Assembly (NCBI RefSeq): GCF_018847975.1
Contig: NZ_CP072597.1
Location: 4,751,001-4,815,000 of the forward strand
Reading direction: 5' to 3'
Length of the DNA: 64,000 nucleotides
Source of the DNA: Lysobacter sp. K5869
GTDB lineage: Bacteria; Pseudomonadota; Gammaproteobacteria; Xanthomonadales; Xanthomonadaceae
Shown: positions 1 through 64,000 of the stretch, in pieces
Layout of the letters: every line of letters starts with the position of its first letter
Numbering within the stretch: the first letter of the stretch is position 1
Notes under the pieces: generated by a model
What the model was told of the DNA's origin: nothing
Databases searched by the model: none
What the model saw: the letters and a program-made list of their open reading frames with translations, nothing else
Made by a program: the position numbers and the translations under genes

Positions 1-891
1 GCCTTCATCAATTCGATCATCGTCGCCATCAAACTAGTGGTGATTCTGCTGTTTCTGGCCTTCGCCATCCGCTACATCAACCCCGGCAATTGGACCCCGT
101 TCATTCCGCCGAACGAAGGACCGGGCCAATTCGGCTGGAGCGGCGTGTATCGGGCGGCTTCCGTGGTGTTCTTCTCCTATATCGGTTTCGACGCGGTCTC
201 CACTGCCGCCGGCGAAGCGAAGAACCCGCAGCGCGACATGCCCATCGGCATTCTCGGCTCGTTGTTCATCTGCACTATTCTCTATGTGCTGGTCTCGCTG
301 ACCCTGACCGGCATCGCCGACTTCCGCACCCTCAACACGCCCGAGCCGGTCGCGACCGCGCTGAGCAATTACGCATCGCTGGATTGGCTGCGCACCATCG
401 TCGTGCTCGGCGCCCTGGCGGGTTTGAGCTCGGTGGTGCTGGTGATGCTCATGGGTCAACCGCGCATTTTCTTCACCATGTCGCAAGACGGCCTGATCCC
501 GAAGGTGTTCTCCAAGGTGCACCCGAAGTTCCAGACCCCGTACGTCGGCACCATCATCGTCGGTATCTTCGCTTGCGCCATCGCGGGCCTATTCCCGATC
601 GATGTGCTCGGCCAGTTGGTGTCGATGGGCACCCTGCTCGCCTTCGCCACGGTTTGCATCGGCGTGTTGGTGCTTCGCTATACCCGTCCGGACCTACACC
701 GTCCGTTCAAAGTGCCGTTCGTGTGGGGCGTCTGCGTTCTCGGCGCGGCAGCGTGCTTGTTCCTGTTCTGGCAGGCGTTCGCCGAACATTGGCGACTGAT
801 GGTGGGCTGGACCATCATCGGTTTCGCGATCTATCTGGTTTACGGCTACCGCAACAGCAAGCTGCGCAAGGCGGCGGGCGGCAAGGCCTGA
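1..891 (+). CDS. APC-family amino acid permease (C-terminal part)
   Basis: The reading frame is open from the first base, so the gene begins outside the window; 296 codons before TGA are visible. This is an inner-membrane, proton-coupled amino acid importer of the CAT/YfnA type by family. The visible part holds several hydrophobic segments and the stretch around residues 60-80 with FFSYIGFDAVSTAAGEAKNP, a hallmark of cationic amino acid transporters. The neighbouring gene (1142-2578) is a close paralogue: the same motifs recur in the same order and both end in KLRKAA. Substrate cannot be told from sequence. A strong hairpin terminator follows at 914-941. Confidence 0.9.
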   Translation, partial: AFINSIIVAIKLVVILLFLAFAIRYINPGNWTPFIPPNEGPGQFGWSGVYRAASVVFFSYIGFDAVSTAAGEAKNPQRDMPIGILGSLFICTILYVLVSLTLTGIADFRTLNTPEPVATALSNYASLDWLRTIVVLGALAGLSSVVLVMLMGQPRIFFTMSQDGLIPKVFSKVHPKFQTPYVGTIIVGIFACAIAGLFPIDVLGQLVSMGTLLAFATVCIGVLVLRYTRPDLHRPFKVPFVWGVCVLGAAACLFLFWQAFAEHWRLMVGWTIIGFAIYLVYGYRNSKLRKAAGGKA

Positions 892-913
892 GCCGCGCGG
901 ACACATGATTCGA

Positions 914-941
914 GGCCGGCGGAGATTCCGCCGGCCTTTTT
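914..941 (+). terminator. Rho-independent terminator after first permease
   Basis: A perfect 10-bp stem (914-923 with 927-936, GGCCGGCGGA) with a 3-nt loop is followed by a T run, 23 bp after the permease stop codon. Confidence 0.85.
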
Positions 942-1002
942 CCTTTTCACGCTGCCGCATTTCCATCGCGCCGACCGCGATCCCGAGTGTTCAGTCCGTT
1001 GA

Positions 1003-1090
1003 GGTCGTCGTTTCCGCCAAGGCGGGAGTCGAAAGCTTCATCGAGGCGCGACGCTGAAGTCCCTGGATTCCCGCTTTCGCGGGAATGACG
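1003..1090. repeat. Inverted-repeat element (type S, divergent copy)
   Basis: The right arm at 1061-1090 carries the palindrome ATTCCCGC-TTTC-GCGGGAAT followed by GACG. The left arm at about 1003-1027 is a degenerate inverted copy (CCGCCAAGGCGG core). The same unit in a CCGG-flavoured version recurs twice at 6445-6804. It sits between the two permease genes and could also act as a transcript hairpin. Confidence 0.6.
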
Positions 1091-1141
1091 AGGTCAGGAT
1101 TCCGACACCGGCGAGCACCGCAACACCAGGACGAATCACAC

Positions 1142-2578
1142 ATGCTGCAACAACTCCGGGCGACCAAACACCCGCACGCCGCCCACACCGAGGCCGAAGG
1201 ACTCAGCCTGCACCGCACCCTCGGCCCCTGGGGCCTGACCGCGCTCGGCATCGGCGCGGTGATCGGCGGCGGCATCTTCGTCATCACCGGCAAGGCCGCG
1301 GCCGAACACGCGGGGCCGGCGATCATGCTGTCCTTCATCCTCGCCGCGATCTGCTGCACCTTCTGCGCGCTGGCCTACGCCGAGTTCGCGGCGATGGTGC
1401 CGGTCTCCGGCAGCGCCTACACCTACACCTACGCCACTTTGGGCGAGCTGTCGGCGTGGTTCATCGGCTGGATGCTGATCCTGGAATACGGCGTCTCCGC
1501 CTCGGCGGTGGCGGTCAGTTGGACCGGCTATTTCCTGAGTTTATTGCAGCACTTCGACATCACCTTGCCCGCGGCCCTGGTGCAGGCGCCGCTGGACGCC
1601 AAGCTGCGCCCGACCGGCGCCATCGCCAACCTGCCGGCCGCCGCCATCGTGCTGCTGCTGACGTGGCTGTGCTATGTCGGCATCCGCAAGTCCTCGGCCA
1701 TGAACATGGCGATGGTGCTGCTGAAGTCGGGCCTGATCGTGCTGGTGATCGCGGTCGGCTGGAAGTACGTCAATCCCGAGCTGTGGACGCCCTTCATCCC
1801 CGAGTCGCAAGGCCACGGCAAGTACGGCTGGGAAGGCGTGCTGCGCGGCGCCTCGATGGTGTTCTTCGCCTACATCGGCTTCGAGGCGGTGTCGGTGGCG
1901 GCGCAGGAATCGCACAAGCCGCAGAAGGACATGCCGATCGGCATGATGGCCTCGCTGGCGATCTGCACCGTGCTCTACATCGGCATGGCCGCGGTGATGA
2001 CCGGCCTGGCGCCCTACTACACCCTGGGCACCGACGAGCCGGTGGTCACTGCCATCGCCGCGCACCCGGGCCTGAACTGGCTGCGCGTGGTGGTCGAGGT
2101 CGGCGCCCTGGTCGGGCTGTCGTCGGTGGTGCTGGTGATGATCATCGGCCAGCCGCGCATCTTCATGATCATGGCCCGCGACGGCCTGCTGCCGCCGGTG
2201 TTCACCCAGATCCATCCGAAGTACCGCACCCCGCACATCAACACCGTCATCACCGGCATCGGCATCGCCCTGCTGGCGGCGCTGTTCCCGCTCGACATCC
2301 TCGGCGACATGACCTCGATGGGCACGCTGATCGCCTTCGCCGCGGTCTGCGCCGGCGTGCTGATCCTGCGCCGCACCCAGCCCGATCTGCCGCGGCCGTT
2401 CCGCATTCCGTTCGCGTGGCCGATCTGCATCGCCGGCATCGTCAGCTGTTTCGTGCTGCTGTCGACCATGACCGCGCACAACTGGATGCTGATGGCGGTG
2501 TGGACGGTCATCGGCTTCGCGATCTACTTCGCCTACGGCTTCCGCCACAGCAAGCTGCGCAAGGCCGCCCAGGGCTGA
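1142..2578 (+). CDS. APC-family amino acid permease
   Basis: 478 residues, the full length expected for the CAT/YfnA group of the APC superfamily (12 membrane segments). The N-terminal glycine-rich TM1 motif GIGAVIGGGIFVITG, typical of APC substrate binding, lies at about residues 36-50, and FFAYIGFEAVSVAAQE is conserved with the upstream paralogue. The ATG at 1142 is preferred to the in-frame ATG at 1085: it gives the usual short cytoplasmic N-terminus and avoids coding through the upstream repeat. It probably imports amino acids by proton symport. A tandem duplication with the gene ending at 891 is evident, although the two have separate terminators. Confidence 0.92.
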   Translation: MLQQLRATKHPHAAHTEAEGLSLHRTLGPWGLTALGIGAVIGGGIFVITGKAAAEHAGPAIMLSFILAAICCTFCALAYAEFAAMVPVSGSAYTYTYATLGELSAWFIGWMLILEYGVSASAVAVSWTGYFLSLLQHFDITLPAALVQAPLDAKLRPTGAIANLPAAAIVLLLTWLCYVGIRKSSAMNMAMVLLKSGLIVLVIAVGWKYVNPELWTPFIPESQGHGKYGWEGVLRGASMVFFAYIGFEAVSVAAQESHKPQKDMPIGMMASLAICTVLYIGMAAVMTGLAPYYTLGTDEPVVTAIAAHPGLNWLRVVVEVGALVGLSSVVLVMIIGQPRIFMIMARDGLLPPVFTQIHPKYRTPHINTVITGIGIALLAALFPLDILGDMTSMGTLIAFAAVCAGVLILRRTQPDLPRPFRIPFAWPICIAGIVSCFVLLSTMTAHNWMLMAVWTVIGFAIYFAYGFRHSKLRKAAQG

Positions 2579-2595
2579 GCGCGGCGGACTCCCCG

Positions 2596-2628
2596 AAAGC
2601 CGGCCCCGGGCGACCTGGGCCGGCTTTT
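2596..2628 (+). terminator. Rho-independent terminator after second permease
   Basis: An 11-bp stem, AAAGCCGGCCC (2596-2606) with its complement at 2617-2627, a 10-nt loop and a T run. It lies 18 bp after the stop codon. Confidence 0.8.
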
Positions 2629-2738
2629 CGCGTTTTGGGGCCGGGCGAGCGCGCTGTCCGGCCGGGTCGGGGCGATCGGGCCGGAAGCCCCGGCCGCGCG
2701 CCGAAACCTCCGCCCCGCGCGCCGTTCGGGCCTGCCGC

Positions 2739-2755
2739 CATAACGCTGCGTTATG
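2739..2755. promoter_or_regulatory. Palindrome upstream of mtnB, possible operator
   Basis: CATAACG-CTG-CGTTATG is a perfect 7-bp inverted repeat ending 44 bp before the mtnB start codon. It sits in a short AT-richer stretch where the promoter should be. The binding protein is unknown; a regulator of methionine or S-adenosylhomocysteine metabolism is one guess. Confidence 0.4.
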
Positions 2756-2799
2756 CCAAAAACGAGGCAACCGCCACATCCGAGCGCTAAACTGAGCGC

Positions 2800-3438
2800 A
2801 TGAACAGCCCCCTGCCCTACGATCCGCAGCGTCTGGCCCACTGCGCCGGCGAGATCATCGTCAACGTGCGCGAACTGGCCCAGCGCGGCTGGACCCCGGC
2901 CACCAGCAGCAATTTCTCGCGCCGCATCGACGCGCAGCACGTGGCGATCACCGTCTCCGGCCGCGACAAGGGCCGGTTGACCGAAGACGACATCATGGTC
3001 GTGGACCTGGACGGCGCCCCGGTGGCGACCCAGCACCGCCCATCCGCCGAGACCCTGCTGCACACCCAGCTGTACAAGCGCTACCCCGAGATCGGCTGCG
3101 TCCTGCACACCCATTCGCAGACCCAGACCGTCGCCTCGCGCCTGTACGCCGGCCAGGGCCACGTGCACCTGGAAGGCTACGAGCTGCTCAAGGCCTTCGC
3201 CGGCACCACCACCCACGACACCGAGCTGGACCTGCCGGTCTATCCCAACACCCAGGACATGCCGACCCTGGCCGCCCAGGTCGACGCCACCTTGGACCAG
3301 CAGACCCTGTGGGGCTATCTGATCGACGGCCACGGCCTGTACGCGTGGGGGCGCGACATGCCCGAGGCGCGCCGCCATCTGGAGGCGTTCGAATTCCTGC
3401 TGGGCTGCGAACTGGAACTGCGGAGGCTGCGCCGATGA
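2800..3438 (+). CDS. mtnB: Methylthioribulose-1-phosphate dehydratase
   Basis: 212 residues, class II aldolase/adducin fold, normal length. The enzyme dehydrates 5-methylthioribulose 1-phosphate in the cytosolic methionine salvage pathway. Visible are the substrate-site stretch TSSNFSRR (about 35-42) and the metal-binding His pair in VLHTHSQTQ (H103, H105), with a further conserved [11 protein letters not shown] segment (about 123-133). The stop overlaps the mtnD start as ATGA, so the two are translationally coupled. The palindrome at 2739-2755 may be its operator. mtnA, needed to make the substrate, is not in the window. Confidence 0.95.
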
Positions 3439-3992
3439 GCCGTTTGCGTATTTTCCCCGAGGACCAGCCCGACTCGCCGAAGCTCAGCACCAGCGACCAG
3501 GGCGAGATCGCGCGCGAGCTGGCCAAGATCGGCGTCGGCTTCGAGCAATGGCGGGCGGCGCAGCCGGTCAAGCCGGGCGACACGCCCGAGACGATCATGG
3601 CGGCCTACCGCGCCGACATCGACCGCATCACCGCCGAGCGCGGCTTCAAGACGGTCGACGTGGTCAGCATCGCCCCGGACAACCCGCAGCGCGAAACCAT
3701 GCGCGGCAAGTTCCTCGACGAGCACTACCACAAGGAAGACGAAGTGCGTTTCTTCGTCGCCGGCTCGGGCCTGTTCACCCTGCACGTCGAACCCAACGTG
3801 TACGAGATCAAGTGCGAGCAAGGCGACCTGATCTCGGTGCCCGACAGCACCCTGCACTGGTTCGACATGGGCCCGGAGCCGAGCTTCGTCGCGATCCGCT
3901 TCTTCACCGAGCCGGACGGCTGGGTCGGGTATTTCACCGGCACCGACATCGCGCAGCAGTTTCCGCGTTACGAGCGCGGGCAGGCGGGCTGA
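3435..3992 (+). CDS. mtnD: Acireductone dioxygenase
   Basis: 185 residues, cupin fold, normal length. It oxidises acireductone (1,2-dihydroxy-3-keto-5-methylthiopentene) to the methionine precursor 2-keto-4-methylthiobutyrate with Fe2+, or to off-pathway products with Ni2+. The four metal ligands are intact: H97, H99 and E103 in DEHYHKEDE, and H141 in STLHWFDMG. The ATG at 3435 overlaps the mtnB stop and avoids a longer N-terminal extension in the same frame that runs inside mtnB. The substrate comes from MtnC, encoded on the same strand about 530 bp downstream. Confidence 0.95.
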
Positions 3993-4015
3993 AGCTTAGG
4001 AGTGAGCACAGAGGA

Positions 4016-4041
4016 GCGAGGCGCGAGAAAAAGCGCCTCGC
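4016..4041. terminator. Hairpin between convergent mtnD and small gene
   Basis: A perfect 9-bp stem GCGAGGCGC (4016-4024) pairs with 4033-4041 around an 8-nt A-rich loop. There is no T run. It lies between two convergent genes and could end or protect both transcripts. Confidence 0.4.
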
Positions 4042-4109
4042 CCGTCCGCGCCCGCACGCGTCGCCGCCGCTCGCGCCGACTCCTCGCGCCTCTGCGCCCG
4101 TCCCCGCTG

Positions 4110-4382
4110 TCAACGCAGGCGGCGCAGCTCCAGCACCGGCGTCTGCACGATGCCGCGTTCGAACCGGCGCAGCGTCTCCACGCCTTCCAGCTGCCACCCG
4201 GCCGCGTCGCGGGCGATGCGCAGGTGCAGCATGATGTCCTGCAACAGGCCGTCGGGGTGGATGCGGATCTCGACCCTCGCCTGGACGATGCCGTAGCGTC
4301 CGATCAACTCGACCGGGTCGCCCTCCTCGATCGTGCGGTTGTCCGGGGTGTCGGCGATGGCGACCAATACTTCGTACCTCAT
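4110..4382 (-). CDS. Small conserved hypothetical protein
   Basis: 90 residues, not recognised. The start is supported by a good Shine-Dalgarno AGGAG seven bases before the ATG. The protein has no signal peptide or membrane segment. The sequence is a regular mix of strands (MRYEVLVAIAD, LIGRYGIVQARVEIRI, DIMLHLRIARD) suggesting a small beta-rich fold. It lies on the opposite strand between mtnD and mtnC and so splits the methionine salvage genes; whether it has anything to do with that pathway is unknown. Confidence 0.7.
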   Translation of the reverse strand: MRYEVLVAIADTPDNRTIEEGDPVELIGRYGIVQARVEIRIHPDGLLQDIMLHLRIARDAAGWQLEGVETLRRFERGIVQTPVLELRRLR

Positions 4383-4521
4383 GACGGGCTCCTGATTCGG
4401 GCCGGCCGCGGCCCTCGCCTGTCAACAACGCCGCCGGCGCGCCGCCGTGAAACCGCGGTTTTTGCCTGAGCGCGGCCGGAAAGGCGACAATTCCCGCCTC
4501 GCTCCCCCGGATTCCCCCGCC

Positions 4522-5217
4522 ATGCCCATCCGCGCCATCCTCACCGACATCGAAGGCACCACCAGCAGCATCTCCTTCGTCAAGGACGTGCTGTTCCCCT
4601 ACGCGCGCCGCGCCCTGCCGGGCTTCGTCGCCGCGCGCGGGCGCGAGCCGAACGTGCGCAAGTGGCTGGACGCGGTGGCGATGGAGAACGGCGGCGTCTG
4701 CCAGGATTCGGTGGTCGTCGAAGTGCTGCAGGGCTGGATCGACGAAGACCGCAAGCACACCGCGCTCAAGGCGCTGCAAGGCATGATCTGGGCCGACGGC
4801 TACAAGAGCGCGGACTTCACCTCGCACATGTACCCCGACGCCGCCCCGGCGCTGCGCCGCTGGAAGGACGCCGGCCTGCGCCTGTACGTCTATTCCTCCG
4901 GCAGCGTGCCGGCGCAGCGGCTGCTGTTCGGCCACAGCGACGCGGGCGACCTGACCGAACTGTTCTCCGGCTTCTACGACACCGAAGTCGGCGGCAAGCG
5001 CGACGCCGACAGCTACGCGCGCATCCGCGAAAGCATCGGCCTGCCGGGCGAGGAGATCGTGTTCCTGTCCGACGTGGTCGAAGAACTCGACGCCGCGCGC
5101 GAAGCCGGCCTGGGCACGGTGCTGCTGGACCGCCGCGAAGATTACCCGCAGCCGCGCGAAGGCGAGGCCGCGCATGGGCATACGCGCGCGACCGCGTTCG
5201 ATCAGATCGAGCTCTGA
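4522..5217 (+). CDS. mtnC: Enolase-phosphatase E1 (acireductone synthase)
   Basis: 231 residues, HAD superfamily, normal length. The single enzyme enolises and dephosphorylates 2,3-diketo-5-methylthiopentyl 1-phosphate to acireductone, the MtnD substrate. The HAD motif I is [11 protein letters not shown] with D9 as nucleophile and E11 replacing the usual second Asp, as is typical of MtnC. Motif II is YVYSSGS and the late acidic motif is [12 protein letters not shown]. The ATG at 4522 fits the family start; the frame is open further upstream to 4447 but that extension is not conserved-looking. Confidence 0.95.
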
Positions 5218-5243
5218 GTTCGCGGCGTTCGTGCAGGGGCGAG

Positions 5244-5382
5244 CTGTAGGAGCGGCGTAAGCCGCGACCGCGAACCCGCGACGGCTGCGCGGCTTTCATC
5301 GAGCGAAAGGCCTGCATGCCCCGCGATCCAGGCATCCGCCGATAACCGCAGCAACGCAGTCGCGGCTCACGCCGCTCCTACA
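5244..5382. repeat. REP doublet, convergent pair 1
   Basis: The forward unit CTGTAGGAGCGGCGTAAGCC continues to GCGACCGCG (5244-5272), and its reverse complement lies at 5357-5382. It belongs to a family of REP units seen at twelve places in the window, five times as head-to-head pairs. Confidence 0.85.
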
Positions 5383-5390
5383 TGGCCTAC

Positions 5391-5543
5391 CTGTAGGAAC
5401 GGCGCAAGCCGCGACCGCGAAAACAAAACCACGCCGAAACCCGCCATCGCGCGAGGAAGGCGCCAGCGCCTGAAAACCACGCGGGCAATCGTCAGATTCG
5501 CCGTAGCCGCGATGTCGCGGTCGCGGCTCGCGCCGCTCCTACA
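5391..5543. repeat. REP doublet, convergent pair 2
   Basis: The forward unit at 5391-5419 (CTGTAGGAACGGCGCAAGCC then GCGACCGCG) faces the reverse unit at 5515-5543. It directly follows pair 1 with an 8-bp gap. Together the two doublets fill the space between mtnC and the next gene (5218-5559). Confidence 0.85.
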
Positions 5544-5559
5544 GGGAGCCCATGCGGCT

Positions 5560-5772
5560 TCAGAGCAACCGGCTCAGATTCCGCACCCGCACCTCATCGC
5601 GCTCCACGCCGTGCTCGCGCGCGGCCTGACGGCGGATGCGGTCCAGCAATTCCGCCGGATCGAAGCGCCCGGGTTCGCCGGGCGCGTAATCCAAGGTGGT
5701 CTGGCCCCACACGATGAAGCGGCCGCCGACCAGAATCTCGTAGTCGGCGAAGTAGCAGTAATGCGCGTCCAT
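5560..5772 (-). CDS. Small hypothetical protein downstream of AroQ-like gene
   Basis: 70 residues starting MDAHYCYFADYEILVGGRFI; no known family recognised. It begins 8 bp after the stop of the AroQ-like gene and is almost certainly cotranscribed with it. The N-terminal half reads like beta strands (EILVGGRFIVWGQTTLDY). The C-terminal half is a charged helix (PAELLDRIRRQAAREHGVE). The same frame is open far upstream, but that part overlaps the AroQ-like gene and has arginine-rich shadow composition. Confidence 0.65.
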   Translation of the reverse strand: MDAHYCYFADYEILVGGRFIVWGQTTLDYAPGEPGRFDPAELLDRIRRQAAREHGVERDEVRVRNLSRLL

Positions 5773-5780
5773 GAGCGCGC

Positions 5781-6296
5781 TCAGGTGCCGACGTGGATGT
5801 CGTTGCCGCTCTCCGCGCAGCCCAGGTGCTCCAGCGCGATCGACAGCGCCAGGGTGTAGCTCTGCGCCGAATAGCCGTGGACCAGACGCAAGCGACGGCC
5901 GCAGCCCGGCGCTAGGCTCGGCTCCAGCGCGTTCATGTGGTCGTCGTGGACTTCGATGTACGGCACCGGCAATTGCTCCAGCGCGCCGCGCAGTTCGGCG
6001 CTGGCCGGCGAGCAGGCGCCCGGGTCGAGCAGCAGCAGTTCGGCGTTGGCCGCGCGCATGCCGCGCAGGCATTCCACCAGCTCGCTCTCGCTGCGGCAAC
6101 TGCGCAGCGACAGCGCCTTGCCGGCGCCGGCGGCGCGTTCGACCAGGGTGGCGCGCACTTCGCCGGCCAGCGGCGGGACCATCGAATCGACGGCCGCATC
6201 GGTGTGGGGGCCGCGCAGAATCAGGATCGACACGTTCGGACTCGCTGCGCACTCGGGGCGGTGCGCCGTGGGAGCCACTGTAGGAATGCGGGGCAT
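5781..6296 (-). CDS. Type II dehydroquinate dehydratase-like protein, catalytic lid missing
   Basis: 171 residues from the ATG at 6296; an internal GTG at 6233 (VSILILRGP) is an alternative start. The core NVSILILRGPH, then YIEVHDDHMNA and LRLVHGYSAQSYTLALSIALEHLG, follows the order of class II 3-dehydroquinase (AroQ). The lid that carries the catalytic Tyr in AroQ (LNxLGxREPxxYG) is absent: after RGPH the chain goes straight to TDAAVDSMVPP. It is therefore probably not a shikimate-pathway enzyme but a derived paralogue of unknown role. It forms an operon with the 70-residue gene below it. Confidence 0.6.
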   Translation of the reverse strand: MPRIPTVAPTAHRPECAASPNVSILILRGPHTDAAVDSMVPPLAGEVRATLVERAAGAGKALSLRSCRSESELVECLRGMRAANAELLLLDPGACSPASAELRGALEQLPVPYIEVHDDHMNALEPSLAPGCGRRLRLVHGYSAQSYTLALSIALEHLGCAESGNDIHVGT

Positions 6297-6444
6297 AAAG
6301 GCGCTATGCGGCAGTGGCGGCGGCCGCGTAAAGCCCGCATCAATTCTTGCGAAGGCTTGCGCGTATGGAGGCCGTTCCGGCGCGGCTCGGCCAGGCCGGC
6401 GCAAGCCGCGGCCACGCGCCGCGATTACGGCGCCTCTCCCAATC

Positions 6445-6550
6445 CGTCATGCCGGCGAAAGCCGGAACCCATTTCGATCTTGCTTCTTTACTCCGTCGCG
6501 CGACGCAGAGAGCAACAGCAAAATGGATTCCGGCTTTCGCCGGAATGACG
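6445..6550. repeat. Type S inverted-repeat element, copy 1
   Basis: The left arm starts CGTCATGCCGGCGAAAGCCG at 6445 and reads on through CCCATTT. The right arm ends in ATTCCGGCTTTCGCCGGAAT-GACG near 6550. The arms are near-perfect inverted copies about 35 bp long around a short central segment. The gene-free stretch 6297-6966 is largely made of this element and its sister at 6700-6804. Confidence 0.8.
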
Positions 6551-6699
6551 GGGAATGAGGCCGCTCGATGCCAGGTGCAAGAGCGATTCGGGAAGCTCGA
6601 GGTCGGCGAAGCTCCTCGCACGTGGCATCGATGGCGGTCGTCTGCCGAAGTAACGCAAGCCGCGCCCGCCCCCCACGATTACGGCGCCCTCCCCTCACC

Positions 6700-6804
6700 C
6701 GTCATTCCGGCGAAAGCCGGAATCCATTTTGATTTTGCTTCGCTGTCTGTCGCGCAACGGCGGGAGCAACAGCAAAATGGATTCCGGCTTTCGCCGGAAT
6801 GACG
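6700..6804. repeat. Type S inverted-repeat element, copy 2
   Basis: This element has the same architecture and length as the one at 6445-6550. The left arm is CGTCATTCCGGCGAAAGCCG and the right arm starts at AGCAACAGCAAAATGG (6766). Both copies are preceded by ACGGCGCC-CTCCC-like sequence and followed by GGGAATGAG, suggesting the repeated unit is larger than the palindrome. Confidence 0.8.
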
Positions 6805-6857
6805 GGGAATGAGACGGTAGCCGGAATGACGGGGAATGAGGCGGCAGCCGGGATGAC
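6794..6857. repeat. Short tandem repeat, 27-bp period
   Basis: About 2.3 copies of a 27-bp unit beginning CCGGAATGACGGGGAATGAG trail from the right end of type S copy 2. They look like local amplification of the element end. Confidence 0.65.
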
Positions 6858-6966
6858 GTGGACAGAGGCGAGACAGGAACGGGAACAGGGCTGGGAAAGC
6901 CCAAGACGGCGACGCAGGTGTGCGAGGGCCTGCGAGGGCCGATCCCACCACCGCGCGCCCTTCGCC

Positions 6967-7560
6967 TCACTTATGAATCTTCTCGCCCCGCGCCAACATC
7001 TCCACCAACTTGACGATCCGCGCCGCGCGCGTCTCCGCCTTCTTCGCGGTCTGCACGCGCCACAACACCGCGTAGCGGTTGGCGCCGTCGAGCGCGTCGA
7101 AGAACTTGCGCGCCTTCGGCGACTTCGCCAACGCCGCGGCCAGATCCTCCGGCATTTCGATCTTGCTGGCCGAAGCGTACGCCGCTTCCCAGCGCCCGTC
7201 GGCCTGGGCCGCGTCGATCTCGCGCTGCCCGCCGGCGCGCATGCGGCCCTGCGCGATCAACGCCTCGCACTTGCCGATGTTGATCTTCGACCACAGGCTG
7301 CGCGCGCGCCGCGGCACGAAGCGCTGCAGGAAATAGGTGTCGTCGAGGCTGCGCTTCTGGCCGTCGATCCAACCGTGGCACAACGCCACTTCCAACGCCT
7401 GCGCGTAGTCGACGGTGACTACGCCCGTGCCTTTCTTGGCGATCTTCAGCCACAGCCCGGCCTTGGCCGGCGGCGTTTCCAGCCAATGCTCGAACGCCGC
7501 CGCGTCGGCGAACGCCAGCACCGGCAAGTCGTCGGCCGGGCCGGTGGGCTTGGCGCTCAT
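6967..7560 (-). CDS. YdeI/OmpD-associated family protein
   Basis: 197 residues. The sequence fits the bacteriocin-protection/YdeI (OmdA) family: an N-terminal domain with the pattern KAGLWLKIAKKGTG..VDYAQALEVALCHGWIDGQKRSLDD (about 33-77), then the FVPRRARSLWSK segment and a C-terminal part with EMPEDLAAALA and a region rich in A, K and R. These are cytosolic proteins without an established reaction, linked in some bacteria to resistance to cationic peptides. The start ATG (7560) overlaps the metallophosphoesterase stop as ATGA, so the two genes form an operon. Confidence 0.85.
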   Translation of the reverse strand: MSAKPTGPADDLPVLAFADAAAFEHWLETPPAKAGLWLKIAKKGTGVVTVDYAQALEVALCHGWIDGQKRSLDDTYFLQRFVPRRARSLWSKINIGKCEALIAQGRMRAGGQREIDAAQADGRWEAAYASASKIEMPEDLAAALAKSPKARKFFDALDGANRYAVLWRVQTAKKAETRAARIVKLVEMLARGEKIHK

Positions 7561-9203
7561 GGCGCCGCCTCGAGCAAGCGGTACGACGTGCCCAGGCGCT
7601 GTTCGCCCTGCCAGGGATCGAAGCTGCGCACTTCGACGGCGTGTTCGCCGGCGCTCAGATCGGTCGGCAGCGGCGCGTTCCACAAGTGCGGCGTCGGCGT
7701 GGCGATGGCCGAGCGGTCGTAGCCGCGCAACTGCGCCGAGGCGTCGTCGCGCGCGTTCTCGGCCAGCAGCGCCGGATCGGGCTGGTCGACGCGGCGCATC
7801 GGCTTCCACTCGCCGCCGTCGATGCGGTACTCCACGCGGCTGTCGTCGCGGCCCATGAACACGTTGGCGTAGACGCCGCGGATCGGGTACGAGCCCTGGC
7901 GCAAGGACTTGGGCGCATACAAGCGTAGGTAATCGTTGGCGACCGCGGCCGCATCCAGCGCGCGCCCGGCCGACGGCGCCGGATGCCAGCTCAGCGCGTA
8001 GCCGGCGTCGCCGCGCACGCGCAGGCGCGCGTAGCCGTTGGGCGTGCCGTCGCTCATCGTGGTGTCGGGCAGGCCTTGCGCGTCCTTCACTCCGGACCAG
8101 AACGCGCCGCAGGCCGCGCCGACGTTGTATTCGTGCAGCGGCTGCGCGCCGCGCCAGCCGCTGTCGCCGCTGTGATAGACGTGGCGCTGCGCGTGGCTGT
8201 GGCCGCTGAGCACCAGCACGTGCGGAAACTCGCGCAGCAAGCCGAACAAGCGCTCGCGGTCGGCGTGGCGGAAGGTTTCGCGGCCCGGCGCGGCGTCGAA
8301 CAGCGGGATGTGCATCGCCAGCACCAGCAGGCGGCGCTTGTCGGCCTTCGCCAGATACGCTTCGAGGAACTCGAACTGGTCCGCGCGCAAACCGCCGATG
8401 TATTCGGGCTTGGCGCCGGGCTGATAGATCACGTCGTCGAACACGACGAAATTGGCCTGCGCTTCTTCCCAGGCGTAGGTGTCCGGCCCGAACACGTGGC
8501 GATAGCTCAGCAGCGAGTCTTCGTCGCGCTTGGCGTCGAAATCCAGGTCGTGATTGCCGGGCGCGTGCAGCCACGGCACGCCGAGGCTCGCGGTGACGGC
8601 GTTGAGCTGCGGGTACAGCGACAGATCGTCGTGGGTGATGTCGCCCAGGCTCAGGCCGAGGTCGGCCACCGGCGCCTTGCCTTTGCGCTGCGCCAGCAGC
8701 GGTTCGACGATGTCGCGGCGGTAGTAGCCGACGTCGGTCGCGCTCTTGGTTTGCGGATCGGCGAACACCAGCACGTCGAGATCGCCGCCGCGCGCGCCGC
8801 GCTTTTCCGGGATCAGCGCGTAATCGCGGCAGGCCGGCGCGGTCTGCGGCATGCCGCCGTACTTCAGCGGCGGCGGCGCGCTCAAGCTCACGTTGAGCCA
8901 GTAATCCGGCAGCCCGCTGTCGGCGCGCGCGGCGAGGCGATAACCGGCCGGCTTGATCAGGAATTGGCTGCTGCGGTCGCTCAGCGGCAATGTGTAGCGG
9001 CCCTGCGCGTCGGTCAGCGCGATGCGGCGCCCGTCCGACACCCGCTGCCCGGCCAGTCCGGGTTCGCCCGGATCGCGCCGGCCGTTGCCGTTGCGGTCCT
9101 CGAACACCGTGCCGCCTTCGCATGGCGGCGGCAACGACTGGGCCAACGCCGCCGGCATGGCGGCGCACAGGGACAGGGCGAGAATGCAGACGCGCAAGCG
9201 CAT
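7557..9203 (-). CDS. Secreted calcineurin-like metallophosphoesterase
   Basis: 548 residues. A signal peptide (about 1-21, cleavage after ALA) is followed by a small beta-sandwich with GTVFEDRNGNGRRDPGEPGL, a calcium-binding SdrD-B-like pattern (about 30-90). The phosphoesterase core has FADPQ (in place of DxH), GDITHDD, GNHD, MHIPLF and the GHSHAQ motif (about 145-365). A C-terminal beta domain (about 440-545) matches the domain that follows the catalytic core in this family. A Shine-Dalgarno GGAG precedes the ATG. The substrate is unknown; the enzyme should act in the periplasm or outside the cell. Confidence 0.88.
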   Translation of the reverse strand: MRLRVCILALSLCAAMPAALAQSLPPPCEGGTVFEDRNGNGRRDPGEPGLAGQRVSDGRRIALTDAQGRYTLPLSDRSSQFLIKPAGYRLAARADSGLPDYWLNVSLSAPPPLKYGGMPQTAPACRDYALIPEKRGARGGDLDVLVFADPQTKSATDVGYYRRDIVEPLLAQRKGKAPVADLGLSLGDITHDDLSLYPQLNAVTASLGVPWLHAPGNHDLDFDAKRDEDSLLSYRHVFGPDTYAWEEAQANFVVFDDVIYQPGAKPEYIGGLRADQFEFLEAYLAKADKRRLLVLAMHIPLFDAAPGRETFRHADRERLFGLLREFPHVLVLSGHSHAQRHVYHSGDSGWRGAQPLHEYNVGAACGAFWSGVKDAQGLPDTTMSDGTPNGYARLRVRGDAGYALSWHPAPSAGRALDAAAVANDYLRLYAPKSLRQGSYPIRGVYANVFMGRDDSRVEYRIDGGEWKPMRRVDQPDPALLAENARDDASAQLRGYDRSAIATPTPHLWNAPLPTDLSAGEHAVEVRSFDPWQGEQRLGTSYRLLEAAP

Positions 9204-9417
9204 GGAACGGTCTCCGGAGCGAAGCCGGCATTATGCGGCGCGGGCGCCGGGGCGGCTTGCGCCAATCGGACCGTTCGCCCGCGGAGCCGTATCGTCGCGG
9301 ACGGATATGCGCCGCGACGGCCCGCGCGGATTAACAAACGCCTAGGGTCGGCCCCGATGGCCCGCGCCGGCGCCCAGGTCTAGGTTCCAGTCTCCCCCCG
9401 AAGCGTGGAGAACCGCC

Positions 9418-10212
9418 ATGCTGCCCCCGTTGGATGCCACCGCCCGCACCCCGCTCTACAGCCACCGCCCCGAGCCGCCGGAACCGCCGACCGCGTCGGA
9501 GCTGACCGATCAGGCCATCGCCAAATACGAAACCGACGCCAAGAACGGCGTCAGCCCGTCGCAACTGGCCGACGACCGCGCCGCCATCGACAAGCAAGTC
9601 GCGCTGGAGGTGCAGCTGAAGATCTACGGCCTGCCCGGCCGCGGCAAGACCGAACGCGAGCCGACCATCGAGCAGTTGGTCGACCAATACGGCAAGGACA
9701 TTCTCGACCGCCATCCCGACTTGCCGGCGGCCTCGCGCGACACCATCGAAGGCGCGATCGGCGCGTACAAAAAGGAAGCCACGACCTGGGCGCCGGAGGA
9801 TCGCGGCAAGGTCGATGCGTACATCAAGAACGCGATGGACGGCCACGGCGACGACATCCAGGGCGCGTTCGAGCAACTGCGCGATCTGCGCTGGACGCCG
9901 GGCCATTTCTACGACACCAACCTCGCCATCGCCGCCGATTACCTGCGCGCGCGCTGGGAGACGCAGAAGTCCAACAACATCGTGTCCGGGATCATGGTCG
10001 ACGCGTATCTGGACAAGAAGCAGGCCGGCGAGATCCCACAGAACGGCCCCGGGCCGGTGTCGCCTTACTCCGAGTTGCAGAAGGAGTACATGCACAAGGG
10101 CATCGACGATCAGTGGGATACGTTGAACTGGTTCGAGAAATCGTTCCTGACCGACGATTCGGTGACCATCGGCGGTTTGGCGCGGGCGGCGTTCGAGAAC
10201 GACGTGAGCTGA
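9418..10212 (+). CDS. Hypothetical protein, 264 residues
   Basis: Not recognised. It is acidic and largely helical by composition, with no signal peptide or membrane segment. The N-terminus (1-30) is proline-rich (HRPEPPEPP). Then come alternating charged helical stretches, for example SELTDQAIAKYETDAKNG and EGAIGAYKKEATTWAPEDRG. A Shine-Dalgarno GGAGAA lies seven bases before the ATG. It is transcribed away from the metallophosphoesterase, and a REP doublet follows 15 bp after the stop. Cytoplasmic location is inferred only from the missing signal. Confidence 0.75.
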   Translation: MLPPLDATARTPLYSHRPEPPEPPTASELTDQAIAKYETDAKNGVSPSQLADDRAAIDKQVALEVQLKIYGLPGRGKTEREPTIEQLVDQYGKDILDRHPDLPAASRDTIEGAIGAYKKEATTWAPEDRGKVDAYIKNAMDGHGDDIQGAFEQLRDLRWTPGHFYDTNLAIAADYLRARWETQKSNNIVSGIMVDAYLDKKQAGEIPQNGPGPVSPYSELQKEYMHKGIDDQWDTLNWFEKSFLTDDSVTIGGLARAAFENDVS

Positions 10213-10227
10213 CGACGGTCGTTTCGC

Positions 10228-10324
10228 CTGTAGGAGCGGCGTAAGCCGCGACCGGGGCATCCCAGCGACGACGAAGCCCTCGCAATCGGTGTTGGCGCGG
10301 TCGCGGCTTACGCCGCTCCTACAG
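10228..10324. repeat. REP doublet, convergent pair 3 (97 bp)
   Basis: The forward unit at 10228-10254 and reverse unit at 10297-10324 span exactly 97 bp. That is the same length as the pairs at 10350-10446 and 21397-21493. Confidence 0.88.
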
Positions 10325-10349
10325 GCAGCTGACGAACCGGCCGAAGACC

Positions 10350-10446
10350 CTGTAGGAGCGGCGCGAGCCGCGACTGCGGCAACGCAACTACGACGCCCCC
10401 CCGCGATGGCCGCGTTCCCGCAATCGCGGCTCACGCCGCGCCTACC
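10350..10446. repeat. REP doublet, convergent pair 4 (97 bp)
   Basis: The forward unit at 10350-10378 and the reverse unit at 10422-10446 enclose a short spacer containing AACTACGACGCC. The pair at 21397-21493 has the related AATTACGACGAC at the same place. It ends 13 bp before the hisIE stop codon. Confidence 0.88.
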
Positions 10447-10459
10447 CGGCGCGCGGCGC

Positions 10460-11113
10460 TTACTCGGCGGGCTTGAAGCCGCGGTGCGGCTTGCCGTGAC
10501 GCTGCCGCAGCACCGCCACCGCGTCGCTCAGCGACAGGCCGCGCGCGCGCAGCAGGACTTGCAGGTGGAACAACAGGTCGGCGGCTTCGCCGGCCAGCGC
10601 GGCCTCGTCTTCGGCCACCGCGGCCAGCGCGGTTTCCACGCCTTCCTCGCCGACTTTCTGCGCGATCGCGCGCACGCCGCGCTCGAACAGGCCGGTGGTG
10701 TAGCTGCCGGCCGGGCGCTCGCGTTCGCGCACGGCGATGAGTTCGTCGAGTTCGCCGAGAAACGCCAGCGCGTCGCCGGGCGCATGGGGAAAACAGCTGT
10801 CGCGGCCGAGGTGGCAGGTCGGGCCGTGCGGCACCGCGCGCACCAGCAAGGTGTCGCGGTCGCAGTCGGTTTCGATCGAGATCAGGTCGAGGAAGTGGCC
10901 CGAGCTTTCGCCCTTGGTCCACAGCCGCTGCTTGCTGCGGCTGTAGAAGGTGACGTGGCCGCTGTCGAGCGTGGCCTGCAGCGCGGCGCGGTCCATGTAG
11001 CCGAGCATCAGCACGCGCAAGCTGGCGGCGTCCTGGATCACCGCCGGCAGCAGGCCGTCCTGCTTGTCCCAGTCCAGCGCGGACAGGTCCGACGGGAGCG
11101 GCGCGGCGGCCAT
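10460..11113 (-). CDS. hisIE: Bifunctional phosphoribosyl-AMP cyclohydrolase / phosphoribosyl-ATP pyrophosphatase
   Basis: 217 residues, cytosolic, steps 2 and 3 of histidine synthesis. The N-terminal HisI domain (about 1-125) has the zinc-binding and catalytic segments SRSKQRLWTKGESSGH, ETDCDRDTLLV and GPTCHLGRDSCF. The C-terminal HisE domain (about 130-205) has the MazG-like helices ELDELIAVRERERP, KVGEEGVETALAA and EAADLLFHLQVLL. The ATG overlaps the hisF stop (TGATG). It is the last gene of the his operon. Confidence 0.96.
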   Translation of the reverse strand: MAAAPLPSDLSALDWDKQDGLLPAVIQDAASLRVLMLGYMDRAALQATLDSGHVTFYSRSKQRLWTKGESSGHFLDLISIETDCDRDTLLVRAVPHGPTCHLGRDSCFPHAPGDALAFLGELDELIAVRERERPAGSYTTGLFERGVRAIAQKVGEEGVETALAAVAEDEAALAGEAADLLFHLQVLLRARGLSLSDAVAVLRQRHGKPHRGFKPAE

Positions 11114-11904
11114 CAGTGCAGCTCGCGCACCGGCACGCCCTGCCCGCTCAGCGCGCGCTTGAGCTCGGGGATGCGGATGCTGCCGGAGTGGAACACGCTC
11201 GCCGCCAGCGCGGCGTCGACGTCGGCGTGCAGGAACACCTCGCCGAAATGCTCGATCGCGCCGGCGCCGCCGGAGGCGACCAGCGGCACCGCGCAGATCG
11301 CCCGCACCGCGGCCAGTTGTTCGATGTCGTAGCCGCTGCGCACGCCGTCGCTGCCCATGCAGTTGAGCACGATCTCGCCGGCGCCCAGGCGCTGCGCCTC
11401 GACCACCCAGTCCAGGGTGCGCTTGGGCAAGGCCTGGGTGCGCGAGGGATCGCCGGTGTACTGGCGCACCCGCCATTGGCCGTCGGGATCGCGCAGGCTG
11501 TCGATCCCGACCACCACGCATTGCACGCCGAACTCGTCGGCGATTTCGCCGATCAGTTCGGGCCGTTCCAGCGCCGGGGTGTTGATCGAGATCTTGTCGG
11601 CGCCGGCGTTGAGCACGCCGCGCGCATCGACGACCGAACGGATGCCGCCGGCCACGCAGAACGGAATGTCGATCGCGCGCGACACCCGCTCGACCCAATC
11701 GCGGTCCACGCTGCGCCCTTGCGGGCTGGCCGCGATGTCGTAGAACACCAATTCGTCGGCCCCTTCGTCGCGGTAGCGCAGCGCCAGCTCGACGATGTCG
11801 CCCATGTCGACATGGTCGCGAAAGCGCACGCCCTTGACCACGCGTCCGTCGCGGACGTCGAGGCAGGGCACGATGCGGCGGCTCAGGGGCGTGGAATTCA
11901 GCAA
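11113..11904 (-). CDS. hisF: Imidazole glycerol phosphate synthase, cyclase subunit
   Basis: 263 residues if the TTG at 11904 is the start; no ATG or GTG gives a complete N-terminus. The TIM barrel begins [20 protein letters not shown] with the catalytic Asp in CLDVRDG, and the second catalytic Asp lies in VVVGIDS. Phosphate-binding loops include GGIRSV and ASGGAG. HisF receives ammonia from the HisH glutaminase and makes imidazole glycerol phosphate plus AICAR. The TTG start overlaps the hisA stop and the hisF stop overlaps hisIE, so translation is probably coupled on both sides. Confidence 0.95.
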
Positions 11905-12653
11905 CGGCGTACCTGCTTCAAGGCGTCGATGAGTTGGAAGCGGCCTTCGATCAAGGCCTTGCCGAGCACCGCGCCGGAACAGCCGATGCTGTCGGCGGCG
12001 ACGATGTCGGCGATGTCGCGGATGCCGCCGGACGCCTGCAACTGTACGTCCGGGGCGATCTCGCGGATGTGTTTGTACAAATCCAGGTTCGGCCCGGCCA
12101 TGGTGCCGTCGCGCGAGACGTCGGTGCACAGCAGGTGGCGCAGGCCGGCCTGGGCGTAGCGCTCCAGCAGCGGCTCCAGGCGCACGCCGCTGTCCTGGGT
12201 CCAGCCGGCCACCGGCAGCTCCCATTCGCCGTTCTCGTTCTGGCGCACGTCCAGGGCGATGGTGATGCGTTCGGCGCCGAAGCGGCGCAGCCAGCCGATC
12301 ACCGTGTCCGGGTCCTTGATCGCCAGCGAACCGACCACGACCCGGTCGGCGCCGGCGTCGAGGATCGCCTCCACGTCGGCCTCGCTGCGCACGCCGCCGC
12401 CGGTCTGCACGCGCATCCAGCTGGAGGTGGTGATCGCGCGCAGCAGCGGCGCCAGGGTGTAGCCGCCGTAACGCGCGGCGTCGAGGTCGATCAGGTGCAG
12501 CCACTTGGCGCCGGCTTCGGCGTAGCGCGTGGCCAGGGCCAGGGGCTCGGTCTCGTAGCGGGTTTCCTGCGCGTAGTCGCCCTGGTGCAGGCGCACGACG
12601 CGTCCGTCGCGAACGTCGATCGCGGGGTAGAGAGTGCTGTTGCCCATGTTCAT
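11898..12653 (-). CDS. hisA: ProFAR isomerase (1-(5-phosphoribosyl)-5-[(5-phosphoribosylamino)methylideneamino]imidazole-4-carboxamide isomerase)
   Basis: 251 residues, a TIM barrel paralogous to HisF. The catalytic Asp of the first half is in [12 protein letters not shown] and that of the second half in [13 protein letters not shown]. Phosphate loops GGVRSE and ASGGIRDI are intact. It performs the Amadori rearrangement in step 4 of histidine synthesis. The ATG at 12653 overlaps the hisH stop as ATGA; a second ATG two codons downstream is an alternative. Confidence 0.96.
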
Positions 12654-13258
12654 GCCTCCAGCGCCAGGAAGTTGGCGAGCAGGCGCGAACCGACCGCGGC
12701 GGAGCGCTCGGGGTGGAACTGGGCGCCGAAACAGCGGCCGCGCCCGGCGACCGCGGTGAAGCGGACGCCGTAACTGGCGCTGGCCAGGGTGTCGGCGGTG
12801 ACGGGGGCGGCGTAGCTGTGAACGAAATAAGCCTGATCGCGCTCGCCGATACCGGCCAGCAGGCGTTCGCCCGCGGCCGATTCATGCTTCTGAAGGAGAT
12901 TCCATCCCATATGCGGCACTCGTACTCCTGGTCCGGGGGGCAGCCTGGTGATACGGCCCGGAAGGAGACCGAGGCACTCGACCTCGCCCTCCTCCGAGGA
13001 CTCGTACAGCAGCTGCATGCCCAGGCAGATCCCGAGCAGCGGCTGCTGCAAGCGGCGGATCGTGGCGACCAGGTCGAGTTCGCGCAGACGGGCCATCGCG
13101 GGGGCGGCGGCGCCCACGCCCGGCAGAATCACGCGATCGGCTGTGGCGATCGTCGCCGGGTCCGCGGTCACTACCGACCGCGCACCCAGCCGCTCCAATG
13201 CATAACGCACCGAGCCGATGTTCCCCCCACCCGAATCGATGACAGCTACAACCGTCAT
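12650..13258 (-). CDS. hisH: Imidazole glycerol phosphate synthase, glutaminase subunit
   Basis: 202 residues, class I glutamine amidotransferase. The triad is complete: C78 in [12 protein letters not shown]182 and E184 in QFHPERS. The N-terminal loop [12 protein letters not shown] replaces the more usual DYGMGN but keeps the glycine-rich turn. HisH hydrolyses glutamine and channels ammonia to HisF. The start overlaps the hisB stop. Confidence 0.96.
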
Positions 13259-14388
13259 CACAAAACTCCCTTGGTACTCGGGAGCTCGCGCCCTTGACGA
13301 GCGAGCGCCTGTCGCAGCGCGCGCGCGACGGCCTTGAAGCAAGCCTCTATTTTGTGGTGATCGTTATCACCCTCTACGTTCAGGTTCAGGTTCAGCCCGG
13401 CGGTTTCGCACAACGAACGGAAGAAATGCGGCAACAGCTCGGTCGGGAAGTCGCCGACTTTTTCGCGCGCGAACTCGCCCGAAAAAACGAAGTACGGGCG
13501 GCCGGAGAAATCCAGCGCGGCGCGCGCCAGGGTTTCGTCCATCGGCAGCACGAATTCGTGCGCGGCCGGCGCCTGACCGCCCTGCTCCGCGCGCGGCTCG
13601 AAGCCGTAGCGGCCGATGCCGCGCTTGTCGCCCAGCGCCTCGCGCAGCGCCTGCCCCAGGGCCAGCGCGCTGTCTTCGATGGTGTGGTGCTCGTCGATGT
13701 GCAGGTCGCCCTCGCAGCGCAGCTCCAGGGCGAAACCGCCGTGCTTGCCGAGCTGTTCGAGCATGTGGTCGAAGAAGCCCAGGCCGGTGGCGACCTTGGG
13801 CTCGGCGGCGCGGTCCAGATCGACGCCGACCTGGATCCGGGTTTCCTTGGTGTTGCGCGTCACCTGCGCGGTGCGCGGGCGCTCGGCCAGCACGTGGGCG
13901 ATGCCGGCCCAATCCCACTGCCCGCCGAATTCGGCGGTGCGCAGCTGGAACGCGCGGATGCCGAGGTTGGCGGCGAAGCCGTTGTCGGTCTCGCGGTCGC
14001 CGACCATGGCCGAGCGTTCCCAGTCGATGCCGCGGTCTTTCATCAGCGGCAGCGCCAGACCGATGCCGGGCTTGCGCGTGGGCAGGTTCTCGGCCGGGAA
14101 GCTGGCGTCGATCAGCACCTCGCGGAACACGATGCCCTGGCTTTCGAACACCTGCATCATCAGCTGGTGCGGGCCGTCGAAGGACCAGCGCGGGAACGCG
14201 TCGGTGCCCAAGCCGTCCTGGTTGGTGACCATGACGAATTCGTAGCCGGCGTCGCGCAGCTTGAGCATCGCCGGGATCACCCCGCGCACGAAGCGCAGCT
14301 TGGCGTAGCTGTCGATCTGGAAATCGGCCGGCTCCTCGATCAAGGTGCCGTCGCGGTCGACGAACAGAATCGGCTTGAGCGCGCTCAT
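13258..14388 (-). CDS. hisB: Bifunctional histidinol-phosphatase / imidazoleglycerol-phosphate dehydratase
   Basis: 376 residues, the fused gammaproteobacterial form. The N-terminal HAD phosphatase (about 1-165) carries [13 protein letters not shown] with nucleophile D11 and D13, VTNQDG and GDRETDN. The C-terminal dehydratase (about 185-376) shows the manganese-binding duplicated histidine motifs, [15 protein letters not shown] with [14 protein letters not shown], and HFFRSLCE with [13 protein letters not shown]. It catalyses steps 6 and 8 of the pathway. It overlaps hisH and hisC by a few bases at either end. Confidence 0.96.
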
Positions 14389-15494
14389 GCGGCCACTCCG
14401 GCCGGACGCAGCGCGCGGCTCAGCACTTCGATCACCGCCGCGTTCTGTTCGGGCGTGCCGAGGCTGATGCGCAGCGCGTCGCCCAGGCCCGGGGCGTGGC
14501 GGAAATCGCGCACCACCACGCCGGCGTCGAGCAGCGCGTCGAGCGCGGCCTGCGCGGCGTCGAAGCGCACCAGCAGGAAATTCGCCTGCGAGGGATAGAC
14601 CCGGCGCACGCCGGGCAGCGCGAGCAGCGCCTGGAACAGTTTCTCGCGTTCGTTCATCGCGGTGACCACGCGCGCCTTGGTCGCGTTGCCGGGCACTTCG
14701 CCGAGCGCGCGCAGGGCCAGATTCACGCACGGCGTGGGCAGCGGATACGGCGCTTGGCAGCGCTGCAGCGCGGCGATCACGTCCGCGTCGGCGATGGTGC
14801 TGCCGATACGCGCGGCGGCCAGCGCGTGCGCCTTGGACAAGGTGCGCAGCACCGCGACGTTGCGCCGGCGCGCCAGCAGGCTCACCGCCGATTCGCCGTC
14901 GGCGAATTCGATGTAAGCCTCGTCCACCACCACGATGGCGCGGCCGCTCAGGCGCTGCGCCAGCGCGTCGATCGCCGCCAGCGGCAGCAGTGTGCCGGAG
15001 GGATTGCCGGGCGAGCACACGAACACCAGCTTGGCCGCTTCGCGCTCGGCCGCCTCGGCCAGCGCGTCGAAGTCGCAGACGAAGCCCTCGGCGCTGTCGC
15101 GCAGCGCGACCTCGACCACGCGGGCGCCGTGCAGCCGCGCGCTCACCGCGTACATGCCGAAGGTCGGCGGCGCGATCACGATGGCGTCGCCGCCGGGGCG
15201 GCAGAACGCGCGCACCAGCAGGTCGATGCCCTCGTCGCTGCCGCGTCCGGCCAGCAGCTGCTCCGGCGCGCAGCCGTACAGCCGCGCCAGCGCTTCGCGC
15301 AGCGCCGCCGGTTGCGGATCGGGGTAGCGGCGCACCGCGCCGTCGCAGTCGGCCACGCTCGGCCACGCCGCCTCGTTGGCGTTGAGCCAGACCCGGCCGC
15401 TGCGCTTGTCGCTGCGCGCCGACTTGTAGCCGGCGAAATCGCGCAGGTCGTCGCGCAGCAGGTCGAGGGGATTGTCGTCGCGGGTCTGGGACAT
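14385..15494 (-). CDS. hisC: Histidinol-phosphate aminotransferase
   Basis: 369 residues, PLP fold type I. The PLP lysine is K221 in [15 protein letters not shown], with the cofactor-contacting segments CSPGNPSGT (about 160-168) and VVDEAYIEF (about 189-197). It transaminates imidazole acetol phosphate to histidinol phosphate with glutamate. A 65-bp gap to hisD upstream is the largest gap among the enzyme genes of the operon. Confidence 0.96.
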
Positions 15495-15559
15495 GGCGGG
15501 TAGGACCGGATCAGTTCGTTCGATTCTGCAATCGCCCGGCGCGCGGCCGGACGGACTAC

Positions 15560-16897
15560 TCAGGCGCGGCGCGCGTGCGCCGTGGCGTCGGCCAGCGCGG
15601 CCAGCCGCAGCGCCACCGCCTCGCGGTGCGCGTCCAGGCCTTCGGCGTCGGCCAGGGTCACGGCGCAGGGGCCGATCTCCAGCAAGCCGCGCGGCTGCAC
15701 TTCCTGCACCGTGATCGCGACCTGGAAGCTGGCGACGTTGAGGCCGCCGGCGTAACGCGCCGCGCCGCTGGTCGGCAAGACGTGATTGGTGCCGCTGCAA
15801 TAGTCGCCCAGCGCTTCGGGCGCCCAGTCGCCGAGGAACACCGAGCCGGCCGCTTCCACTTTCGCCAGCCATACGCGCGCGTCGCGCAGCGCCAGGATCA
15901 GGTGTTCGGGCGCGTAGCGGTTGCTGACCTGCATCGCGGTGGCGATGGAATCGACCCGGATCGAACGCGACTTGCTCAGCGCGGCGCGCGCGGTGTCGGC
16001 GCGCGACAGGCGCGCCAGCTGGCTTTCGAGTTCGACATCGACCGCGTCGAGCAGGGCCGCGTCGTCGCTGAGCAGGATCACCTGCGAATCGGCGCCGTGT
16101 TCGGCCTGCGACAGCAGATCGGCGGCGACGAAATCGGCGCGCGCGCCGGCGTCGGCGATCACCAGCACTTCCGAGGGACCGGCCGGCATGTCGATGGCGG
16201 CGCCGCCTTCCAGCAATGCGACCTGACGCTTGGCCTCGGTGACGTAAGCATTGCCCGGCCCGAACAGCTTGTCGCACTTGCCGACGCTTTGGGTGCCGAA
16301 GGCCATCGCCGCGATCGCCTGCGCCCCGCCGATCTTGTAGACGGTGCCGATGCCGCAGCGCTTGGCCGCGCACAGCACCGCCGGATCGGCGCTGCCGTCC
16401 TTGCGCGCCGGCGTGCACAGCACCACTTCGCGGCAGCCGGCCAGGCGCGCCGGCACGCCGAGCATCAGCGCGGTCGAGGGCAGCGGCGCGGAACCGGCCG
16501 GCACGTACAGGCCGACCCGCGGGATCGGCCGCAGCACGCGCTCGCAGCGCACGCCTTCGGCGGTGTCCAGGGCGTAGGCCGGGGTCATGCCGGCGGCGTG
16601 GAAGCGTTCGATCCGGCGCGCGGCTTCGTCGATGGCGGCGCGCAGCTTGGGGCTCACCGCGGCTTCGGCGGCGTCGAATTCGGCCTGAGCGACGGCGAAC
16701 GCATCGGGCGCGGCGCCGTCGAAGCGTTCGGCGAAGCGGCGCAGCGCGGCGTCGCCGTCGGCGCGCACCTCGGCGAGGATCGTCGCGACCGCGTCGGCGG
16801 TGAATTGTCGGGTTTCCTGCGCGGGACGGCGCAGCGCGCTCGCGCGCTGCTCGGCGTCGAGCGCGGCCCACTCGTAGCGTTGCATCGCCGCGCTCAT
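15560..16897 (-). CDS. hisD: Histidinol dehydrogenase
   Basis: 445 residues, normal length. It makes the last two oxidations of histidinol to histidine with NAD and a zinc ion. Diagnostic segments include [48 protein letters not shown] and [15 protein letters not shown] (zinc-binding Gln and His), and the catalytic Glu-His of RYAPEHL. The ATG at 16897 overlaps the hisG stop; MSAAMQRY offers a second ATG four codons later. Confidence 0.97.
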
Positions 16898-17808
16898 GCC
16901 AGCATGCCCTCCACCGGCAGCACCATCAGCCCGCGCGCGCCGGCGCGCTTGAGTTCTTCCAGCCGCTGCCAGGTCACCGCGCCGTGGCACAGCGCCTGCA
17001 GCGCGACATCGTCGCCGTTGTCCAGGCGCATCACCGTGGGTTGTTCGGCGTCGGGCAGCAGCGGCAGCAGTTCGGCGAGCAGATCGCGCGGCGCCTGGAA
17101 CAGCAGCAGCTTGCTGTTGCGCACGCGCAGCGCGCCGTCGAGCCGGCGCAGCAGCAGGTCGGCCAGTTCGCCGCGCACGTCGTCGAATTTGTCGATCGGC
17201 CCGGCCAGCACCGCCTCGCTTTCGACCAGGGTCTGCACCGCCTTGAGTTGATTGGCCGAGAGCGTGGCGCCGCTGGAGACCAGGTCGCAGATCGCCTCGG
17301 CCTGCCCGAGCTTGGGCGCGATTTCCACCGAGCCCGACAGCAGCACCACCTGCGCGTCCACGCCCTGCTGCGCCAGCCACTGCGACAGCAGCGCCGGGTA
17401 GCTGGTAGCGATGCGCTTGCCGGCCAGATCCTGCGGGCCCTGCCACTGCCACGCATCGGGCACGGCGATGGACAAGCGGCAGCCGCCGAAGCCGAGCGCG
17501 CGCCATTCGCGGAACGCCGGCGCGCGGCCGTTGCCGCGGCGGTCGCCGTCTTGTTCCAGCAGCACGTTGCGGCCGACCACGCCGAGGTCGCAGACGCCGT
17601 CGGCGATCAGGCCGGGGATGTCGTCGTCGCGCACCAGCAACAGGTCCACCGGCAGGGTTTCGCCGTAGCAGAACAGGCGGTCGCGGCTTTCGCGCCAGCT
17701 CAGGCCGCAGGCGGCGAGCAGCGAGCGCGCCGGATCGGCGAGGCGGCCGGATTTTTGGATCGCGATGCGCAGGCGATCGCGTGCGGCGGCGCTGGCGGGA
17801 GGGCTCAT
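16894..17808 (-). CDS. hisG: ATP phosphoribosyltransferase, long form
   Basis: 304 residues, so the long form with a C-terminal ACT-like regulatory domain (about 225-300) for histidine feedback; no HisZ partner is needed. It condenses ATP and PRPP in the first committed step. Visible are [14 protein letters not shown] (N-terminal strand and loop), [21 protein letters not shown] and the PRPP loop [17 protein letters not shown]. It is the first enzyme gene of the operon, 84 bp downstream of the TrpR-like gene. Confidence 0.96.
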
Positions 17809-17892
17809 GGACGGTTTCTCGGAGAAGGCGTGGGCGGACGGAGGCGGTGCGGACGAAGACCGGCGCGCGCCGGCGGCGGACGGAACGGGCCG

Positions 17893-18210
17893 TCAGCGAT
17901 GTCGCAAGCCGCGGCGATGCAGGGCCGCGGCGTACCCGCCGGCGCCGCGTTCGAGCACCCGCGCGACGCGGCCGATGGTGGTCACGCTGACCTGGGTGCG
18001 CTCGTGGATTTCCCGGTACGGCACGCCCTCTTCCAGCAGCGGCACGACCCGCCAGCGGTCGCTCATCGCCTCCAGCTCGGCCGGCGTGCACAGGTCCTCC
18101 AAGAAGGCGCGGATCTGTTCCGGCGTGCGCAGCCCGGCCAACGCCGCGGCCAGTTCGGCGAGGGCGTCTTCGGTGGGGGCTTCGACGGCGGTGGCGGTGC
18201 GGCGCTTCAT
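17893..18210 (-). CDS. TrpR-like (YerC/YecD family) regulator heading the his operon
   Basis: 105 residues from the ATG at 18210. The segment from about residue 20 to 90 matches TrpR/YerC: the helical [23 protein letters not shown] followed by a helix-turn-helix [19 protein letters not shown] and [21 protein letters not shown]. By position it is the likely repressor of the histidine genes. A TrpR-operator-like palindrome lies 150 bp upstream (18361-18378). No good Shine-Dalgarno sequence is seen before the chosen ATG, and the frame stays open further upstream, so the start is less sure than the gene. Confidence 0.85.
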
Positions 18211-18360
18211 GGAGGAGGTCTGGGCGAACGATGGATTGAAGAGAGGCGGCGGTTGGAGCGGGAAACCCGCCGGATCGGACCCTGCCGACCCGGCCCCGGC
18301 GCGGGCTCGCCGCCCGGCCGGCGCACCGGCCCGCGTCAGGACGCGAACCAATGCATTAAT

Positions 18361-18378
18361 GTGCTAACGCGTTAATAC
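18361..18378. promoter_or_regulatory. TrpR-operator-like palindrome upstream of the his operon
   Basis: GTGCTAACGCGTTAATAC is an 18-bp inverted repeat with a perfect TAACGCGTTA centre and matching GT..AC ends. The E. coli TrpR operator core is GTACTAGTTAACTAGTAC, so length, half-site ends and CTA/TTA elements are alike while the centre differs. A second palindrome CATTAATG overlaps at 18354-18361. This is the only AT-rich spot in the 334-bp gap between the regulator (minus strand) and the diguanylate cyclase (plus strand), and probably contains the operon promoter. I infer autoregulation and histidine control by the TrpR-like protein. Confidence 0.65.
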
Positions 18379-18544
18379 ATTACCCCGCCCGATTCCCGCC
18401 CGTCAACCCGGCCTGCCCCGCCCGGGATTTGCGTTAAGACTCCAGGCACGCGTCGTGCGCCGTCCTGCCGGCGCCCTCGCCCCTCCCTACCCGGCGCGAC
18501 GGCTTGCGCCGGCGCGGTCCAAGGAAGGCTCCGGCCCAAGCTAG

Positions 18545-20407
18545 ATGACTACGACTCCCGCCCGCTCCGCGCGCCCGTCGCCGCCGCGACCGCTGTTGCC
18601 GCGCCTGTGGCTGCTGCTCTGCCTGCTGCTGTCGGGCTGGGGCCCGGCGTCGGCGGCGCAGAGCCTGCTCGACCTCGACCGCCACAGCGGCGAGGTCGCC
18701 CTGGCCCCGTTCACCGGCTACTACCACGACGCCGGCGGCCGCTTCGCGCTCTCCGACGCCGAACGCGCGCGCATCGAGGGCCGCTTCCGCCTGCTGCCGG
18801 ACGGCAACAGCTCGTTCGGCTTCCAGCGCGGCGCCTACTGGTTCCACATCGCCGCGCGCAACACCGACCCCGACACGCCGCGCTGGCTGCTGGTGCAGGG
18901 CTTCGCGCTGAGCGACCGCATCGACGTCTACACCCGCAGCGAAGACGGCCGCGCCCGCCACCAGATCGGCGGCGACAGCCAGCCCTTCGCGTCGCGCGCG
19001 ATCCGCTACCGCCATCCGAACTTCTGGATCGACCTGCCGGTCGGCCAGCGCGTGGACCTCTACGTGCGCGTGCAGAGCCAAAGCTCGATGCAGGTGCCGC
19101 TGACCCTCTACACGCCCAGCGCCTTCACCGAACTGGCGCGCGACGCCCAGCTCGGCATCGGCGTCTACTACGGCATCCTGCTCGCGCTGTTCTTCTACAA
19201 CCTGGTGCTGTGGCTGAGCCTGCGCGATTCGAGCTACTTCTGGTATCTGTTCCACATCTGCGCGTTCGGTCTGGTGCTGCTGACCTTGAACGGCCTGGGC
19301 TTCGAGTACCTGTGGCCGGATTCGCCGTGGCTGGCCGACCACTCGGTGCCGCTGTCGATCTGTCTGGCGCAAGTGGGCATGCAGCAGTTCGCGCGCACCT
19401 TCCTCGGGCTGGCCGAGCGCTGGCGCCTCGGCGACCGCATCGGCCTGGGCATGATCGCGTTCTTCGTGCTGCTCGGACTGATCGCCACGCAAGCGCCGTA
19501 CCGCATCGTCACCCCGATCGCCTCGGCCGCGGTGTTCGTCAGCATCGCCTGGATCGCGGTGGAAACCGTGGTGGTGCTGCGCCGCGGCTACAAGCCGGCG
19601 CGCTTGTTCCTGCTGGCGTGGTCGGCGTTCCTGCTCGGCACCGGCATGTTCGCGGCGATCGCCTTCGACCTGCTGCCGAAGGTCTTCATCACCGAATACG
19701 GCGTGCAGATCGGCTCGGCCCTGGAAATGCTGCTGCTGTCGGTGGCGCTGGGCTACCGCTACGCCTCGCTGCGCAACGAGAACGAGCGGATCGTGCGCGA
19801 AGCCCGCGACCAGCTCGAACACAAGGTCGAGCAACGCACCGGCGAGCTGCGCACCGCCCTGGCGCAACTGGAAAAAGCCCACGACCGCCTGCGCGAAACC
19901 GCCCAACGCGACGGCCTGACCGGCCTGCACAACCGCAGCCACTTCCGCGAAGCCTTCGAATCCTTGCTGCACCGCGCCCGCCGCCAACGCCGGCCGTTGG
20001 CGCTGATGATGATCGACCTCGACCACTTCAAGCAGATCAACGATCACCACGGCCACTTGGTCGGCGACGAATGCCTGCGCTGGGCCGCCGGCCTGATCTC
20101 GCAAGTGCTGGCGCCGCAGCACGCATTGCTGGCGCGCTTCGGCGGCGAGGAATTCGTCGCCGTCCTGCCCGACCACGACCTCGCCAGCGGCTCGCGCGTG
20201 GCCGAAGCCCTGCGCCTGCGCCTGCGCGCGCAACCCTGCCCCAGCCGCAGCCACGACATCCCGGTCACCGCCAGCATCGGCGTGCACGAGATCGCGCCGG
20301 ATTCGGACTTAGGCGTCGAGGCGGCGCTGCAGTTCGCCGATCAGGCGCTGTATCTGGCCAAGGCCGGCGGGCGCGATTGCGTGCGGATGTGGGGCGCGGC
20401 GGCGTGA
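18545..20407 (+). CDS. 7TMR-DISM membrane receptor with GGDEF diguanylate cyclase domain
   Basis: 620 residues. Signal peptide (about 1-38), periplasmic 7TMR-DISMED2 sensor (about 40-190, with the WFHIAARN and YVRVQSQSS pattern), seven membrane segments (about 200-400), a coiled coil (about 415-455) and a GGDEF domain (about 460-612). The signature is GGEEF at 533-537 and the metal-site DLDHFKQIND is intact, so it should make cyclic di-GMP. The RxxD inhibitory site is missing (QHALLARFGGEEF), which removes product feedback at that site. Ligand unknown. The weak Shine-Dalgarno AAGGAAGG is rather far upstream. Confidence 0.92.
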   Translation: MTTTPARSARPSPPRPLLPRLWLLLCLLLSGWGPASAAQSLLDLDRHSGEVALAPFTGYYHDAGGRFALSDAERARIEGRFRLLPDGNSSFGFQRGAYWFHIAARNTDPDTPRWLLVQGFALSDRIDVYTRSEDGRARHQIGGDSQPFASRAIRYRHPNFWIDLPVGQRVDLYVRVQSQSSMQVPLTLYTPSAFTELARDAQLGIGVYYGILLALFFYNLVLWLSLRDSSYFWYLFHICAFGLVLLTLNGLGFEYLWPDSPWLADHSVPLSICLAQVGMQQFARTFLGLAERWRLGDRIGLGMIAFFVLLGLIATQAPYRIVTPIASAAVFVSIAWIAVETVVVLRRGYKPARLFLLAWSAFLLGTGMFAAIAFDLLPKVFITEYGVQIGSALEMLLLSVALGYRYASLRNENERIVREARDQLEHKVEQRTGELRTALAQLEKAHDRLRETAQRDGLTGLHNRSHFREAFESLLHRARRQRRPLALMMIDLDHFKQINDHHGHLVGDECLRWAAGLISQVLAPQHALLARFGGEEFVAVLPDHDLASGSRVAEALRLRLRAQPCPSRSHDIPVTASIGVHEIAPDSDLGVEAALQFADQALYLAKAGGRDCVRMWGAAA

Positions 20408-20474
20408 GCGCGCCAGTTGCGGACATCGCATCGATTCCACCACGATAGGCGACCCTGCTAGACCCGGAGCGCGA

Positions 20475-20786
20475 ATGCCCTACCCTGTGGACTTTTACGG
20501 TTGCGCCGGCAGCATGGACGAATTGCTCGGGATGTATAGCGATGGCCTCTACACTGCCGGCGAAGTCAGCAGCGTCTGCATCAAGACCTTAGCGCTGGCC
20601 CGCGACGATGCGAAACGCACCGCCATCTGGGCACAAATGCCTCCATGGCTGCAAGATTCCATCAGCGCGATCTTCGCCCGCGTCGACTACGAACACGACG
20701 AAACGATTTCGTTCGGCCACTCAGACGACACCCCGAACGAATTCTACGTGCGCGCGCAGCACTGGCATCGCAACTTACGCGCCTGA
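20475..20786 (+). CDS. Small hypothetical protein
   Basis: 103 residues, not recognised. GGAG sits nine bases before the ATG. No signal peptide or membrane segment is seen. The sequence reads as helices with many aromatic and acidic residues (MDELLGMYSDGLYTAGEV, PPWLQDSISAIFARVDYEHDE). Base composition is less G+C-rich than in the flanking genes. Confidence 0.7.
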   Translation: MPYPVDFYGCAGSMDELLGMYSDGLYTAGEVSSVCIKTLALARDDAKRTAIWAQMPPWLQDSISAIFARVDYEHDETISFGHSDDTPNEFYVRAQHWHRNLRA

Positions 20787-20801
20787 TGCCCGACCCGCCG
20801 A

Positions 20802-21347
20802 TCAGGCGGGCGCGTACATCACATCCGAACGCAACGCATACTTCACGCCCTGCTCGACCGCCGCGCCTTCGTGCCAGGTGTCGTGCACGAACAGCAGCGC
20901 GTCGCCGGCGCGGGGTTCGACGCGGAAGCCGCGGAACGCGGTGTCGCCGCCGGCGAAGCCGTCGTTGAGGTAGACCAGCAGGGTGAGCTTGCTCAGGCGG
21001 CCGTCTTCGCTCCACGGGCCGTCCTTGTGCATGCGGAAACGTTGGCCGGGGCCGTATTTGTAGAAGCGCAGCGCGCGCGGCAGGCCGGCGGCGGTTTCGC
21101 CGTCGAGCGCGGGCAGGCCCGCTTCGCTCAGGCGGCGCCACAGCAGTTCGGTCCATTGCGGCGATTCGAACACCACGCGCTCGTTGTTGCGCACGTGGGC
21201 CATGGCTTTTTGGCCGCCGTCGGCGGTGCGCACGCCGGCCGGCTCGAAGCCGCGGGCTTCGGCCTGGGCGATCAAGGCCGCGCATTCGTCCGCGGCCAAC
21301 AGGCCGGCGACGGTGAAGACGGTGTCGGTGTGGTGGATCACGCGCAT
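20802..21347 (-). CDS. 2OG-Fe(II) dioxygenase (prolyl 4-hydroxylase-like)
   Basis: 181 residues. The double-stranded beta-helix core has the iron ligands H107 and D109 in MHKDG and H159 in DTWHEG, with R173 (ALRSD) as the 2-oxoglutarate anchor. LTLLVYLNDGFAGGDTAF is a typical core strand pair. The substrate is unknown; proteins of this size and pattern are annotated as prolyl 4-hydroxylase-like or PiuC-like oxygenases. The ATG at 21347 is preferred because the frame upstream runs into a REP repeat. It is convergent with the small gene at 20475. Confidence 0.85.
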   Translation of the reverse strand: MRVIHHTDTVFTVAGLLAADECAALIAQAEARGFEPAGVRTADGGQKAMAHVRNNERVVFESPQWTELLWRRLSEAGLPALDGETAAGLPRALRFYKYGPGQRFRMHKDGPWSEDGRLSKLTLLVYLNDGFAGGDTAFRGFRVEPRAGDALLFVHDTWHEGAAVEQGVKYALRSDVMYAPA

Positions 21348-21396
21348 GGCGGCAGTCCGTGGCCGTAACGGTTCGCACGATACCCGGCCGGAGCCT

Positions 21397-21493
21397 CTGT
21401 AGGAGCGGCGTGAGCCGCGACCGCGAGAATTCAATTACGACGACACCTTCGCCGTAGCGGAATTGTCGCGGTCGCGGCTCACGCCGCTCCTAC
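21397..21493. repeat. REP doublet, convergent pair 5 (97 bp)
   Basis: The forward unit at 21397-21425 (CTGTAGGAGCGGCGTGAGCC then GCGACCGCG) faces the reverse unit at 21465-21493. Total length and spacer wording match the doublets at 10228 and 10350. Confidence 0.88.
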
Positions 21494-21509
21494 GGAAAGC
21501 AACACGGCT

Positions 21510-21539
21510 GCGGCCCCTCCCCCTGGAGAGAGGGGCCGC
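21510..21539 (-). terminator. Hairpin after the ammonia-lyase gene
   Basis: A perfect 10-bp stem GCGGCCCCTC (21510-21519) with its complement at 21530-21539, 6 bp beyond the stop of the minus-strand gene. There is no U tract, so termination efficiency is uncertain. Confidence 0.45.
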
Positions 21540-21544
21540 CACGA

Positions 21545-23461
21545 TCAGTCCTGCATCCCCGCGCGCACCGCCGACAGCACGCTGCCGTCGCGCACCAGTT
21601 GCACCGCGGTCGCGACTTCGCCGTCGAGCGCGCGGTCGTGGTCGAGGAAGGCGATCGACTCGCGCAGCTTGGCGTGAGCGATCGCCACCGCGCGGCCCGG
21701 ACGGAACTCCTGCGCGGCCGACAGCTCGGCGCGCAGGCCTTCGACTTCGGCGAGGAAGTCGGCGTGTTCGCCCGAACCCGCCGCCGGGCCGCCGGCGACC
21801 TTCGCCGCCAGGGTCGCGGCGTCGGCGCGATCGGCCAGATCGCGCGCGGCGTTGATCATGTCGCGGCGCAGGTCCAGCGCCTGCGCGGCGGTGTACAGCT
21901 CCAGCGCCAGCACCTTGCCCAGATCGTCGGCCATCGCCAGCACGTGGCGCGCCTCGTTGGCGCCCATCGAGACGTGGTCCTCGGCGTTGGCGCTGGTCGG
22001 AATCGAGTACACCGACGCCGGATGCGCGCGGCTGGACAAGTCGTTGACGATGGCCGCGGCGGTGTACTGCACGATCATGTGGCCCGACTCGGTCGCGTCC
22101 TCGTTGCCGATCAGGAAGCCCGGCAGGCCGTCGTTGGTGGCCGGATCGACCAGCTTGTTGAGGCGGCGCTCGGAAATGCTCGCCAGCACCGGAATCGCGG
22201 CCTTGACGTAGCTCATCGCCAGCGCCAGCGGCATGCCGTGGAAATGGCCGGCGGAGATCACCTGCTGCTCGACGTGCTCGGCCTGCGCGTCCGGGAACAC
22301 GATCGGGTTGTCGGTCAGCGAGTTGAGCTCGATCTCCAGCACGCGCGCGGCCTGGGCGATGGCGTCGCGCACCGCGCCGTGCACCTGCGGAATGCAGCGC
22401 AGCGAATAGCTGTCCTGCGGCTGATGCTTCTTACCGCCGCGGAACGGACGGAAGCGGGTGTAGAACTTCTCGCGGCCGTGGCGCTGGCTGAACGGCACCC
22501 AGTCCCAGCCGATGTCGAAGCTCAGCTGCTGCGCGGCTTCGGTGTCCCAGCTTTGCGGCAGCCACGGACGGAAGCGCGGCACCAGATGGTACGGAATGTC
22601 GGCGAGAGTCGAGCCGTCGAGCAGGCCGCGCAGATTCTCGGCCACCTTGACCTGACCCGGATGCGGACGCAGCGCATGCACTTCCGGCGCGAACGCGCCC
22701 AGGCGGCCGGCGAAGGCGTCGATGGTCATCGCCGCGGCGAGGTCGGCGGTGTCGAGCAGGTCTTCCAGCTTGTTCAAGGCCAGCACGCCGCAGGCCAGCA
22801 TCTGCGCGGTGCCGTTGTTGAGCGCCAGACCTTCCTTGTACGACAACTGCACCGGCTTCAGGCCGGCGCGCTGCAGCGCTTGCGCGCCCGGCAGGCGTTC
22901 GCCCTCGAAGAAGGCTTCGCCGCCGCCGAGCAGGACGATGGCCAGATGCGACAACGGCGCCAGATCGCCGCTGGCGCCGACCGAACCCAGCTGCGGCACC
23001 ACCGGCACGATGCCGGCGTTGAGCATCTGGGTCAGCGCCTGCAAGGTCTGCACACGGATGCCCGAGTGGCCGCGCATCAGCGTGTTGATGCGGATGCACA
23101 GCATCGCCCGCACGATCTCCGGCGCGAACGCCTCGCCCACGCACACCGCGTGGGTGACGATCAGATTGCGCTGCAGTTCTTCGTGCAGGGTTTCCTGCGA
23201 ACGCTTCGCGCCCGGCAACTGATCGCGCAGATGATGGGCGCCGAGCAAGCGGTCGGCGTTGCTGCCGAAACCGGTGGAGACGCCGTAGATGGGCTCCTCG
23301 CGGCGCACCTGTTCGGCCAGGAAATCGGCCGCGCGCGCCACCGCCGGCAGCTGCTCGGCGGACAGTTCGACCTGGGCGCCGTAAGCCACGGCGACGAGCT
23401 GGGACCGCGTCAGCGAGCGGCCGTCGAGTCGGATCTTGTTCAAAGCTGGGGTTCTCCGCAT
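21545..23461 (-). CDS. Aromatic amino acid ammonia-lyase, histidine ammonia-lyase type, extended
   Basis: 638 residues, against about 510 in HutH. The MIO prosthetic group forms from A163-S164-G165 (GSVGASGDLAPLSH) and the catalytic Tyr is Y59 (PIYGVSTGFG). The selectivity pair after LQRNLIV is T103-H104, which matches the Ser-His of histidine ammonia-lyases rather than the His-Leu or Phe-Leu of TAL and PAL. Histidine deamination to urocanate is therefore the best guess. The extra length lies in an insertion before QDSYSLRCIPQVHG (around 305-360) and in a C-terminal stretch GGPAAGSGEHADFLAEVEG. No other hut gene is nearby; hisS is the upstream neighbour. Confidence 0.85.
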   Translation of the reverse strand: MRRTPALNKIRLDGRSLTRSQLVAVAYGAQVELSAEQLPAVARAADFLAEQVRREEPIYGVSTGFGSNADRLLGAHHLRDQLPGAKRSQETLHEELQRNLIVTHAVCVGEAFAPEIVRAMLCIRINTLMRGHSGIRVQTLQALTQMLNAGIVPVVPQLGSVGASGDLAPLSHLAIVLLGGGEAFFEGERLPGAQALQRAGLKPVQLSYKEGLALNNGTAQMLACGVLALNKLEDLLDTADLAAAMTIDAFAGRLGAFAPEVHALRPHPGQVKVAENLRGLLDGSTLADIPYHLVPRFRPWLPQSWDTEAAQQLSFDIGWDWVPFSQRHGREKFYTRFRPFRGGKKHQPQDSYSLRCIPQVHGAVRDAIAQAARVLEIELNSLTDNPIVFPDAQAEHVEQQVISAGHFHGMPLALAMSYVKAAIPVLASISERRLNKLVDPATNDGLPGFLIGNEDATESGHMIVQYTAAAIVNDLSSRAHPASVYSIPTSANAEDHVSMGANEARHVLAMADDLGKVLALELYTAAQALDLRRDMINAARDLADRADAATLAAKVAGGPAAGSGEHADFLAEVEGLRAELSAAQEFRPGRAVAIAHAKLRESIAFLDHDRALDGEVATAVQLVRDGSVLSAVRAGMQD

Positions 23462-23735
23462 CGCACCCTGGCGATCATCTGCGCGGCGCCGGCGGATCGG
23501 CGGCGCGCATACTCGGGAGTCGGTGCGTCAGACAAAAGGAAACCGCGGCCCATCGGGAAGATGGAGACCGCGGCGGGGATGTCGGCTTGCGCCGATGCTG
23601 CTGTCGGCGCCGGACGCTGCCGGCGCGACGGATGTCGGCGTTGCGGCGCGAGCGGCGCCGCCTCGCCCCGCGCGCGCACCGGCGGCCGTGCGCGCGAGGC
23701 GCGCACGCGGCCGGCCCGGTGGGTGCGCGCGAAGA

Positions 23736-25139
23736 TCACTTCATGACCCGCGACTGCTCCAGCTCGACCCGCAGCGTGCGGGCGAGCTCGCTGCAAGCGA
23801 CCTCGAACTGGTCTTCGCGGCGCAGGTCCTTGACCGTCGCGGTGCCCTTGGCGATTTCGTTCTCGCCCAGCACCACGACGAAGCGGATGCCGGCGCGGTC
23901 GGCGTACTTGAACTGCTTGCCGAGCTTGGACGCTTCCATCACCACTTCGGTGTTGAGCCCGGCCGCGCGCAACTCGCTGGCCAGCGCCAGACACTGCGGC
24001 AGGTGCGCATCGTCCATCTGGGTGATCAGCACTTGCACGCTGCTGTCGGCGGTGCTGACCAACTTGGCTTCCTGCAGCTGCCAGAACAAGCGGGTCAGGC
24101 CGATGGAAATGCCCACGCCCGGCAGCTTCGACTTGGTGTAGTGGCTGGCCAGATCCTCGTAACGCCCGCCCGAGCAGATCGAACCCAGCTGCGGGTAGTC
24201 GTTGAGCGTGGTCTCGTAGACCGTGCCGGTGTAGTAGTCCAGGCCGCGAGCGATGGAAAAGTTCAGCGCGTAATTGGACTCCGGCACGCCGAGCGCGCGG
24301 ATCAGCTCCAGCACCTCGCGCAGTTCGGCCACGCCCTGGTTCAAGGACTCGTTGCCCTCGCCCAGCGCCGCCAGCTTGGCCAACGCATCCTCGTGCGAGT
24401 CCGAGCGCACCCCGATGAAGTCGAGGATCTTGTCCACCGCTTCGCTGGGCAGGCCGAAGCTGGAGCCGATCAGCACGTCGCGCACGTAGTCCACGCCGCG
24501 CTTGCCGACCTTGTCGACCTCGCGCAGCACCAGCGCCTGCAGCTCGCCATCGGCCACGCCCTGGGACTCGAAGAAGCCGCGCAGCAGCTTGCGGTTGTTG
24601 AGCTCGATGGTGAAGGCGCCGATGTCGAGCTCGGAGAACACCGCGTAGATGCAGGCCGGCAGCTCGGCGTCGTAACGCACGCTGAGGCTGTCCTTGCCGA
24701 TCACGTCGATGTCGCACTGGTAGAACTCGCGGTAGCGGCCGCGCTGCTGGCGCTCGCCGCGATACACGCGCTGCATCTGATAGCGGCGGAACGGGAACGC
24801 CAGCTCGGCTTCGTGTTCGGCCACGTAGCGCGCCAGCGGCACGGTCAGGTCGAAGCGCAGCGCCAGTTCCGGCACCGCGCGGCCGTCGCCGCTCTGCGCG
24901 TTGGCGCGCGAGCCGGTGGACTCGACGAAATACACCTGCCGCTCGGTCTCGCCGCCGGACTTGGTCAGCAAGACTTCGGTCAACTCCATCACCGGCGTTT
25001 CCACCGGCAGGAAGCCGAAGCGTTCGAAATTGCGGCGGATCGTGTCGAGCATGCGCTGGAACGCGATCTGGTCGCGGGGCAGCAGCTCCATGACGCCGGG
25101 CGGGGTGCGGGGCTTGATCAAGACAGACTCCGAAATCAC
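23736..25139 (-). CDS. hisS: Histidine-tRNA ligase
   Basis: 467 residues, class II synthetase. Motif 2 is in [24 protein letters not shown] and the HisRS-specific histidine-binding loop is [13 protein letters not shown]. Motif 3 is [12 protein letters not shown]. The C-terminal anticodon-binding domain covers about 370-467. The start ATG at 25139 is followed by the usual [13 protein letters not shown]. It charges tRNA-His in the cytosol. The ammonia-lyase gene follows on the same strand after 274 bp in which I see no gene. Confidence 0.97.
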
Positions 25140-25410
25140 TGCAAAAGGCGCGGAAGGGCGGGCCCGGAACGGATGCGGCGGGCGTCCCCGGGGGACGCGC
25201 CGCGGGCGCCGCCGGCACGCCGCGTAGTTTAGCGATTGCGCGGCCCAGGGACGGTACTCGACGGCAATCGCGCACGCATTCCCGCCCGGCGCCGCCGGAC
25301 GGCGCCCGTGTTGGACTTTGCCGAGACGGCGCGCAGCCCTTTACCACGCGGGTTTCCGGCCATCCGGGACGGCCGCCGCAACCGGAATGAAACTTTTCTG
25401 TCGTCCCCTC

Positions 25411-25439
25411 TTGCACGCCCCCGCCAGCATCGTTAGAAT
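25411..25439 (+). promoter_or_regulatory. Sigma-70 promoter of the tRNA gene
   Basis: TTGCAC (25411-25416), a 17-bp spacer and TAGAAT (25434-25439) give a near-consensus promoter with a start near 25446, about 10 bp before the mature tRNA. It is the only strong promoter in the 316-bp gap between hisS and the tRNA. Confidence 0.75.
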
Positions 25440-25455
25440 TTGCGGCTCACGAAGT

Positions 25456-25532
<77 letters not shown>

Positions 25533-25548
25533 AATCATTCGTGCGATA

Positions 25549-25573
25549 AAAGCCGGCCTAGCGCCGGCTTTTT
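25549..25573 (+). terminator. Rho-independent terminator after tRNA-Pro
   Basis: AAAGCCGGC (25549-25557) pairs with GCCGGCTTT (25563-25571) around a 5-nt loop and continues into a T run, 17 bp after the tRNA. Confidence 0.85.
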
Positions 25574-25749
25574 CGTTTGCGCGACCCACTGGCGCGAACG
25601 CGCTGCCGCGAGCGCTTCGCCGCCAAGACGGGCGCGCCCTTCCCCGCCCGCGCCGGCGCGATTCGCGCCTTGCCGGAATTCGCCGATCGCCGCCGCGCGC
25701 CATCGCGGCCCGCGGCTATGATGGCCCTCTCGACAGCGGGGAACCCGTC

Positions 25750-26262
25750 ATGGAAGAAACGGTGCGCAATCGGTTCGCGCGAATCGCCTTGGCCACGTTG
25801 GCGGCGGCGATGCTGGCCGCAACGCTCCCGGCGTGCAAGGTGCAAGTCGGCCCCTCGCAGAAAAAGCAGGCCGAAGCCGTCAACATCGGCACCGAAGCCG
25901 AGCAGCGCGAACTGCTGCGCGCGGCCGAAGCCGTGGCGAAGGACCTGGACGCCGGTCGCTACGCCGCGGCCTGGGCCAAATCCAGCCCGACCTTGTCGAA
26001 GCAGACCAACCAGGAACAGTTCACGAAAATCATCTCGCGGATGAGAGGCGCGGTGGGCGCGCCAGGAAAACGCAAAGTCAAAGGCTTCGGTTTCGAGAGC
26101 GAACTCGACGGACTCGCCGGCCGTTTCGGAACGATCGCGATCGGCACCGAATTCGCCCGGCTCAAGACCGGCGAGGAGAAGTTCGTCTTCGAGCACGTCG
26201 ACGGCAAGTGGAAGCTGGTGGGCTACTTCCTATCGGGCAAGGTCAAGTTTCCGGCCGACTGA
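25750..26262 (+). CDS. DUF4019 family lipoprotein
   Basis: 170 residues. A signal peptide ends in the lipobox LPAC (Cys29), so the mature protein should be lipidated and anchored to a membrane. The C-terminal 120 residues follow the DUF4019 pattern: DAGRYAAAWAKSSPTL, FTKIISRMRGAVGAPGKRKVKG, then strands ending FVFEHVDGKWKLVGYFL. The function of the domain is not known. The ATG at 25750 gives a standard signal peptide; the frame is open upstream through the tRNA, which cannot be coding. Confidence 0.85.
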   Translation: MEETVRNRFARIALATLAAAMLAATLPACKVQVGPSQKKQAEAVNIGTEAEQRELLRAAEAVAKDLDAGRYAAAWAKSSPTLSKQTNQEQFTKIISRMRGAVGAPGKRKVKGFGFESELDGLAGRFGTIAIGTEFARLKTGEEKFVFEHVDGKWKLVGYFLSGKVKFPAD

Positions 26263-26364
26263 GTCGAAGGCCGCCGCCTTCGGCGCGGCCGCCCGCGCGA
26301 GCCCGTCGCGGCCGTGCGCCGTCACGCCGCGACGCGACTCACGCGCCACCCGCCCCGGCGCCCG

Positions 26365-28659
26365 TCAGGACGCGCGCCGGATCGAAACCGGAATCGACTT
26401 GTACGCCGGCGTTCCGCTTTGTTCGTCGTACTCGTCGAGCGCGAGCAGCCCGTTGGCTTCCGGGTAATACGCCGCGACCGAACCCGGCGCGATCTCATAA
26501 GCGACCACGGTCTGCCCCTGCAACACACGCGGCGGCCCGCCCGCGTCCGCGGCCACCGCCTCGATATCGACCAAGTCGCCATGCGCGAGACCGAGCCGCT
26601 GCAAATCGCCCGGATTCACGAATACCACGTCGCGCCGCCCGGCGATGCCGCGATAGCGGTCGTCGAGGCCGTAGATCGTGGTGTTGTATTGATCGTGGCT
26701 GCGGATCGTCGCCAGACGCAGCGTGTCGGCGCCGCCGGCGCGCGGGTCTTCCTCGACGCCGGCGCAGACCAGGAAGTTGGCCTTGCCCGAGGCGGTGCGC
26801 CATTCGCGCCGCGAGGCCGGCACGTCCAGGCGGAAACCGCCGGGCACGGCGATGCGCTCGTTGAAGCGGTAGAAGTCGGGGAACACGGCTTCGATCTTGT
26901 CGCGGATCAGCGCGTAGTCGGCGACCAGCCCGGCCCAGTCCACTTTGGTCGCGGGCAGCGTCGCCTGCGCGATGCCGGCGACGATGGCGGGCTCCGAACG
27001 CAGTTGCTCCGACGCCGGCTTCAGCGTGCCGCGCGAGGCGTGCACCATCGACATCGAATCTTCGACCGTCACCGATTGACGGCCGCCGGCTTGCAGGTCG
27101 CGCTCGGTGCGGCCCAGGCACGGCAGTAGGATCGATTCGCGCGCGGTCAGCAAGTGCGAGCGATTGAGCTTGGTCGCCACGTGCACGGCCAGTTCCAGTC
27201 CGCGCATCGCGGGGAACACGGTTTGCGGATCGGGCATGGCCACGGCGAGATTGCCGCCGAGGCAAATCATCGCCTTCGAGCGCCCCGCCGCGATGGCCTG
27301 CAAGGCTTCCACCGCGTTGTGCCCCTTCGCCGCCGGCGGCGCGAAGCCGAACGCGCGCTCGATCCCGTCGAGCAAGGCGCGCGAAGGAATCTCGGTGATG
27401 CCGACGGTGCGGTCGCCCTGAACGTTGGAGTGGCCGCGCAAGGGGCAGATGCCCGCGCCCTCGCGGCCGATATTCCCGCGCAACAGCAGCAGATTGGCCA
27501 GTTGCTGGACGTTGGAGGTGCCGTGCCGGTGCTGGGTGATGCCCATGCCGTAGCACACGATCACCCGCTTCGCCGCGGCGTAGACCTGCGCCGCCGCTTC
27601 GATGTCGGCGCGGCTCAAGCCCGAATGCGCTTCGATGGTCGGCCACGACACGGTGTCCAAATCCGCGGCCAATGCTTCGAAACCGGTGGTGTGCTCGGCG
27701 ATGAAGGCGCGGTCGAGCACGCCCTCGCCGCCGCCGGCGACGGCCGCGGCGTCGGCGGCCAGCAGCGCCTTCATCATGCCCTTGAGCACCGCCACGTCGC
27801 CGCCGACCTTGACCTGGTAATAGGTCGTGGCGATCGGCGTCGCGCTCAGCGTCAGCATTTCCACCGGATCCTGCGGCGCGGCGAAACGCTCCAGCCCGCG
27901 TTCCTTGAGCGGGTTGAACACCACGATGGGCACGCCGCGGCGCGAGGCTTCGCGCAGCGTCGAGAGCATGCGCGGATGGTTGGTGCCGGGGTTGTGGCCG
28001 ATGGAGAAGATCGCGTCGCAACGGTCGAAATCTTCCAGCGTCACCGTGCCCTTGCCGACGCCGATCGACTGCGGCAGGCCGACGCTGGTGGCCTCGTGGC
28101 ACATGTTGGAGCAGTCGGGAAAATTGTTGCTGCCGTACTCGCGCACGAACAGTTGGTACAAGAACGCGGCTTCGTTGGAGGTGCGACCGGAGGTGTAGAA
28201 CTCCACCGTGTCGGGATCGTCGTAAGCGCGCAACGCCGCGCCGATGCGGGCGAAGGCCTCGTCCCAGGAGATCGGCAGATACCGGTCGCTGGCGCGGTCG
28301 TACGCCATCGGGTGGGTCAGGCGCCCGGCGTCCTCGAGCGCGTGATCGGACCATTCCCACAACTGCGCGACGGGGTGTTCGGCGAAGAACTCGGGCGTCG
28401 TGCGCTTGCTGGTCGCCTCCCAGGTCACCGCCTTGGCGCCGTTCTCGCAGAACTCGAACGACGAGGTGTGTTTGGGATCGGGCCAGGCGCAGCCGGGGCA
28501 ATCGAAGCCCCAGGGCTGGTTGACCCGCAACAGCGTGCGCACGTCCTCGGCGACCGCCATCTGCCCCTTCAGCGCCCGCGCCACCGCGCCCAATGCGCCC
28601 CAACCGCCCGCGGAACCGTCGTAGTTCTTGATTCCGGGCACTTCGTCGTTCTTGGCCAT
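26365..28659 (-). CDS. Molybdopterin oxidoreductase, FdhF/YdeP family
   Basis: 764 residues, the length of YdeP-type proteins. The sequence has the molybdopterin-binding segments of formate dehydrogenase relatives: TSGRTSNEAAFLYQLFVREYG, SIGHNPGTNHPRML, CYGMGITQHRHGTSNVQQLANLLLLRGNIGREGAG and a C-terminal IRSHDQYNTTIYG. The probable Mo ligand is C187 in PDCSNMCHEATS, where FdhF has selenocysteine. No N-terminal four-cysteine iron-sulfur motif of the usual kind is seen apart from DCPGC. Electron donor and substrate are unknown; E. coli YdeP is tied to acid resistance. It lies 76 bp downstream of the DyP peroxidase on the same strand. Confidence 0.9.
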   Translation of the reverse strand: MAKNDEVPGIKNYDGSAGGWGALGAVARALKGQMAVAEDVRTLLRVNQPWGFDCPGCAWPDPKHTSSFEFCENGAKAVTWEATSKRTTPEFFAEHPVAQLWEWSDHALEDAGRLTHPMAYDRASDRYLPISWDEAFARIGAALRAYDDPDTVEFYTSGRTSNEAAFLYQLFVREYGSNNFPDCSNMCHEATSVGLPQSIGVGKGTVTLEDFDRCDAIFSIGHNPGTNHPRMLSTLREASRRGVPIVVFNPLKERGLERFAAPQDPVEMLTLSATPIATTYYQVKVGGDVAVLKGMMKALLAADAAAVAGGGEGVLDRAFIAEHTTGFEALAADLDTVSWPTIEAHSGLSRADIEAAAQVYAAAKRVIVCYGMGITQHRHGTSNVQQLANLLLLRGNIGREGAGICPLRGHSNVQGDRTVGITEIPSRALLDGIERAFGFAPPAAKGHNAVEALQAIAAGRSKAMICLGGNLAVAMPDPQTVFPAMRGLELAVHVATKLNRSHLLTARESILLPCLGRTERDLQAGGRQSVTVEDSMSMVHASRGTLKPASEQLRSEPAIVAGIAQATLPATKVDWAGLVADYALIRDKIEAVFPDFYRFNERIAVPGGFRLDVPASRREWRTASGKANFLVCAGVEEDPRAGGADTLRLATIRSHDQYNTTIYGLDDRYRGIAGRRDVVFVNPGDLQRLGLAHGDLVDIEAVAADAGGPPRVLQGQTVVAYEIAPGSVAAYYPEANGLLALDEYDEQSGTPAYKSIPVSIRRAS

Positions 28660-28735
28660 GACAGCGTCCTCCGCCGCGTTCGCGGCTCGATCGCGTGATG
28701 CGTCCGCGCCGGCGAAGCGGCGCGGACGCCGAACC

Positions 28736-29716
28736 TCATGAAACCGCGGGCGCGGCGGCGGCCGTCGCGGCGGGTTCGTCTTCGTCTTCGTCCGATACCT
28801 CGGCCAGGAACGTCGCCGACGGCGCGAAGAACAGCGAGCCGGTGACGGCGCGGCTGAAATCGAGCAGACGGTCGTAATTGCCCGGCGGGTTGCCGATGAA
28901 CATGTTCTCCAGCATCCGCTCGATCCGCCGCGGCGAACGCGCGTAGCCGATGAAATAGGTGCCGAACTCGCTCTTGCTGGCGTCGCCGAACGGCATGTTG
29001 TCGCGCAGGATGCTGAGCTCTTCGCCGTTCTCCTCGATCACGGTCAGCACGTTGTGCGCGTAGGACGGCTTGGCCGCGTCGTCGAGTTCGACGTTGGACA
29101 GCTTGTGCCGGCCGACGATGCGCTCTTGCTGCTCCACCGGCACCGACTCCCAGCCCTTCAGATCGTGCAGATACTTCTGCACGATCACGTAGCTGCCGCC
29201 GGCGAAGCCGGTGTCCTCGTCGCCGACCAGGGCCGAATCCAGCGCTTCGCGATCGACCGGGTTCTCGGTGCCGTCGACGAAGCCGAGCAGATCGCGCTGA
29301 TCGAAATAGCGGAAGCCGTGCACTTCCTCGGCCGTCGCCACCGCCTCGCCGAGGCGCGCGAGGATCAGCTGGGTCAGCTCGAAGCACAGATCCATGCGCT
29401 CGGCGCGGATGTGGAACAGCAGATCGCCCGGCGTCGACACGGCGCGATGGCTGCCTTCGATGGCACGGAAGGGGTGCAGCTCGGCCGGCTTGGGCGCGCC
29501 GAACGCGCGCGTCCAGGCCTCGTCGCCGAACGCCAGGATGCACGTCAGGCGCCCGTCGAGATCGCGGAAACCGACCGAGCGCAGCAGCCCGGCCAGATCG
29601 GCGCACAGCGCGCGCACGGTTCGCCGATGCTGCGGCTCCGGCCGCAAGGTGACGACGAGGAACACGGCCGAGCGGGTCAAGCCCGCGACGATGGGCTGGG
29701 GGACGACGGATGCCAC
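28736..29716 (-). CDS. Dyp-type heme peroxidase
   Basis: 326 residues starting at a GTG (29716), preceded by AGAGGT. It carries the DyP signature GFVDGTENP with the catalytic Asp at D148. The probable proximal heme ligand is His221 (SYAHNVLT) and the distal Arg lies in LRDNMPFG. Length and pattern fit the YfeX-like class without a Tat signal, so it should be cytoplasmic. It oxidises dyes or porphyrinogens with peroxide in characterised relatives. The C-terminus is a short acidic then alanine-rich tail. It is probably cotranscribed with the molybdopterin oxidoreductase. Confidence 0.92.
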   Translation of the reverse strand: MASVVPQPIVAGLTRSAVFLVVTLRPEPQHRRTVRALCADLAGLLRSVGFRDLDGRLTCILAFGDEAWTRAFGAPKPAELHPFRAIEGSHRAVSTPGDLLFHIRAERMDLCFELTQLILARLGEAVATAEEVHGFRYFDQRDLLGFVDGTENPVDREALDSALVGDEDTGFAGGSYVIVQKYLHDLKGWESVPVEQQERIVGRHKLSNVELDDAAKPSYAHNVLTVIEENGEELSILRDNMPFGDASKSEFGTYFIGYARSPRRIERMLENMFIGNPPGNYDRLLDFSRAVTGSLFFAPSATFLAEVSDEDEDEPAATAAAAPAVS

Positions 29717-29861
29717 GACTTACCTCTCTGCGGTTCGCATTCGATGAACGCGGACCGCGCCGCGCCTGTGCGCTCGCGGCCCGCGGATTGAGTCAGGCGC
29801 CGATGATAGCGCCGCCGCAGGTGAAAACCGCGCGGCTGTGGCGGCCCCACCGGCCGCGGGT

Positions 29862-29891
29862 TTGAGCCGCGCGCCCGCACAATGCTAGATT
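29862..29891 (+). promoter_or_regulatory. Putative sigma-70 promoter
   Basis: TTGAGC, an 18-bp spacer and TAGATT (29886-29891), 27 bp before the start of the small gene at 29919. Confidence 0.4.
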
Positions 29892-29918
29892 CGACCCGGA
29901 CCTTTACGGACAGCGAGC

Positions 29919-30113
29919 ATGCGCAGGCAAGCCGAACTTCCTGAATCCGACGACGCGGCCGAAGCGGCCGGCGCGACGCCCGCGTGGCCGCGCGAGCCGC
30001 TGAACCCGCAGCGCCTGCGCGACGCCGAAGTCGCCCAGGCCCAGGCCGCGCTCAAGCGCGAGCTGGTGCGGGTGTATGCCTTGTCGTGCGGGGCCAGCCG
30101 GTCCAAGGGGTAA
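29919..30113 (+). CDS. Small hypothetical protein
   Basis: 64 residues, not recognised. An acidic proline-containing N-terminus is followed by one long charged helix (PQRLRDAEVAQAQAALKRELVRVYALSC in pieces). The next gene starts 6 bp after its stop, so the two form a small operon. Support is limited to position, the promoter-like sequence at 29862-29891 and codon use. Confidence 0.5.
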   Translation: MRRQAELPESDDAAEAAGATPAWPREPLNPQRLRDAEVAQAQAALKRELVRVYALSCGASRSKG

Positions 30114-30119
30114 GCCCGC

Positions 30120-30467
30120 ATGGCCACGCGCACGGAACGCGCGAGCGAGCGCCGGGTGATGTGGCGCGATGCGGCGACCTCGCGGCTGATGTACCGGCTC
30201 AATATCGCCGGCGCCAGCGTTTACGGCGGGTTGAGCGTGTTTCTCTCGTCCACCTATGAGCTGTGGGGGCCCGACCTCCCTCTTGGCCACCTTGTTCCCG
30301 AAGCGGCGTCCGTCGTCGTCGCGATCTGGGGCGTGCTCGGCGCCCTGCTCTGCCTCACCGACCTGCGACTGCGCACGCGCGCCGACCGGATCGCGTCCTT
30401 GCTGCCGTTCGCGCTCGCCGCCTTGTCGGCCTGGATCTGCCAGCAACGCTATTGGCAGCAGCTGTGA
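30120..30467 (+). CDS. Small membrane protein, two to three segments
   Basis: 115 residues, not recognised. After a charged N-terminus (RTERASERRVMWRDA) there are hydrophobic segments at about 28-45 (IAGASVYGGLSVFLSS), 62-82 (AASVVVAIWGVLGALLCLTDL) and 92-108. The protein ends WICQQRYWQQL. It starts right after the 64-residue gene and converges with the deacetylase gene. Confidence 0.6.
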   Translation: MATRTERASERRVMWRDAATSRLMYRLNIAGASVYGGLSVFLSSTYELWGPDLPLGHLVPEAASVVVAIWGVLGALLCLTDLRLRTRADRIASLLPFALAALSAWICQQRYWQQL

Positions 30468-30477
30468 CCCGCGCCGC

Positions 30478-31167
30478 TCACGCCAACTCGCGCTGCGCCT
30501 CGCGTTCGCGCAGCAAATCCCCGACCCGCACGAAGCCGTAACCCTGCGCGCGCAGCGCCGGCACCAGCTCGCGCACGATCTCGACGATGCGCGGCCGCGG
30601 CCGGCCATGATCGTCGTCGCCGTCGTGCAGCAGCACGATCGCGCCGGGATGCGCCTGCGCCAGCACCGCGCCGCTCACGCAATCGACGTGTCCGGGCGCC
30701 TCGGGCTCCAGCCAATCGCAAGGATCGATCGACCACCCGGCGACCGTGTAGCCGTGCCGCGCCAGCAGATCGACCTGATCGGCGCGGATCTCGCCGAACG
30801 CCGGCCGGTACAGCCGCGCCGACAACGCATCGGCGCCGGCGCGGCGCAACTCGGCGGCGGCCGGCGCGACTTCGTCGTGCAGCAACGCCTCGGCCTGCAG
30901 GCCGCTGGCGTCGGCGTGGCTCATCGAATGGTTGGCCAGCTCGTGGCCGTCGGCGAGCATGCGCGCGCTCAGCCAGGGCACCGCGCGCAACAAACGGCCG
31001 ATGCAGAAGAACGTCGCCGTCACCTGCAATTCCCGCAGCGTCGCCAGCAAGGCCGGCGTCGCCTGCCCCGGCCCGTCGTCGAAACTCAGCGCCACCGCAC
31101 GATGGTGCGGCAAGCCGCGGCCGAGGTAGGCGCGCGGGCGTTGGGCGAGAAACGCGTGATAGTCCAT
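30478..31167 (-). CDS. Polysaccharide deacetylase (NodB homology domain)
   Basis: 229 residues consisting of one NodB/CE4 domain. Motif 1 is SFDDGP (catalytic base D30, metal-binding D31) and motif 2 is H80 to H84 in NHSMSH. The motif YRPAFGEIRADQV replaces RxPY..., and the final motif IVLLHDGD is present. It removes N-acetyl groups from amino-sugar polymers or oligomers. No signal peptide is apparent, so it could act in the cytosol on the product of the glycosyltransferase that is encoded 6 bp upstream in the same operon. Confidence 0.9.
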   Translation of the reverse strand: MDYHAFLAQRPRAYLGRGLPHHRAVALSFDDGPGQATPALLATLRELQVTATFFCIGRLLRAVPWLSARMLADGHELANHSMSHADASGLQAEALLHDEVAPAAAELRRAGADALSARLYRPAFGEIRADQVDLLARHGYTVAGWSIDPCDWLEPEAPGHVDCVSGAVLAQAHPGAIVLLHDGDDDHGRPRPRIVEIVRELVPALRAQGYGFVRVGDLLREREAQRELA

Positions 31168-31173
31168 GGCGCC

Positions 31174-32406
31174 TCAGCGGGTCATCCAGCTCTTGCGGCC
31201 GCCGCGCAGTTCGTCGAGCAGGCCGATCAGATTGGCCGGCAGCAACAGCACGTCGATGACCGTGTTGTAGACCGACACCAGCAGCAGGTCCAGCGGTCCG
31301 AGCTGCAGGCGTTCGCGCGCGTGCAGCACCGAAACGAAGTTGAGCGCGGCCATCAGCAGCCAGTTCAGCGCCGCCACCGCGAGCAGCGCGTGGCTGCGGT
31401 AGAGCAAGGCGCCCGCGGCCGCCAGCAACAGCGTCGGCACCAGCGCCGACTGCGCCCACAGCAGCCACCACGGCAGCATCTTCATCGTGCGCGGCCACGA
31501 GATCCGCCACGCCACCCGGAACGACTCCAGCCGTCCGCGCGCCCAGCGGCGGCGCTGGCGAAACAGGCCGCCCAAGGTGGTCGGACAGATCGTGTAAGCC
31601 ACCGCGTCGGGCGCGTAAGCGATCGAATAGCCGTGCGCCAGCGCGCGCCAGGTCCAGGCGATGTCCTCGACCAGCCACTCGCCCCAACCGCCGAGTTCGC
31701 GGATCACATCGGTGCGGTGCAGCGAGAACGCGCCGGCGACGACGTTGACCGAGCCGAGCTTGCTCTGCACGTAACGGATCGCCGCCAGCGCGCCGATGTG
31801 TTCGTAGAACTGCAGACGATGCAGCCAGGATTGGTCGCGCCCGGCCGGCACGATCAGCCCGCAGGCGGCGGCGTGGCGCGGCGAGGAATACAGCGCTTCG
31901 ACCGCGCTGCGCAGCGCGCCGGGCAGGATCACCGTGTCGCTGTCGATCACCGTGACCACTTCCGAACCCGACGACAGCCGCGGCAGCGCCGCGTCCAGCG
32001 CCAAGCCCTTGGCGCCGCCGTTGCGTTCGCGCGCGATCAGCTCGTAACGCTTGCCGTGCGCCTGCTCCAGCCAGCGCGCGACCGCTTCGGCGGTGGTATT
32101 GGTGGAGCCGTCGTCGACCAGCAGCACTTCCACCGGGCCGGGGTAATCGTTGCGTTCGATCGATTCCAGCGTGCTCAGCAGCGAGTCCTCGGGCTCGTTG
32201 TAGAACGGCACCAGGATCGACACGAACGGATAGCGCGCCAAGGCGCGCGGCGGCGGACGCCGCAGCCGCCGCCAGCACGCCCAGCCGATCAGGAACAGCA
32301 GGCAGGCCAGCAGGATCAGCGTGGAGAAGCCGACGACGCCGGTCAGCACGAATTGGCTGAGCGCGAACTGATCGGGAACGAACGAATCGAACATGAGGCG
32401 GCGCAT
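31174..32406 (-). CDS. Membrane glycosyltransferase family 2 (NodC/PgaC-like)
   Basis: 410 residues from the ATG at 32406; the ATG at 32394 is an alternative. One N-terminal membrane helix (about 18-42), then a GT-A domain with FVSILVPFYNEP, LLVDDGSTNTT, VIDSDT, the acceptor-site LVEDIAW and the processive-type RQRRRW, and C-terminal membrane helices. It resembles N-acetylglucosaminyltransferases that make chitin-like or PNAG-like chains. With the adjacent NodB-type deacetylase it forms a NodC-NodB-like pair, separate from the pga operon at 41313-48024. Confidence 0.88.
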   Translation of the reverse strand: MRRLMFDSFVPDQFALSQFVLTGVVGFSTLILLACLLFLIGWACWRRLRRPPPRALARYPFVSILVPFYNEPEDSLLSTLESIERNDYPGPVEVLLVDDGSTNTTAEAVARWLEQAHGKRYELIARERNGGAKGLALDAALPRLSSGSEVVTVIDSDTVILPGALRSAVEALYSSPRHAAACGLIVPAGRDQSWLHRLQFYEHIGALAAIRYVQSKLGSVNVVAGAFSLHRTDVIRELGGWGEWLVEDIAWTWRALAHGYSIAYAPDAVAYTICPTTLGGLFRQRRRWARGRLESFRVAWRISWPRTMKMLPWWLLWAQSALVPTLLLAAAGALLYRSHALLAVAALNWLLMAALNFVSVLHARERLQLGPLDLLLVSVYNTVIDVLLLPANLIGLLDELRGGRKSWMTR

Positions 32407-32824
32407 CCGGCGAACGCGGGCGCGGCAACGCCGCGCGGATTCGCGCGTGCGCTGCGGCTCGCAGGGGTCTGATTGGCAGACCGGACGCGTCGATACGGAC
32501 GGCCGCGAAGCGGCGCCCGCACGCCTGGTGCTGAAGCTTGCGGATGAAGCGGACGGAACGACTGCGGGGGAACGCTGGAATGCCGCGGAAGGACGCTCGC
32601 ATCGGGCGCCGCGCGTGCGGCGATCGCTCCGATCGAACCTCCGACGCCGTCCGCGCGGCGCGAGCGCGATGCGTTGCCGCGCTTTCGCAACGAAGAATGA
32701 AAGCAGCGCACGATTTAATCTGTGACGGCGCCATGCAGTTCCGCGAACGCTGCGCGTCGCCGCTCGACACGCGTTCGCGCATGAGCGAAAAATCGACGCG
32801 CCCGTCCGCACTCGAGCCGCCGTC
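32407..32824. other. Intergenic region between divergent genes
   Basis: 418 bp between the glycosyltransferase and the methyltransferase. No convincing gene, repeat or terminator is seen; it should hold the two divergent promoters. The slightly AT-richer stretch near 32690-32725 (CGATTTAATCTGTGACG) is the best place for them. Confidence 0.4.
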
Positions 32825-33508
32825 ATGAATCCGACATTTTCTGCGTCCGCTTCTCCCGCGTTCCAGCCGCGCTTCGACATCGGCGCCAGCCGCATCGACT
32901 GCGGGCGCGAGCCGCATGTGGACACGCACCAAGGCGCCGACGAGCGCGCGACCTGGCCGCTGCTGGACTACTCCGATTGCGAACCGACCGAGGATCAGGC
33001 GGCGATCAACCGCTGGCTGCAGGGCGCCGCGCTCGACGGCCTCGACGTGCTGCACGTCGGCACCGGCAACTCCTCGGTCGCGCGCCTGCTCGACGGCCGC
33101 GCGCGCGTGGTCTCGGTCACCGTCGCCCGCGGCGAGTTCGAGCACGCCCAATCGCTGGGCCTGCGCGACTACCGCGTGCACCTGCTCAACAAGCACAGCC
33201 GCGACTTCGCCGAGCGCTTCGCCGCGTCCGGCTTCGACTGCGTGCTCGACAACAATCTGGCCAGCTTCGCTTGCTGCCAGCGCCATCTGGAACGCTACTT
33301 CGACGCGCTGGCGCGGCTGCTCAAGCCCGGCGGCTTCGTGCTGACCCACTGGCTCGGCATGCAATGGACCCTGGATGTCGGCGTGGACGACGTCGAGCCG
33401 GTGTGGCGGCTGGACGCGGCCAAGCTCGAAGCCATCGCCGCCGCGTTCGGCTTCCAGGTCCAGCGCGAAGGCGAGCTGTTCTTCCTGCGCCGCCCGGCGC
33501 GGACCTGA
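32825..33508 (+). CDS. Class I SAM-dependent methyltransferase
   Basis: 227 residues. A Rossmann-type domain starts at about 70 with motif I VLHVGTGNSS (75-84), an acidic-free variant of the usual DxGxG. It continues with VSVTVARGEF (motif II region), the acceptor-side VLDNNLASFACC and the post-motif LARLLKPGGFVLTHW. The N-terminal 45 residues contain WPLLDYSDCE, which may be the substrate cap. The substrate is unknown. The MFS gene begins 11 bp downstream, so export of a methylated product is possible. Confidence 0.82.
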   Translation: MNPTFSASASPAFQPRFDIGASRIDCGREPHVDTHQGADERATWPLLDYSDCEPTEDQAAINRWLQGAALDGLDVLHVGTGNSSVARLLDGRARVVSVTVARGEFEHAQSLGLRDYRVHLLNKHSRDFAERFAASGFDCVLDNNLASFACCQRHLERYFDALARLLKPGGFVLTHWLGMQWTLDVGVDDVEPVWRLDAAKLEAIAAAFGFQVQREGELFFLRRPART

Positions 33509-33518
33509 GCGCGCCGGC

Positions 33519-34808
33519 ATGAGCGCGCGCCGCGGCGCGGCCGCGCGGCTGCTGCGGATCGGCCGGCGCGACCCGCGCGCGGCGTGGCTGTTGCTCGACA
33601 ATCTGATCACCACCTTCGGCGCCGCGTTCACCTTGATCGCGCTGCCGTTCCTGGTCATGCGCCTGAGCGGGCGCGCGCTCGATCTCGGCGCGGTGGCGGC
33701 GATCGAAGCGCTGCCGAGCCTGATCTTGCTGTTCGGATTCCGCGGCGCGCTCGACCGCTTCGACCCGGCGCGGCTGCTGTGGTGGTGCCGCGCCTGCTAT
33801 GTCGCGATCAACGCCGTTCTCGCCGTCGCCACCTGGACCGGCGCGATCGGCATCGGCCTGATCTACGCGATGGCGCTGATCGGCGGCTGCGTGTGGGCCT
33901 TGGCCTACCCCGCCGGCCGCGCGTGTTTCGGCCTGTACCTGCGTCGCGGACTGCTGGCGCCGGCCAACGCGGTGTTCGCGGTGGTGTCGGCGGCGGCGAA
34001 TCTGGCGATGCCGATGTTGGCGGGCGGGTTGATCCTCGCTGCGTCGGGGCCGCATAGGCTGGCGGCCGCGTTCGCGGTCGATGCGGTGTGCGTCGCGCTG
34101 TCGCTGCCGCTGATCGCGGCCTTGCGCCGGCGCGGGCCGGTGCGCGGCGGCGATGCGGGCCGAACGCAAGCGACGAACGCCGACGAACGCTCGGCCGCGC
34201 GCGACATTCCGCGCAGCTATTACTTGTATCTGCTCGCCACGACGCTGCTCGCGGTCGGCCCGATCCAAATCCTGCTGCCGGTGCTGTTGGTGCAGCGCCA
34301 CGATCCGCGCTATCTGGCGATCTACGCCGCGCAATTCGCCGGCATCGCCTTGGCTGCCACCATCGCGGCCCGGCGCGCGCCGACCGCGATGGCCGCGACG
34401 CTGCAAGGCATCGTGCTGTGCTGGCTCGCCGCCGCCTGCGGCTACGCCCTGCTCGCCTGGAGCGGCCGCGCCGATGCCGAACACGCCGCCTGGATCGCCG
34501 CCGCCCTCGCCTTCGGCCTGCTCGCCGGCGCCTCGAATCACTACGGCATCCGTTCGTTGTCGTGGCTGCAACGCAGCGCCGACGCGCGTCGGATGGGCCG
34601 CGAAATGACCTGGTTCTCCGCCGCCACCATGGGCGCGACGCCGCTGGCGACCTTGGCCGTGGGCGCGATGATCGACCGCCTGCGCTGGACCGGCGCGGCG
34701 CAGTGGCTGGCGCTGGCCTTGCTCGCGGCGGCGCTGCTCGCGGCGCCGCATCTGCTCTGGCTCAAACGCGCGCAGACTCCGGGCGCGATCGCGCCCGGAG
34801 CCGCCTGA
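33519..34808 (+). CDS. Major facilitator superfamily transporter
   Basis: 429 residues with about twelve hydrophobic segments and a central charged loop (about 190-230, with RRRGPVRGGDAGRTQ). The pattern resembles drug/macrolide efflux-type MFS proteins (NLITTFGAAFTLIALPFLVMRLSG at the N-terminus, in pieces). Substrate unknown. It is 11 bp after the methyltransferase stop and probably in the same operon. The start at 33519 is chosen because the longer frame runs inside the methyltransferase gene. Confidence 0.85.
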   Translation: MSARRGAAARLLRIGRRDPRAAWLLLDNLITTFGAAFTLIALPFLVMRLSGRALDLGAVAAIEALPSLILLFGFRGALDRFDPARLLWWCRACYVAINAVLAVATWTGAIGIGLIYAMALIGGCVWALAYPAGRACFGLYLRRGLLAPANAVFAVVSAAANLAMPMLAGGLILAASGPHRLAAAFAVDAVCVALSLPLIAALRRRGPVRGGDAGRTQATNADERSAARDIPRSYYLYLLATTLLAVGPIQILLPVLLVQRHDPRYLAIYAAQFAGIALAATIAARRAPTAMAATLQGIVLCWLAAACGYALLAWSGRADAEHAAWIAAALAFGLLAGASNHYGIRSLSWLQRSADARRMGREMTWFSAATMGATPLATLAVGAMIDRLRWTGAAQWLALALLAAALLAAPHLLWLKRAQTPGAIAPGAA

Positions 34809-34820
34809 CACCGCCGCCGT

Positions 34821-37121
34821 TCAGCGCGGCGATTTATCGTCGAAGCCGTACATGAAGGTCGCCGGCTTGCCGGTGGTGTAGCCGTAGGAACCGAACGGAT
34901 CGGCGATCGCATCGAGCGGGTTGCCGGTGCCGTCCCAGTTCGGCTGCCCCAGCGAGTACACGCTCGCGCCGACCGAGGACAACGCGCCCAAGGCCGCCGG
35001 CTCGTCGCCCGCCGCGCCGTAGTAGGTCACGAAGCTGCGCGTCTGCCCCGGCGCCAGCGCGCCGAAGCGGAAGTCGATGTGCGCGCCGCGGTCGCCCGGC
35101 CCCAGATCGGTGAACGGCCCCGAGGTGCCGCTGTTGGCCGCCAACGGATTGAACGAGTTGAAGCCGTTGTTGTTCCAGGCCAACACATAGCTCGAAGAGC
35201 CGGCCAGGGTGATGTACTCGTTGAAGGTATTCGGCGGCACGTCGTAATCGATGCCGCGCGTATAGCGCAGATCGTTGACGGTCTTGCTGCCGTTGTTCTG
35301 GATGCTCACGTCCACCCGGTACAGATACGGCGTGGTCGACGGCGTGAACTTATGGGTGACGCGGAAGGTGCCGCCGACATCGACCACCGACACCGCGGTC
35401 GACGGCGTGTAGGCGAACGACACCGGCGCCACGTTGTTGGTCCCGTAGCAGCGCGAGGTATCGCCGGTGATGCCCAGATCCGCGCTGGCCACGCCCCAAC
35501 CCTCGCACGGCGAACCCGGCGAGGCCGCGTCGCCGTTGGTCGGCATGTAGCGCAGGCCCACCAGCGAACCGCCGTTGGTGCCGCTGGAACGGCTGATCGC
35601 CGGGCACTCGACGTTGAGATAACCGGTCTTGTGCACGCCGAGCTGGACGATGCCGTTGTTGATCACGCCCGGGCAGTTCTCCGGCGGATCGACCTCGCAG
35701 GCCAAGCCTTCGCCGCGCACCGCTTCGTTGGGCACATCGACGAAGTGGTACGGCTCGATCTTCATCGGCTGGCTTTCCAGCCCCTGCGGCTTGAACTGGA
35801 CGATGGAGACCTTCGGCGTCCACGCCTTCTTGCACAGCGTCGCCAGCGCCGGATCGGTCTGCACCAGATACATGTCCTGCGGATCGCCGACGCCTTCGCG
35901 GTCGGTGAAGGTGCTGCCGGCGGCGACCACGCGGTCGTTGGACTTGCGGTCGATCGACACCAGCATCTCGCGCCCGCCGCCGAAGTAGTTGACCATCATC
36001 GGCAGATAGGGATCGAGCGCGCCGGGATTGGCCGCGAACACCGCGCCGAGTTCGGGCGTGCCGCGGGTGCCGGCGACGATCAGGCCGCCCGCGCCGCCGT
36101 CGATGTTGGCCGCCTCGACCACGTCGTAGGCACGGAACGGCTGGCCGTTGGGATCGGCCCACAGCGACTGCGCCAGCACGTTGCAGCTGCCCGCGGCGAA
36201 GCGGGTCAGGTAGGCGCGCACGTCGCCGCCGTCGACCTTCGAGTTCAAGCCGACCAGCACCGATTGCCCCGGATACTGCCGTCCGCGCAACGCGGTGACG
36301 CCGTGGAACAGCGCCTGCGACTGATCGGAGTTGTTGAGCGTGGCGCTGCACACCGGCGTGCCGTTGAAGTCGGTGCGGAACATCAGCGCGCTGCTGAGCC
36401 CGCTCGGCGACACCGAGTTGCCGGCGACCACCAGATCGGTCGGCGCGCCGCTCGCGGCGATGTTCTCGGTCAAGGCGCGGAAGCGCAGTTCCGGCCAACG
36501 CTCCAGGCCGTCGTACCACTGGTTCCACAAGGCGTTGCCGCCGGCGTCCAGGCGCGCGATGCGGCCCCACTTGCGTCGGCCGCCTTCGCCGATTTCCTCG
36601 CCGGCGACGATCAGGTCGAAGCGGCGGTCGCCCGCGCCTTCGATGATGTCGTAACCGGTGGCCTGCTGATCGCGCTTGCCGTTGTCCAGCAACGTCGCCC
36701 ACACCGGCTTGCCGGCGCAGTCGATCTGCAGCACGTAGATGTAGTTGTCCGGGCCGAACTGCGCGCCGCCGGTGACGGCGAAGCCGCGGCCGGTGCTGAG
36801 CTCGACGATGGCCTGCCCGACCGACTGCTTGCTGTCGCCGATGCGGTAGGTGTTCTGCCACATCGCGCGCGCGTTGTTGTCGACGCGGGTGACCTGTACT
36901 TCCTTGAAATCGCCGCGGATGCGGGTGCCGACCAGGATCGAGCCCTGGCCGCCGCACACATTGACCGACTTCACGTCCTCGCCGAACTCTTCGCTGTCGG
37001 CCTCGCCGTAGTACGACTCGAAATTCTGGGCCTGCGCCAACGGCGCGGCGAGCAGCAGGCCTGCGGCCAGCAACGCGGCGTAGCGCCGCGAGCCGGAACC
37101 CTTGCGTCCCTTCCTGTCCAT
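34821..37121 (-). CDS. Large secreted protein of unknown function
   Basis: 766 residues. The signal peptide is about 1-32 (AALLAAGLLLAAPLAQAQ, cleavage near AQA-QN). The N-terminal half (about 40-450) reads like a degenerate beta-propeller or repeat of strand-turn units such as VLQIDCAGKPVWATLLDNG and RIARLDAGGNALWNQWYDG, typical of PQQ/Kelch-like delta-propellers. The C-terminal half (about 500-766) has beta-sandwich sequence including VSIQNNGSKTVNDLRYTRGIDYD and ends MYGFDDKSPR. Six or more cysteines suggest disulfides. The ATG at 37121 is chosen because it starts a textbook signal peptide. Role unknown. Confidence 0.75.
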   Translation of the reverse strand: MDRKGRKGSGSRRYAALLAAGLLLAAPLAQAQNFESYYGEADSEEFGEDVKSVNVCGGQGSILVGTRIRGDFKEVQVTRVDNNARAMWQNTYRIGDSKQSVGQAIVELSTGRGFAVTGGAQFGPDNYIYVLQIDCAGKPVWATLLDNGKRDQQATGYDIIEGAGDRRFDLIVAGEEIGEGGRRKWGRIARLDAGGNALWNQWYDGLERWPELRFRALTENIAASGAPTDLVVAGNSVSPSGLSSALMFRTDFNGTPVCSATLNNSDQSQALFHGVTALRGRQYPGQSVLVGLNSKVDGGDVRAYLTRFAAGSCNVLAQSLWADPNGQPFRAYDVVEAANIDGGAGGLIVAGTRGTPELGAVFAANPGALDPYLPMMVNYFGGGREMLVSIDRKSNDRVVAAGSTFTDREGVGDPQDMYLVQTDPALATLCKKAWTPKVSIVQFKPQGLESQPMKIEPYHFVDVPNEAVRGEGLACEVDPPENCPGVINNGIVQLGVHKTGYLNVECPAISRSSGTNGGSLVGLRYMPTNGDAASPGSPCEGWGVASADLGITGDTSRCYGTNNVAPVSFAYTPSTAVSVVDVGGTFRVTHKFTPSTTPYLYRVDVSIQNNGSKTVNDLRYTRGIDYDVPPNTFNEYITLAGSSSYVLAWNNNGFNSFNPLAANSGTSGPFTDLGPGDRGAHIDFRFGALAPGQTRSFVTYYGAAGDEPAALGALSSVGASVYSLGQPNWDGTGNPLDAIADPFGSYGYTTGKPATFMYGFDDKSPR

Positions 37122-37401
37122 GTCAGCCTCGTTGCGGATCCAGTCCGCGCTGTGGCCGGCGCACCGTGACCGGCGTACCGGCGAAGTGGGCTTGCGGAAA
37201 ACGCGCGAACCTTCGCGCGCTCCGACCTTAACGCGGCGCGCGGCGGCGGCGAAGGGCCGGCGCGGGCACGAAGCGGGACGCAATGGGAAGATTTCGCAAC
37301 GCGCGCGGGCACGCGGCGCGACGTGGGTGGCGGATTGGGGTTAAAGCGCGCGGTGCGTCACGGGTTGCGAGGAGGCGTGAGTGGCGCCGGCGATTGCGTT
37401 G

Positions 37402-37522
37402 TCGCGGTCGCGGCTTGCGCCGCTCCTACAGGGAGCCCTTGCGCCATTCGCAGCGCTTGTGCCCGCCCGCGCTTCGCAAACCGCCTGGGCTACCTGTAGG
37501 AGCGGCGCAAGCCGCGACCGCG
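37402..37522. repeat. REP doublet, divergent pair 6
   Basis: A reverse unit at 37402-37431 and a forward unit at 37494-37522 face away from each other, opposite to the other five doublets. They lie in the 433-bp gap (37122-37554) between two minus-strand genes; the rest of that gap shows no gene. Confidence 0.85.
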
Positions 37523-37554
37523 CCCCCGCAAACTCGCCGCGCCACCACGAGGCC

Positions 37555-40500
37555 TTACTTCGCCTCGCCCAGCAACTCGACCTCGGCCAACTCGATCCCG
37601 CCCGCCCCCTCGCCCACCAAACGCAACCGATAACGCGAAAACGCCTGCGGCGCCGCGATCGCGAACGCGCGCGTCTGCCGCCGCCACGGGAAATTCTGAT
37701 CGCGCCGCTCGTCCAAGGTCGTCCACTGCTGCCCGTCGTTGGAGCCTTGCAGCGCCCACGCCGCGGCGTCGCCGGGCTTGTCGGACGAGGTCAGCGTATA
37801 CATCCGCACCGTCGCCGCGCTCTTGAAGTTCCAGCTCAACAGCGGCATCGGCATGTTGAGCCGCGCCGAGGTGCCCGCGTCGTCGTCGAACAAGGCCGCG
37901 GTCTGCTTGTTGTTGAGCCCGGCGACGCTGGCGTTGTCGCGCCGCGCCAGATCGCGCAGCGGCGTCGGCGTTTCGCCGTCGGCGCTCAGCGATTCGGGCA
38001 AGGCCGCGGCCGCGCTGCCCCAGTTCGACGGGGTCGGGCCCATCTTGAATTCCAGCAGCGCGCCCTGCGCCAGACGCGCATGCGGCAAGGTCAGCCGCTC
38101 CCACGGTTCGCCGTCGATCTTCAGCGACTGCACGTAGCGATTGCGTGCGCTCACGCCCGGCGCGCGGATCTCCAGCCGCTTGCCGCCTTCCAGCGCGATG
38201 CTCATGCGCTCGAAGCGCGGCGCGCCGATCACGTACTCGGGCGAGCCCATCCGCAGCGGATAGAAACCGGCCGCGCCGAACAGCCACCACGCCGACATCT
38301 CGCCGTTGTCCTCGTCGCCCGGATAGCCCTGGCCGATCTCGCCGCCGGCGTACAAGCGATCCATGATGTCGCGCACCTTCTCCTGGATCCGCCACGGCTG
38401 CCCGGCCATCGCGTACATATAAGGAATATGGTGCGACGGCTGATTGCTGTGGCCGTACTGGCCCATGCGCACGTCGCGCGCTTCCAGCATCTCGTGGATC
38501 ACGCCGCCGTAGCTGCCGGTCTCGAACGTGCCGGGCGTGGAAAAGAACAGGTCCAGCTTGTTGCCCAGCGCGATCCGCCCGCCGTACAGCGCCGCCAAAC
38601 CGGCGCCGTCCTGCGGCGCGTGGAAGGCCATGTTCCAGGCGTTGGTCTCGGTGTAATCGCCGCCCCAGCGGGTCGGCTCGAACTCGGTTTCGGTCGAACG
38701 CCAGCGGCCGTCGCGATGGCGCCCCATGAAGAAGCCCAGGCGCGGATGGAACAGATTGACGTAGCCCAGCGCGCGGTTGCGGTAGTAGGCCGCATCGTCG
38801 GCGTAGCTGTCGCGGTAGGGATCGTCCGCGCCGGCCTCGCGCGACAGCGCGGTCGCCAGCGCGCCGATGGCGAAATCGTTGATGTAGCCGTCCATCGACC
38901 ACGACAGCCCCTCGTCGGTGCTGTCGTCGGTGTAGCCGCGGAAAATCGCCCGCTCGATGCCCTTGCGCCCGGTGCCGGCCAAGGGGCTGGCGGTGGCCGC
39001 GTTGCGGATCGCGGACTGATAGAACCCGCGCACATCGAAGTTGCGCACGCCCTTGAGCCAGGCATCGGCGAAAGCGACATCCGAGCTGGTGCCGACCATC
39101 AGATCGGCATAGCCCGGCGACGACCAGCGCGCGATCCAGCCGCCATCGCGGTACTGCTGGACGAAGCCGTCGATCATCTCGCCGGCATGGGTCGGCGTCA
39201 GCAGCACATACGCCGGCCACGCCGTGCGGTAGGTGTCCCAGAAGCCGTTGTTGACGTAGACCCGGCCGTCGGCGATGCGCGCACCGCTGCGTTCGGCGCT
39301 GCTCTCGCCCTCGGGTTTCACGAACGGGCTGGCGTATTGCCAGCGCGGCTGCTGCGCGCTGCCGGTGTTCTCGCTGCCGTTGTTCGGATACAGGAACAAT
39401 CGATAGAGATTGGAGTACAGCGTGGTGCGTTCGTGCTCCGGCGCGCCCTCGACCTGGACGATGCCCAACTGCGCGTCCCAGGCCGCGCGCGCGCGTTCGC
39501 GCACGCTGTCGAAGCTGTCGTCGGCGGCGATCTCCAAATCCAGATTGCGCTGCGCCTGCTCCAGCGAAATCAGCGACGTGGCGATGCGCATCGTCACCTG
39601 CCGCGAGCGGTCGCCGCTCAGATCGAAGCCGTACCACGCGCTGATCCGGTCGCGCCCGGCCGCGCGCGGCAGGCGCTCGCCCTCGACCACCGGCTTGTCG
39701 AAACGCGCATAGACATACAGCCGTCCGGCGCCGGCGGAGAGCTTGCTCTTGTTCTCGGTCCAACCGCTGAGCGTGCCGGCTTGCTGGTCCAGCACGATAT
39801 CGCCGTGCTCGTCGCGCTGATCGAACAGCAGCCGCCCGCGCCCCTCGGGATAGGTGAAGCGCAGCATCGCGGCGTGATCGGTCGGGGTCATCTCGGCGAC
39901 CATGCCGTTGTCGAAGCGCACCGCGTAGTAATCGGCGCGCGCGGTTTCCTGATCGTGGCCGAAGCTCAGCGCGCGCTTGCCGCGGTCGAGTTCGACCGCG
40001 CCTTCGCCCGGCGCCGGCAGGATATGGAACGCCTGGCGGTCGCCCATCCACGGGCTGGGCTCGTGCGACAGCGCCAGCGCCTCCAGGCGCGGCCGGTTGG
40101 CCTCGCCGTTGCGCTCTTGGTACTGATAGATCCAGTGCGAACCGGCGTTGGTGGTCGGCGTCCAGAAATTGAAGCCGTGCGGCAGCGCCACCGCGGGGAA
40201 ATTGTTGCCGCGCGAGAAGCGCGCGTTGGAATTGCTGCCGCGGCGGGTGTCGACGAACTCGCTGGGATGCTTGGCCGCGAGCTTGCCGAGTTCCTTGTCC
40301 TTGCGCAGCGGCGCCGGCTCGATCCGCACATCGTCCAGATAACCGCCATAGGCCGCGCCCGCCGCGCCATCGTGCACCAGCACGATCTTGCGCACGCGCT
40401 TGCCCGCGGCGAGATCGCCGATGCGGCTGCTCACCGCGTTCCATTGATCCGGATACAGCAAGCGCGCCTCGCCCTGGCCGCGCGCGGTCAGCGCGAAGCC

Positions 40501-40980
40501 GTAGCGGTCGGCCGGCTTGAGTTGCGACAGGCGGGTGCCGTCGTCGAATTCCAGGTCGATCGCGACGAAGGTCGAGGCGTAACGCAGATCGTCGAGCTGG
40601 CTCGCCTTGGCATCGAGTTGCCGCGCCGACAGCGGAAACAGGCGATACGACAGCTCGCTGTCCTTGGCCACCGGCAGATCGACCTCGAACACCTGCGCGC
40701 GCTGCTCGCCGCCGCCTTGGCCGTCGTAACGCAACGAGTGCAGACCGGTGAAGCCGGCCTCGGGCTTGGCGGTCAGCGCGGCCGCGGCGGGCGGGCCACC
40801 GGCCGGGCGCAGGCGCGGAACGCCGCCGGCGAGCAGCGCCGGGGCCGGCTCGGCCGGCTCGAACGAACTCCAGAACACCCGGCTCTTGGCCTGCGCCGGC
40901 GCGCCCAGAGCCAGCGCCAAGGCCGCGGCCAAGGCCGTTACGGTCGCGTCCGCGCGGCGGCGGCCTCGGTTTACCGACAT
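37555..40980 (-). CDS. Secreted GH92 alpha-1,2-mannosidase-like glycosidase
   Basis: 1,141 residues. Signal peptide (about 1-31), an N-terminal beta-sandwich with a galactose-binding-like look (about 35-230), the GH92 beta-sandwich linker and (alpha/alpha)6 barrel (about 240-960), and a C-terminal F5/8 type C-like domain (about 985-1141, ending RYRLRLVGEGAGGIELAEVELLG). GH92 signatures include VDTRRGSNSNARFSRGNNFPAV, NNGFWDTYRTAWP, and the acid/calcium region GYPGDEDNGEMSAWW, where Glu replaces the more common Gln. Exo-acting, calcium-dependent removal of terminal mannose is expected. A Shine-Dalgarno AGGGAG precedes the ATG. It is divergent from the pga operon. Confidence 0.92.
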   Translation of the reverse strand: MSVNRGRRRADATVTALAAALALALGAPAQAKSRVFWSSFEPAEPAPALLAGGVPRLRPAGGPPAAAALTAKPEAGFTGLHSLRYDGQGGGEQRAQVFEVDLPVAKDSELSYRLFPLSARQLDAKASQLDDLRYASTFVAIDLEFDDGTRLSQLKPADRYGFALTARGQGEARLLYPDQWNAVSSRIGDLAAGKRVRKIVLVHDGAAGAAYGGYLDDVRIEPAPLRKDKELGKLAAKHPSEFVDTRRGSNSNARFSRGNNFPAVALPHGFNFWTPTTNAGSHWIYQYQERNGEANRPRLEALALSHEPSPWMGDRQAFHILPAPGEGAVELDRGKRALSFGHDQETARADYYAVRFDNGMVAEMTPTDHAAMLRFTYPEGRGRLLFDQRDEHGDIVLDQQAGTLSGWTENKSKLSAGAGRLYVYARFDKPVVEGERLPRAAGRDRISAWYGFDLSGDRSRQVTMRIATSLISLEQAQRNLDLEIAADDSFDSVRERARAAWDAQLGIVQVEGAPEHERTTLYSNLYRLFLYPNNGSENTGSAQQPRWQYASPFVKPEGESSAERSGARIADGRVYVNNGFWDTYRTAWPAYVLLTPTHAGEMIDGFVQQYRDGGWIARWSSPGYADLMVGTSSDVAFADAWLKGVRNFDVRGFYQSAIRNAATASPLAGTGRKGIERAIFRGYTDDSTDEGLSWSMDGYINDFAIGALATALSREAGADDPYRDSYADDAAYYRNRALGYVNLFHPRLGFFMGRHRDGRWRSTETEFEPTRWGGDYTETNAWNMAFHAPQDGAGLAALYGGRIALGNKLDLFFSTPGTFETGSYGGVIHEMLEARDVRMGQYGHSNQPSHHIPYMYAMAGQPWRIQEKVRDIMDRLYAGGEIGQGYPGDEDNGEMSAWWLFGAAGFYPLRMGSPEYVIGAPRFERMSIALEGGKRLEIRAPGVSARNRYVQSLKIDGEPWERLTLPHARLAQGALLEFKMGPTPSNWGSAAAALPESLSADGETPTPLRDLARRDNASVAGLNNKQTAALFDDDAGTSARLNMPMPLLSWNFKSAATVRMYTLTSSDKPGDAAAWALQGSNDGQQWTTLDERRDQNFPWRRQTRAFAIAAPQAFSRYRLRLVGEGAGGIELAEVELLGEAK

Positions 40981-41217
40981 GTCTGCTGCTCCCTTGCCCC
41001 GGACCCGGGTCCGATTCGCGCCGCACGGTTCAGCCCGTACAGCCTGTCCCCAACGACGCCGATCGACGCCGTCCCTGCTTGCTTCGCACCGATTTGAATC
41101 GATCTAAAAGCGCCTTGTCAAACCGCGGCGCAGCACGCTAGACGCCCTCTTCACCGCACAAAAATACAATCAAAACAACGGCTTGAATTACAAGAATCAG
41201 TTGCCGTCCGCGGCCAC

Positions 41218-41233
41218 TTGGCACATCTTTTGC
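41218..41233 (+). promoter_or_regulatory. Sigma-54 (RpoN) -24/-12 promoter of the pga operon
   Basis: TTGGCAC-ATCTT-TTGC reproduces the sigma-54 consensus TGGCAC-N5-TTGC exactly, with GG at 41220-41221 and GC at 41232-41233 in the required spacing. The predicted start is near 41245, 68 bp before the pgaA ATG. It needs an enhancer-binding protein; no candidate gene is in the window. Confidence 0.65.
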
Positions 41234-41245
41234 GTCCACACCTTA

Positions 41246-41267
41246 AAATGTGACTCTTCTCACATTT
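41246..41267. promoter_or_regulatory. Clp/CRP-type operator upstream of pgaA
   Basis: AAATGTGA (41246-41253), a 6-bp spacer CTCTTC and TCACATTT (41260-41267) form the ideal CRP palindrome TGTGA-N6-TCACA with all flanking bases. Xanthomonadaceae use the CRP homologue Clp, a cyclic di-GMP-responsive regulator, on this sequence. The site starts at about +2 of the predicted sigma-54 transcript, a position that suggests roadblock-type repression of pgaA. Activation of another promoter, including the divergent GH92 gene, is possible. Confidence 0.7.
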
Positions 41268-41312
41268 TTATCGATCCCGAAGCGTCCCCCGGCCCAACGG
41301 AACCCGGTGCCC

Positions 41313-43415
41313 ATGCCTATACAGCGTCCCCTCGCCCTCGCCGCCGCCCTCGCGGCGGTGATCGCAACCTGCCCCACAACGTCAGTTTTTGCCGCACCGC
41401 GGCAAAATTCCGATCCCGCGCCCGCCGATCCCCTGCCCGAGATCGAGCGCCTGCGTGAACAGCGCCAATGGCTGCCCGCCCTGGCGCGGATCGAAGCCGC
41501 CCAGGCCGCGCGCCCCGGCGACGACCGCCTGTACCGCCTGCAAGTGCTGACCTTGGCGGACCTCGGCGGCGCCGAGCGCGCGTGGTCGCTGGCCCAGGCC
41601 AAGCCGCAGCTGTTCAACGCCGACGAGCATCAGCGCCTGAACGCCGACCGCTTCGCCCGCCGGGTGCTGTGGGGCACCGCCTACCCGCAAAGCGAAGCGC
41701 TGCGTCTGGAAGAAATGCAGCGCACCCGCGAGCTGCTCGCGCAGAACCGCGCCGCGCAGACGCCGCAGCAGCAACAGGCCGACCTGCGCACGCGCTTCGA
41801 CGAACTGGTGATGCTCAACCACCTGGAGCGCCACGCCGACGTGGTCGAGCGCTACCGCGAACTCAAGGCGCAGAACATCGAGATCCCGATGTACGCGCTG
41901 GCCAAGGTCGGCGCCTCGCTGCTCGCCGCCAAGCATCCCGAAGAAGCCGCGACCGTGCTGGAAACCGTCGTCCAGCAATGGCCCGAGGACGAAGACTCGC
42001 AACTGCAGCTGGCCTACGCCTACTCGGAAAGCGAACGCTTCGACGACGCCGATAAACAGCTGGAAAAGATCAAGCAAGCGCAGCCCGCGTTCGTGCGCGT
42101 GCCCGGCGCCAAGGAAAGCCACCAGAACCTGCGCCACTACGACGCCGACAGCCAGCAAGCGATGATCCGCCTGTACGGCGAGGACACCGTCGGCGCGCAG
42201 CAGCGCCTGGAACAGATGGCGACGATCGGCCCGAACAACCCGGGCCTGCAGTCGGACCTCGGCGTGCTTTACCAAAAGCGCGGCTGGACCGACCGCGCGC
42301 TGGAACGCTTCCGCATGGCGCAGACGATGGAGCCCGACAACGTCTCCGCGCGCGTCGGCCAAGTCGGCGGCCTGCTCGAACACCAACGCGTCGACCTCGC
42401 CCGCCCGATCCACGACCAACTGCTCGAACGCCGCGCGCGCGACGTGCAGGTCGAACAGATGGGACGCTCCTGGGACAGCCGCCTGGGTTGGCAATGGCAG
42501 GTCTCCACCGCGTTCGGCCGCAGCGATTCCGACTCCGACCGCGGCGCCACCGCCTCGCCGCTGGGCTCGCGCGACGCCACTCATAAGGTCGAAGTCGCCA
42601 GCCCCTTGATCGGCGATCGCTGGCGCTTGACCGCGCACGCGCAAGACGCCTGGGCCGATTACGACAACGGCGACGGCGGCAAGGACCGCGTCCACGACCG
42701 CCGCGCCGGCGTCGGCGCGCTCTACGCCTACGACCGCCTCACCCTCGGCTTCGGCGTCGACCGCAGCAACGACCGCTGGCTGCCCAGCGGCGACCGCACC
42801 GGCTATTACGTCGACGCCGGCTGGCGCTTCAGCGACGTGCTGCAAGGCACCGCCTCGTGGTACGCGACCACGCCCGACGCCTCGCTGCAAGCGCGCCGCA
42901 GCGGCCTGCACGCCGACGCGCTAAGCCTGGGCTTGCGCTGGACCCCGAGCGAACGCAGCTCGCTCGCCGCCACCGCCCAACAACTGCGCTACAGCGACGA
43001 CAACACCCGCACCGCGTTCGGCCTCAGCGGCGTGCAACGCCTCTACACCCGCCCGCACCTGCTGATCGACGGACTCGCCGACGTGTTCGCCAGCCGCGCC
43101 AGCCGCACCGGCGCCGACATTCCTTACTTCAATCCCAGCCGCGACGGCTCGCTCAACCTCGGCCTGCGCATCGACCACCTCGCCTGGCGCCGCTACGAGC
43201 GCCACTTCCGCCAACGCCTGACCGTGCAGGCTGGGCCGTACTGGCAGGAACACTTCGGCAGCCACTGGGTGCCGCAAATCCGCTACGAACACGAATGGCG
43301 CTTCGGCACCGGCCGGGTGCTGGATTACGGCGTGAACTGGTCGCGCCCGGTCTACGACGGCATCCGCGAAGACCGACTGGGATTCGACCTGAGCTTCCGC
43401 TGGGGAGAGCAATGA
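41313..43415 (+). CDS. pgaA: Outer-membrane PNAG export porin PgaA/HmsH
   Basis: 700 residues (E. coli PgaA is about 807). Signal peptide about 1-30 ending VFAAP. The N-terminal half is TPR-like helical repeats (about 40-390, for example LAKVGASLLAAKHPEEAATVLETVV and GVLYQKRGWTDRALERFRMAQTMEPDN in pieces). The C-terminal half (about 400-700) is a beta-barrel with alternating polar and aromatic strands, ending LGFDLSFRWGEQ. It exports poly-N-acetylglucosamine, partly de-N-acetylated, across the outer membrane. The ATG at 41313 gives a standard signal peptide. The stop overlaps the pgaB start as ATGA. Confidence 0.9.
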   Translation: MPIQRPLALAAALAAVIATCPTTSVFAAPRQNSDPAPADPLPEIERLREQRQWLPALARIEAAQAARPGDDRLYRLQVLTLADLGGAERAWSLAQAKPQLFNADEHQRLNADRFARRVLWGTAYPQSEALRLEEMQRTRELLAQNRAAQTPQQQQADLRTRFDELVMLNHLERHADVVERYRELKAQNIEIPMYALAKVGASLLAAKHPEEAATVLETVVQQWPEDEDSQLQLAYAYSESERFDDADKQLEKIKQAQPAFVRVPGAKESHQNLRHYDADSQQAMIRLYGEDTVGAQQRLEQMATIGPNNPGLQSDLGVLYQKRGWTDRALERFRMAQTMEPDNVSARVGQVGGLLEHQRVDLARPIHDQLLERRARDVQVEQMGRSWDSRLGWQWQVSTAFGRSDSDSDRGATASPLGSRDATHKVEVASPLIGDRWRLTAHAQDAWADYDNGDGGKDRVHDRRAGVGALYAYDRLTLGFGVDRSNDRWLPSGDRTGYYVDAGWRFSDVLQGTASWYATTPDASLQARRSGLHADALSLGLRWTPSERSSLAATAQQLRYSDDNTRTAFGLSGVQRLYTRPHLLIDGLADVFASRASRTGADIPYFNPSRDGSLNLGLRIDHLAWRRYERHFRQRLTVQAGPYWQEHFGSHWVPQIRYEHEWRFGTGRVLDYGVNWSRPVYDGIREDRLGFDLSFRWGEQ

Positions 43416-45367
43416 GCATGACGCACGCAACCATCCACGCCGCGCTGCGCCGCGCCTTCGCCGCCGCCCTGCTGCTGGCGCTGCCGCTGGCCACCTTGGC
43501 CGCGCCCGCCGCGCAAGCGCCCGAAGACAAAGACCTCAACGCCGCGCAAGCCGCCGAACGCGAAAACCGCGGCGACCAGCTGCTGGTGCTGAGCTACCAC
43601 GACGTGCGCGACGACGTCGCCCGCAAGGGCGACCCCGACGCCTACGCCGTCAGCACCCAGAACTTCGCCGCCCACCTGGACTGGCTGTCCGGCCACGGCT
43701 ACCGCCCGGTCTCGCTCAGCGACGTCATCAAAGCCTCGCGCGGCGAAATCAAGCTGCCGCCCAAGGCCGTACTGCTGACCTTCGACGACGGCCTGCGCAG
43801 CATCTACACCCACGTCTTCCCGCTGCTGCGCGCGTACAACTACCCAGCCCTGATGGCGGTCGTCACCCACTGGGTCGATCTGCCCAAGGACCAAAAGGTC
43901 GACTACGGCCCGCGCATGTTCACCCACGACGACTTCGTCACCTGGGACCAACTGCGCGAGATGCAGGCCTCCGGCCTGGTCGAAATCTCCTCGCACAGCG
44001 ACAACCTGCACCGCGGCATCACCTCCAACCCGCAAGGCAACACCATGCCCGCGGCGATCACCCGCGAATGGGACGCCCAGGCCCAGCGCTACGAAACCGA
44101 AGCGCAATACCTCGACCGCGTGCGCCGCGACCTCACCGCCAGCAAGAGCAAGATCGAACGCGAACTCGGCGTCTCGCCGCAGTCGGTGGTGTGGCCGTAC
44201 GCGGCCTACAACAGCCAGACCAACGACATCGCCGACAAGCTCGGCATGAGCGTCACCTTCGACCTGGAAGGCCGCCACCAGACCGTCGGCCGCGACCTGC
44301 ACGGCCTCGCCCGCCTGCTGGTGTTCGACAACCCCACCGTGCAGGACCTCACCTACGAACTGCGCCACGACGAGGAACTCGACGGGCTGCGCGCGCTGCA
44401 AGTCGATCTGGACTACGTCTACGACCCAGACCCGGCCCAGCAAGCGCGCAACCTCGACAAGCTGATCGAACGCATCAAGCAAGTCGGCCCCAGCCACGTG
44501 TTCCTGCAAGCCTTCGCCGACCCCGACGGCAACGGCTCGGCCGACGCGCTGTACTTCCCCAACCGCCGGTTGCCGATGCGCGCCGACCTGTTCAATCGTG
44601 TCGCGTGGCAGATCAAGACCCGCGCCCACGCCAAGGTGTTCGCGTGGCTGCCGGTGCTGGGCTATGAGCTGCCCGACAAAGCGCTCGACGCGCAACTGGC
44701 GATCAAGTCCACCAACCCGGCCGAAACCCACCGCCTCAACCCGTTCGACCCGCGCACGCGGCAGATCGTCGCCGACATCTACGAAGACCTCGCCGTCAGC
44801 GGCTACACCGAAGGCCTGCTGTTCCACGACGACGCCTTCCTGCGCGACGACGAACTGCGCGGCATCGCCCCGGACGCGCCGGCCGCGCGCACCCAGGCGC
44901 TGATCGACTTCACCCACGAACTGATCCGCGCCGCCGGCAAATGGCGCCCCAAGCTCATCACCGTGCGCAACCTGTTCGCCGGCCCGGTGCTGCAGCCCAA
45001 GAGCGAAGCGTGGTTCGCCCAGGATCTGGCCGCGTTCAACACCGCCTACGACTACACCGCGGTGATGGCGATGCCGTGGATGGAGAACAGCCGCGACCCG
45101 CAGCGCTGGATGGACCGGTTGGTCGAACGCGTCAAAGCCTCGCCGCGCGGCCTCTCGCGCACGATCTTCGAACTGCAGACCGTGGACTGGCGCGACAAAA
45201 GCAAGCCGATTCCGGCCGACCAGCTCAAGCGCATGGCCCGCCGCCTGCAAGCCGACGGCGCGCGCCATCTGGCGTGGTACCCGGACGACTTCATCCAAGA
45301 CCGCCCCTCCACCGCCGACGCGCGCGAAATCATGTCCGCGCGCGGCTTCCCCTACCTCGAGAAGTAA
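43412..45367 (+). CDS. pgaB: Poly-beta-1,6-GlcNAc N-deacetylase PgaB/HmsF
   Basis: 651 residues. N-terminal CE4 deacetylase (about 55-300) with LSYHDV, TFDDG (D125, D126) and the metal His pair H195/H200 in SSHSDNLH. The C-terminal GH13-like/glycoside hydrolase domain (about 330-640) includes LLFHDDAFLRDDE, the Asp cluster used to cut dPNAG. The signal peptide ends in APAAQA and no cysteine occurs in the first 60 residues, so unlike E. coli PgaB it does not look like a lipoprotein. It partly deacetylates PNAG in the periplasm before export through PgaA. Confidence 0.93.
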   Translation: MSMTHATIHAALRRAFAAALLLALPLATLAAPAAQAPEDKDLNAAQAAERENRGDQLLVLSYHDVRDDVARKGDPDAYAVSTQNFAAHLDWLSGHGYRPVSLSDVIKASRGEIKLPPKAVLLTFDDGLRSIYTHVFPLLRAYNYPALMAVVTHWVDLPKDQKVDYGPRMFTHDDFVTWDQLREMQASGLVEISSHSDNLHRGITSNPQGNTMPAAITREWDAQAQRYETEAQYLDRVRRDLTASKSKIERELGVSPQSVVWPYAAYNSQTNDIADKLGMSVTFDLEGRHQTVGRDLHGLARLLVFDNPTVQDLTYELRHDEELDGLRALQVDLDYVYDPDPAQQARNLDKLIERIKQVGPSHVFLQAFADPDGNGSADALYFPNRRLPMRADLFNRVAWQIKTRAHAKVFAWLPVLGYELPDKALDAQLAIKSTNPAETHRLNPFDPRTRQIVADIYEDLAVSGYTEGLLFHDDAFLRDDELRGIAPDAPAARTQALIDFTHELIRAAGKWRPKLITVRNLFAGPVLQPKSEAWFAQDLAAFNTAYDYTAVMAMPWMENSRDPQRWMDRLVERVKASPRGLSRTIFELQTVDWRDKSKPIPADQLKRMARRLQADGARHLAWYPDDFIQDRPSTADAREIMSARGFPYLEK

Positions 45368-45466
45368 TCGCCCGACACCCGAACGCGTCCGCCTAGCACC
45401 GAACGTTTTCTCGATCCCCAACGGGCGCGCGGCCAGGACCGGCCGCCGCCCCAGGAGCGTCGCCGC

Positions 45467-46726
45467 ATGAGCACCCACACCAGCCCCCTACTGACCGCGC
45501 TGTTCCAATTCGCGTTCTACTACCCGATCGTGATGTCGTTCTTCTGGATCGCGGGCGGGCTGTATTACTACTTCCGCCGCGAGCGCAGCGCGCGCGGCCG
45601 CACCGACCCGCCGCCGCTGGACGCGGCGCCGTTCGTCAGCATCCTCATCCCCTGCCACAACGAAGGCGACCACGTCCACGAAACCATCGGCGCCGCGCTG
45701 GCCCAGCGCTACCCGGATTTCGAAGTCATCGCGATCAACGACGGCAGCCGCGACGACACCGGCGAACAACTCAACCGCCTCGCCGCGATCCACCCGCGCC
45801 TGCGTGTCGTGCACCTGGACCGCAACCTCGGCAAGGCCAACGGCATGCGCATGGGCGCGCTGGCCGCGCGCTCGGAGTACCTGGTCTGCATCGACGGCGA
45901 CGCCTTGCTCGACGAGTACGCCACCCACTGGATGGTCTGGCACCTGTGCTCGGGCGCGCGCGTCGGCGCGGTCACCGGCAACCCGCGCATCCGCAACCGC
46001 TCGACCCTGCTCGGCCGCCTGCAAGTCGGCGAGTTCTCCTCGATCATCGGCATGATCAAACGCGCCCAGCGCGTCTACGGCCGCATCTTCACCGTCTCCG
46101 GCGTGATCTGCGCGTTCCGGCGCAGCGCCCTGCACCGCATCGGCTACTGGTCCGACAGCATGGTCACCGAAGACATCGACATCAGCTGGCGCCTGCAGAT
46201 GGACCACTGGGACATCCGCTACGAACCCAACGCGATGTGCTTCATCCTCATGCCCGAAACCCTCAAAGGCCTGTGGAAACAGCGCCTGCGCTGGGCCCAG
46301 GGCGGCGTCGAAGTGCTGATGCGCCACAGCCGCGACCTGTTCTCGTGGCGCAAGCGGCGGATGTGGGCGGTGATGGCCGAATACGTCGCCAGCGTCGCTT
46401 GGGCCTACATCATGGCCTTCATCATTCTGCTATGGGCGGTCGGCCTGTTCGTCGACCTGCCGCCGCAACTGCGCGTCACCACCCTGCTGCCGTCCTGGCA
46501 CGGCGTGATCCTGGCGCTGATCTGCCTGCTGCAGTTCGCCGCCAGCATCATCATCGACCGCCGCTACGAAACCGGCGTCGGCCGCAACTACTACTGGATG
46601 ATCTGGTACCCGATGGCCTATTGGCTGTTGAGCTTCTTCACCACCGTCACCGCCGTGCCCAAGGCGCTGCTCAAACGCCGCGGCACTCGCGCCACCTGGG
46701 TCAGCCCGGATCGGGGGCTGCGATGA
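45467..46726 (+). CDS. pgaC: Poly-beta-1,6-GlcNAc synthase PgaC/HmsR
   Basis: 419 residues, processive GT2. An N-terminal membrane helix pair (about 10-36), then FVSILIPCHNEG, IAINDGS, CIDGDALLD, the TEDIDISW acceptor motif and QRLRW, and C-terminal membrane segments (about 305-395). It polymerises UDP-GlcNAc into beta-1,6-linked chain at the inner membrane and needs PgaD. A clear Shine-Dalgarno AGGAG precedes the ATG, after a 99-bp gap from pgaB. The stop overlaps pgaD as ATGA. Cyclic di-GMP activates the PgaC-PgaD complex in E. coli. Confidence 0.95.
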   Translation: MSTHTSPLLTALFQFAFYYPIVMSFFWIAGGLYYYFRRERSARGRTDPPPLDAAPFVSILIPCHNEGDHVHETIGAALAQRYPDFEVIAINDGSRDDTGEQLNRLAAIHPRLRVVHLDRNLGKANGMRMGALAARSEYLVCIDGDALLDEYATHWMVWHLCSGARVGAVTGNPRIRNRSTLLGRLQVGEFSSIIGMIKRAQRVYGRIFTVSGVICAFRRSALHRIGYWSDSMVTEDIDISWRLQMDHWDIRYEPNAMCFILMPETLKGLWKQRLRWAQGGVEVLMRHSRDLFSWRKRRMWAVMAEYVASVAWAYIMAFIILLWAVGLFVDLPPQLRVTTLLPSWHGVILALICLLQFAASIIIDRRYETGVGRNYYWMIWYPMAYWLLSFFTTVTAVPKALLKRRGTRATWVSPDRGLR

Positions 46727-48024
46727 GCAACGGCAACGAACGCACGCCCGACGACGCCGCGCCGCCCGCGCGCGGCGCCGACACCGGCCGCGCCGCCGAC
46801 GGCTTCAGCCGCCCCGCGCACAGCACCGCGGCGCCGCCGCGCACCGTCAGCGCCGACGCCGAACCGACGTCCGCGAAAAAACGCGATCCGCACAAACACG
46901 ACTCGCGCCTGATCCAAAAACCCGGCTCGCAACACCCCGTGCCGCGCACGCTGTGGGGCGTGGTCACCGGCGCGTTCTGGCTGGCGTATTTGTACTTGTG
47001 GATGCCGGTGCTGACCTTGGTGCTGTGGCTGCTCGGCCTGCGCACGGTCGCCTCCGAACTGTACCTGCGCACCCACGAAGTCGACCCGTTCCTGATGCTG
47101 GCCCTGCCCGCCACCGCCGCCGCGGTAGTCGCGCTGCTGCTGGTGTGGGCCGAGTACAACCGCTGGCGCTTCGCCGGCAACGACGCCGAACGGCGAACGC
47201 GTCTGCCCGACGTCACGCTCGACGAAGTCGCGCAAGGCCTCGGCGCCAGCGCCGAGGTCGCGCAAGCGCTCAACGCCGGCCGCGTCAGCGTCCTGCACAT
47301 GGACCCGAACCACGCCGTGCCGCTGTCGGTCACCGCGGTCACCCCGACCCCGCCCGCGCAAAACCCGTTCCCGCCGCTGCCGCCCAAACCGCGCTTCGCG
47401 CGCACGCCCACCGAACCGAACAACCAATGGCTGCTGGTGGTGGCGCTGGCTTCCATCGCGGTGGTGATCGGCGTGCTCATCATGGTCTCGCACGGCTACC
47501 GCCAGATCGAAAGCGCCGCGCCGGTGCACGGCCTGGAAGGCGCGCCCGGCATGGACCGCCCCGCGCTGCCGGCGAACGCCGAAGGCCTCGGCTTCATCGG
47601 CCCCGCCAACGAAGCCCCGCCCGCCGCGACCAGCGACGCCACCGCTCCCGTGCCCGACACCGCACCCGACGCCGTCGCGCTCGCACGCGACGCCAAAGCC
47701 CGTCGCGCCGCGCAGGCCCGGCGCAAGAACGCGGCCGTCGCCAACAACGCCAAACCGCGCCCGCTGCCCGGCTACAGCCCCAAGCCCGCGTATCCGCTCG
47801 ACTCGCTGCGCCAATCCGAAGGCGGCCTGGTCACCCTGCGCGTGCAAGTGTCCGCGCAAGGCCTGCCGACCAAGATCGACGTCAGCCGCCGCAGCGGCTT
47901 CCGCTCGCTCGACCGCGCCGCGGTGAGCACCGTGCGGCGTTGGAAATTCGCGCCGGCCGTGCGCGACGGCAAAGCCGTGGCGGCGGTGGTGATCGTGCCG
48001 GTGGAATTCAAACCGCGCGATTGA
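46723..48024 (+). CDS. pgaD: PgaD-like subunit fused to a TonB C-terminal domain
   Basis: 433 residues, against roughly 140 for E. coli PgaD. Residues 1-60 are a polar, disordered-looking extension. Residues about 60-150 match PgaD/HmsS: SRLIQKPGS, then two membrane helices (about 79-106 and 123-143) with YLWMPVLTLVLWLLG. Residues 150-235 are cytoplasmic, ending in a proline-rich run. A third helix lies at about 237-256, then an Ala/Pro-rich periplasmic linker. A TonB C-terminal domain follows at about 352-432 with YP.DSLRQSEGGLVTLRVQV, SGFRSLDRAAVSTVRRWKFAPA and VIVPVEF. The frame is continuous. The PgaD part should support PgaC; the TonB part is unexpected. Confidence 0.9.
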   Translation: MSNGNERTPDDAAPPARGADTGRAADGFSRPAHSTAAPPRTVSADAEPTSAKKRDPHKHDSRLIQKPGSQHPVPRTLWGVVTGAFWLAYLYLWMPVLTLVLWLLGLRTVASELYLRTHEVDPFLMLALPATAAAVVALLLVWAEYNRWRFAGNDAERRTRLPDVTLDEVAQGLGASAEVAQALNAGRVSVLHMDPNHAVPLSVTAVTPTPPAQNPFPPLPPKPRFARTPTEPNNQWLLVVALASIAVVIGVLIMVSHGYRQIESAAPVHGLEGAPGMDRPALPANAEGLGFIGPANEAPPAATSDATAPVPDTAPDAVALARDAKARRAAQARRKNAAVANNAKPRPLPGYSPKPAYPLDSLRQSEGGLVTLRVQVSAQGLPTKIDVSRRSGFRSLDRAAVSTVRRWKFAPAVRDGKAVAAVVIVPVEFKPRD

Positions 48025-48046
48025 CGACCCGCTCCACCGCCGTACC

Positions 48047-48077
48047 GCGGCGCGCGCCGGCTTACGGCGCGCGCCGC
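48047..48077. terminator. Bidirectional hairpin between pgaD and the DsbA-like gene
   Basis: A 13-bp G+C-only stem (48047-48059 with 48065-48077) around the loop GCTTA lies between two convergent genes. It overlaps the last codons of the minus-strand gene. No U tract is present on either side. Confidence 0.5.
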
Positions 48078-48700
48078 TGCGCGATCGCATCGGCGATCTG
48101 ATCCTCCGACCCGCCGCCCATCACCAGCCCGCCGATATCGAAGGTCGGCACCGTGCGCACGCCCTTCTCGCGCGAGGCGGCGATGCGCTTCTCGCTCTCG
48201 GCCTGCTCGTACGGATCGGCCAGAATCGCCGCGGCCTCCGCGTGCGCGAACCCGTGCTTCGTCGCGATGTCCGCCAACCCGTCCTTGTCGGAAACATTGC
48301 GGCCATCGACGAAGAACGCATGCATGAACGCCTTCGCCAGCGCGCCTTGCGTCCCGCGCCCGCGCGCATGCCGCAGCAGCGTGTGCGCGTGCACGGTGCG
48401 GAAGATCAACGGCTGCCGCTCGAAACTCAGCTTGAGCTCCAGGCCCGACGTCCGCGCTTCGGCCTCGGGCTTAGCGAAGATCGCGCCTTCGTTGGCGATG
48501 TCGAAACCGCGCGAAACGAAGTAGTCCGCCAGCTTGTACCCCTCCGGCGGCGCGGTGGGATGCAACTCGAACGGATGATGCTCGACATCCACCTCGAGGG
48601 TCGGGAAACGCTCGGACAACACCTTGTCCAAACGGTGCTGCCCGATGGCGCACCATGGGCAGACGATGTCGGAATACAAATCGATTTTCAGCGCGGGCAT
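48062..48700 (-). CDS. DsbA family oxidoreductase, FrnE-like
   Basis: 212 residues without signal peptide, so cytosolic. The thioredoxin-fold active site is CPWC (C14-C17 in YSDIVCPWCAIGQHRL) with the cis-Pro loop RTVPTFDIGG near the C-terminus and the helical insertion of the FrnE/2-hydroxychromene isomerase group between them. Family members are disulfide isomerases linked to oxidative stress. The ATG at 48700 has GGAGG eight bases upstream and is preferred to the ATG five codons earlier. Confidence 0.9.
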   Translation of the reverse strand: MPALKIDLYSDIVCPWCAIGQHRLDKVLSERFPTLEVDVEHHPFELHPTAPPEGYKLADYFVSRGFDIANEGAIFAKPEAEARTSGLELKLSFERQPLIFRTVHAHTLLRHARGRGTQGALAKAFMHAFFVDGRNVSDKDGLADIATKHGFAHAEAAAILADPYEQAESEKRIAASREKGVRTVPTFDIGGLVMGGGSEDQIADAIAQRRAP

Positions 48701-48715
48701 TGCAAGAGCCTCCAT

Positions 48716-49225
48716 GCGGCGGGGGTCGTCGAGTCGATGGCCGCGCACGCGGCCACCCTGAAAGGAACGTCGATCCGCAGCCGATCCGTGCCCCGGCCCT
48801 GCGGAAAGCGGCGCAATGGTAGAACGCCGCAGCGACGCGGATCGGTGTCGGCGGTCAGGAATCGCTCACGCTTGCCCAAGCCCTTCGCCTCGCCCATCGC
48901 GACGCGGCGCACGAGGTTCGCGGCCGCGCGCGACGGACGAAGACCGCGCACATCGGCATCGTGATACGCGGCACGGGAGCAGCGAGATCGCGGCACCGTA
49001 CTGGACACAGGCGTTGACGGAAACCGCCCCGCAGGCGACGAACGCCCCCGGCTTGAAACGAAGACAGGCCGCTTCCGAGCGTACTCGCCGCGCTTCGCAT
49101 CATCGTCCCAACGTCGCAGCGACCGCTTTGCGCAAGTCGGCTCGGACACAAGGCTTCCCGCGGAGGATGCAGCGAAAAGATCGGAGCCCTGGCCGAGATC
49201 GAAGCGCGGCCAGCGGCTTACGGAC
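48716..49225. other. Gene-poor region
   Basis: 510 bp in which only arginine- and serine-rich short frames occur, none with a ribosome site or recognisable protein. I see no repeat or RNA gene. It may hold the promoter of the FrnE-like gene at its left end. Confidence 0.4.
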
Positions 49226-49624
49226 TTAACGCTGCGATCCCACGATTGGACTGAGCTGGATTTTTTCGACGCTGCCGACTTCCAACGCAACGACCTTCCC
49301 GCTGCCGGCGGGGCATCTCAGTTTTCCGTGGAAGGTCGCACGAAACGTCTTGTTCAAATATTCCTGTGGACGCCAAACATGATTCTTGACGGTCGCGATG
49401 GAGCGTTGCCGGGATTGCGGATTGAAGTCGAGTCGAATGCCCTTCTTGGAGCCCATAGCGTCGACCAGCCATGCGCCCTCCCTGCTGGCTTCCAGATACG
49501 CGTTTATGTGCGCCACACGTTCCACGCACCTAGGCGCCAACACCTCCGCCACTGTCTGCGGCCTTTCGGATGCAACCGCGCCGGTTGCCATGACCCATGC
49601 CGCCAACGTCAGCCATGCCTTCAT
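49226..49624 (-). CDS. Small secreted hypothetical protein
   Basis: 132 residues, not recognised. A signal peptide (about 1-18, MKAWLTLAAWVMATGAVAS) and two cysteines in the mature part (CVERV.., LRCPAGSG). The start has GGAGG seven bases upstream. It should be periplasmic or secreted. Confidence 0.7.
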   Translation of the reverse strand: MKAWLTLAAWVMATGAVASERPQTVAEVLAPRCVERVAHINAYLEASREGAWLVDAMGSKKGIRLDFNPQSRQRSIATVKNHVWRPQEYLNKTFRATFHGKLRCPAGSGKVVALEVGSVEKIQLSPIVGSQR

Positions 49625-49881
49625 CAGCAACCTCCCCCTGATTTGCACCACGACGCCGTCGAGCGGTCTGCCGACTTTTCTATCGCGTCCGCATCGAATC
49701 CGCCGGCCGCGGTCCAGACCCCGGAGCCCGCATCCTGGCCCAGCCCCTTGAACAAGAGGGCTTCAGCAGCATAGGCCCTTTTCTCGCCGAGTTTTCGTCC
49801 GAGGACGGTGCGGGCCATGCGGGGATAAAGTTCGCCAACGCGATGCGATTCAAAAACACCGGATGCTTGCACCCGCCGCAT
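49624..49881 (-). CDS. Possible small ORF upstream of the secreted protein gene
   Basis: 85 residues; the stop overlaps the start of the 132-residue gene as TGATG, as in coupled genes. The sequence (LGRKLGEKRAYAAEALLFKG, GVWTAAGGFDADAIEKSADR) looks like a real protein, but there is no recognised family and the start is uncertain. It could also be the remnant C-terminus of a larger gene. Confidence 0.4.
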   Translation of the reverse strand: MRRVQASGVFESHRVGELYPRMARTVLGRKLGEKRAYAAEALLFKGLGQDAGSGVWTAAGGFDADAIEKSADRSTASWCKSGGGC

Positions 49882-49920
49882 TCCGATGGATTACTGGCGC
49901 CTCCCACCGGAGAACCGTCC

Positions 49921-50559
49921 ATGTCACTTGAGCACTGGCTCGCATTCGTCGCCGCATCGGCCGTCCTTCTCGCCCTCCCCGGCCCCACGGTCTTGCTCAT
50001 CGTCTCCTATGCCCTGGGCCACGGCCGCAAGGCCGCGACCTCCACCGTCGCCGGCGTCGCGCTCGGCGACTTCACCGCCATGACCGCCTCCATGCTCGGC
50101 CTGGGCGCGCTGCTGGCGGCCTCGGCGACGCTGTTCACCGCCCTGAAATGGATCGGCGCGGCCTACCTCGTCTACCTCGGCATCAAACTCTGGCGCGCGC
50201 CGGTGTCCGCGGGCGCCGCCGACGAAACGGCCGCCGACGCGCCGAAGGAACGGCCGCTGCGGATCTTCCTGCACACCTACGCCGTCACCGCGCTGAACCC
50301 GAAAAGCATCATCTTCTTCGTAGCGTTCCTGCCGCAGTTCCTCGACACCGCGCGGCCGCTGCTCGGGCAAATGCTGATCTTCGAACTCACCTTCCTCGTG
50401 CTCGCCACCGCCAACGCGACGCTGTACGGTCTCCTGGCCGCGATGGCGCGCCGCTCGATCCGCAAGCCGCGCGTGCAGCGCACGATCAACCGGGTCGGCG
50501 GCTCGCTGATGATCGGCGCCGGCGCGCTGGCCGTGGGGTGGAAACGCGCGGCGGCCTGA
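49921..50559 (+). CDS. LysE/RhtB family amino acid exporter
   Basis: 212 residues with six hydrophobic segments. The N-terminus has the family signature FVAASAVLLALPGPTVLLIVSYALGHGRKAA (in pieces LLALPGPTVLLIVS and GRKAATSTVAGVALGD), and the middle has TALNPKSIIFFVAFLPQF. It exports amino acids or related compounds across the inner membrane. GGAGAA lies eight bases before the ATG. Confidence 0.92.
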   Translation: MSLEHWLAFVAASAVLLALPGPTVLLIVSYALGHGRKAATSTVAGVALGDFTAMTASMLGLGALLAASATLFTALKWIGAAYLVYLGIKLWRAPVSAGAADETAADAPKERPLRIFLHTYAVTALNPKSIIFFVAFLPQFLDTARPLLGQMLIFELTFLVLATANATLYGLLAAMARRSIRKPRVQRTINRVGGSLMIGAGALAVGWKRAAA

Positions 50560-50616
50560 AAGCCCGGCCGCACGCGAACGACGACCCACCGCCCCCTGAC
50601 CCCACTGAGGCCTCCC

Positions 50617-51060
50617 ATGACGACTATCGCGCTGCTCGCGTCGATGCTCATCGGCGGCGCGGACGCGGACGAACGCGCCGCGCACCCGACCATCGCCTAC
50701 AAGATCCTGACCCGGCCGGAAACCGAAGCCCTGCGAACCCACGGCCGCTTCGCAGGCTCGCCCGCCGACCTCGCCGACGGCTTCATCCACCTGTCCACCG
50801 CCGAACAACTCACCGGCACCGCCGACCGCCATTTCCCCGGCCAGACCGACCTGTTCCTCGCCGCGGTGAACGTCGAAGCCACCGGCGAAACGATGAAGTG
50901 GGAACGCTCGCCGCGCAGCGGCCTGATCTTTCCGCACCTGTACGGCGTGCTGGAACAGCGCTGGGTGATGTCCTTGGCGCCGCTGCGGCGCGATAGCGAA
51001 GGGCGCGTGGTGGTGGGAATATCCTCCGCTTCACCCGACGGCCCATCCCCCCCGGCGTGA
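50617..51060 (+). CDS. DUF952 family protein
   Basis: 147 residues. After about 25 N-terminal residues the DUF952 pattern is clear: TIAYKILTRPETEALRTHGRF-AGSPADLADGFIHLSTAEQ, then TADRHFPGQTDLFLAAVN and GLIFPHLYGVL. The family is small and its biochemical role is not settled; an ADP-ribosyltransferase-like fold has been suggested for it. The N-terminal MTTIALLASMLIGGADA could be a signal peptide or simply a late alternative start. It lies 57 bp after the LysE gene on the same strand. Confidence 0.85.
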   Translation: MTTIALLASMLIGGADADERAAHPTIAYKILTRPETEALRTHGRFAGSPADLADGFIHLSTAEQLTGTADRHFPGQTDLFLAAVNVEATGETMKWERSPRSGLIFPHLYGVLEQRWVMSLAPLRRDSEGRVVVGISSASPDGPSPPA

Positions 51061-51084
51061 AGTAGCGCGCTAAGCGGAAACAAA

Positions 51085-51107
51085 AAGCCCCGCCATCGGC
51101 GGGGCTT
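51085..51107 (-). terminator. Rho-independent terminator of the glycine-rich protein operon
   Basis: AAGCCCCGCC (51085-51094) pairs with GGCGGGGCTT (51098-51107) around ATC. On the minus strand the stem is followed by a T run (TTTTTG), so it serves the minus-strand operon that ends at 51141. Confidence 0.85.
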
Positions 51108-51140
51108 AGTACAGCGATGCGTGCGTTACGACGCGTGGGC

Positions 51141-51632
51141 CTACCTCTCTCTGCGCGGAGGGCGAACAATCACGGTGCCGCCGCCCGCACTGCCGCCGCT
51201 ACCCGGCGCGACGCTGCCGCCACCAGCCGCGCCGCCGCCCCCGCCCGAGCCGCCTTCGCCGCCTCCACCGCCACCCCCGCCGGCCGGCGGCTGGATAACT
51301 TGGTTGACCGGCACTTGAGGACCGCCGAAGTAGTTCTGCGGGTCGTCGCTGCGCGTGTAGTTGACACAAGCGACCTCATTGCAAACGACAAGAACGTCTC
51401 CGCTCATCTGCCTGTAGTTCGAGTCCTTCAGAAGATTGCGGTCCACCGTTCTCAAAAACTCCAATGTCGGCGCGTCCGGCGCCGGCGATTGCAGACGGCA
51501 CGACGTCATGCAGCGGTACGCGCCGTAGATCCCCGCCTTCCCCTCTCTCACGCTGCCGGCATAAGCATAAATTCCGGCAGACACCGCGAGAGCCGCCGAC
51601 ACTCCCAGCAAAACGACACTTGGCCTACGCAT
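51141..51632 (-). CDS. Exported protein with glycine-rich C-terminus
   Basis: 163 residues, not recognised. An N-terminal hydrophobic segment (about 6-26) may be a signal peptide or anchor. The middle has four cysteines (YRCMTSCRLQSP, VVCNEVACVNYTRSDDPQNYFGG), and residues about 115-155 are nearly all glycine, alanine and serine. It ends TVIVRPPRRER. It begins 9 bp after the 303-residue gene and is cotranscribed with it. Confidence 0.75.
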   Translation of the reverse strand: MRRPSVVLLGVSAALAVSAGIYAYAGSVREGKAGIYGAYRCMTSCRLQSPAPDAPTLEFLRTVDRNLLKDSNYRQMSGDVLVVCNEVACVNYTRSDDPQNYFGGPQVPVNQVIQPPAGGGGGGGGEGGSGGGGGAAGGGSVAPGSGGSAGGGTVIVRPPRRER

Positions 51633-51641
51633 CCAATGCTC

Positions 51642-52553
51642 CTAGTTCTTGCAACAGTCTGAGTACAACTCGCTGGCCAAAGCATCGGCTTCGACCTTCT
51701 TCCCATCGGGAATCCGGCTGGCTTGGTAATCCATGGATTCGCGGGAAATCGTGCCCGGTGCCGACATCTCGACTAAGCGGTAATACGCGTAAGAGCGCAT
51801 CGGATCCTTTGCCAACATCACGCCGCTGTCGTACGCGCCCGCGTACCACATCATGGCCTCGATGTTGCCCTGCCCGACCAACGCGCTCATGTAGCCATTG
51901 GCCTTCTGCTTGTATCGCTCCAAGCCAGCGGGGTCCGCCAGCATGTCCGTCGCGCTGCGAAAGAAAACGCCCGGGTTGCTGGCGTACAGCATCTGCGCCA
52001 CCGTATCGCCGCCGTCGGCGGCTTGTTCCAGCCACTTTGCTTGCTCCGAAAGCAGTTCCGCGGAAGATGCGCAGTCCTTCCGGATACGCTGTTGATCGGC
52101 GATGTACGTGCTTCCAGACGCGCCCGCGCGTTCGTACGCTTCGGCCGCCTGCTCCATCGCCGGAACGCTCTGCAAATTCGCGCACTCGTACAGCTTCAAG
52201 TGAATCAGCAGCGCCGCGCGCGCGTCGCCCGCCTCGGCCCGCGGGCGAAGCTGAGCGACCACGTCCCGCGCGTTTCCGGAAGGAGGAACGACGGTCTCCG
52301 CCCCAGAGTGAGCAGCCTTGCGTCCATCGACGCCGCGACGGCTGGCACGTCCCTCGCGGCCCTGCGGATCCGGCGCAGGCAAGGCCGATCGTCCGTTCGC
52401 CGCGTCCGCGCCGTGAACGCCTTCCGCTCCATTCGCAACGAGGGTATCGGCGTTATCGGAGACGGCATACCAACATCCAATCAGTACCAGCAGCGCGCCC
52501 CCAGCCATCCACGCCACCCGGCCCGACCCGCTCCGTCGGCCAACACTCTTCAT
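51642..52553 (-). CDS. Membrane-anchored or lipoprotein with Sel1-like helical repeats
   Basis: 303 residues. The N-terminus has a hydrophobic helix ending LIGC (residues about 24-27), which fits a lipobox, though a simple membrane anchor is also possible. A polar Ala/Gly-rich linker (about 35-95) precedes a helical domain with Sel1/TPR-like units such as EQAKWLEQAADGGDTVAQMLYAS and GYMSALVGQGNIEAMMWYAGAYDSG. It ends in ELYSDCCKN. AAGGGAG precedes the ATG at 52553. Function unknown; it forms an operon with the glycine-rich protein. Confidence 0.75.
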   Translation of the reverse strand: MKSVGRRSGSGRVAWMAGGALLVLIGCWYAVSDNADTLVANGAEGVHGADAANGRSALPAPDPQGREGRASRRGVDGRKAAHSGAETVVPPSGNARDVVAQLRPRAEAGDARAALLIHLKLYECANLQSVPAMEQAAEAYERAGASGSTYIADQQRIRKDCASSAELLSEQAKWLEQAADGGDTVAQMLYASNPGVFFRSATDMLADPAGLERYKQKANGYMSALVGQGNIEAMMWYAGAYDSGVMLAKDPMRSYAYYRLVEMSAPGTISRESMDYQASRIPDGKKVEADALASELYSDCCKN

Positions 52554-53000
52554 GCGCGACTCCCTTCTTTCCGATCGTCGATTCGACCAGCCAGTGCATT
52601 TCAGCAAAGAAAGGGCGAATACCGGAACCCCACCCGGAGGTTTTGCCGAATCAGCCCGCTATTCATTGCGATCCATCATGTCCTGTAGATGGGAAAAAGG
52701 ACGATTGGCGGGCCTTCGCGAGATCGCGACACGGCACGGGACGCTCGCCATCGGCGCAGACCGATCCGAGGCCGACGAAATCCCCCGCGCAGAACCGCCC
52801 ACCAGCAGCCGCCCCGTGCCCGCGTCCGAACCGTCGTGCACGCCCCTCCCGATGGCGCGACGCCTCGCCCCTGACCGACCGCGCGAGGCTTCTACGTCAG
52901 TTCCATTGAAAACGCAGCGAACCCCACCGCCCCGCAGCCCGAAAAAATCAAACGCTTCTGAGACGCACCGATCGACCCACCCGCACGCAACGGAGGCGAT

Positions 53001-54704
53001 ATGCGCACCAAAGTGAAAGGCAGCGAACTGAAGGCGGCCGCGTACGCGGGAACCTACGTGGTGGCCCTCGCCTGGGACACCCACAACGGCAAGGCGCCCA
53101 CGCGCCCCGACCTGCTCGGCTTCGGTATCGAACGCACCGAGTTCGACGTGGCCGGCGCCGAAGTCGAACGCTATTGGCTGCGCGGGATCAAGCGCTTCCA
53201 GAACAAACACGAAGAGCTGCCGCCCGGCACCCTGGTCTCCACCGCCGAGCACCCGGTGCAAGGCTTCCAATGGGCCGATTACACCGCCAAGAGCGGCACC
53301 CGCTACCGCTACCGGATCGTGCCGATCCACGGCACCGTCAAGAACCCCAAGCCCGACGACGCCGCGGCCGTCGAACTCGAGGTGACCTGCGAACTGGAAG
53401 GCGACCAACTCACCGACCCTAACGACACCGCCGTCCGCCACGACGTCTTCTTCAACCGCGGCGTGATCGGCTCGCAAGCCTACGCGCGCAAATTCGAGAA
53501 CCGCGAACCCGACCCCGACAACCCGCGCTCGCCGGAAATGCAATGGCTCTCGCGCGGCCTGTTCGAAGCGCTGGTCCGCTTCATCGGCCTGGCCGGCGAC
53601 GGCATGGGGCTGCGCGCCGCGCTCTACGAATTCCACTACCAACCGGTGGCCAACGCCTTCACCAAAGCCATCGAAGCCGGCGCGGACGTGAAGATCGTCT
53701 ACGACGCGGCCAGCTCCTACAAGACCGACAACGAAGCGACCATCGACGCCTCGGGCCTGCGCGACCACGACGCGGTGATCGGCCGCACCGTCAGCGAAGG
53801 CATCCGCCACAACAAGTTCATCGTCCTGCTGAAAGGGGACACCCCCATCGCGGTGTGGACCGGATCGACCAACGTCTCCGCCGGCGGCATTTTCGGCCAC
53901 TCCAACGTCGGCCACATCGTCTGGGACGAAGACGTGGCCGCGAAGTACCTCGACTACTGGCAGCGACTGGCCGACAACCTCACCCCGACCAAGCTGCGCC
54001 CGCACAACCAGACCGCGACCCCGGTCCCGACCGGCAAACCGCCCAAGCGCTCGGTCACCCCGCTGTTCTCCGCCCGCGACGGCAAGGACGAAAACACCAC
54101 CCTGCAGTGGTACGCCGACCGGCTCGCCGAAGCCCGCGAAGTCTCCTGCACCACCTTCGCCTTCAACATCGACGACACCTTCCAACAGGTGCTGAGCCAG
54201 GACAACGACGTCATCCGCTACATCGTCAAGGACGACCCGCTGGGCGAAACCGAATCCATCGGCAACGACCGCGACGTGATCTTCGCCGCCGGCGCCTACC
54301 TCGACCGCGACGCGCTGTCGAACTTCCTCCAGGAACGCTCGAACCCGCTCAACCGCAACCGCTACATCCACAACAAGTTCATGCTCATCGACCCCTTGAG
54401 CGACGACCCCCTCGTCATCACCGGCTCGGCCAACTTCAGCAAGCCCTCGCAGCGCATCAACGACGAAAACATGCTGGTCATCCGCGGCGACACCCGCGTC
54501 GCCGACATCTACTTCGGCGAATACCTGCGCGTGTTCGACCACCACTACGCGCGCTACATCGTCCGCCTGCTCAGCGACGCCGGACGCTCCGACCCCGACG
54601 CCGGCTACCTCAAGCCGCGCGCCGCCGACTGGGTGCCGGCGCACTTCAACCCCAACAGCTACAAATCCAAGCGGCGCAAGTACTTCGCATCGCCGAAGAA
54701 GTGA
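53001..54704 (+). CDS. Phospholipase D-like protein with asymmetric HKD motifs
   Basis: 567 residues. Residues about 1-130 look like a fibronectin type III-like beta domain (AKSGTRYRYRIVPIHGTVKN). Two PLD half-domains follow. The first HxK is H270-N-K272 (IRHNKFIVLL) but lacks the Asp of HxKxxxxD. The second, H457-N-K459 with D464 (IHNKFMLID, then GSANFS), is complete. Together they could form one active site for cutting phosphodiesters in lipids or nucleic acids. No signal peptide is seen, so it should be cytosolic. GGAGG precedes the ATG. Confidence 0.88.
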   Translation: MRTKVKGSELKAAAYAGTYVVALAWDTHNGKAPTRPDLLGFGIERTEFDVAGAEVERYWLRGIKRFQNKHEELPPGTLVSTAEHPVQGFQWADYTAKSGTRYRYRIVPIHGTVKNPKPDDAAAVELEVTCELEGDQLTDPNDTAVRHDVFFNRGVIGSQAYARKFENREPDPDNPRSPEMQWLSRGLFEALVRFIGLAGDGMGLRAALYEFHYQPVANAFTKAIEAGADVKIVYDAASSYKTDNEATIDASGLRDHDAVIGRTVSEGIRHNKFIVLLKGDTPIAVWTGSTNVSAGGIFGHSNVGHIVWDEDVAAKYLDYWQRLADNLTPTKLRPHNQTATPVPTGKPPKRSVTPLFSARDGKDENTTLQWYADRLAEAREVSCTTFAFNIDDTFQQVLSQDNDVIRYIVKDDPLGETESIGNDRDVIFAAGAYLDRDALSNFLQERSNPLNRNRYIHNKFMLIDPLSDDPLVITGSANFSKPSQRINDENMLVIRGDTRVADIYFGEYLRVFDHHYARYIVRLLSDAGRSDPDAGYLKPRAADWVPAHFNPNSYKSKRRKYFASPKK

Positions 54705-54759
54705 GGCCGGCCCGCGCCGACGCACCCCCGCTCGCCCGCGCGCCCCGACGCGGACCCAC

Positions 54760-54810
54760 AAAAAAAGCCGGAGCGAATCGACGCTTGCAGCGACGATCCG
54801 CTCCGGCCTT
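54760..54810 (-). terminator. Terminator of the 158-residue gene
   Basis: GCCGGAGCG (from 54767) pairs with CGCTCCGGC (ending 54807) around an internal imperfect hairpin. On the minus strand it ends in seven T residues. It lies between convergent genes. Confidence 0.75.
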
Positions 54811-54822
54811 GGGCCGGCGAGG

Positions 54823-55299
54823 TCAGTCCGACGAGGCCGTCGTCGGCGCCGCCTTAGCCGAACTGCGATTGAACCGCGCCGACAACATCTGCCGCAGCGC
54901 CTCCAAGCCCTCGCCCTTGCCGGCGATCTTCAAGAAGGCATAGCCCTCCAGCGAGTTGGTCATCAGATCGCTGCCGATCGCGGTGTCGGTATCGCGCACC
55001 CGCTCGTGCAAACGCGTCAGCCGCAGCGCGCGCGGACGCAACGCATCGAGCAAGCCCAAATCGCGGCGCAGCTCGCCCACATCGAAATTGCGCGGCAGGA
55101 TGCCGGGGTTCTCGTTCATCACGTTCACCGCCTGACGGCAGAACGCTTCGGACTTGTCGCCCATCTTGGTCAACTGGCGGCGCTGGTCCGGCGTCAGCGC
55201 GATCAGCCCCGCCAACTGCGTTTCCAAGACGGACAGCGCCTCATCGATGGCGGCCAACGATTCGGCGGAAAGGGTCAGGTCGATCAGATTCTGGCTCAT
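54823..55299 (-). CDS. Conserved hypothetical helical protein
   Basis: 158 residues, no named family recognised. It is helical throughout: LIDLTLSAESLAAIDEALSVLETQLAGLIALTPDQRRQLTKMGDKSEAFCRQAVNVM in pieces, then LGLLDALRPRALRLTRLHERVRDTDTAIGSDLM. Proteins of this composition often form dimers or larger bundles. AAGGA lies six bases before the ATG. A strong terminator follows. Cytosolic by absence of a signal. Confidence 0.75.
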   Translation of the reverse strand: MSQNLIDLTLSAESLAAIDEALSVLETQLAGLIALTPDQRRQLTKMGDKSEAFCRQAVNVMNENPGILPRNFDVGELRRDLGLLDALRPRALRLTRLHERVRDTDTAIGSDLMTNSLEGYAFLKIAGKGEGLEALRQMLSARFNRSSAKAAPTTASSD

Positions 55300-55910
55300 G
55301 GCAATCCTTGCGATGGGTCGGTAAGCCGGCCGCGACGGCCGGCCCGCGCAGCCTAGGACGCCGCGCGCGACGCGCAGCGCCCCCGACGCGACACCCGCCA
55401 CCCCCAACGCAAACCGCCATGCCTCGCGCGTGCCCCGCCGACACCCGACCGCGACACCGCACGCCTCACCCGCGCCACAGTCCGCTTGCCCGCAACGCGC
55501 AGCGCTTTGCAGCCGCAAGGCACATCGCCCCGCCCGCAAGCCTTATCGCCGCAAGCGCAAGCCATCGCCTCCCAACCGCGAACCCCAAGGCTTGCACGCA
55601 AGGCCGAACGCCTTGCAAGCGCAACGCGCCAACCGCGGCGCGCAAGAATCGGCAGCCCGGGCGCGAAGCCAACCGCCTCGCGGCCGGGATGCGCGGCACC
55701 GCGGCCCGGGCGTCGCGGCCCGCGGCCGGACCCACACCGCCCGCGCGCCGAGCCGAACCGCCTCGCGCCCGGCCCGTTTCGGCCCCAACGCGAGACGTTT
55801 CAGGCGACGACCGCAGCGAACCGGCCCACCGCCCCACCCCTCGCGACGCACCGCTGCCCCTGGACGACTCGCGACCGCCCCAACGGCGGTCGCGACCGAC
55901 CGTCCACGCC
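55300..55910. other. Gene-free, quasi-repetitive region
   Basis: 611 bp of very high G+C without a supportable gene. Between about 55490 and 55660 the words GCAAG, GCAACGC and CGCAAGGC recur many times on one strand, giving several overlapping long but implausible frames. It may be degenerate repeat sequence. Confidence 0.45.
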
Positions 55911-56195
55911 TCAATGCAACCGCCGCGCCCCCGACGCCCCGGCCTCGCCCTCCCCATCCGGCGACCACACACACGCCTCCACCACCGGATCCAACCGCCG
56001 CGCCAACGCCTGGAACACCTCGCGCAACAACCGGTGATCCGTCCCGGGCGGATACCCGACCTCGATCAACACCTCGGGCTGCAAGGTCCGCACGATCCCG
56101 TGCAGTTCCTGCTGAAACGCGGACAGCGCTTTGAACGCATCGACGGACATGACCACGCCTTCTTGCGGGGGTGTGCGGTTGGGCTTGCGAGGCAT
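55911..56195 (-). CDS. Small conserved hypothetical protein
   Basis: 94 residues, not recognised. The ATG at 56195 has a strong Shine-Dalgarno GGAGGAG eight bases upstream. A basic N-terminus (MPRKPNRTPP) is followed by a helical and beta region (AFQQELHGIVRTLQPEVLIEVGYPPGTDHRLLREVFQAL in pieces). It is the last typical high-G+C gene before the island. Confidence 0.7.
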   Translation of the reverse strand: MPRKPNRTPPQEGVVMSVDAFKALSAFQQELHGIVRTLQPEVLIEVGYPPGTDHRLLREVFQALARRLDPVVEACVWSPDGEGEAGASGARRLH

Positions 56196-56543
56196 ACGTG
56201 ATACTCCTCCAAACGACAGATGTGAAAAATCCCACCATTGACGAAGGCGGGTTTCGCTATGTGTTTGGGAGTTTCGACGCTCCTTGATCGCAACTCTGCA
56301 GAACAGGCTTACAACTGTCAATAAGACTTGTCCGAGTTCATCGCGAAATCACGTATACGTACAAAAGCATTTCGGCGAGGCGCACTAATGTCGTTGATGT
56401 GCGCTTTCGCCCCAAAACAGCCCTTCCTCGGTAGAGTTGGTGTCTACGGGAGCTTGAGTAATTCAAACTACAGCAGCTTTTGCAGATAGACTTGATCGAG
56501 AAGTTGATCATCTCGGCATAACCACTAGCGGACACGTAGGCTC
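56196..56543. other. Left edge of the low-G+C island
   Basis: 348 bp where composition changes from about 70% to roughly 50% G+C near 56210. No gene is supported. It contains an AT-rich stretch (AATCACGTATACGTACAAAAG near 56345-56365) and probably the promoter of the NTPase gene. I found no direct repeat shared with the right edge. Confidence 0.45.
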
Positions 56544-59500
56544 TTGAGTACGCCTGAAGATATCCAATCTGTCGCCAAGGCGGTCAAGCCGGCAATAAAG
56601 ACGGCCGCCATTCCGCGTGCTGGTTATGAGTATCAGGATCTGGCCGGAATCGAAATTCTACTCCGGCACTACCGAGACCCTGGCTTATTCAATTGGGTAA
56701 AGCTAGAAGCGGACGATAGCCAGTTCAAAGCTCTCGACGACGTTGTGGCGGAGCGAGTCGATGGGTCCTACGAGTTCGTCCAGGTCAAGTTTACGGTTGA
56801 CTCGGAAAGGTACGAGCTCGACTGGCCCTGGCTTCTTGAGAAGTCCGGGAAGGGGACTTCCATGCTTGCGAAATGGGCGACTTCATTAGCCCGCGTAGCC
56901 GCCATGGGGCGGATTCACTCTGCTTGCCTGAAAACAAACCGACTCCCGTCTGCTGGGTTCCGGAAAGGACTCGTCGGCAATCGAGTTTCGTTAGGCAAGC
57001 TCGACGCAGGACTGCGGAAATCGATAGAGGCTGAATGCGGCGGTCAAGCCGAAGCTGAGCTCTTTTTCAACTCGTTCGATTTCTTGGGCGAACAGCCAGA
57101 TTTTCAAGACTACGAGCGACTGCTTCGAGATCAAATTGTGCCGTCAGATACCGACCCACTTGGATGGGTCTATTTTCGACACCACGTGCGCACATGGGCA
57201 ACCAACAAGAATCAACCGTCCCCTGGTGGAAAGATTCTTCGGGAGCACGTAACCCAGGTGATCAACAAGCGCAGGCCTCAGCCTCTGCGCCAGGACTTTG
57301 TCGTTCCTGACGGATACCAGCCCCCAAGCAGCATCTTTTACGAAACCATCAGGACCCGGCTTCAGGACAACAAATCAACCACCGTTCTTTGGGGTACACC
57401 AGGCCGTGGGAAAAGTACTTTCCTGAGCTATTTGACGCTGAAACTCCAGAAAGAAGGCGCTGCGGTCCTCCGCCATCACTATTTCATTCCAGCGGAGGAA
57501 GACTTCTCCGATCGAACATCCTTTGCTGATATTGCAGCTTCCCTACTCGAACAACTTGGCGCGCGGCATGCCGAAGCGATGGACGGAGTCTCCGACAACG
57601 AGCGAGACTTTCGGCGATCTATCAAAGCAGCCGCCGCTAACTTGGCCAAGGAGGACAAGCGCCTCTACATCGTCATCGATGGACTGGACCATGTGTGGCG
57701 GGACAACAGGCGGGTAGATCAACTCAATCACCTGTTCAATGAGCTTCTTCCGCCTCCGGAGAACGTGAGCGTCATTGTAGGAACGCAGCGAGTTCCCGAT
57801 GAGCAACTACCGAGCAAGCTATTGACGCTCGCAAGGGATGAGGATTGGCAGGAGATTCCTGCCATGGAACAAACATCTGTTCATAGTTGGCTTGCGCTCA
57901 TGAACGAGGTCAGGCCACTACTGCTGCGCTTTGACCCAACTCCGGACCGCAGAGCTGAGTTGGTGAGTGAAGTTGCCGAAGCTCTCTTCCAGATTAGCCA
58001 GGGGCATCCGCTGCATCTGATCTACGCGTATGAGCAGCTTGTTCGCGCTGGAGTACCGATTTCTGCCGACGATGTGAAGGCCCTGGCCCCCTGCCCGGAC
58101 GGCGACATCAAGACCTACTACCAAGGTCTTTGGGTTCGACTGACCCCCACGGCGAAGAATGCCCTACACATGTTGGCGGGATCCGGGTTCCATTGGCCCA
58201 GTCTCGGCATTAGACAGGTACTAGGCGACTTCAGCGAGATTGATCACCTTCTCGAGCCGCGCCGTTTTGGCATGGTGCCGTTCCATTCCAGCGTGTTTGC
58301 TTGGGTTCGAGAAAGGCCTGATCACGACGAATCGTATGTCTCGCTATTGCCGAAGATCGTGGATTGGCTTGAGAACGAAGCCCCAGAGTATTGGCGATGG
58401 GGATGGCTATGGCTGACTAAGGCGCGAGCCGGCGATTTCGCTGATCTGATGGCTGGAACGAATCGTGACTGGGTGGTTTCGTCGCTCTCGAGCGGTTGGC
58501 CTCCAGAGCAGATCGAGAGCATTCTGAAATCGGCGGAAGAGAAGTGTTTCCTTGACGGAGACCTTCCCGGTACCGTTAAACGTCGCAGTCTTAAGACGCG
58601 CGTGTCGAACGGTCGAGATTACCAAGCGCGAGACTTTTCTCTGTTTCTCGCAACTGCGTTAACAGTCTCCAAGAATCGCCAGCAGACGCTCAATCTTATT
58701 GACGCCCCCTTCGAGCTTTCAGACGAAGAGGTTGGCGCAATCGGGCGATGTGGCCTTACCGAGTTGGCATCGGAAACTCAGCCGGCCTGCCTAAGTGAGC
58801 TAGGGCGACGCATAAACACCTGGATTTCACTGCGCCACCGCCCGTATGCGGAGTTCACCAAACTCATTGATCAGCTAATTGCAGTTAGCGCGCAGATGGG
58901 GGCTACCGATGTAGAGCGAGTCCTGAGCTTTCTTCTCGGGTTCGAGGAGCCCGATCCGTACATTGCCAAATTGATTCGCTCGTTAGGGAATGCTCGAAAT
59001 CTAGCGGGACTCCAACTTGCGCTGACGAAGCTGCAGGATGATGCCTGGGAAGAACATCGGACCCTTGCTTGCGATGAAATCATCAGAATTGCTGGATCAA
59101 ATGGAGCGGACGCGCGGCAACTGATCTTAAGCGGGAATGGGCCCATTTCACCCTTCGCGGCCTATTGGTTTCTTAGCAGAGGCTTCGATCTGCCATCTGA
59201 AGTACGTCACGCCGATGTACCGACCGAGCTCATACAGGGTCGCTACACGTACGGAATGAGAGAGGAGGTGGCCGCCTTCTTTTGGGATTCATTCTGGTCC
59301 GCGCTATACGTAGCAATGCGTGCTGGGGACGCGCCGTACACCTTGATTCCACGGGATCTAGGGGGAGAAGAAGGCTGGATCGGAGTGGGATTGGCTCAGC
59401 TCGAAGAAGTTGCGGCCTCGATTGCTACAGGCGAACTCAAGGCGGACTTTGCGGCTGTGTACTTGGGATCAGCAGATATTGCGGCGGTGTTGCATGGCCC

Positions 59501-62375
59501 GTCGCCAGAGGAAGACTACACACAGTACATCGCGTATTGCGAGGCGCTTCGCAGGATTGCGTTAGACCTCCACCTTGCGACAAGTAACGGGACTCGAGTA
59601 TCGGTGGCTACTTTCGAAATCGCGAGAGGCTCCGTACATTGGTCCGACGAAATCTGGGTTGCGCGTACCAGCGCATCCCGGGCCCCCGTTCTAGAGCCGG
59701 CTGCAGCTAAGACGATGCTGACAGATGAGGCCAATCGGCTTGTATCTAAGGTTGTGGAGTTTAGCGAAAGGTCTGAGCGATGGACTCTGTTGGCCGATGT
59801 AGCGAAGCTCTATAACGACGCGGAGCAACAAGCCTATCTGCGCCACGCAGCAGAATGCGTAGTCGGGTACGGGTGGAGGAAGGACCTGGGTGCGTTTGAA
59901 GTATTGGACGCCATTTCGTGGGTTCACTCCAAAGATCCTTCGAACACACGCAAATGGCTGGAAACGACTGCGCCGATAGTTGATCAGATCACGGAGTTTA
60001 CGGATGGGGACGAGACCGGTCACGTCAGGTCGGAGCTCATTGACGCCGTGAACAAATGTCTCTCGGAGTTCCTGCCAAGCCTTTTTGAGCATCACGTTGA
60101 TGAGGACGAGCACAGGTACGCAGACGAATGCATCATCGAATACGTAGGATCCATGGATCTTTCCCTGGAGGAGTCGCGCGCCCTCGCTGGAACTCTAATC
60201 GACACCAGGACGTTGGAGGCTCTCGAGAAGCGGGCTCTCGACGATGGAGCGGCAAGGAGGCTTGTTGATGCGCAAGTGGCATTCCTTGGTGGACACCCGC
60301 CGCCAGAACGATATGAATCATCAAATTCGGAGTCGGAAAACGAAAGCAAGGAGCTGCCGGATGCGACTTTGTTCGGGCCAGAGTGTTTCTCGGATGTCCT
60401 GGCTGCATCGGAGGCCGTTGACTACAAGCTGCGTAGCGGATTCTTCGCCTCCTGGCTCAACCACTGCCGTGAAAACGGGGCCGCCACACGAGCATTGCGC
60501 TGCATTTGGTCATATTTCGAGAGCTCCGAGCAAACATACGGCGCTGACGAGATTCTTGATGAGGCATTTCGCCTTAGCCTAGAGGTAGAAGGTAAGGAAG
60601 CGGCGTATCCATGGTTAGTGAAGGCACACATTCATCGTAGCGGGTGGCAGAGCTGGTTCAATTCCGAGAAGGAGGCGATGGACCGACTCGAGTTAGCTGC
60701 TACCAACTTCGCGGACCGTTGGCTTTCCTACATCCGAGACACGTCAGTGCCGGCACCCTACTATCGGCGACGCGGCCACGGGTTAGTCATCGGCTACAAG
60801 TACCTGGTGCGATTCCTCGTCTTGGCTGGCCAGATTGAGGTCGCAAGCGCCGTAACCGACGCCTTCGTAAAAACTCTGGCCGATGAGGTGCAAGACCAGC
60901 CGATTCCACCGGCGTCTTGGTTCAAGCCCAGCAGCCCTGGAATCTCGAATGGCCTCGGCATGCTTTTTACGCGGCTGAAATGGCCGGTGCCGATGGCCCG
61001 TTTTCTAGTGGCAAGAAAAATTCGAGAGTTGTTGGAGAACGCTGTAACACGACCTGCGGCTACTGCCGCCCTGCTTGAACATCTTGAGCGCTGCAGGTAC
61101 GAATCTGAGACCTGCGAAGTACTTAATCTGCTGATGCTCGCATCCGAGGACGCTCGCCCACCGCATAGCGTTGTGGCGTGCCGCATCAAGCATCCCTCAA
61201 TCCTTGCCGACCTCCTGCTCGAGAAGACATTTGGGAACGGGAAGGCTATCGGCGGGTGGAGGCAAACGTACTCCCCGGAGTTTCCGCACGATTTTGAGCC
61301 GAGTGCCTATTTCGAAGAGCACAAGACATCGCACGTTCCGCCGGTGTATCGCAATCACTTCTTGGAGCTGGAGCGGAAGAGCGGCTTCCCTTTTGGAACG
61401 CAATGGGCGTTTGAATGGAAAAACATTTGCGAGTCACTCGGCACTCACTACACACGATACCCGTACTACTTCGGCGACTTCTCTGAGCTTCGTGAGGGCA
61501 TCATTGGACAGTTCTGGCAAAGGATGCGCGAAGCATATCTTTCGGCCTACCTGAGAACGCTCGCATTTGCCGTCTCGGAATTGGGCTTGCCTCAAGCGTT
61601 TGCAGAGGACCGTTGCCTACATATGGTTTACGGTATCCATGGCCTGCATGAACTGACGCCAGCCCGCCGACCAGATTGGCTGGGGGACTTTCCCGAAGAG
61701 GCTCTAGCGTCAGGAGGCGAATTGGAGACGGTTGCTCGCCAGTTCCTCAGTGCCATTCAGATAGATGGCATGCGGCTCACGTCCCTCAGGACTCCCCTCA
61801 AATCGTCCGTCGACAACTACGCGATATTGGACATCAGCTCTCACCTTGTAACTTCCGACTACGAGCCAGGCGCCGACCCAAAGTTTTACGAGATGGGGCG
61901 AATTCTCCAGGCCGAGAACCTGAGACTAGAGGGGGAGCTGTCGTTGCTACCGCTACAGTCGATAGAGGCCGAGGGCAAGTCGGGTTCCGAATTTGCCGTT
62001 TGCGTGGATCTGACGCCCTTGCCCTTCGGTTCTTGGCAATCTGATGTGATTAGCGTCGGATTGCCCGTCCCTGAGCCGCATGTGGCGTCAGGCAATCTCC
62101 GTTGCACTACAGATGCGATCGAGTTGATAGACCCTTCAGGGGCAGTCATCGGAAGAACGATCACCTGGAACGATCACTGGAGCCCGCTGTACCCGCGCGA
62201 AGGCAGGACACGATGCGGCGTAGCCGCATTTCTCAACTCAGCCGCCCTTGACATTTCGCAAAAGCGCACGAAACGAGAGTTGGCTTGGTCCATCGCAATA
62301 ACCACCTGGCGCCGCGAGGAAAGTCTGGAAGCCTATTCGGCCCACCGTCGATCCGTTTTCTTTAAGGACGTGTAG
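56544..62375 (+). CDS. Avs-like defence protein: nuclease-like N-terminus, STAND NTPase and giant C-terminal sensor region
   Basis: 1,943 residues from a TTG start; no ATG keeps the N-terminal domain. Residues about 25-135 match the DUF4297/Cap4-type nuclease: GYEYQ (27-31), then D65-D66 and Q80-V-K82 in LDDVVAERVDGSYEFVQVKF, the PD-(D/E)XK pattern. The STAND NTPase follows with P-loop GTPGRGKST (284-292), Walker B LYIVIDGLDHV (D379, D382) and the sensor-like VGTQR (412-416). Residues about 430-1943 are mainly helical without a named domain, as in Avs sensors that bind phage proteins. Such proteins are antiphage effectors that switch on a nuclease on recognising phage terminase or portal. Phage target here is unknown. 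Codon use and G+C differ sharply from the rest of the window. Confidence 0.85.
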   Translation: MSTPEDIQSVAKAVKPAIKTAAIPRAGYEYQDLAGIEILLRHYRDPGLFNWVKLEADDSQFKALDDVVAERVDGSYEFVQVKFTVDSERYELDWPWLLEKSGKGTSMLAKWATSLARVAAMGRIHSACLKTNRLPSAGFRKGLVGNRVSLGKLDAGLRKSIEAECGGQAEAELFFNSFDFLGEQPDFQDYERLLRDQIVPSDTDPLGWVYFRHHVRTWATNKNQPSPGGKILREHVTQVINKRRPQPLRQDFVVPDGYQPPSSIFYETIRTRLQDNKSTTVLWGTPGRGKSTFLSYLTLKLQKEGAAVLRHHYFIPAEEDFSDRTSFADIAASLLEQLGARHAEAMDGVSDNERDFRRSIKAAAANLAKEDKRLYIVIDGLDHVWRDNRRVDQLNHLFNELLPPPENVSVIVGTQRVPDEQLPSKLLTLARDEDWQEIPAMEQTSVHSWLALMNEVRPLLLRFDPTPDRRAELVSEVAEALFQISQGHPLHLIYAYEQLVRAGVPISADDVKALAPCPDGDIKTYYQGLWVRLTPTAKNALHMLAGSGFHWPSLGIRQVLGDFSEIDHLLEPRRFGMVPFHSSVFAWVRERPDHDESYVSLLPKIVDWLENEAPEYWRWGWLWLTKARAGDFADLMAGTNRDWVVSSLSSGWPPEQIESILKSAEEKCFLDGDLPGTVKRRSLKTRVSNGRDYQARDFSLFLATALTVSKNRQQTLNLIDAPFELSDEEVGAIGRCGLTELASETQPACLSELGRRINTWISLRHRPYAEFTKLIDQLIAVSAQMGATDVERVLSFLLGFEEPDPYIAKLIRSLGNARNLAGLQLALTKLQDDAWEEHRTLACDEIIRIAGSNGADARQLILSGNGPISPFAAYWFLSRGFDLPSEVRHADVPTELIQGRYTYGMREEVAAFFWDSFWSALYVAMRAGDAPYTLIPRDLGGEEGWIGVGLAQLEEVAASIATGELKADFAAVYLGSADIAAVLHGPSPEEDYTQYIAYCEALRRIALDLHLATSNGTRVSVATFEIARGSVHWSDEIWVARTSASRAPVLEPAAAKTMLTDEANRLVSKVVEFSERSERWTLLADVAKLYNDAEQQAYLRHAAECVVGYGWRKDLGAFEVLDAISWVHSKDPSNTRKWLETTAPIVDQITEFTDGDETGHVRSELIDAVNKCLSEFLPSLFEHHVDEDEHRYADECIIEYVGSMDLSLEESRALAGTLIDTRTLEALEKRALDDGAARRLVDAQVAFLGGHPPPERYESSNSESENESKELPDATLFGPECFSDVLAASEAVDYKLRSGFFASWLNHCRENGAATRALRCIWSYFESSEQTYGADEILDEAFRLSLEVEGKEAAYPWLVKAHIHRSGWQSWFNSEKEAMDRLELAATNFADRWLSYIRDTSVPAPYYRRRGHGLVIGYKYLVRFLVLAGQIEVASAVTDAFVKTLADEVQDQPIPPASWFKPSSPGISNGLGMLFTRLKWPVPMARFLVARKIRELLENAVTRPAATAALLEHLERCRYESETCEVLNLLMLASEDARPPHSVVACRIKHPSILADLLLEKTFGNGKAIGGWRQTYSPEFPHDFEPSAYFEEHKTSHVPPVYRNHFLELERKSGFPFGTQWAFEWKNICESLGTHYTRYPYYFGDFSELREGIIGQFWQRMREAYLSAYLRTLAFAVSELGLPQAFAEDRCLHMVYGIHGLHELTPARRPDWLGDFPEEALASGGELETVARQFLSAIQIDGMRLTSLRTPLKSSVDNYAILDISSHLVTSDYEPGADPKFYEMGRILQAENLRLEGELSLLPLQSIEAEGKSGSEFAVCVDLTPLPFGSWQSDVISVGLPVPEPHVASGNLRCTTDAIELIDPSGAVIGRTITWNDHWSPLYPREGRTRCGVAAFLNSAALDISQKRTKRELAWSIAITTWRREESLEAYSAHRRSVFFKDV

Positions 62376-63055
62376 GTACAGGAGAGCGTAAGACCTGGCT
62401 GATCCGTGCTACTTGCCCTTCACCATCCGCTTGTGTACCAACTCTCGAAAGATTTCGGGCGAAAGATCCGCACCTTCGATGATGGCGGCGACAATTACAG
62501 GCGACGGAAGCCGCGGCAATGTTTGGCACTTTGGTTCGCCCGAGAACCTGATTGAAACAGCGGACTACTGCGTCAGTAAGTCACCGACGAGTACGCTGAT
62601 CTCGGGCGCTGCGTCAATCAGCCCTGAGCCGTAACCCAATTGGCTTCATCACTGACAGCCCCTCGGAAAACTGATGCCCGCTTTTGGCCGAAAGCAGGCA
62701 ACTGCAAGGCAGAAGCCCGCTGGTATCCAATACACGCGCCACATTCAGTGGACACCTCTACCCGACATGTTAGGCAATACGCCTAATGGATTGAGCACCG
62801 GCGTCCGCATGCGGCCAGAAGCCGGGGCGCCGAGAGAGACCGCTCACGAGCAGAATCGGCCGCCGGCGCACTAGTTGCACAGAGCTCTCGTGCCCTGCTG
62901 ATCTGCCACTGAGCCAAACTAAACGTCCGCTTGTTAGTCAAACCCAGCAGCTCTAAGATCGAGTTGTACTGAAGATATCCCGCTCAGCATTGGGCGGAGT
63001 GATGTCGCCCAACTGCCCTCCGAGAGGGAGAGGCTTTCAATCACGGGATTCCATC
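62376..63055. other. Gap between the island genes
   Basis: 680 bp without an intact gene. The left end (62409-62564) holds a truncated minus-strand coding remnant described separately. The rest (62570-63050) shows only short frames and no repeat I can support. Confidence 0.45.
62409..62564 (-). pseudogene. Remnant C-terminus of an unidentified protein
   Basis: The minus strand reads IRFSGEPKCQT then LPRLPSPVIVAAIIEGADLS and PEIFRELVHKRMVKGK before a TAG at 62409-62411. The frame is closed upstream by a stop near 62567 and has no start codon. The composition looks like true coding sequence. The IVAAIIEG pattern is faintly like the C-terminal part of phage-type recombinases, but this is only a guess. 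Confidence 0.35.
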
Positions 63056-63667
63056 ATGATTAGGGACGATCTGAGCGACAAGCTAGTCCATTTGGTTCGC
63101 GGTGACACAGTTGGAGACGCATTCAAGAAGTTTCAGAGCATCATCCGCGAGGGGCGGTTGCGGGGAGGTAACGGCTACATTAAAGGGGGATACAAATGCG
63201 TGTGCTTCACGGACACCCCCATCAGCAAGCTCGGCTACGTTCTTGCCAATCCGGATCCAAAAAAAATGCGCTACCGCCCGATTGGCATCATGGTGGACAA
63301 GAAGTATGTCTTTGAGGCTGGCGGACGTCCCGTTATCTATCAGCCAGACATTGACTTTGAGAAGCTGCCAGACGCCCTTCGCTACCGCCACGTTAGGTTT
63401 GAACTTGATCGACCAGAAGGCGCTGTTGACTTCACTTGGGAGCGAGAGTGGAGGCTACGTGCTGATGAACTCACACTTCCTCGGGATTCAACGACTGTCG
63501 TTCTTCCAAACCGTGACTGGCGTGACATCCTAGTTGAAGATCACATCACTCGGATTCAAGATGAGGTTCGACAATTGGGCAGTGATGCAGCCCTCGCAAT
63601 TGAAGCGTACCCATGGCATATCATTGTGCTTGAGGATCTTGGCATTCCGATTCCAGATGGGCTGTAA
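63056..63667 (+). CDS. AbiGi-like small protein of the island
   Basis: 203 residues from the ATG at 63056. The pattern LVHLVRGDTVGDAFKKFQSII, CVCFTDTPISKLGYVL (C50-I56), YRPIGIMVDKKYVFEAGGRPVIYQ and DFTWEREWRL (125-134) resembles a group of defence-associated proteins that includes the AbiGi abortive-infection antitoxin family. An ADP-ribosyltransferase-like fold is possible. No signal peptide. It lies 680 bp after the NTPase gene on the same strand with similarly low G+C. Whether the two act together is not known. Confidence 0.6.
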   Translation: MIRDDLSDKLVHLVRGDTVGDAFKKFQSIIREGRLRGGNGYIKGGYKCVCFTDTPISKLGYVLANPDPKKMRYRPIGIMVDKKYVFEAGGRPVIYQPDIDFEKLPDALRYRHVRFELDRPEGAVDFTWEREWRLRADELTLPRDSTTVVLPNRDWRDILVEDHITRIQDEVRQLGSDAALAIEAYPWHIIVLEDLGIPIPDGL

Positions 63668-64000
63668 CTACGCTTTCGTCGTCCTCGAAAAACCATCGAA
63701 TTGACGGCTTGGGCTTTGCAGGCCATCTGCAGGCCTTACTGACGTCCGCAGTGGCCGGAGGGCATCATGCGACTCAAAGCGAACATCTCACTTCTACCGG
63801 CGAGTTTGCAGTGGTCGCCGGGCCTGAAAACTGCGGCGCCTATCTTCGGGCTGGAAAATCTGGGTACCTCGCCCTAGCCGCCCCCTCGCTGCACGAAGCC
63901 AACACCCAAACCCGCCGCTTCGTCCAACAAACCATGACGGAGCAACGCATCCCCGGCCTACAGCTAGCCGTCGTCAAAGACGGCCGCATCGTCCTCTCGG
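63668..64000 (+). CDS. Serine beta-lactamase-like hydrolase, N-terminal part, possibly disrupted 5' end
   Basis: The window ends in a frame reading HEANTQTRRFVQQTMTEQRI then PGLQLAVVKDGRIVLS, the N-terminus of class C beta-lactamase/esterase-like serine hydrolases. The frame is open upstream through lower-G+C sequence without a good start. Another frame starts at an ATG at 63768 and reads MRLKANISLLPASLQ..AAP, like a decayed signal peptide, but stops at a TAG near 63878. The only nearby in-frame ATG is at 63934. The annotated start is therefore a guess, and the gene may be broken or only have lost its signal. Confidence 0.5.

Follow-up and report, generated by a model that had tools for sequence, protein, structure and literature searches.

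A family of Avs3-like nuclease-STAND proteins with one-gene and two-gene forms, predicted from a Lysobacter locus

The gene and its surroundings

The window analysed here, the whole stretch of 64,000 nt from Lysobacter sp. K5869, contains an open reading frame for 1,943 residues which had been picked out, in an original prediction made from one locus, as an Avs-like nuclease-STAND NTPase on a low-G+C island. Reading frame and extent were confirmed, and its closest relatives (P0002-P0005, 1,944 aa) open with methionine at the same residue. The features of the gene and its neighbourhood are as follows.

56544..62375, + strand: Avs3-like nuclease-STAND protein in its fused form, 1,943 aa, single open frame with TTG start
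56544..57350, + strand: Cap4-type (PD-(D/E)XK) nuclease domain, residues 1-269, from profiles and invariant residues
56739-56741, + strand: nuclease residue D66
56781-56789, + strand: nuclease residues Q80-V81-K82
57327..58178, + strand: NACHT/STAND NTPase and following stretch, residues 262-545, from Pfam and invariant residues
57393-57419, + strand: P-loop
57663-57695, + strand: Walker B
58176..60926, + strand: helical-repeat sensor arch, residues 545-1461; AlphaFold model with pLDDT 90.9, best match 8dgc
59865-59885, + strand: conserved arch motif GYGWRKD
59997-60017, + strand: conserved arch motif FTDGDET
60909..60926, + strand: junction, residues 1456-1461, matching the gene boundary in 44 of the best 80 related loci
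60924..62372, + strand: C-terminal tail, residues 1461-1943, helices followed by a beta-rich part; model with pLDDT 92.4
about 56240..63865 (ends approximate), no strand: low-G+C island holding the gene, 54-57% G+C versus about 65-70% on both sides
62990-63667 (ATG option at 63056), + strand: ORF of 225 aa inside the island, with a CFTDTP motif
53001-54704, + strand: protein of 567 aa, outside the island; contains two PLD-like (PLDc_2) segments and weakly resembles DrmC, ZacB and NucT

The motifs noticed originally are located where they had been placed: GYEYQ at residues 27-31, the D-D..QVK pattern (65-82) with D65-D66 and Q80-V81-K82, the P-loop GTPGRGKST at 284-292, and Walker B LYIVIDGLDHV at 374-384. 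Their conservation was determined in an alignment of 168 rows, prepared after 16 proteins and 15 loci that were partial or broken had been dropped, and reduced to 167 rows by removal of P0080, which is truncated by a contig end. Nuclease residues D66, Q80, and K82 as well as NTPase residues P286, G289, K290, S291, T292, D379, and D382 are identical in 167/167 rows. Q31 is kept in 165 of them, the remaining two being gaps, and K1113 and D1114 of the sensor arch are each found in 166. Because the key residues are invariant, the nuclease and NTPase motifs are more than chance resemblances. The Lysobacter gene is judged to encode a real and probably functional, as yet unnamed, Avs3-like antiphage protein.

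The island itself was also confirmed by its base composition; convincing direct repeats flanking it were not found. Its right edge adjoins a partial, 94% identical copy of a serine-hydrolase gene (window 63867-64000 and L002 8867-9308; weak PF00144 match below the cut-off). The longer copy lies outside the window at L002 15445-16560. The 225-aa ORF yielded no match in Pfam, NCBIfam, PADLOC, or PHROG; as a guess, it is possibly another defence-type gene.

Nuclease and NTPase domains

By its profile matches, the N-terminus is a Cap4-type nuclease. Residues 19-136 were hit by the PADLOC profiles SAVED_PDDEXK (E 3.8e-11) and Effector endonuclease (E 7.7e-10). When the nuclease region was aligned from 49 of 73 loci, Pfam Cap4_nuclease matched 42 of the 50 aligned N-termini (best 1.6e-8), the window's own piece being without a match at E 0.01. 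For the NTPase, NPHP3_N, AAA_16, AAA_22, and NACHT of Pfam scored above cut-off at residues 271-446, and the Avs1b matches from PADLOC and NCBIfam were limited to residues 360-545. A search of the N-terminal part against Cap4 and STAND models, which had been suggested as a check, thus returned Cap4/PD-(D/E)XK as well as NACHT/STAND profiles. The proposed arrangement of a Cap4-type nuclease, a STAND NTPase, and a long sensor, Avs-like as a whole, is borne out by the PADLOC and Pfam profiles and by the comparison with an Avs3a profile described below.

The nuclease profile was also run against the PDB. It found a weak match (E 0.003) at the N-terminus of 9n00 chain A, a 1,523-aa ATPase of the AAA family, which may be another Cap4-fused ATPase.

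Fold of the sensor

Sequence searches with the sensor were largely negative. C-terminal of residue 446, no Pfam family was detected at E 0.1, 0/64 tail sequences matched Pfam at E 0.01, and single-sequence and profile searches of the PDB for sensor relatives gave no convincing match. Designed PPR repeats were considered as a relative and dismissed, no stretch passing on its own. Two PADLOC families, each hit by one member of the 64 tails at E of about 0.004, were taken as chance.

Structure models were calculated from alignments of 57 of 71 possible loci for the arch and 63 of 70 for the tail, each with the window sequence added. For both halves the best PDB match was Avs3 (8dgc), in collinear order, and the tail model aligns with Avs3 residues 1544-2079. 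Entry 8dgc is Avs3 bound to phage terminase. The statement that the C-terminal region lacks a recognisable domain is correct as far as Pfam families are concerned, but about 1,400 residues are modelled like an Avs3 sensor. Resemblance to a non-defence family had been named as an outcome that would speak against a phage sensor; the modelled region, with pLDDT values of 91-92, resembles the defence protein Avs3 instead. The suggestion of a new recognition class was not supported: by predicted fold, both halves of the sensor match terminase-bound Avs3 and so fall into a known class.

One-gene and two-gene forms

A search with residues 560-1943 detected 118 proteins (7,989 candidates scored). According to profile coverage, 54 are fused and full-length, 48 end near residue 1456, and 16 are partial. 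Most of the short proteins share their end point, a tryptophan followed by a few residues; P0118 and P0119 end otherwise, and P0080, the protein at a contig end, is also among the 48. In a locus scan with one genome per species, 157 loci were confirmed and the best 80 of these were read. Among these 80, the gene is divided in 44 at the boundary between arch and tail, which falls at profile position ~1456 and window residue ~1461, and 25 are intact fusions of the kind found in the window. Six are fused at the junction and broken or partial elsewhere (L004, L006, L038, L065, L068, L071), and five are uninformative for the split (L005, L008, L011, L058, L060). At least five of the 44 split loci have breaks elsewhere (L019, L021, L026, L031, and, in the tail, L066). 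In the loci read, an overlapping frame immediately downstream encodes the ~485 residues missing from the short forms; wherever the first ORF stops at the junction, as it does in 44 loci, this second ORF is present. In split relatives, the tail is thus a separate protein of ~485 aa. This form escaped the original prediction, which was based on a single locus.

Both forms occur on plasmids. Two annotated genes overlapping by four bases are present on pMOL28 of Cupriavidus metallidurans, and two genes with a 10-base overlap on a Roseibium plasmid; a Serratia and a Klebsiella plasmid have one gene each. In the Klebsiella locus (L085), a GTPase gene and a gene for a LeoA/HP0731-family dynamin-like GTPase are located upstream, with an IS5-like transposase between. 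When the tail alignment was used as the query (7,999 candidates scored), 30 proteins of 371-694 aa were found, mostly ~485 aa and some of them partial; the one of 694 aa (P0137) probably belongs to a fused gene.

Of the 44 split loci, 41 have their second ORF in the -1 frame and three in the +1 frame (L022, L025, L072). The predominance of -1 could indicate programmed frameshifting that produces one long chain, so that all members of the family would be single-chain proteins. Two kinds of overlap, 13 bases with an ATG in 14 loci and the four-base ATGA in 13 loci, however, yield a -1 frame unaided, and start signals are enriched at the junction; the three loci in +1 also speak against frameshifting. 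In 38/44 loci, an ATG is found between -30 and +12 bases relative to the first stop, compared to a background rate of 0.11, and in 17/44 an ATG together with a Shine-Dalgarno-like word, compared to 0.012; for the background, 50 positions per locus were drawn at random from within the first ORF. Six loci have no ATG in this range, and 24 have no Shine-Dalgarno-like word before any start codon there. Judged from these sequences, in which a slippery site was sought by eye in the junction contexts, frameshifting is less likely than coupling and appears quite improbable. The junction pattern probably reflects translational coupling of the arch and tail genes.

Evolution of the split

A FastTree phylogeny was calculated for the part common to both forms (168 rows, 88 split and 80 fused). 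It requires 15 changes between split and fused, compared with 55.9 for shuffled labels on the same tree, and well-supported branches force seven of them (P0080 included). Omission of P0080 leaves at least 14 changes, a number to be read as a guide only because FastTree was used and long branches meet; it stays at 14 when P0118 and P0119, labelled as split by the protein alone, are omitted too. If the split label is limited to the 40 loci with a verified second ORF, nine changes are found with the 80 fused rows. The clade of the window comprises 16 rows, all fused, and is one of several fused clades.

Tail swapping between family members was considered and rejected. For 59 rows (58 loci and the window), the identity matrices of arch and tail agree with a Spearman coefficient of 0.78, and 0/500 permutations were as high. 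By form, the coefficient is 0.69 for 35 split loci and 0.83 for 24 fused rows. Given this agreement, tails do not seem to be exchanged freely, and the tail looks like a co-evolving, obligate partner rather than a swapped module. Mean identities among the 59 rows are 0.24 for the arch, 0.22 for the tail, and 0.39 for effector and NTPase; the sensor diverges faster.

These data lead to the proposal of a bipartite Avs, an NLR-like protein whose ligand-clasping sensor is often divided between two chains. One would carry effector, NTPase, and arch, the other the co-evolving tail, and sensing would require their assembly. We regard this proposal as tentative, its chances falling slightly short of even. 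If it is true, the tail, fused and separated again and again at a single residue, would act as a natural checkpoint for assembly or as a two-key safety, and split and fused forms would offer a ready test of how Avs activation depends on covalent linkage.

Distribution and neighbours

Only one of 100 related genomes searched contains the gene, namely the genome of the window itself, in a single copy. Hosts among the best 80 of the 157 loci include Pseudomonadota, Chloroflexi, Gemmatimonadota, Nitrospira, Myxococcus, and one member of the Verrucomicrobiae. A plasmid collection contains 46 records with a match at E 0.01, 12 of which hold 80% or more of the protein at a single place. No match to the protein was found in a phage collection. 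Four viral contigs gave a match; one of them (L119) carries a fused copy of 1,940 aa near an integrase, with 57% identity to the window protein in the best segment, and matches in the other three are restricted to the NTPase part. By these searches, the family is widespread.

A conserved third gene was looked for by clustering the flank ORFs of the loci, and no constant partner was seen beside the tail gene. Thirteen clusters occur in at least three loci. By eye, the largest (10 loci) resembles tyrosine recombinases, two smaller ones look recombinase-like, and the rest look like general genes. The 225-aa ORF of the island is absent from the listed members of these clusters (at most 14 each).

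A gene without a role in defence, either a long frame that arose by chance or a STAND regulator with a housekeeping task, would agree with the neighbourhood: of two neighbours scanned with PADLOC, one had no match, and the PLD protein was weakly DrmC-like. Against this stand full-length relatives across many taxa, the invariant nuclease and P-loop residues, the presence in 1/100 related genomes, and homes that include plasmids and one viral contig. A non-defence function is accordingly very improbable.

Proposed mechanism

As a whole, the gene is best explained, and in our view rather probably so, as a horizontally acquired, single-chain member of the family: an Avs3-like antiphage STAND NTPase that senses a packaging protein and cleaves DNA. 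The mechanism is proposed because of the domain anatomy and what is known of Avs proteins. According to PMC12931631, Avs proteins have an effector-NTPase-sensor plan, Avs1-4 have nuclease activity, and they recognise terminase, portal, or Ksap1. In the resting state, the Cap4 nuclease would be silent. Upon infection, arch (545-1461) and tail (1461-1943) may jointly clasp a conserved phage packaging protein, the large terminase subunit or another one. The NTPase would then bind ATP and oligomerise, bringing the nuclease domains together to cut cellular and phage DNA, and the infected cell would die or stall before phage release (abortive infection). In split relatives, arch and tail chains should assemble before sensing, the tail completing the sensor. 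Ligand, oligomerisation, DNA cleavage, abortive infection, two-chain assembly, and defence activity are all inferred.

The large terminase subunit is the most likely ligand, at about an even chance. The same effector logic could serve another ligand, such as portal, a Ksap1-like or another phage protein. Such a shift would be in line with the faster divergence of the sensor and with the range of ligands recognised by Avs1-4. On the other hand, terminase-bound Avs3 is the sole clear fold match of both halves, and no Avs4, the portal sensor, is among the fold matches listed, which is not an exclusion. A ligand other than the large terminase is possible, yet we consider it rather doubtful. Should the large terminase be the target, terminase sensing would reach into a sequence family almost without detectable similarity to Avs3.

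Relation to named Avs types

The NCBIfam models used are NF041816 (Avs3a), NF041810 (Avs1b), NF041813 (Avs2), NF041815 (Avs4), NF041814 (Avs5), and NF041812 ('class_D_Cupria'); in PADLOC, PDLC02163 and PDLC02165 are Avs2. For Avs3a (cut-off 2,800 bits), Avs2, Avs4, and Avs5 of NCBIfam, the Lysobacter genome gave no match at E 0.001 and the protein none at E 0.1. An Avs3a homologue is present in a genome of the same family as that of the window (L142 in G029), scoring 2,747.9 bits to NF041816, just below the cut-off. A pairwise comparison of this homologue with the window protein detected no similarity (best E 0.30), nor was it matched by the family HMM.

For a more sensitive comparison, an Avs3a profile was made from 29 of 120 sequences (the L142 protein and 119 homologues; 7,991 candidates scored). 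With hhalign, scores were 59.4 for the nuclease (probability 94.6), 71.0 for the NTPase (96.3), 45.6 for the arch (29.9), and 41.1 for the tail (36.1). Maxima with 20 column-shuffled Avs3a targets each were 23.4 for nuclease, 24.6 for arch, and 18.3 for tail. The profiles thus weakly support an Avs3 likeness of the sensor. Against Avs1b, represented by only four sequences and run without shuffles, the NTPase reached 167.8, arch 24.5 (0.5%), and tail 25.6 (1.9%). Because of these scores, nuclease and sensor lean to Avs3 and the NTPase to Avs1b. The strong NTPase score, together with the Avs1b matches at 360-545, would also suit an Avs1 relative that carries a Cap4 nuclease in place of the protease and has its own kind of sensor, but arch and tail score lower against Avs1b than against the 29 Avs3a sequences, and such an origin is unlikely. 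By profile comparison, the family forms an Avs3-like lineage of mosaic make-up that belongs to none of the named Avs types.

Three plasmid loci are mentioned separately. An E. coli IncHI2A/IncN plasmid (L088 5167-11232) encodes an ATP-binding protein of 2,021 aa whose NTPase is Avs1b-like (E 3.4e-24), far below the cut-off of that NCBIfam model. In Pseudoalteromonas pMEGA (L089 5122-10714) and Moraxella (L090 5116-10741), the gene for an ATP-binding-type protein of 1,578 and 1,586 aa, respectively, overlaps by eight bases a gene for 287 and 290 aa. Three proteins of these two loci were scanned with no PADLOC match; they are perhaps another two-gene STAND group.

The claim of an undescribed system was upheld only in that no Pfam, NCBIfam, or PADLOC model names the family and that a full-text literature search brought up no recognised description of it or of a split Avs, by which absence from print is not established; the bipartite gene architecture and the mosaic make-up are new to us. 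What is added is a large lineage, found in several bacterial phyla and on plasmids, to which the Pfam, NCBIfam, and PADLOC models used give no Avs name. Recombination of Avs modules is suggested by its make-up, in which an Avs1b-like NTPase is joined to a Cap4 nuclease and an Avs3-like sensor. The split form provides a handle on how Avs sensors recognise packaging proteins, allowing the tail to be supplied, withheld, or tagged separately.

Comparison with known systems

The window protein has the AVAST/STAND plan of effector, NTPase, and C-terminal sensor. With Avs3 and Avs3a it shares the order of Cap4-type nuclease, STAND NTPase, helical arch, and beta-rich tail, a similar length (1,943 aa versus ~2,090 aa), a related nuclease profile, and, in the models, collinearity of both sensor halves with 8dgc. 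It differs from Avs3a in an NTPase nearer to the Avs1b subtype (167.8 versus 71.0) and in that about half of its relatives are split, whereas the lengths of the 119 Avs3a homologues reveal no such group. The NTPase of Avs1b is the closest module to that of the window protein, but the N-terminus of the latter is a nuclease and not a protease (none was detected in the Pfam scan), and the sensor match is weak. A Cap4-type nuclease domain is also found in Cap4/SAVED proteins of CBASS; in the window protein it is not accompanied by a SAVED domain (Pfam, E 0.1). Finally, the NACHT NTPase and the effector-NTPase-sensor plan are common to bNACHT and NLR-related proteins, compared to which the two-part sensor of the family appears much longer.
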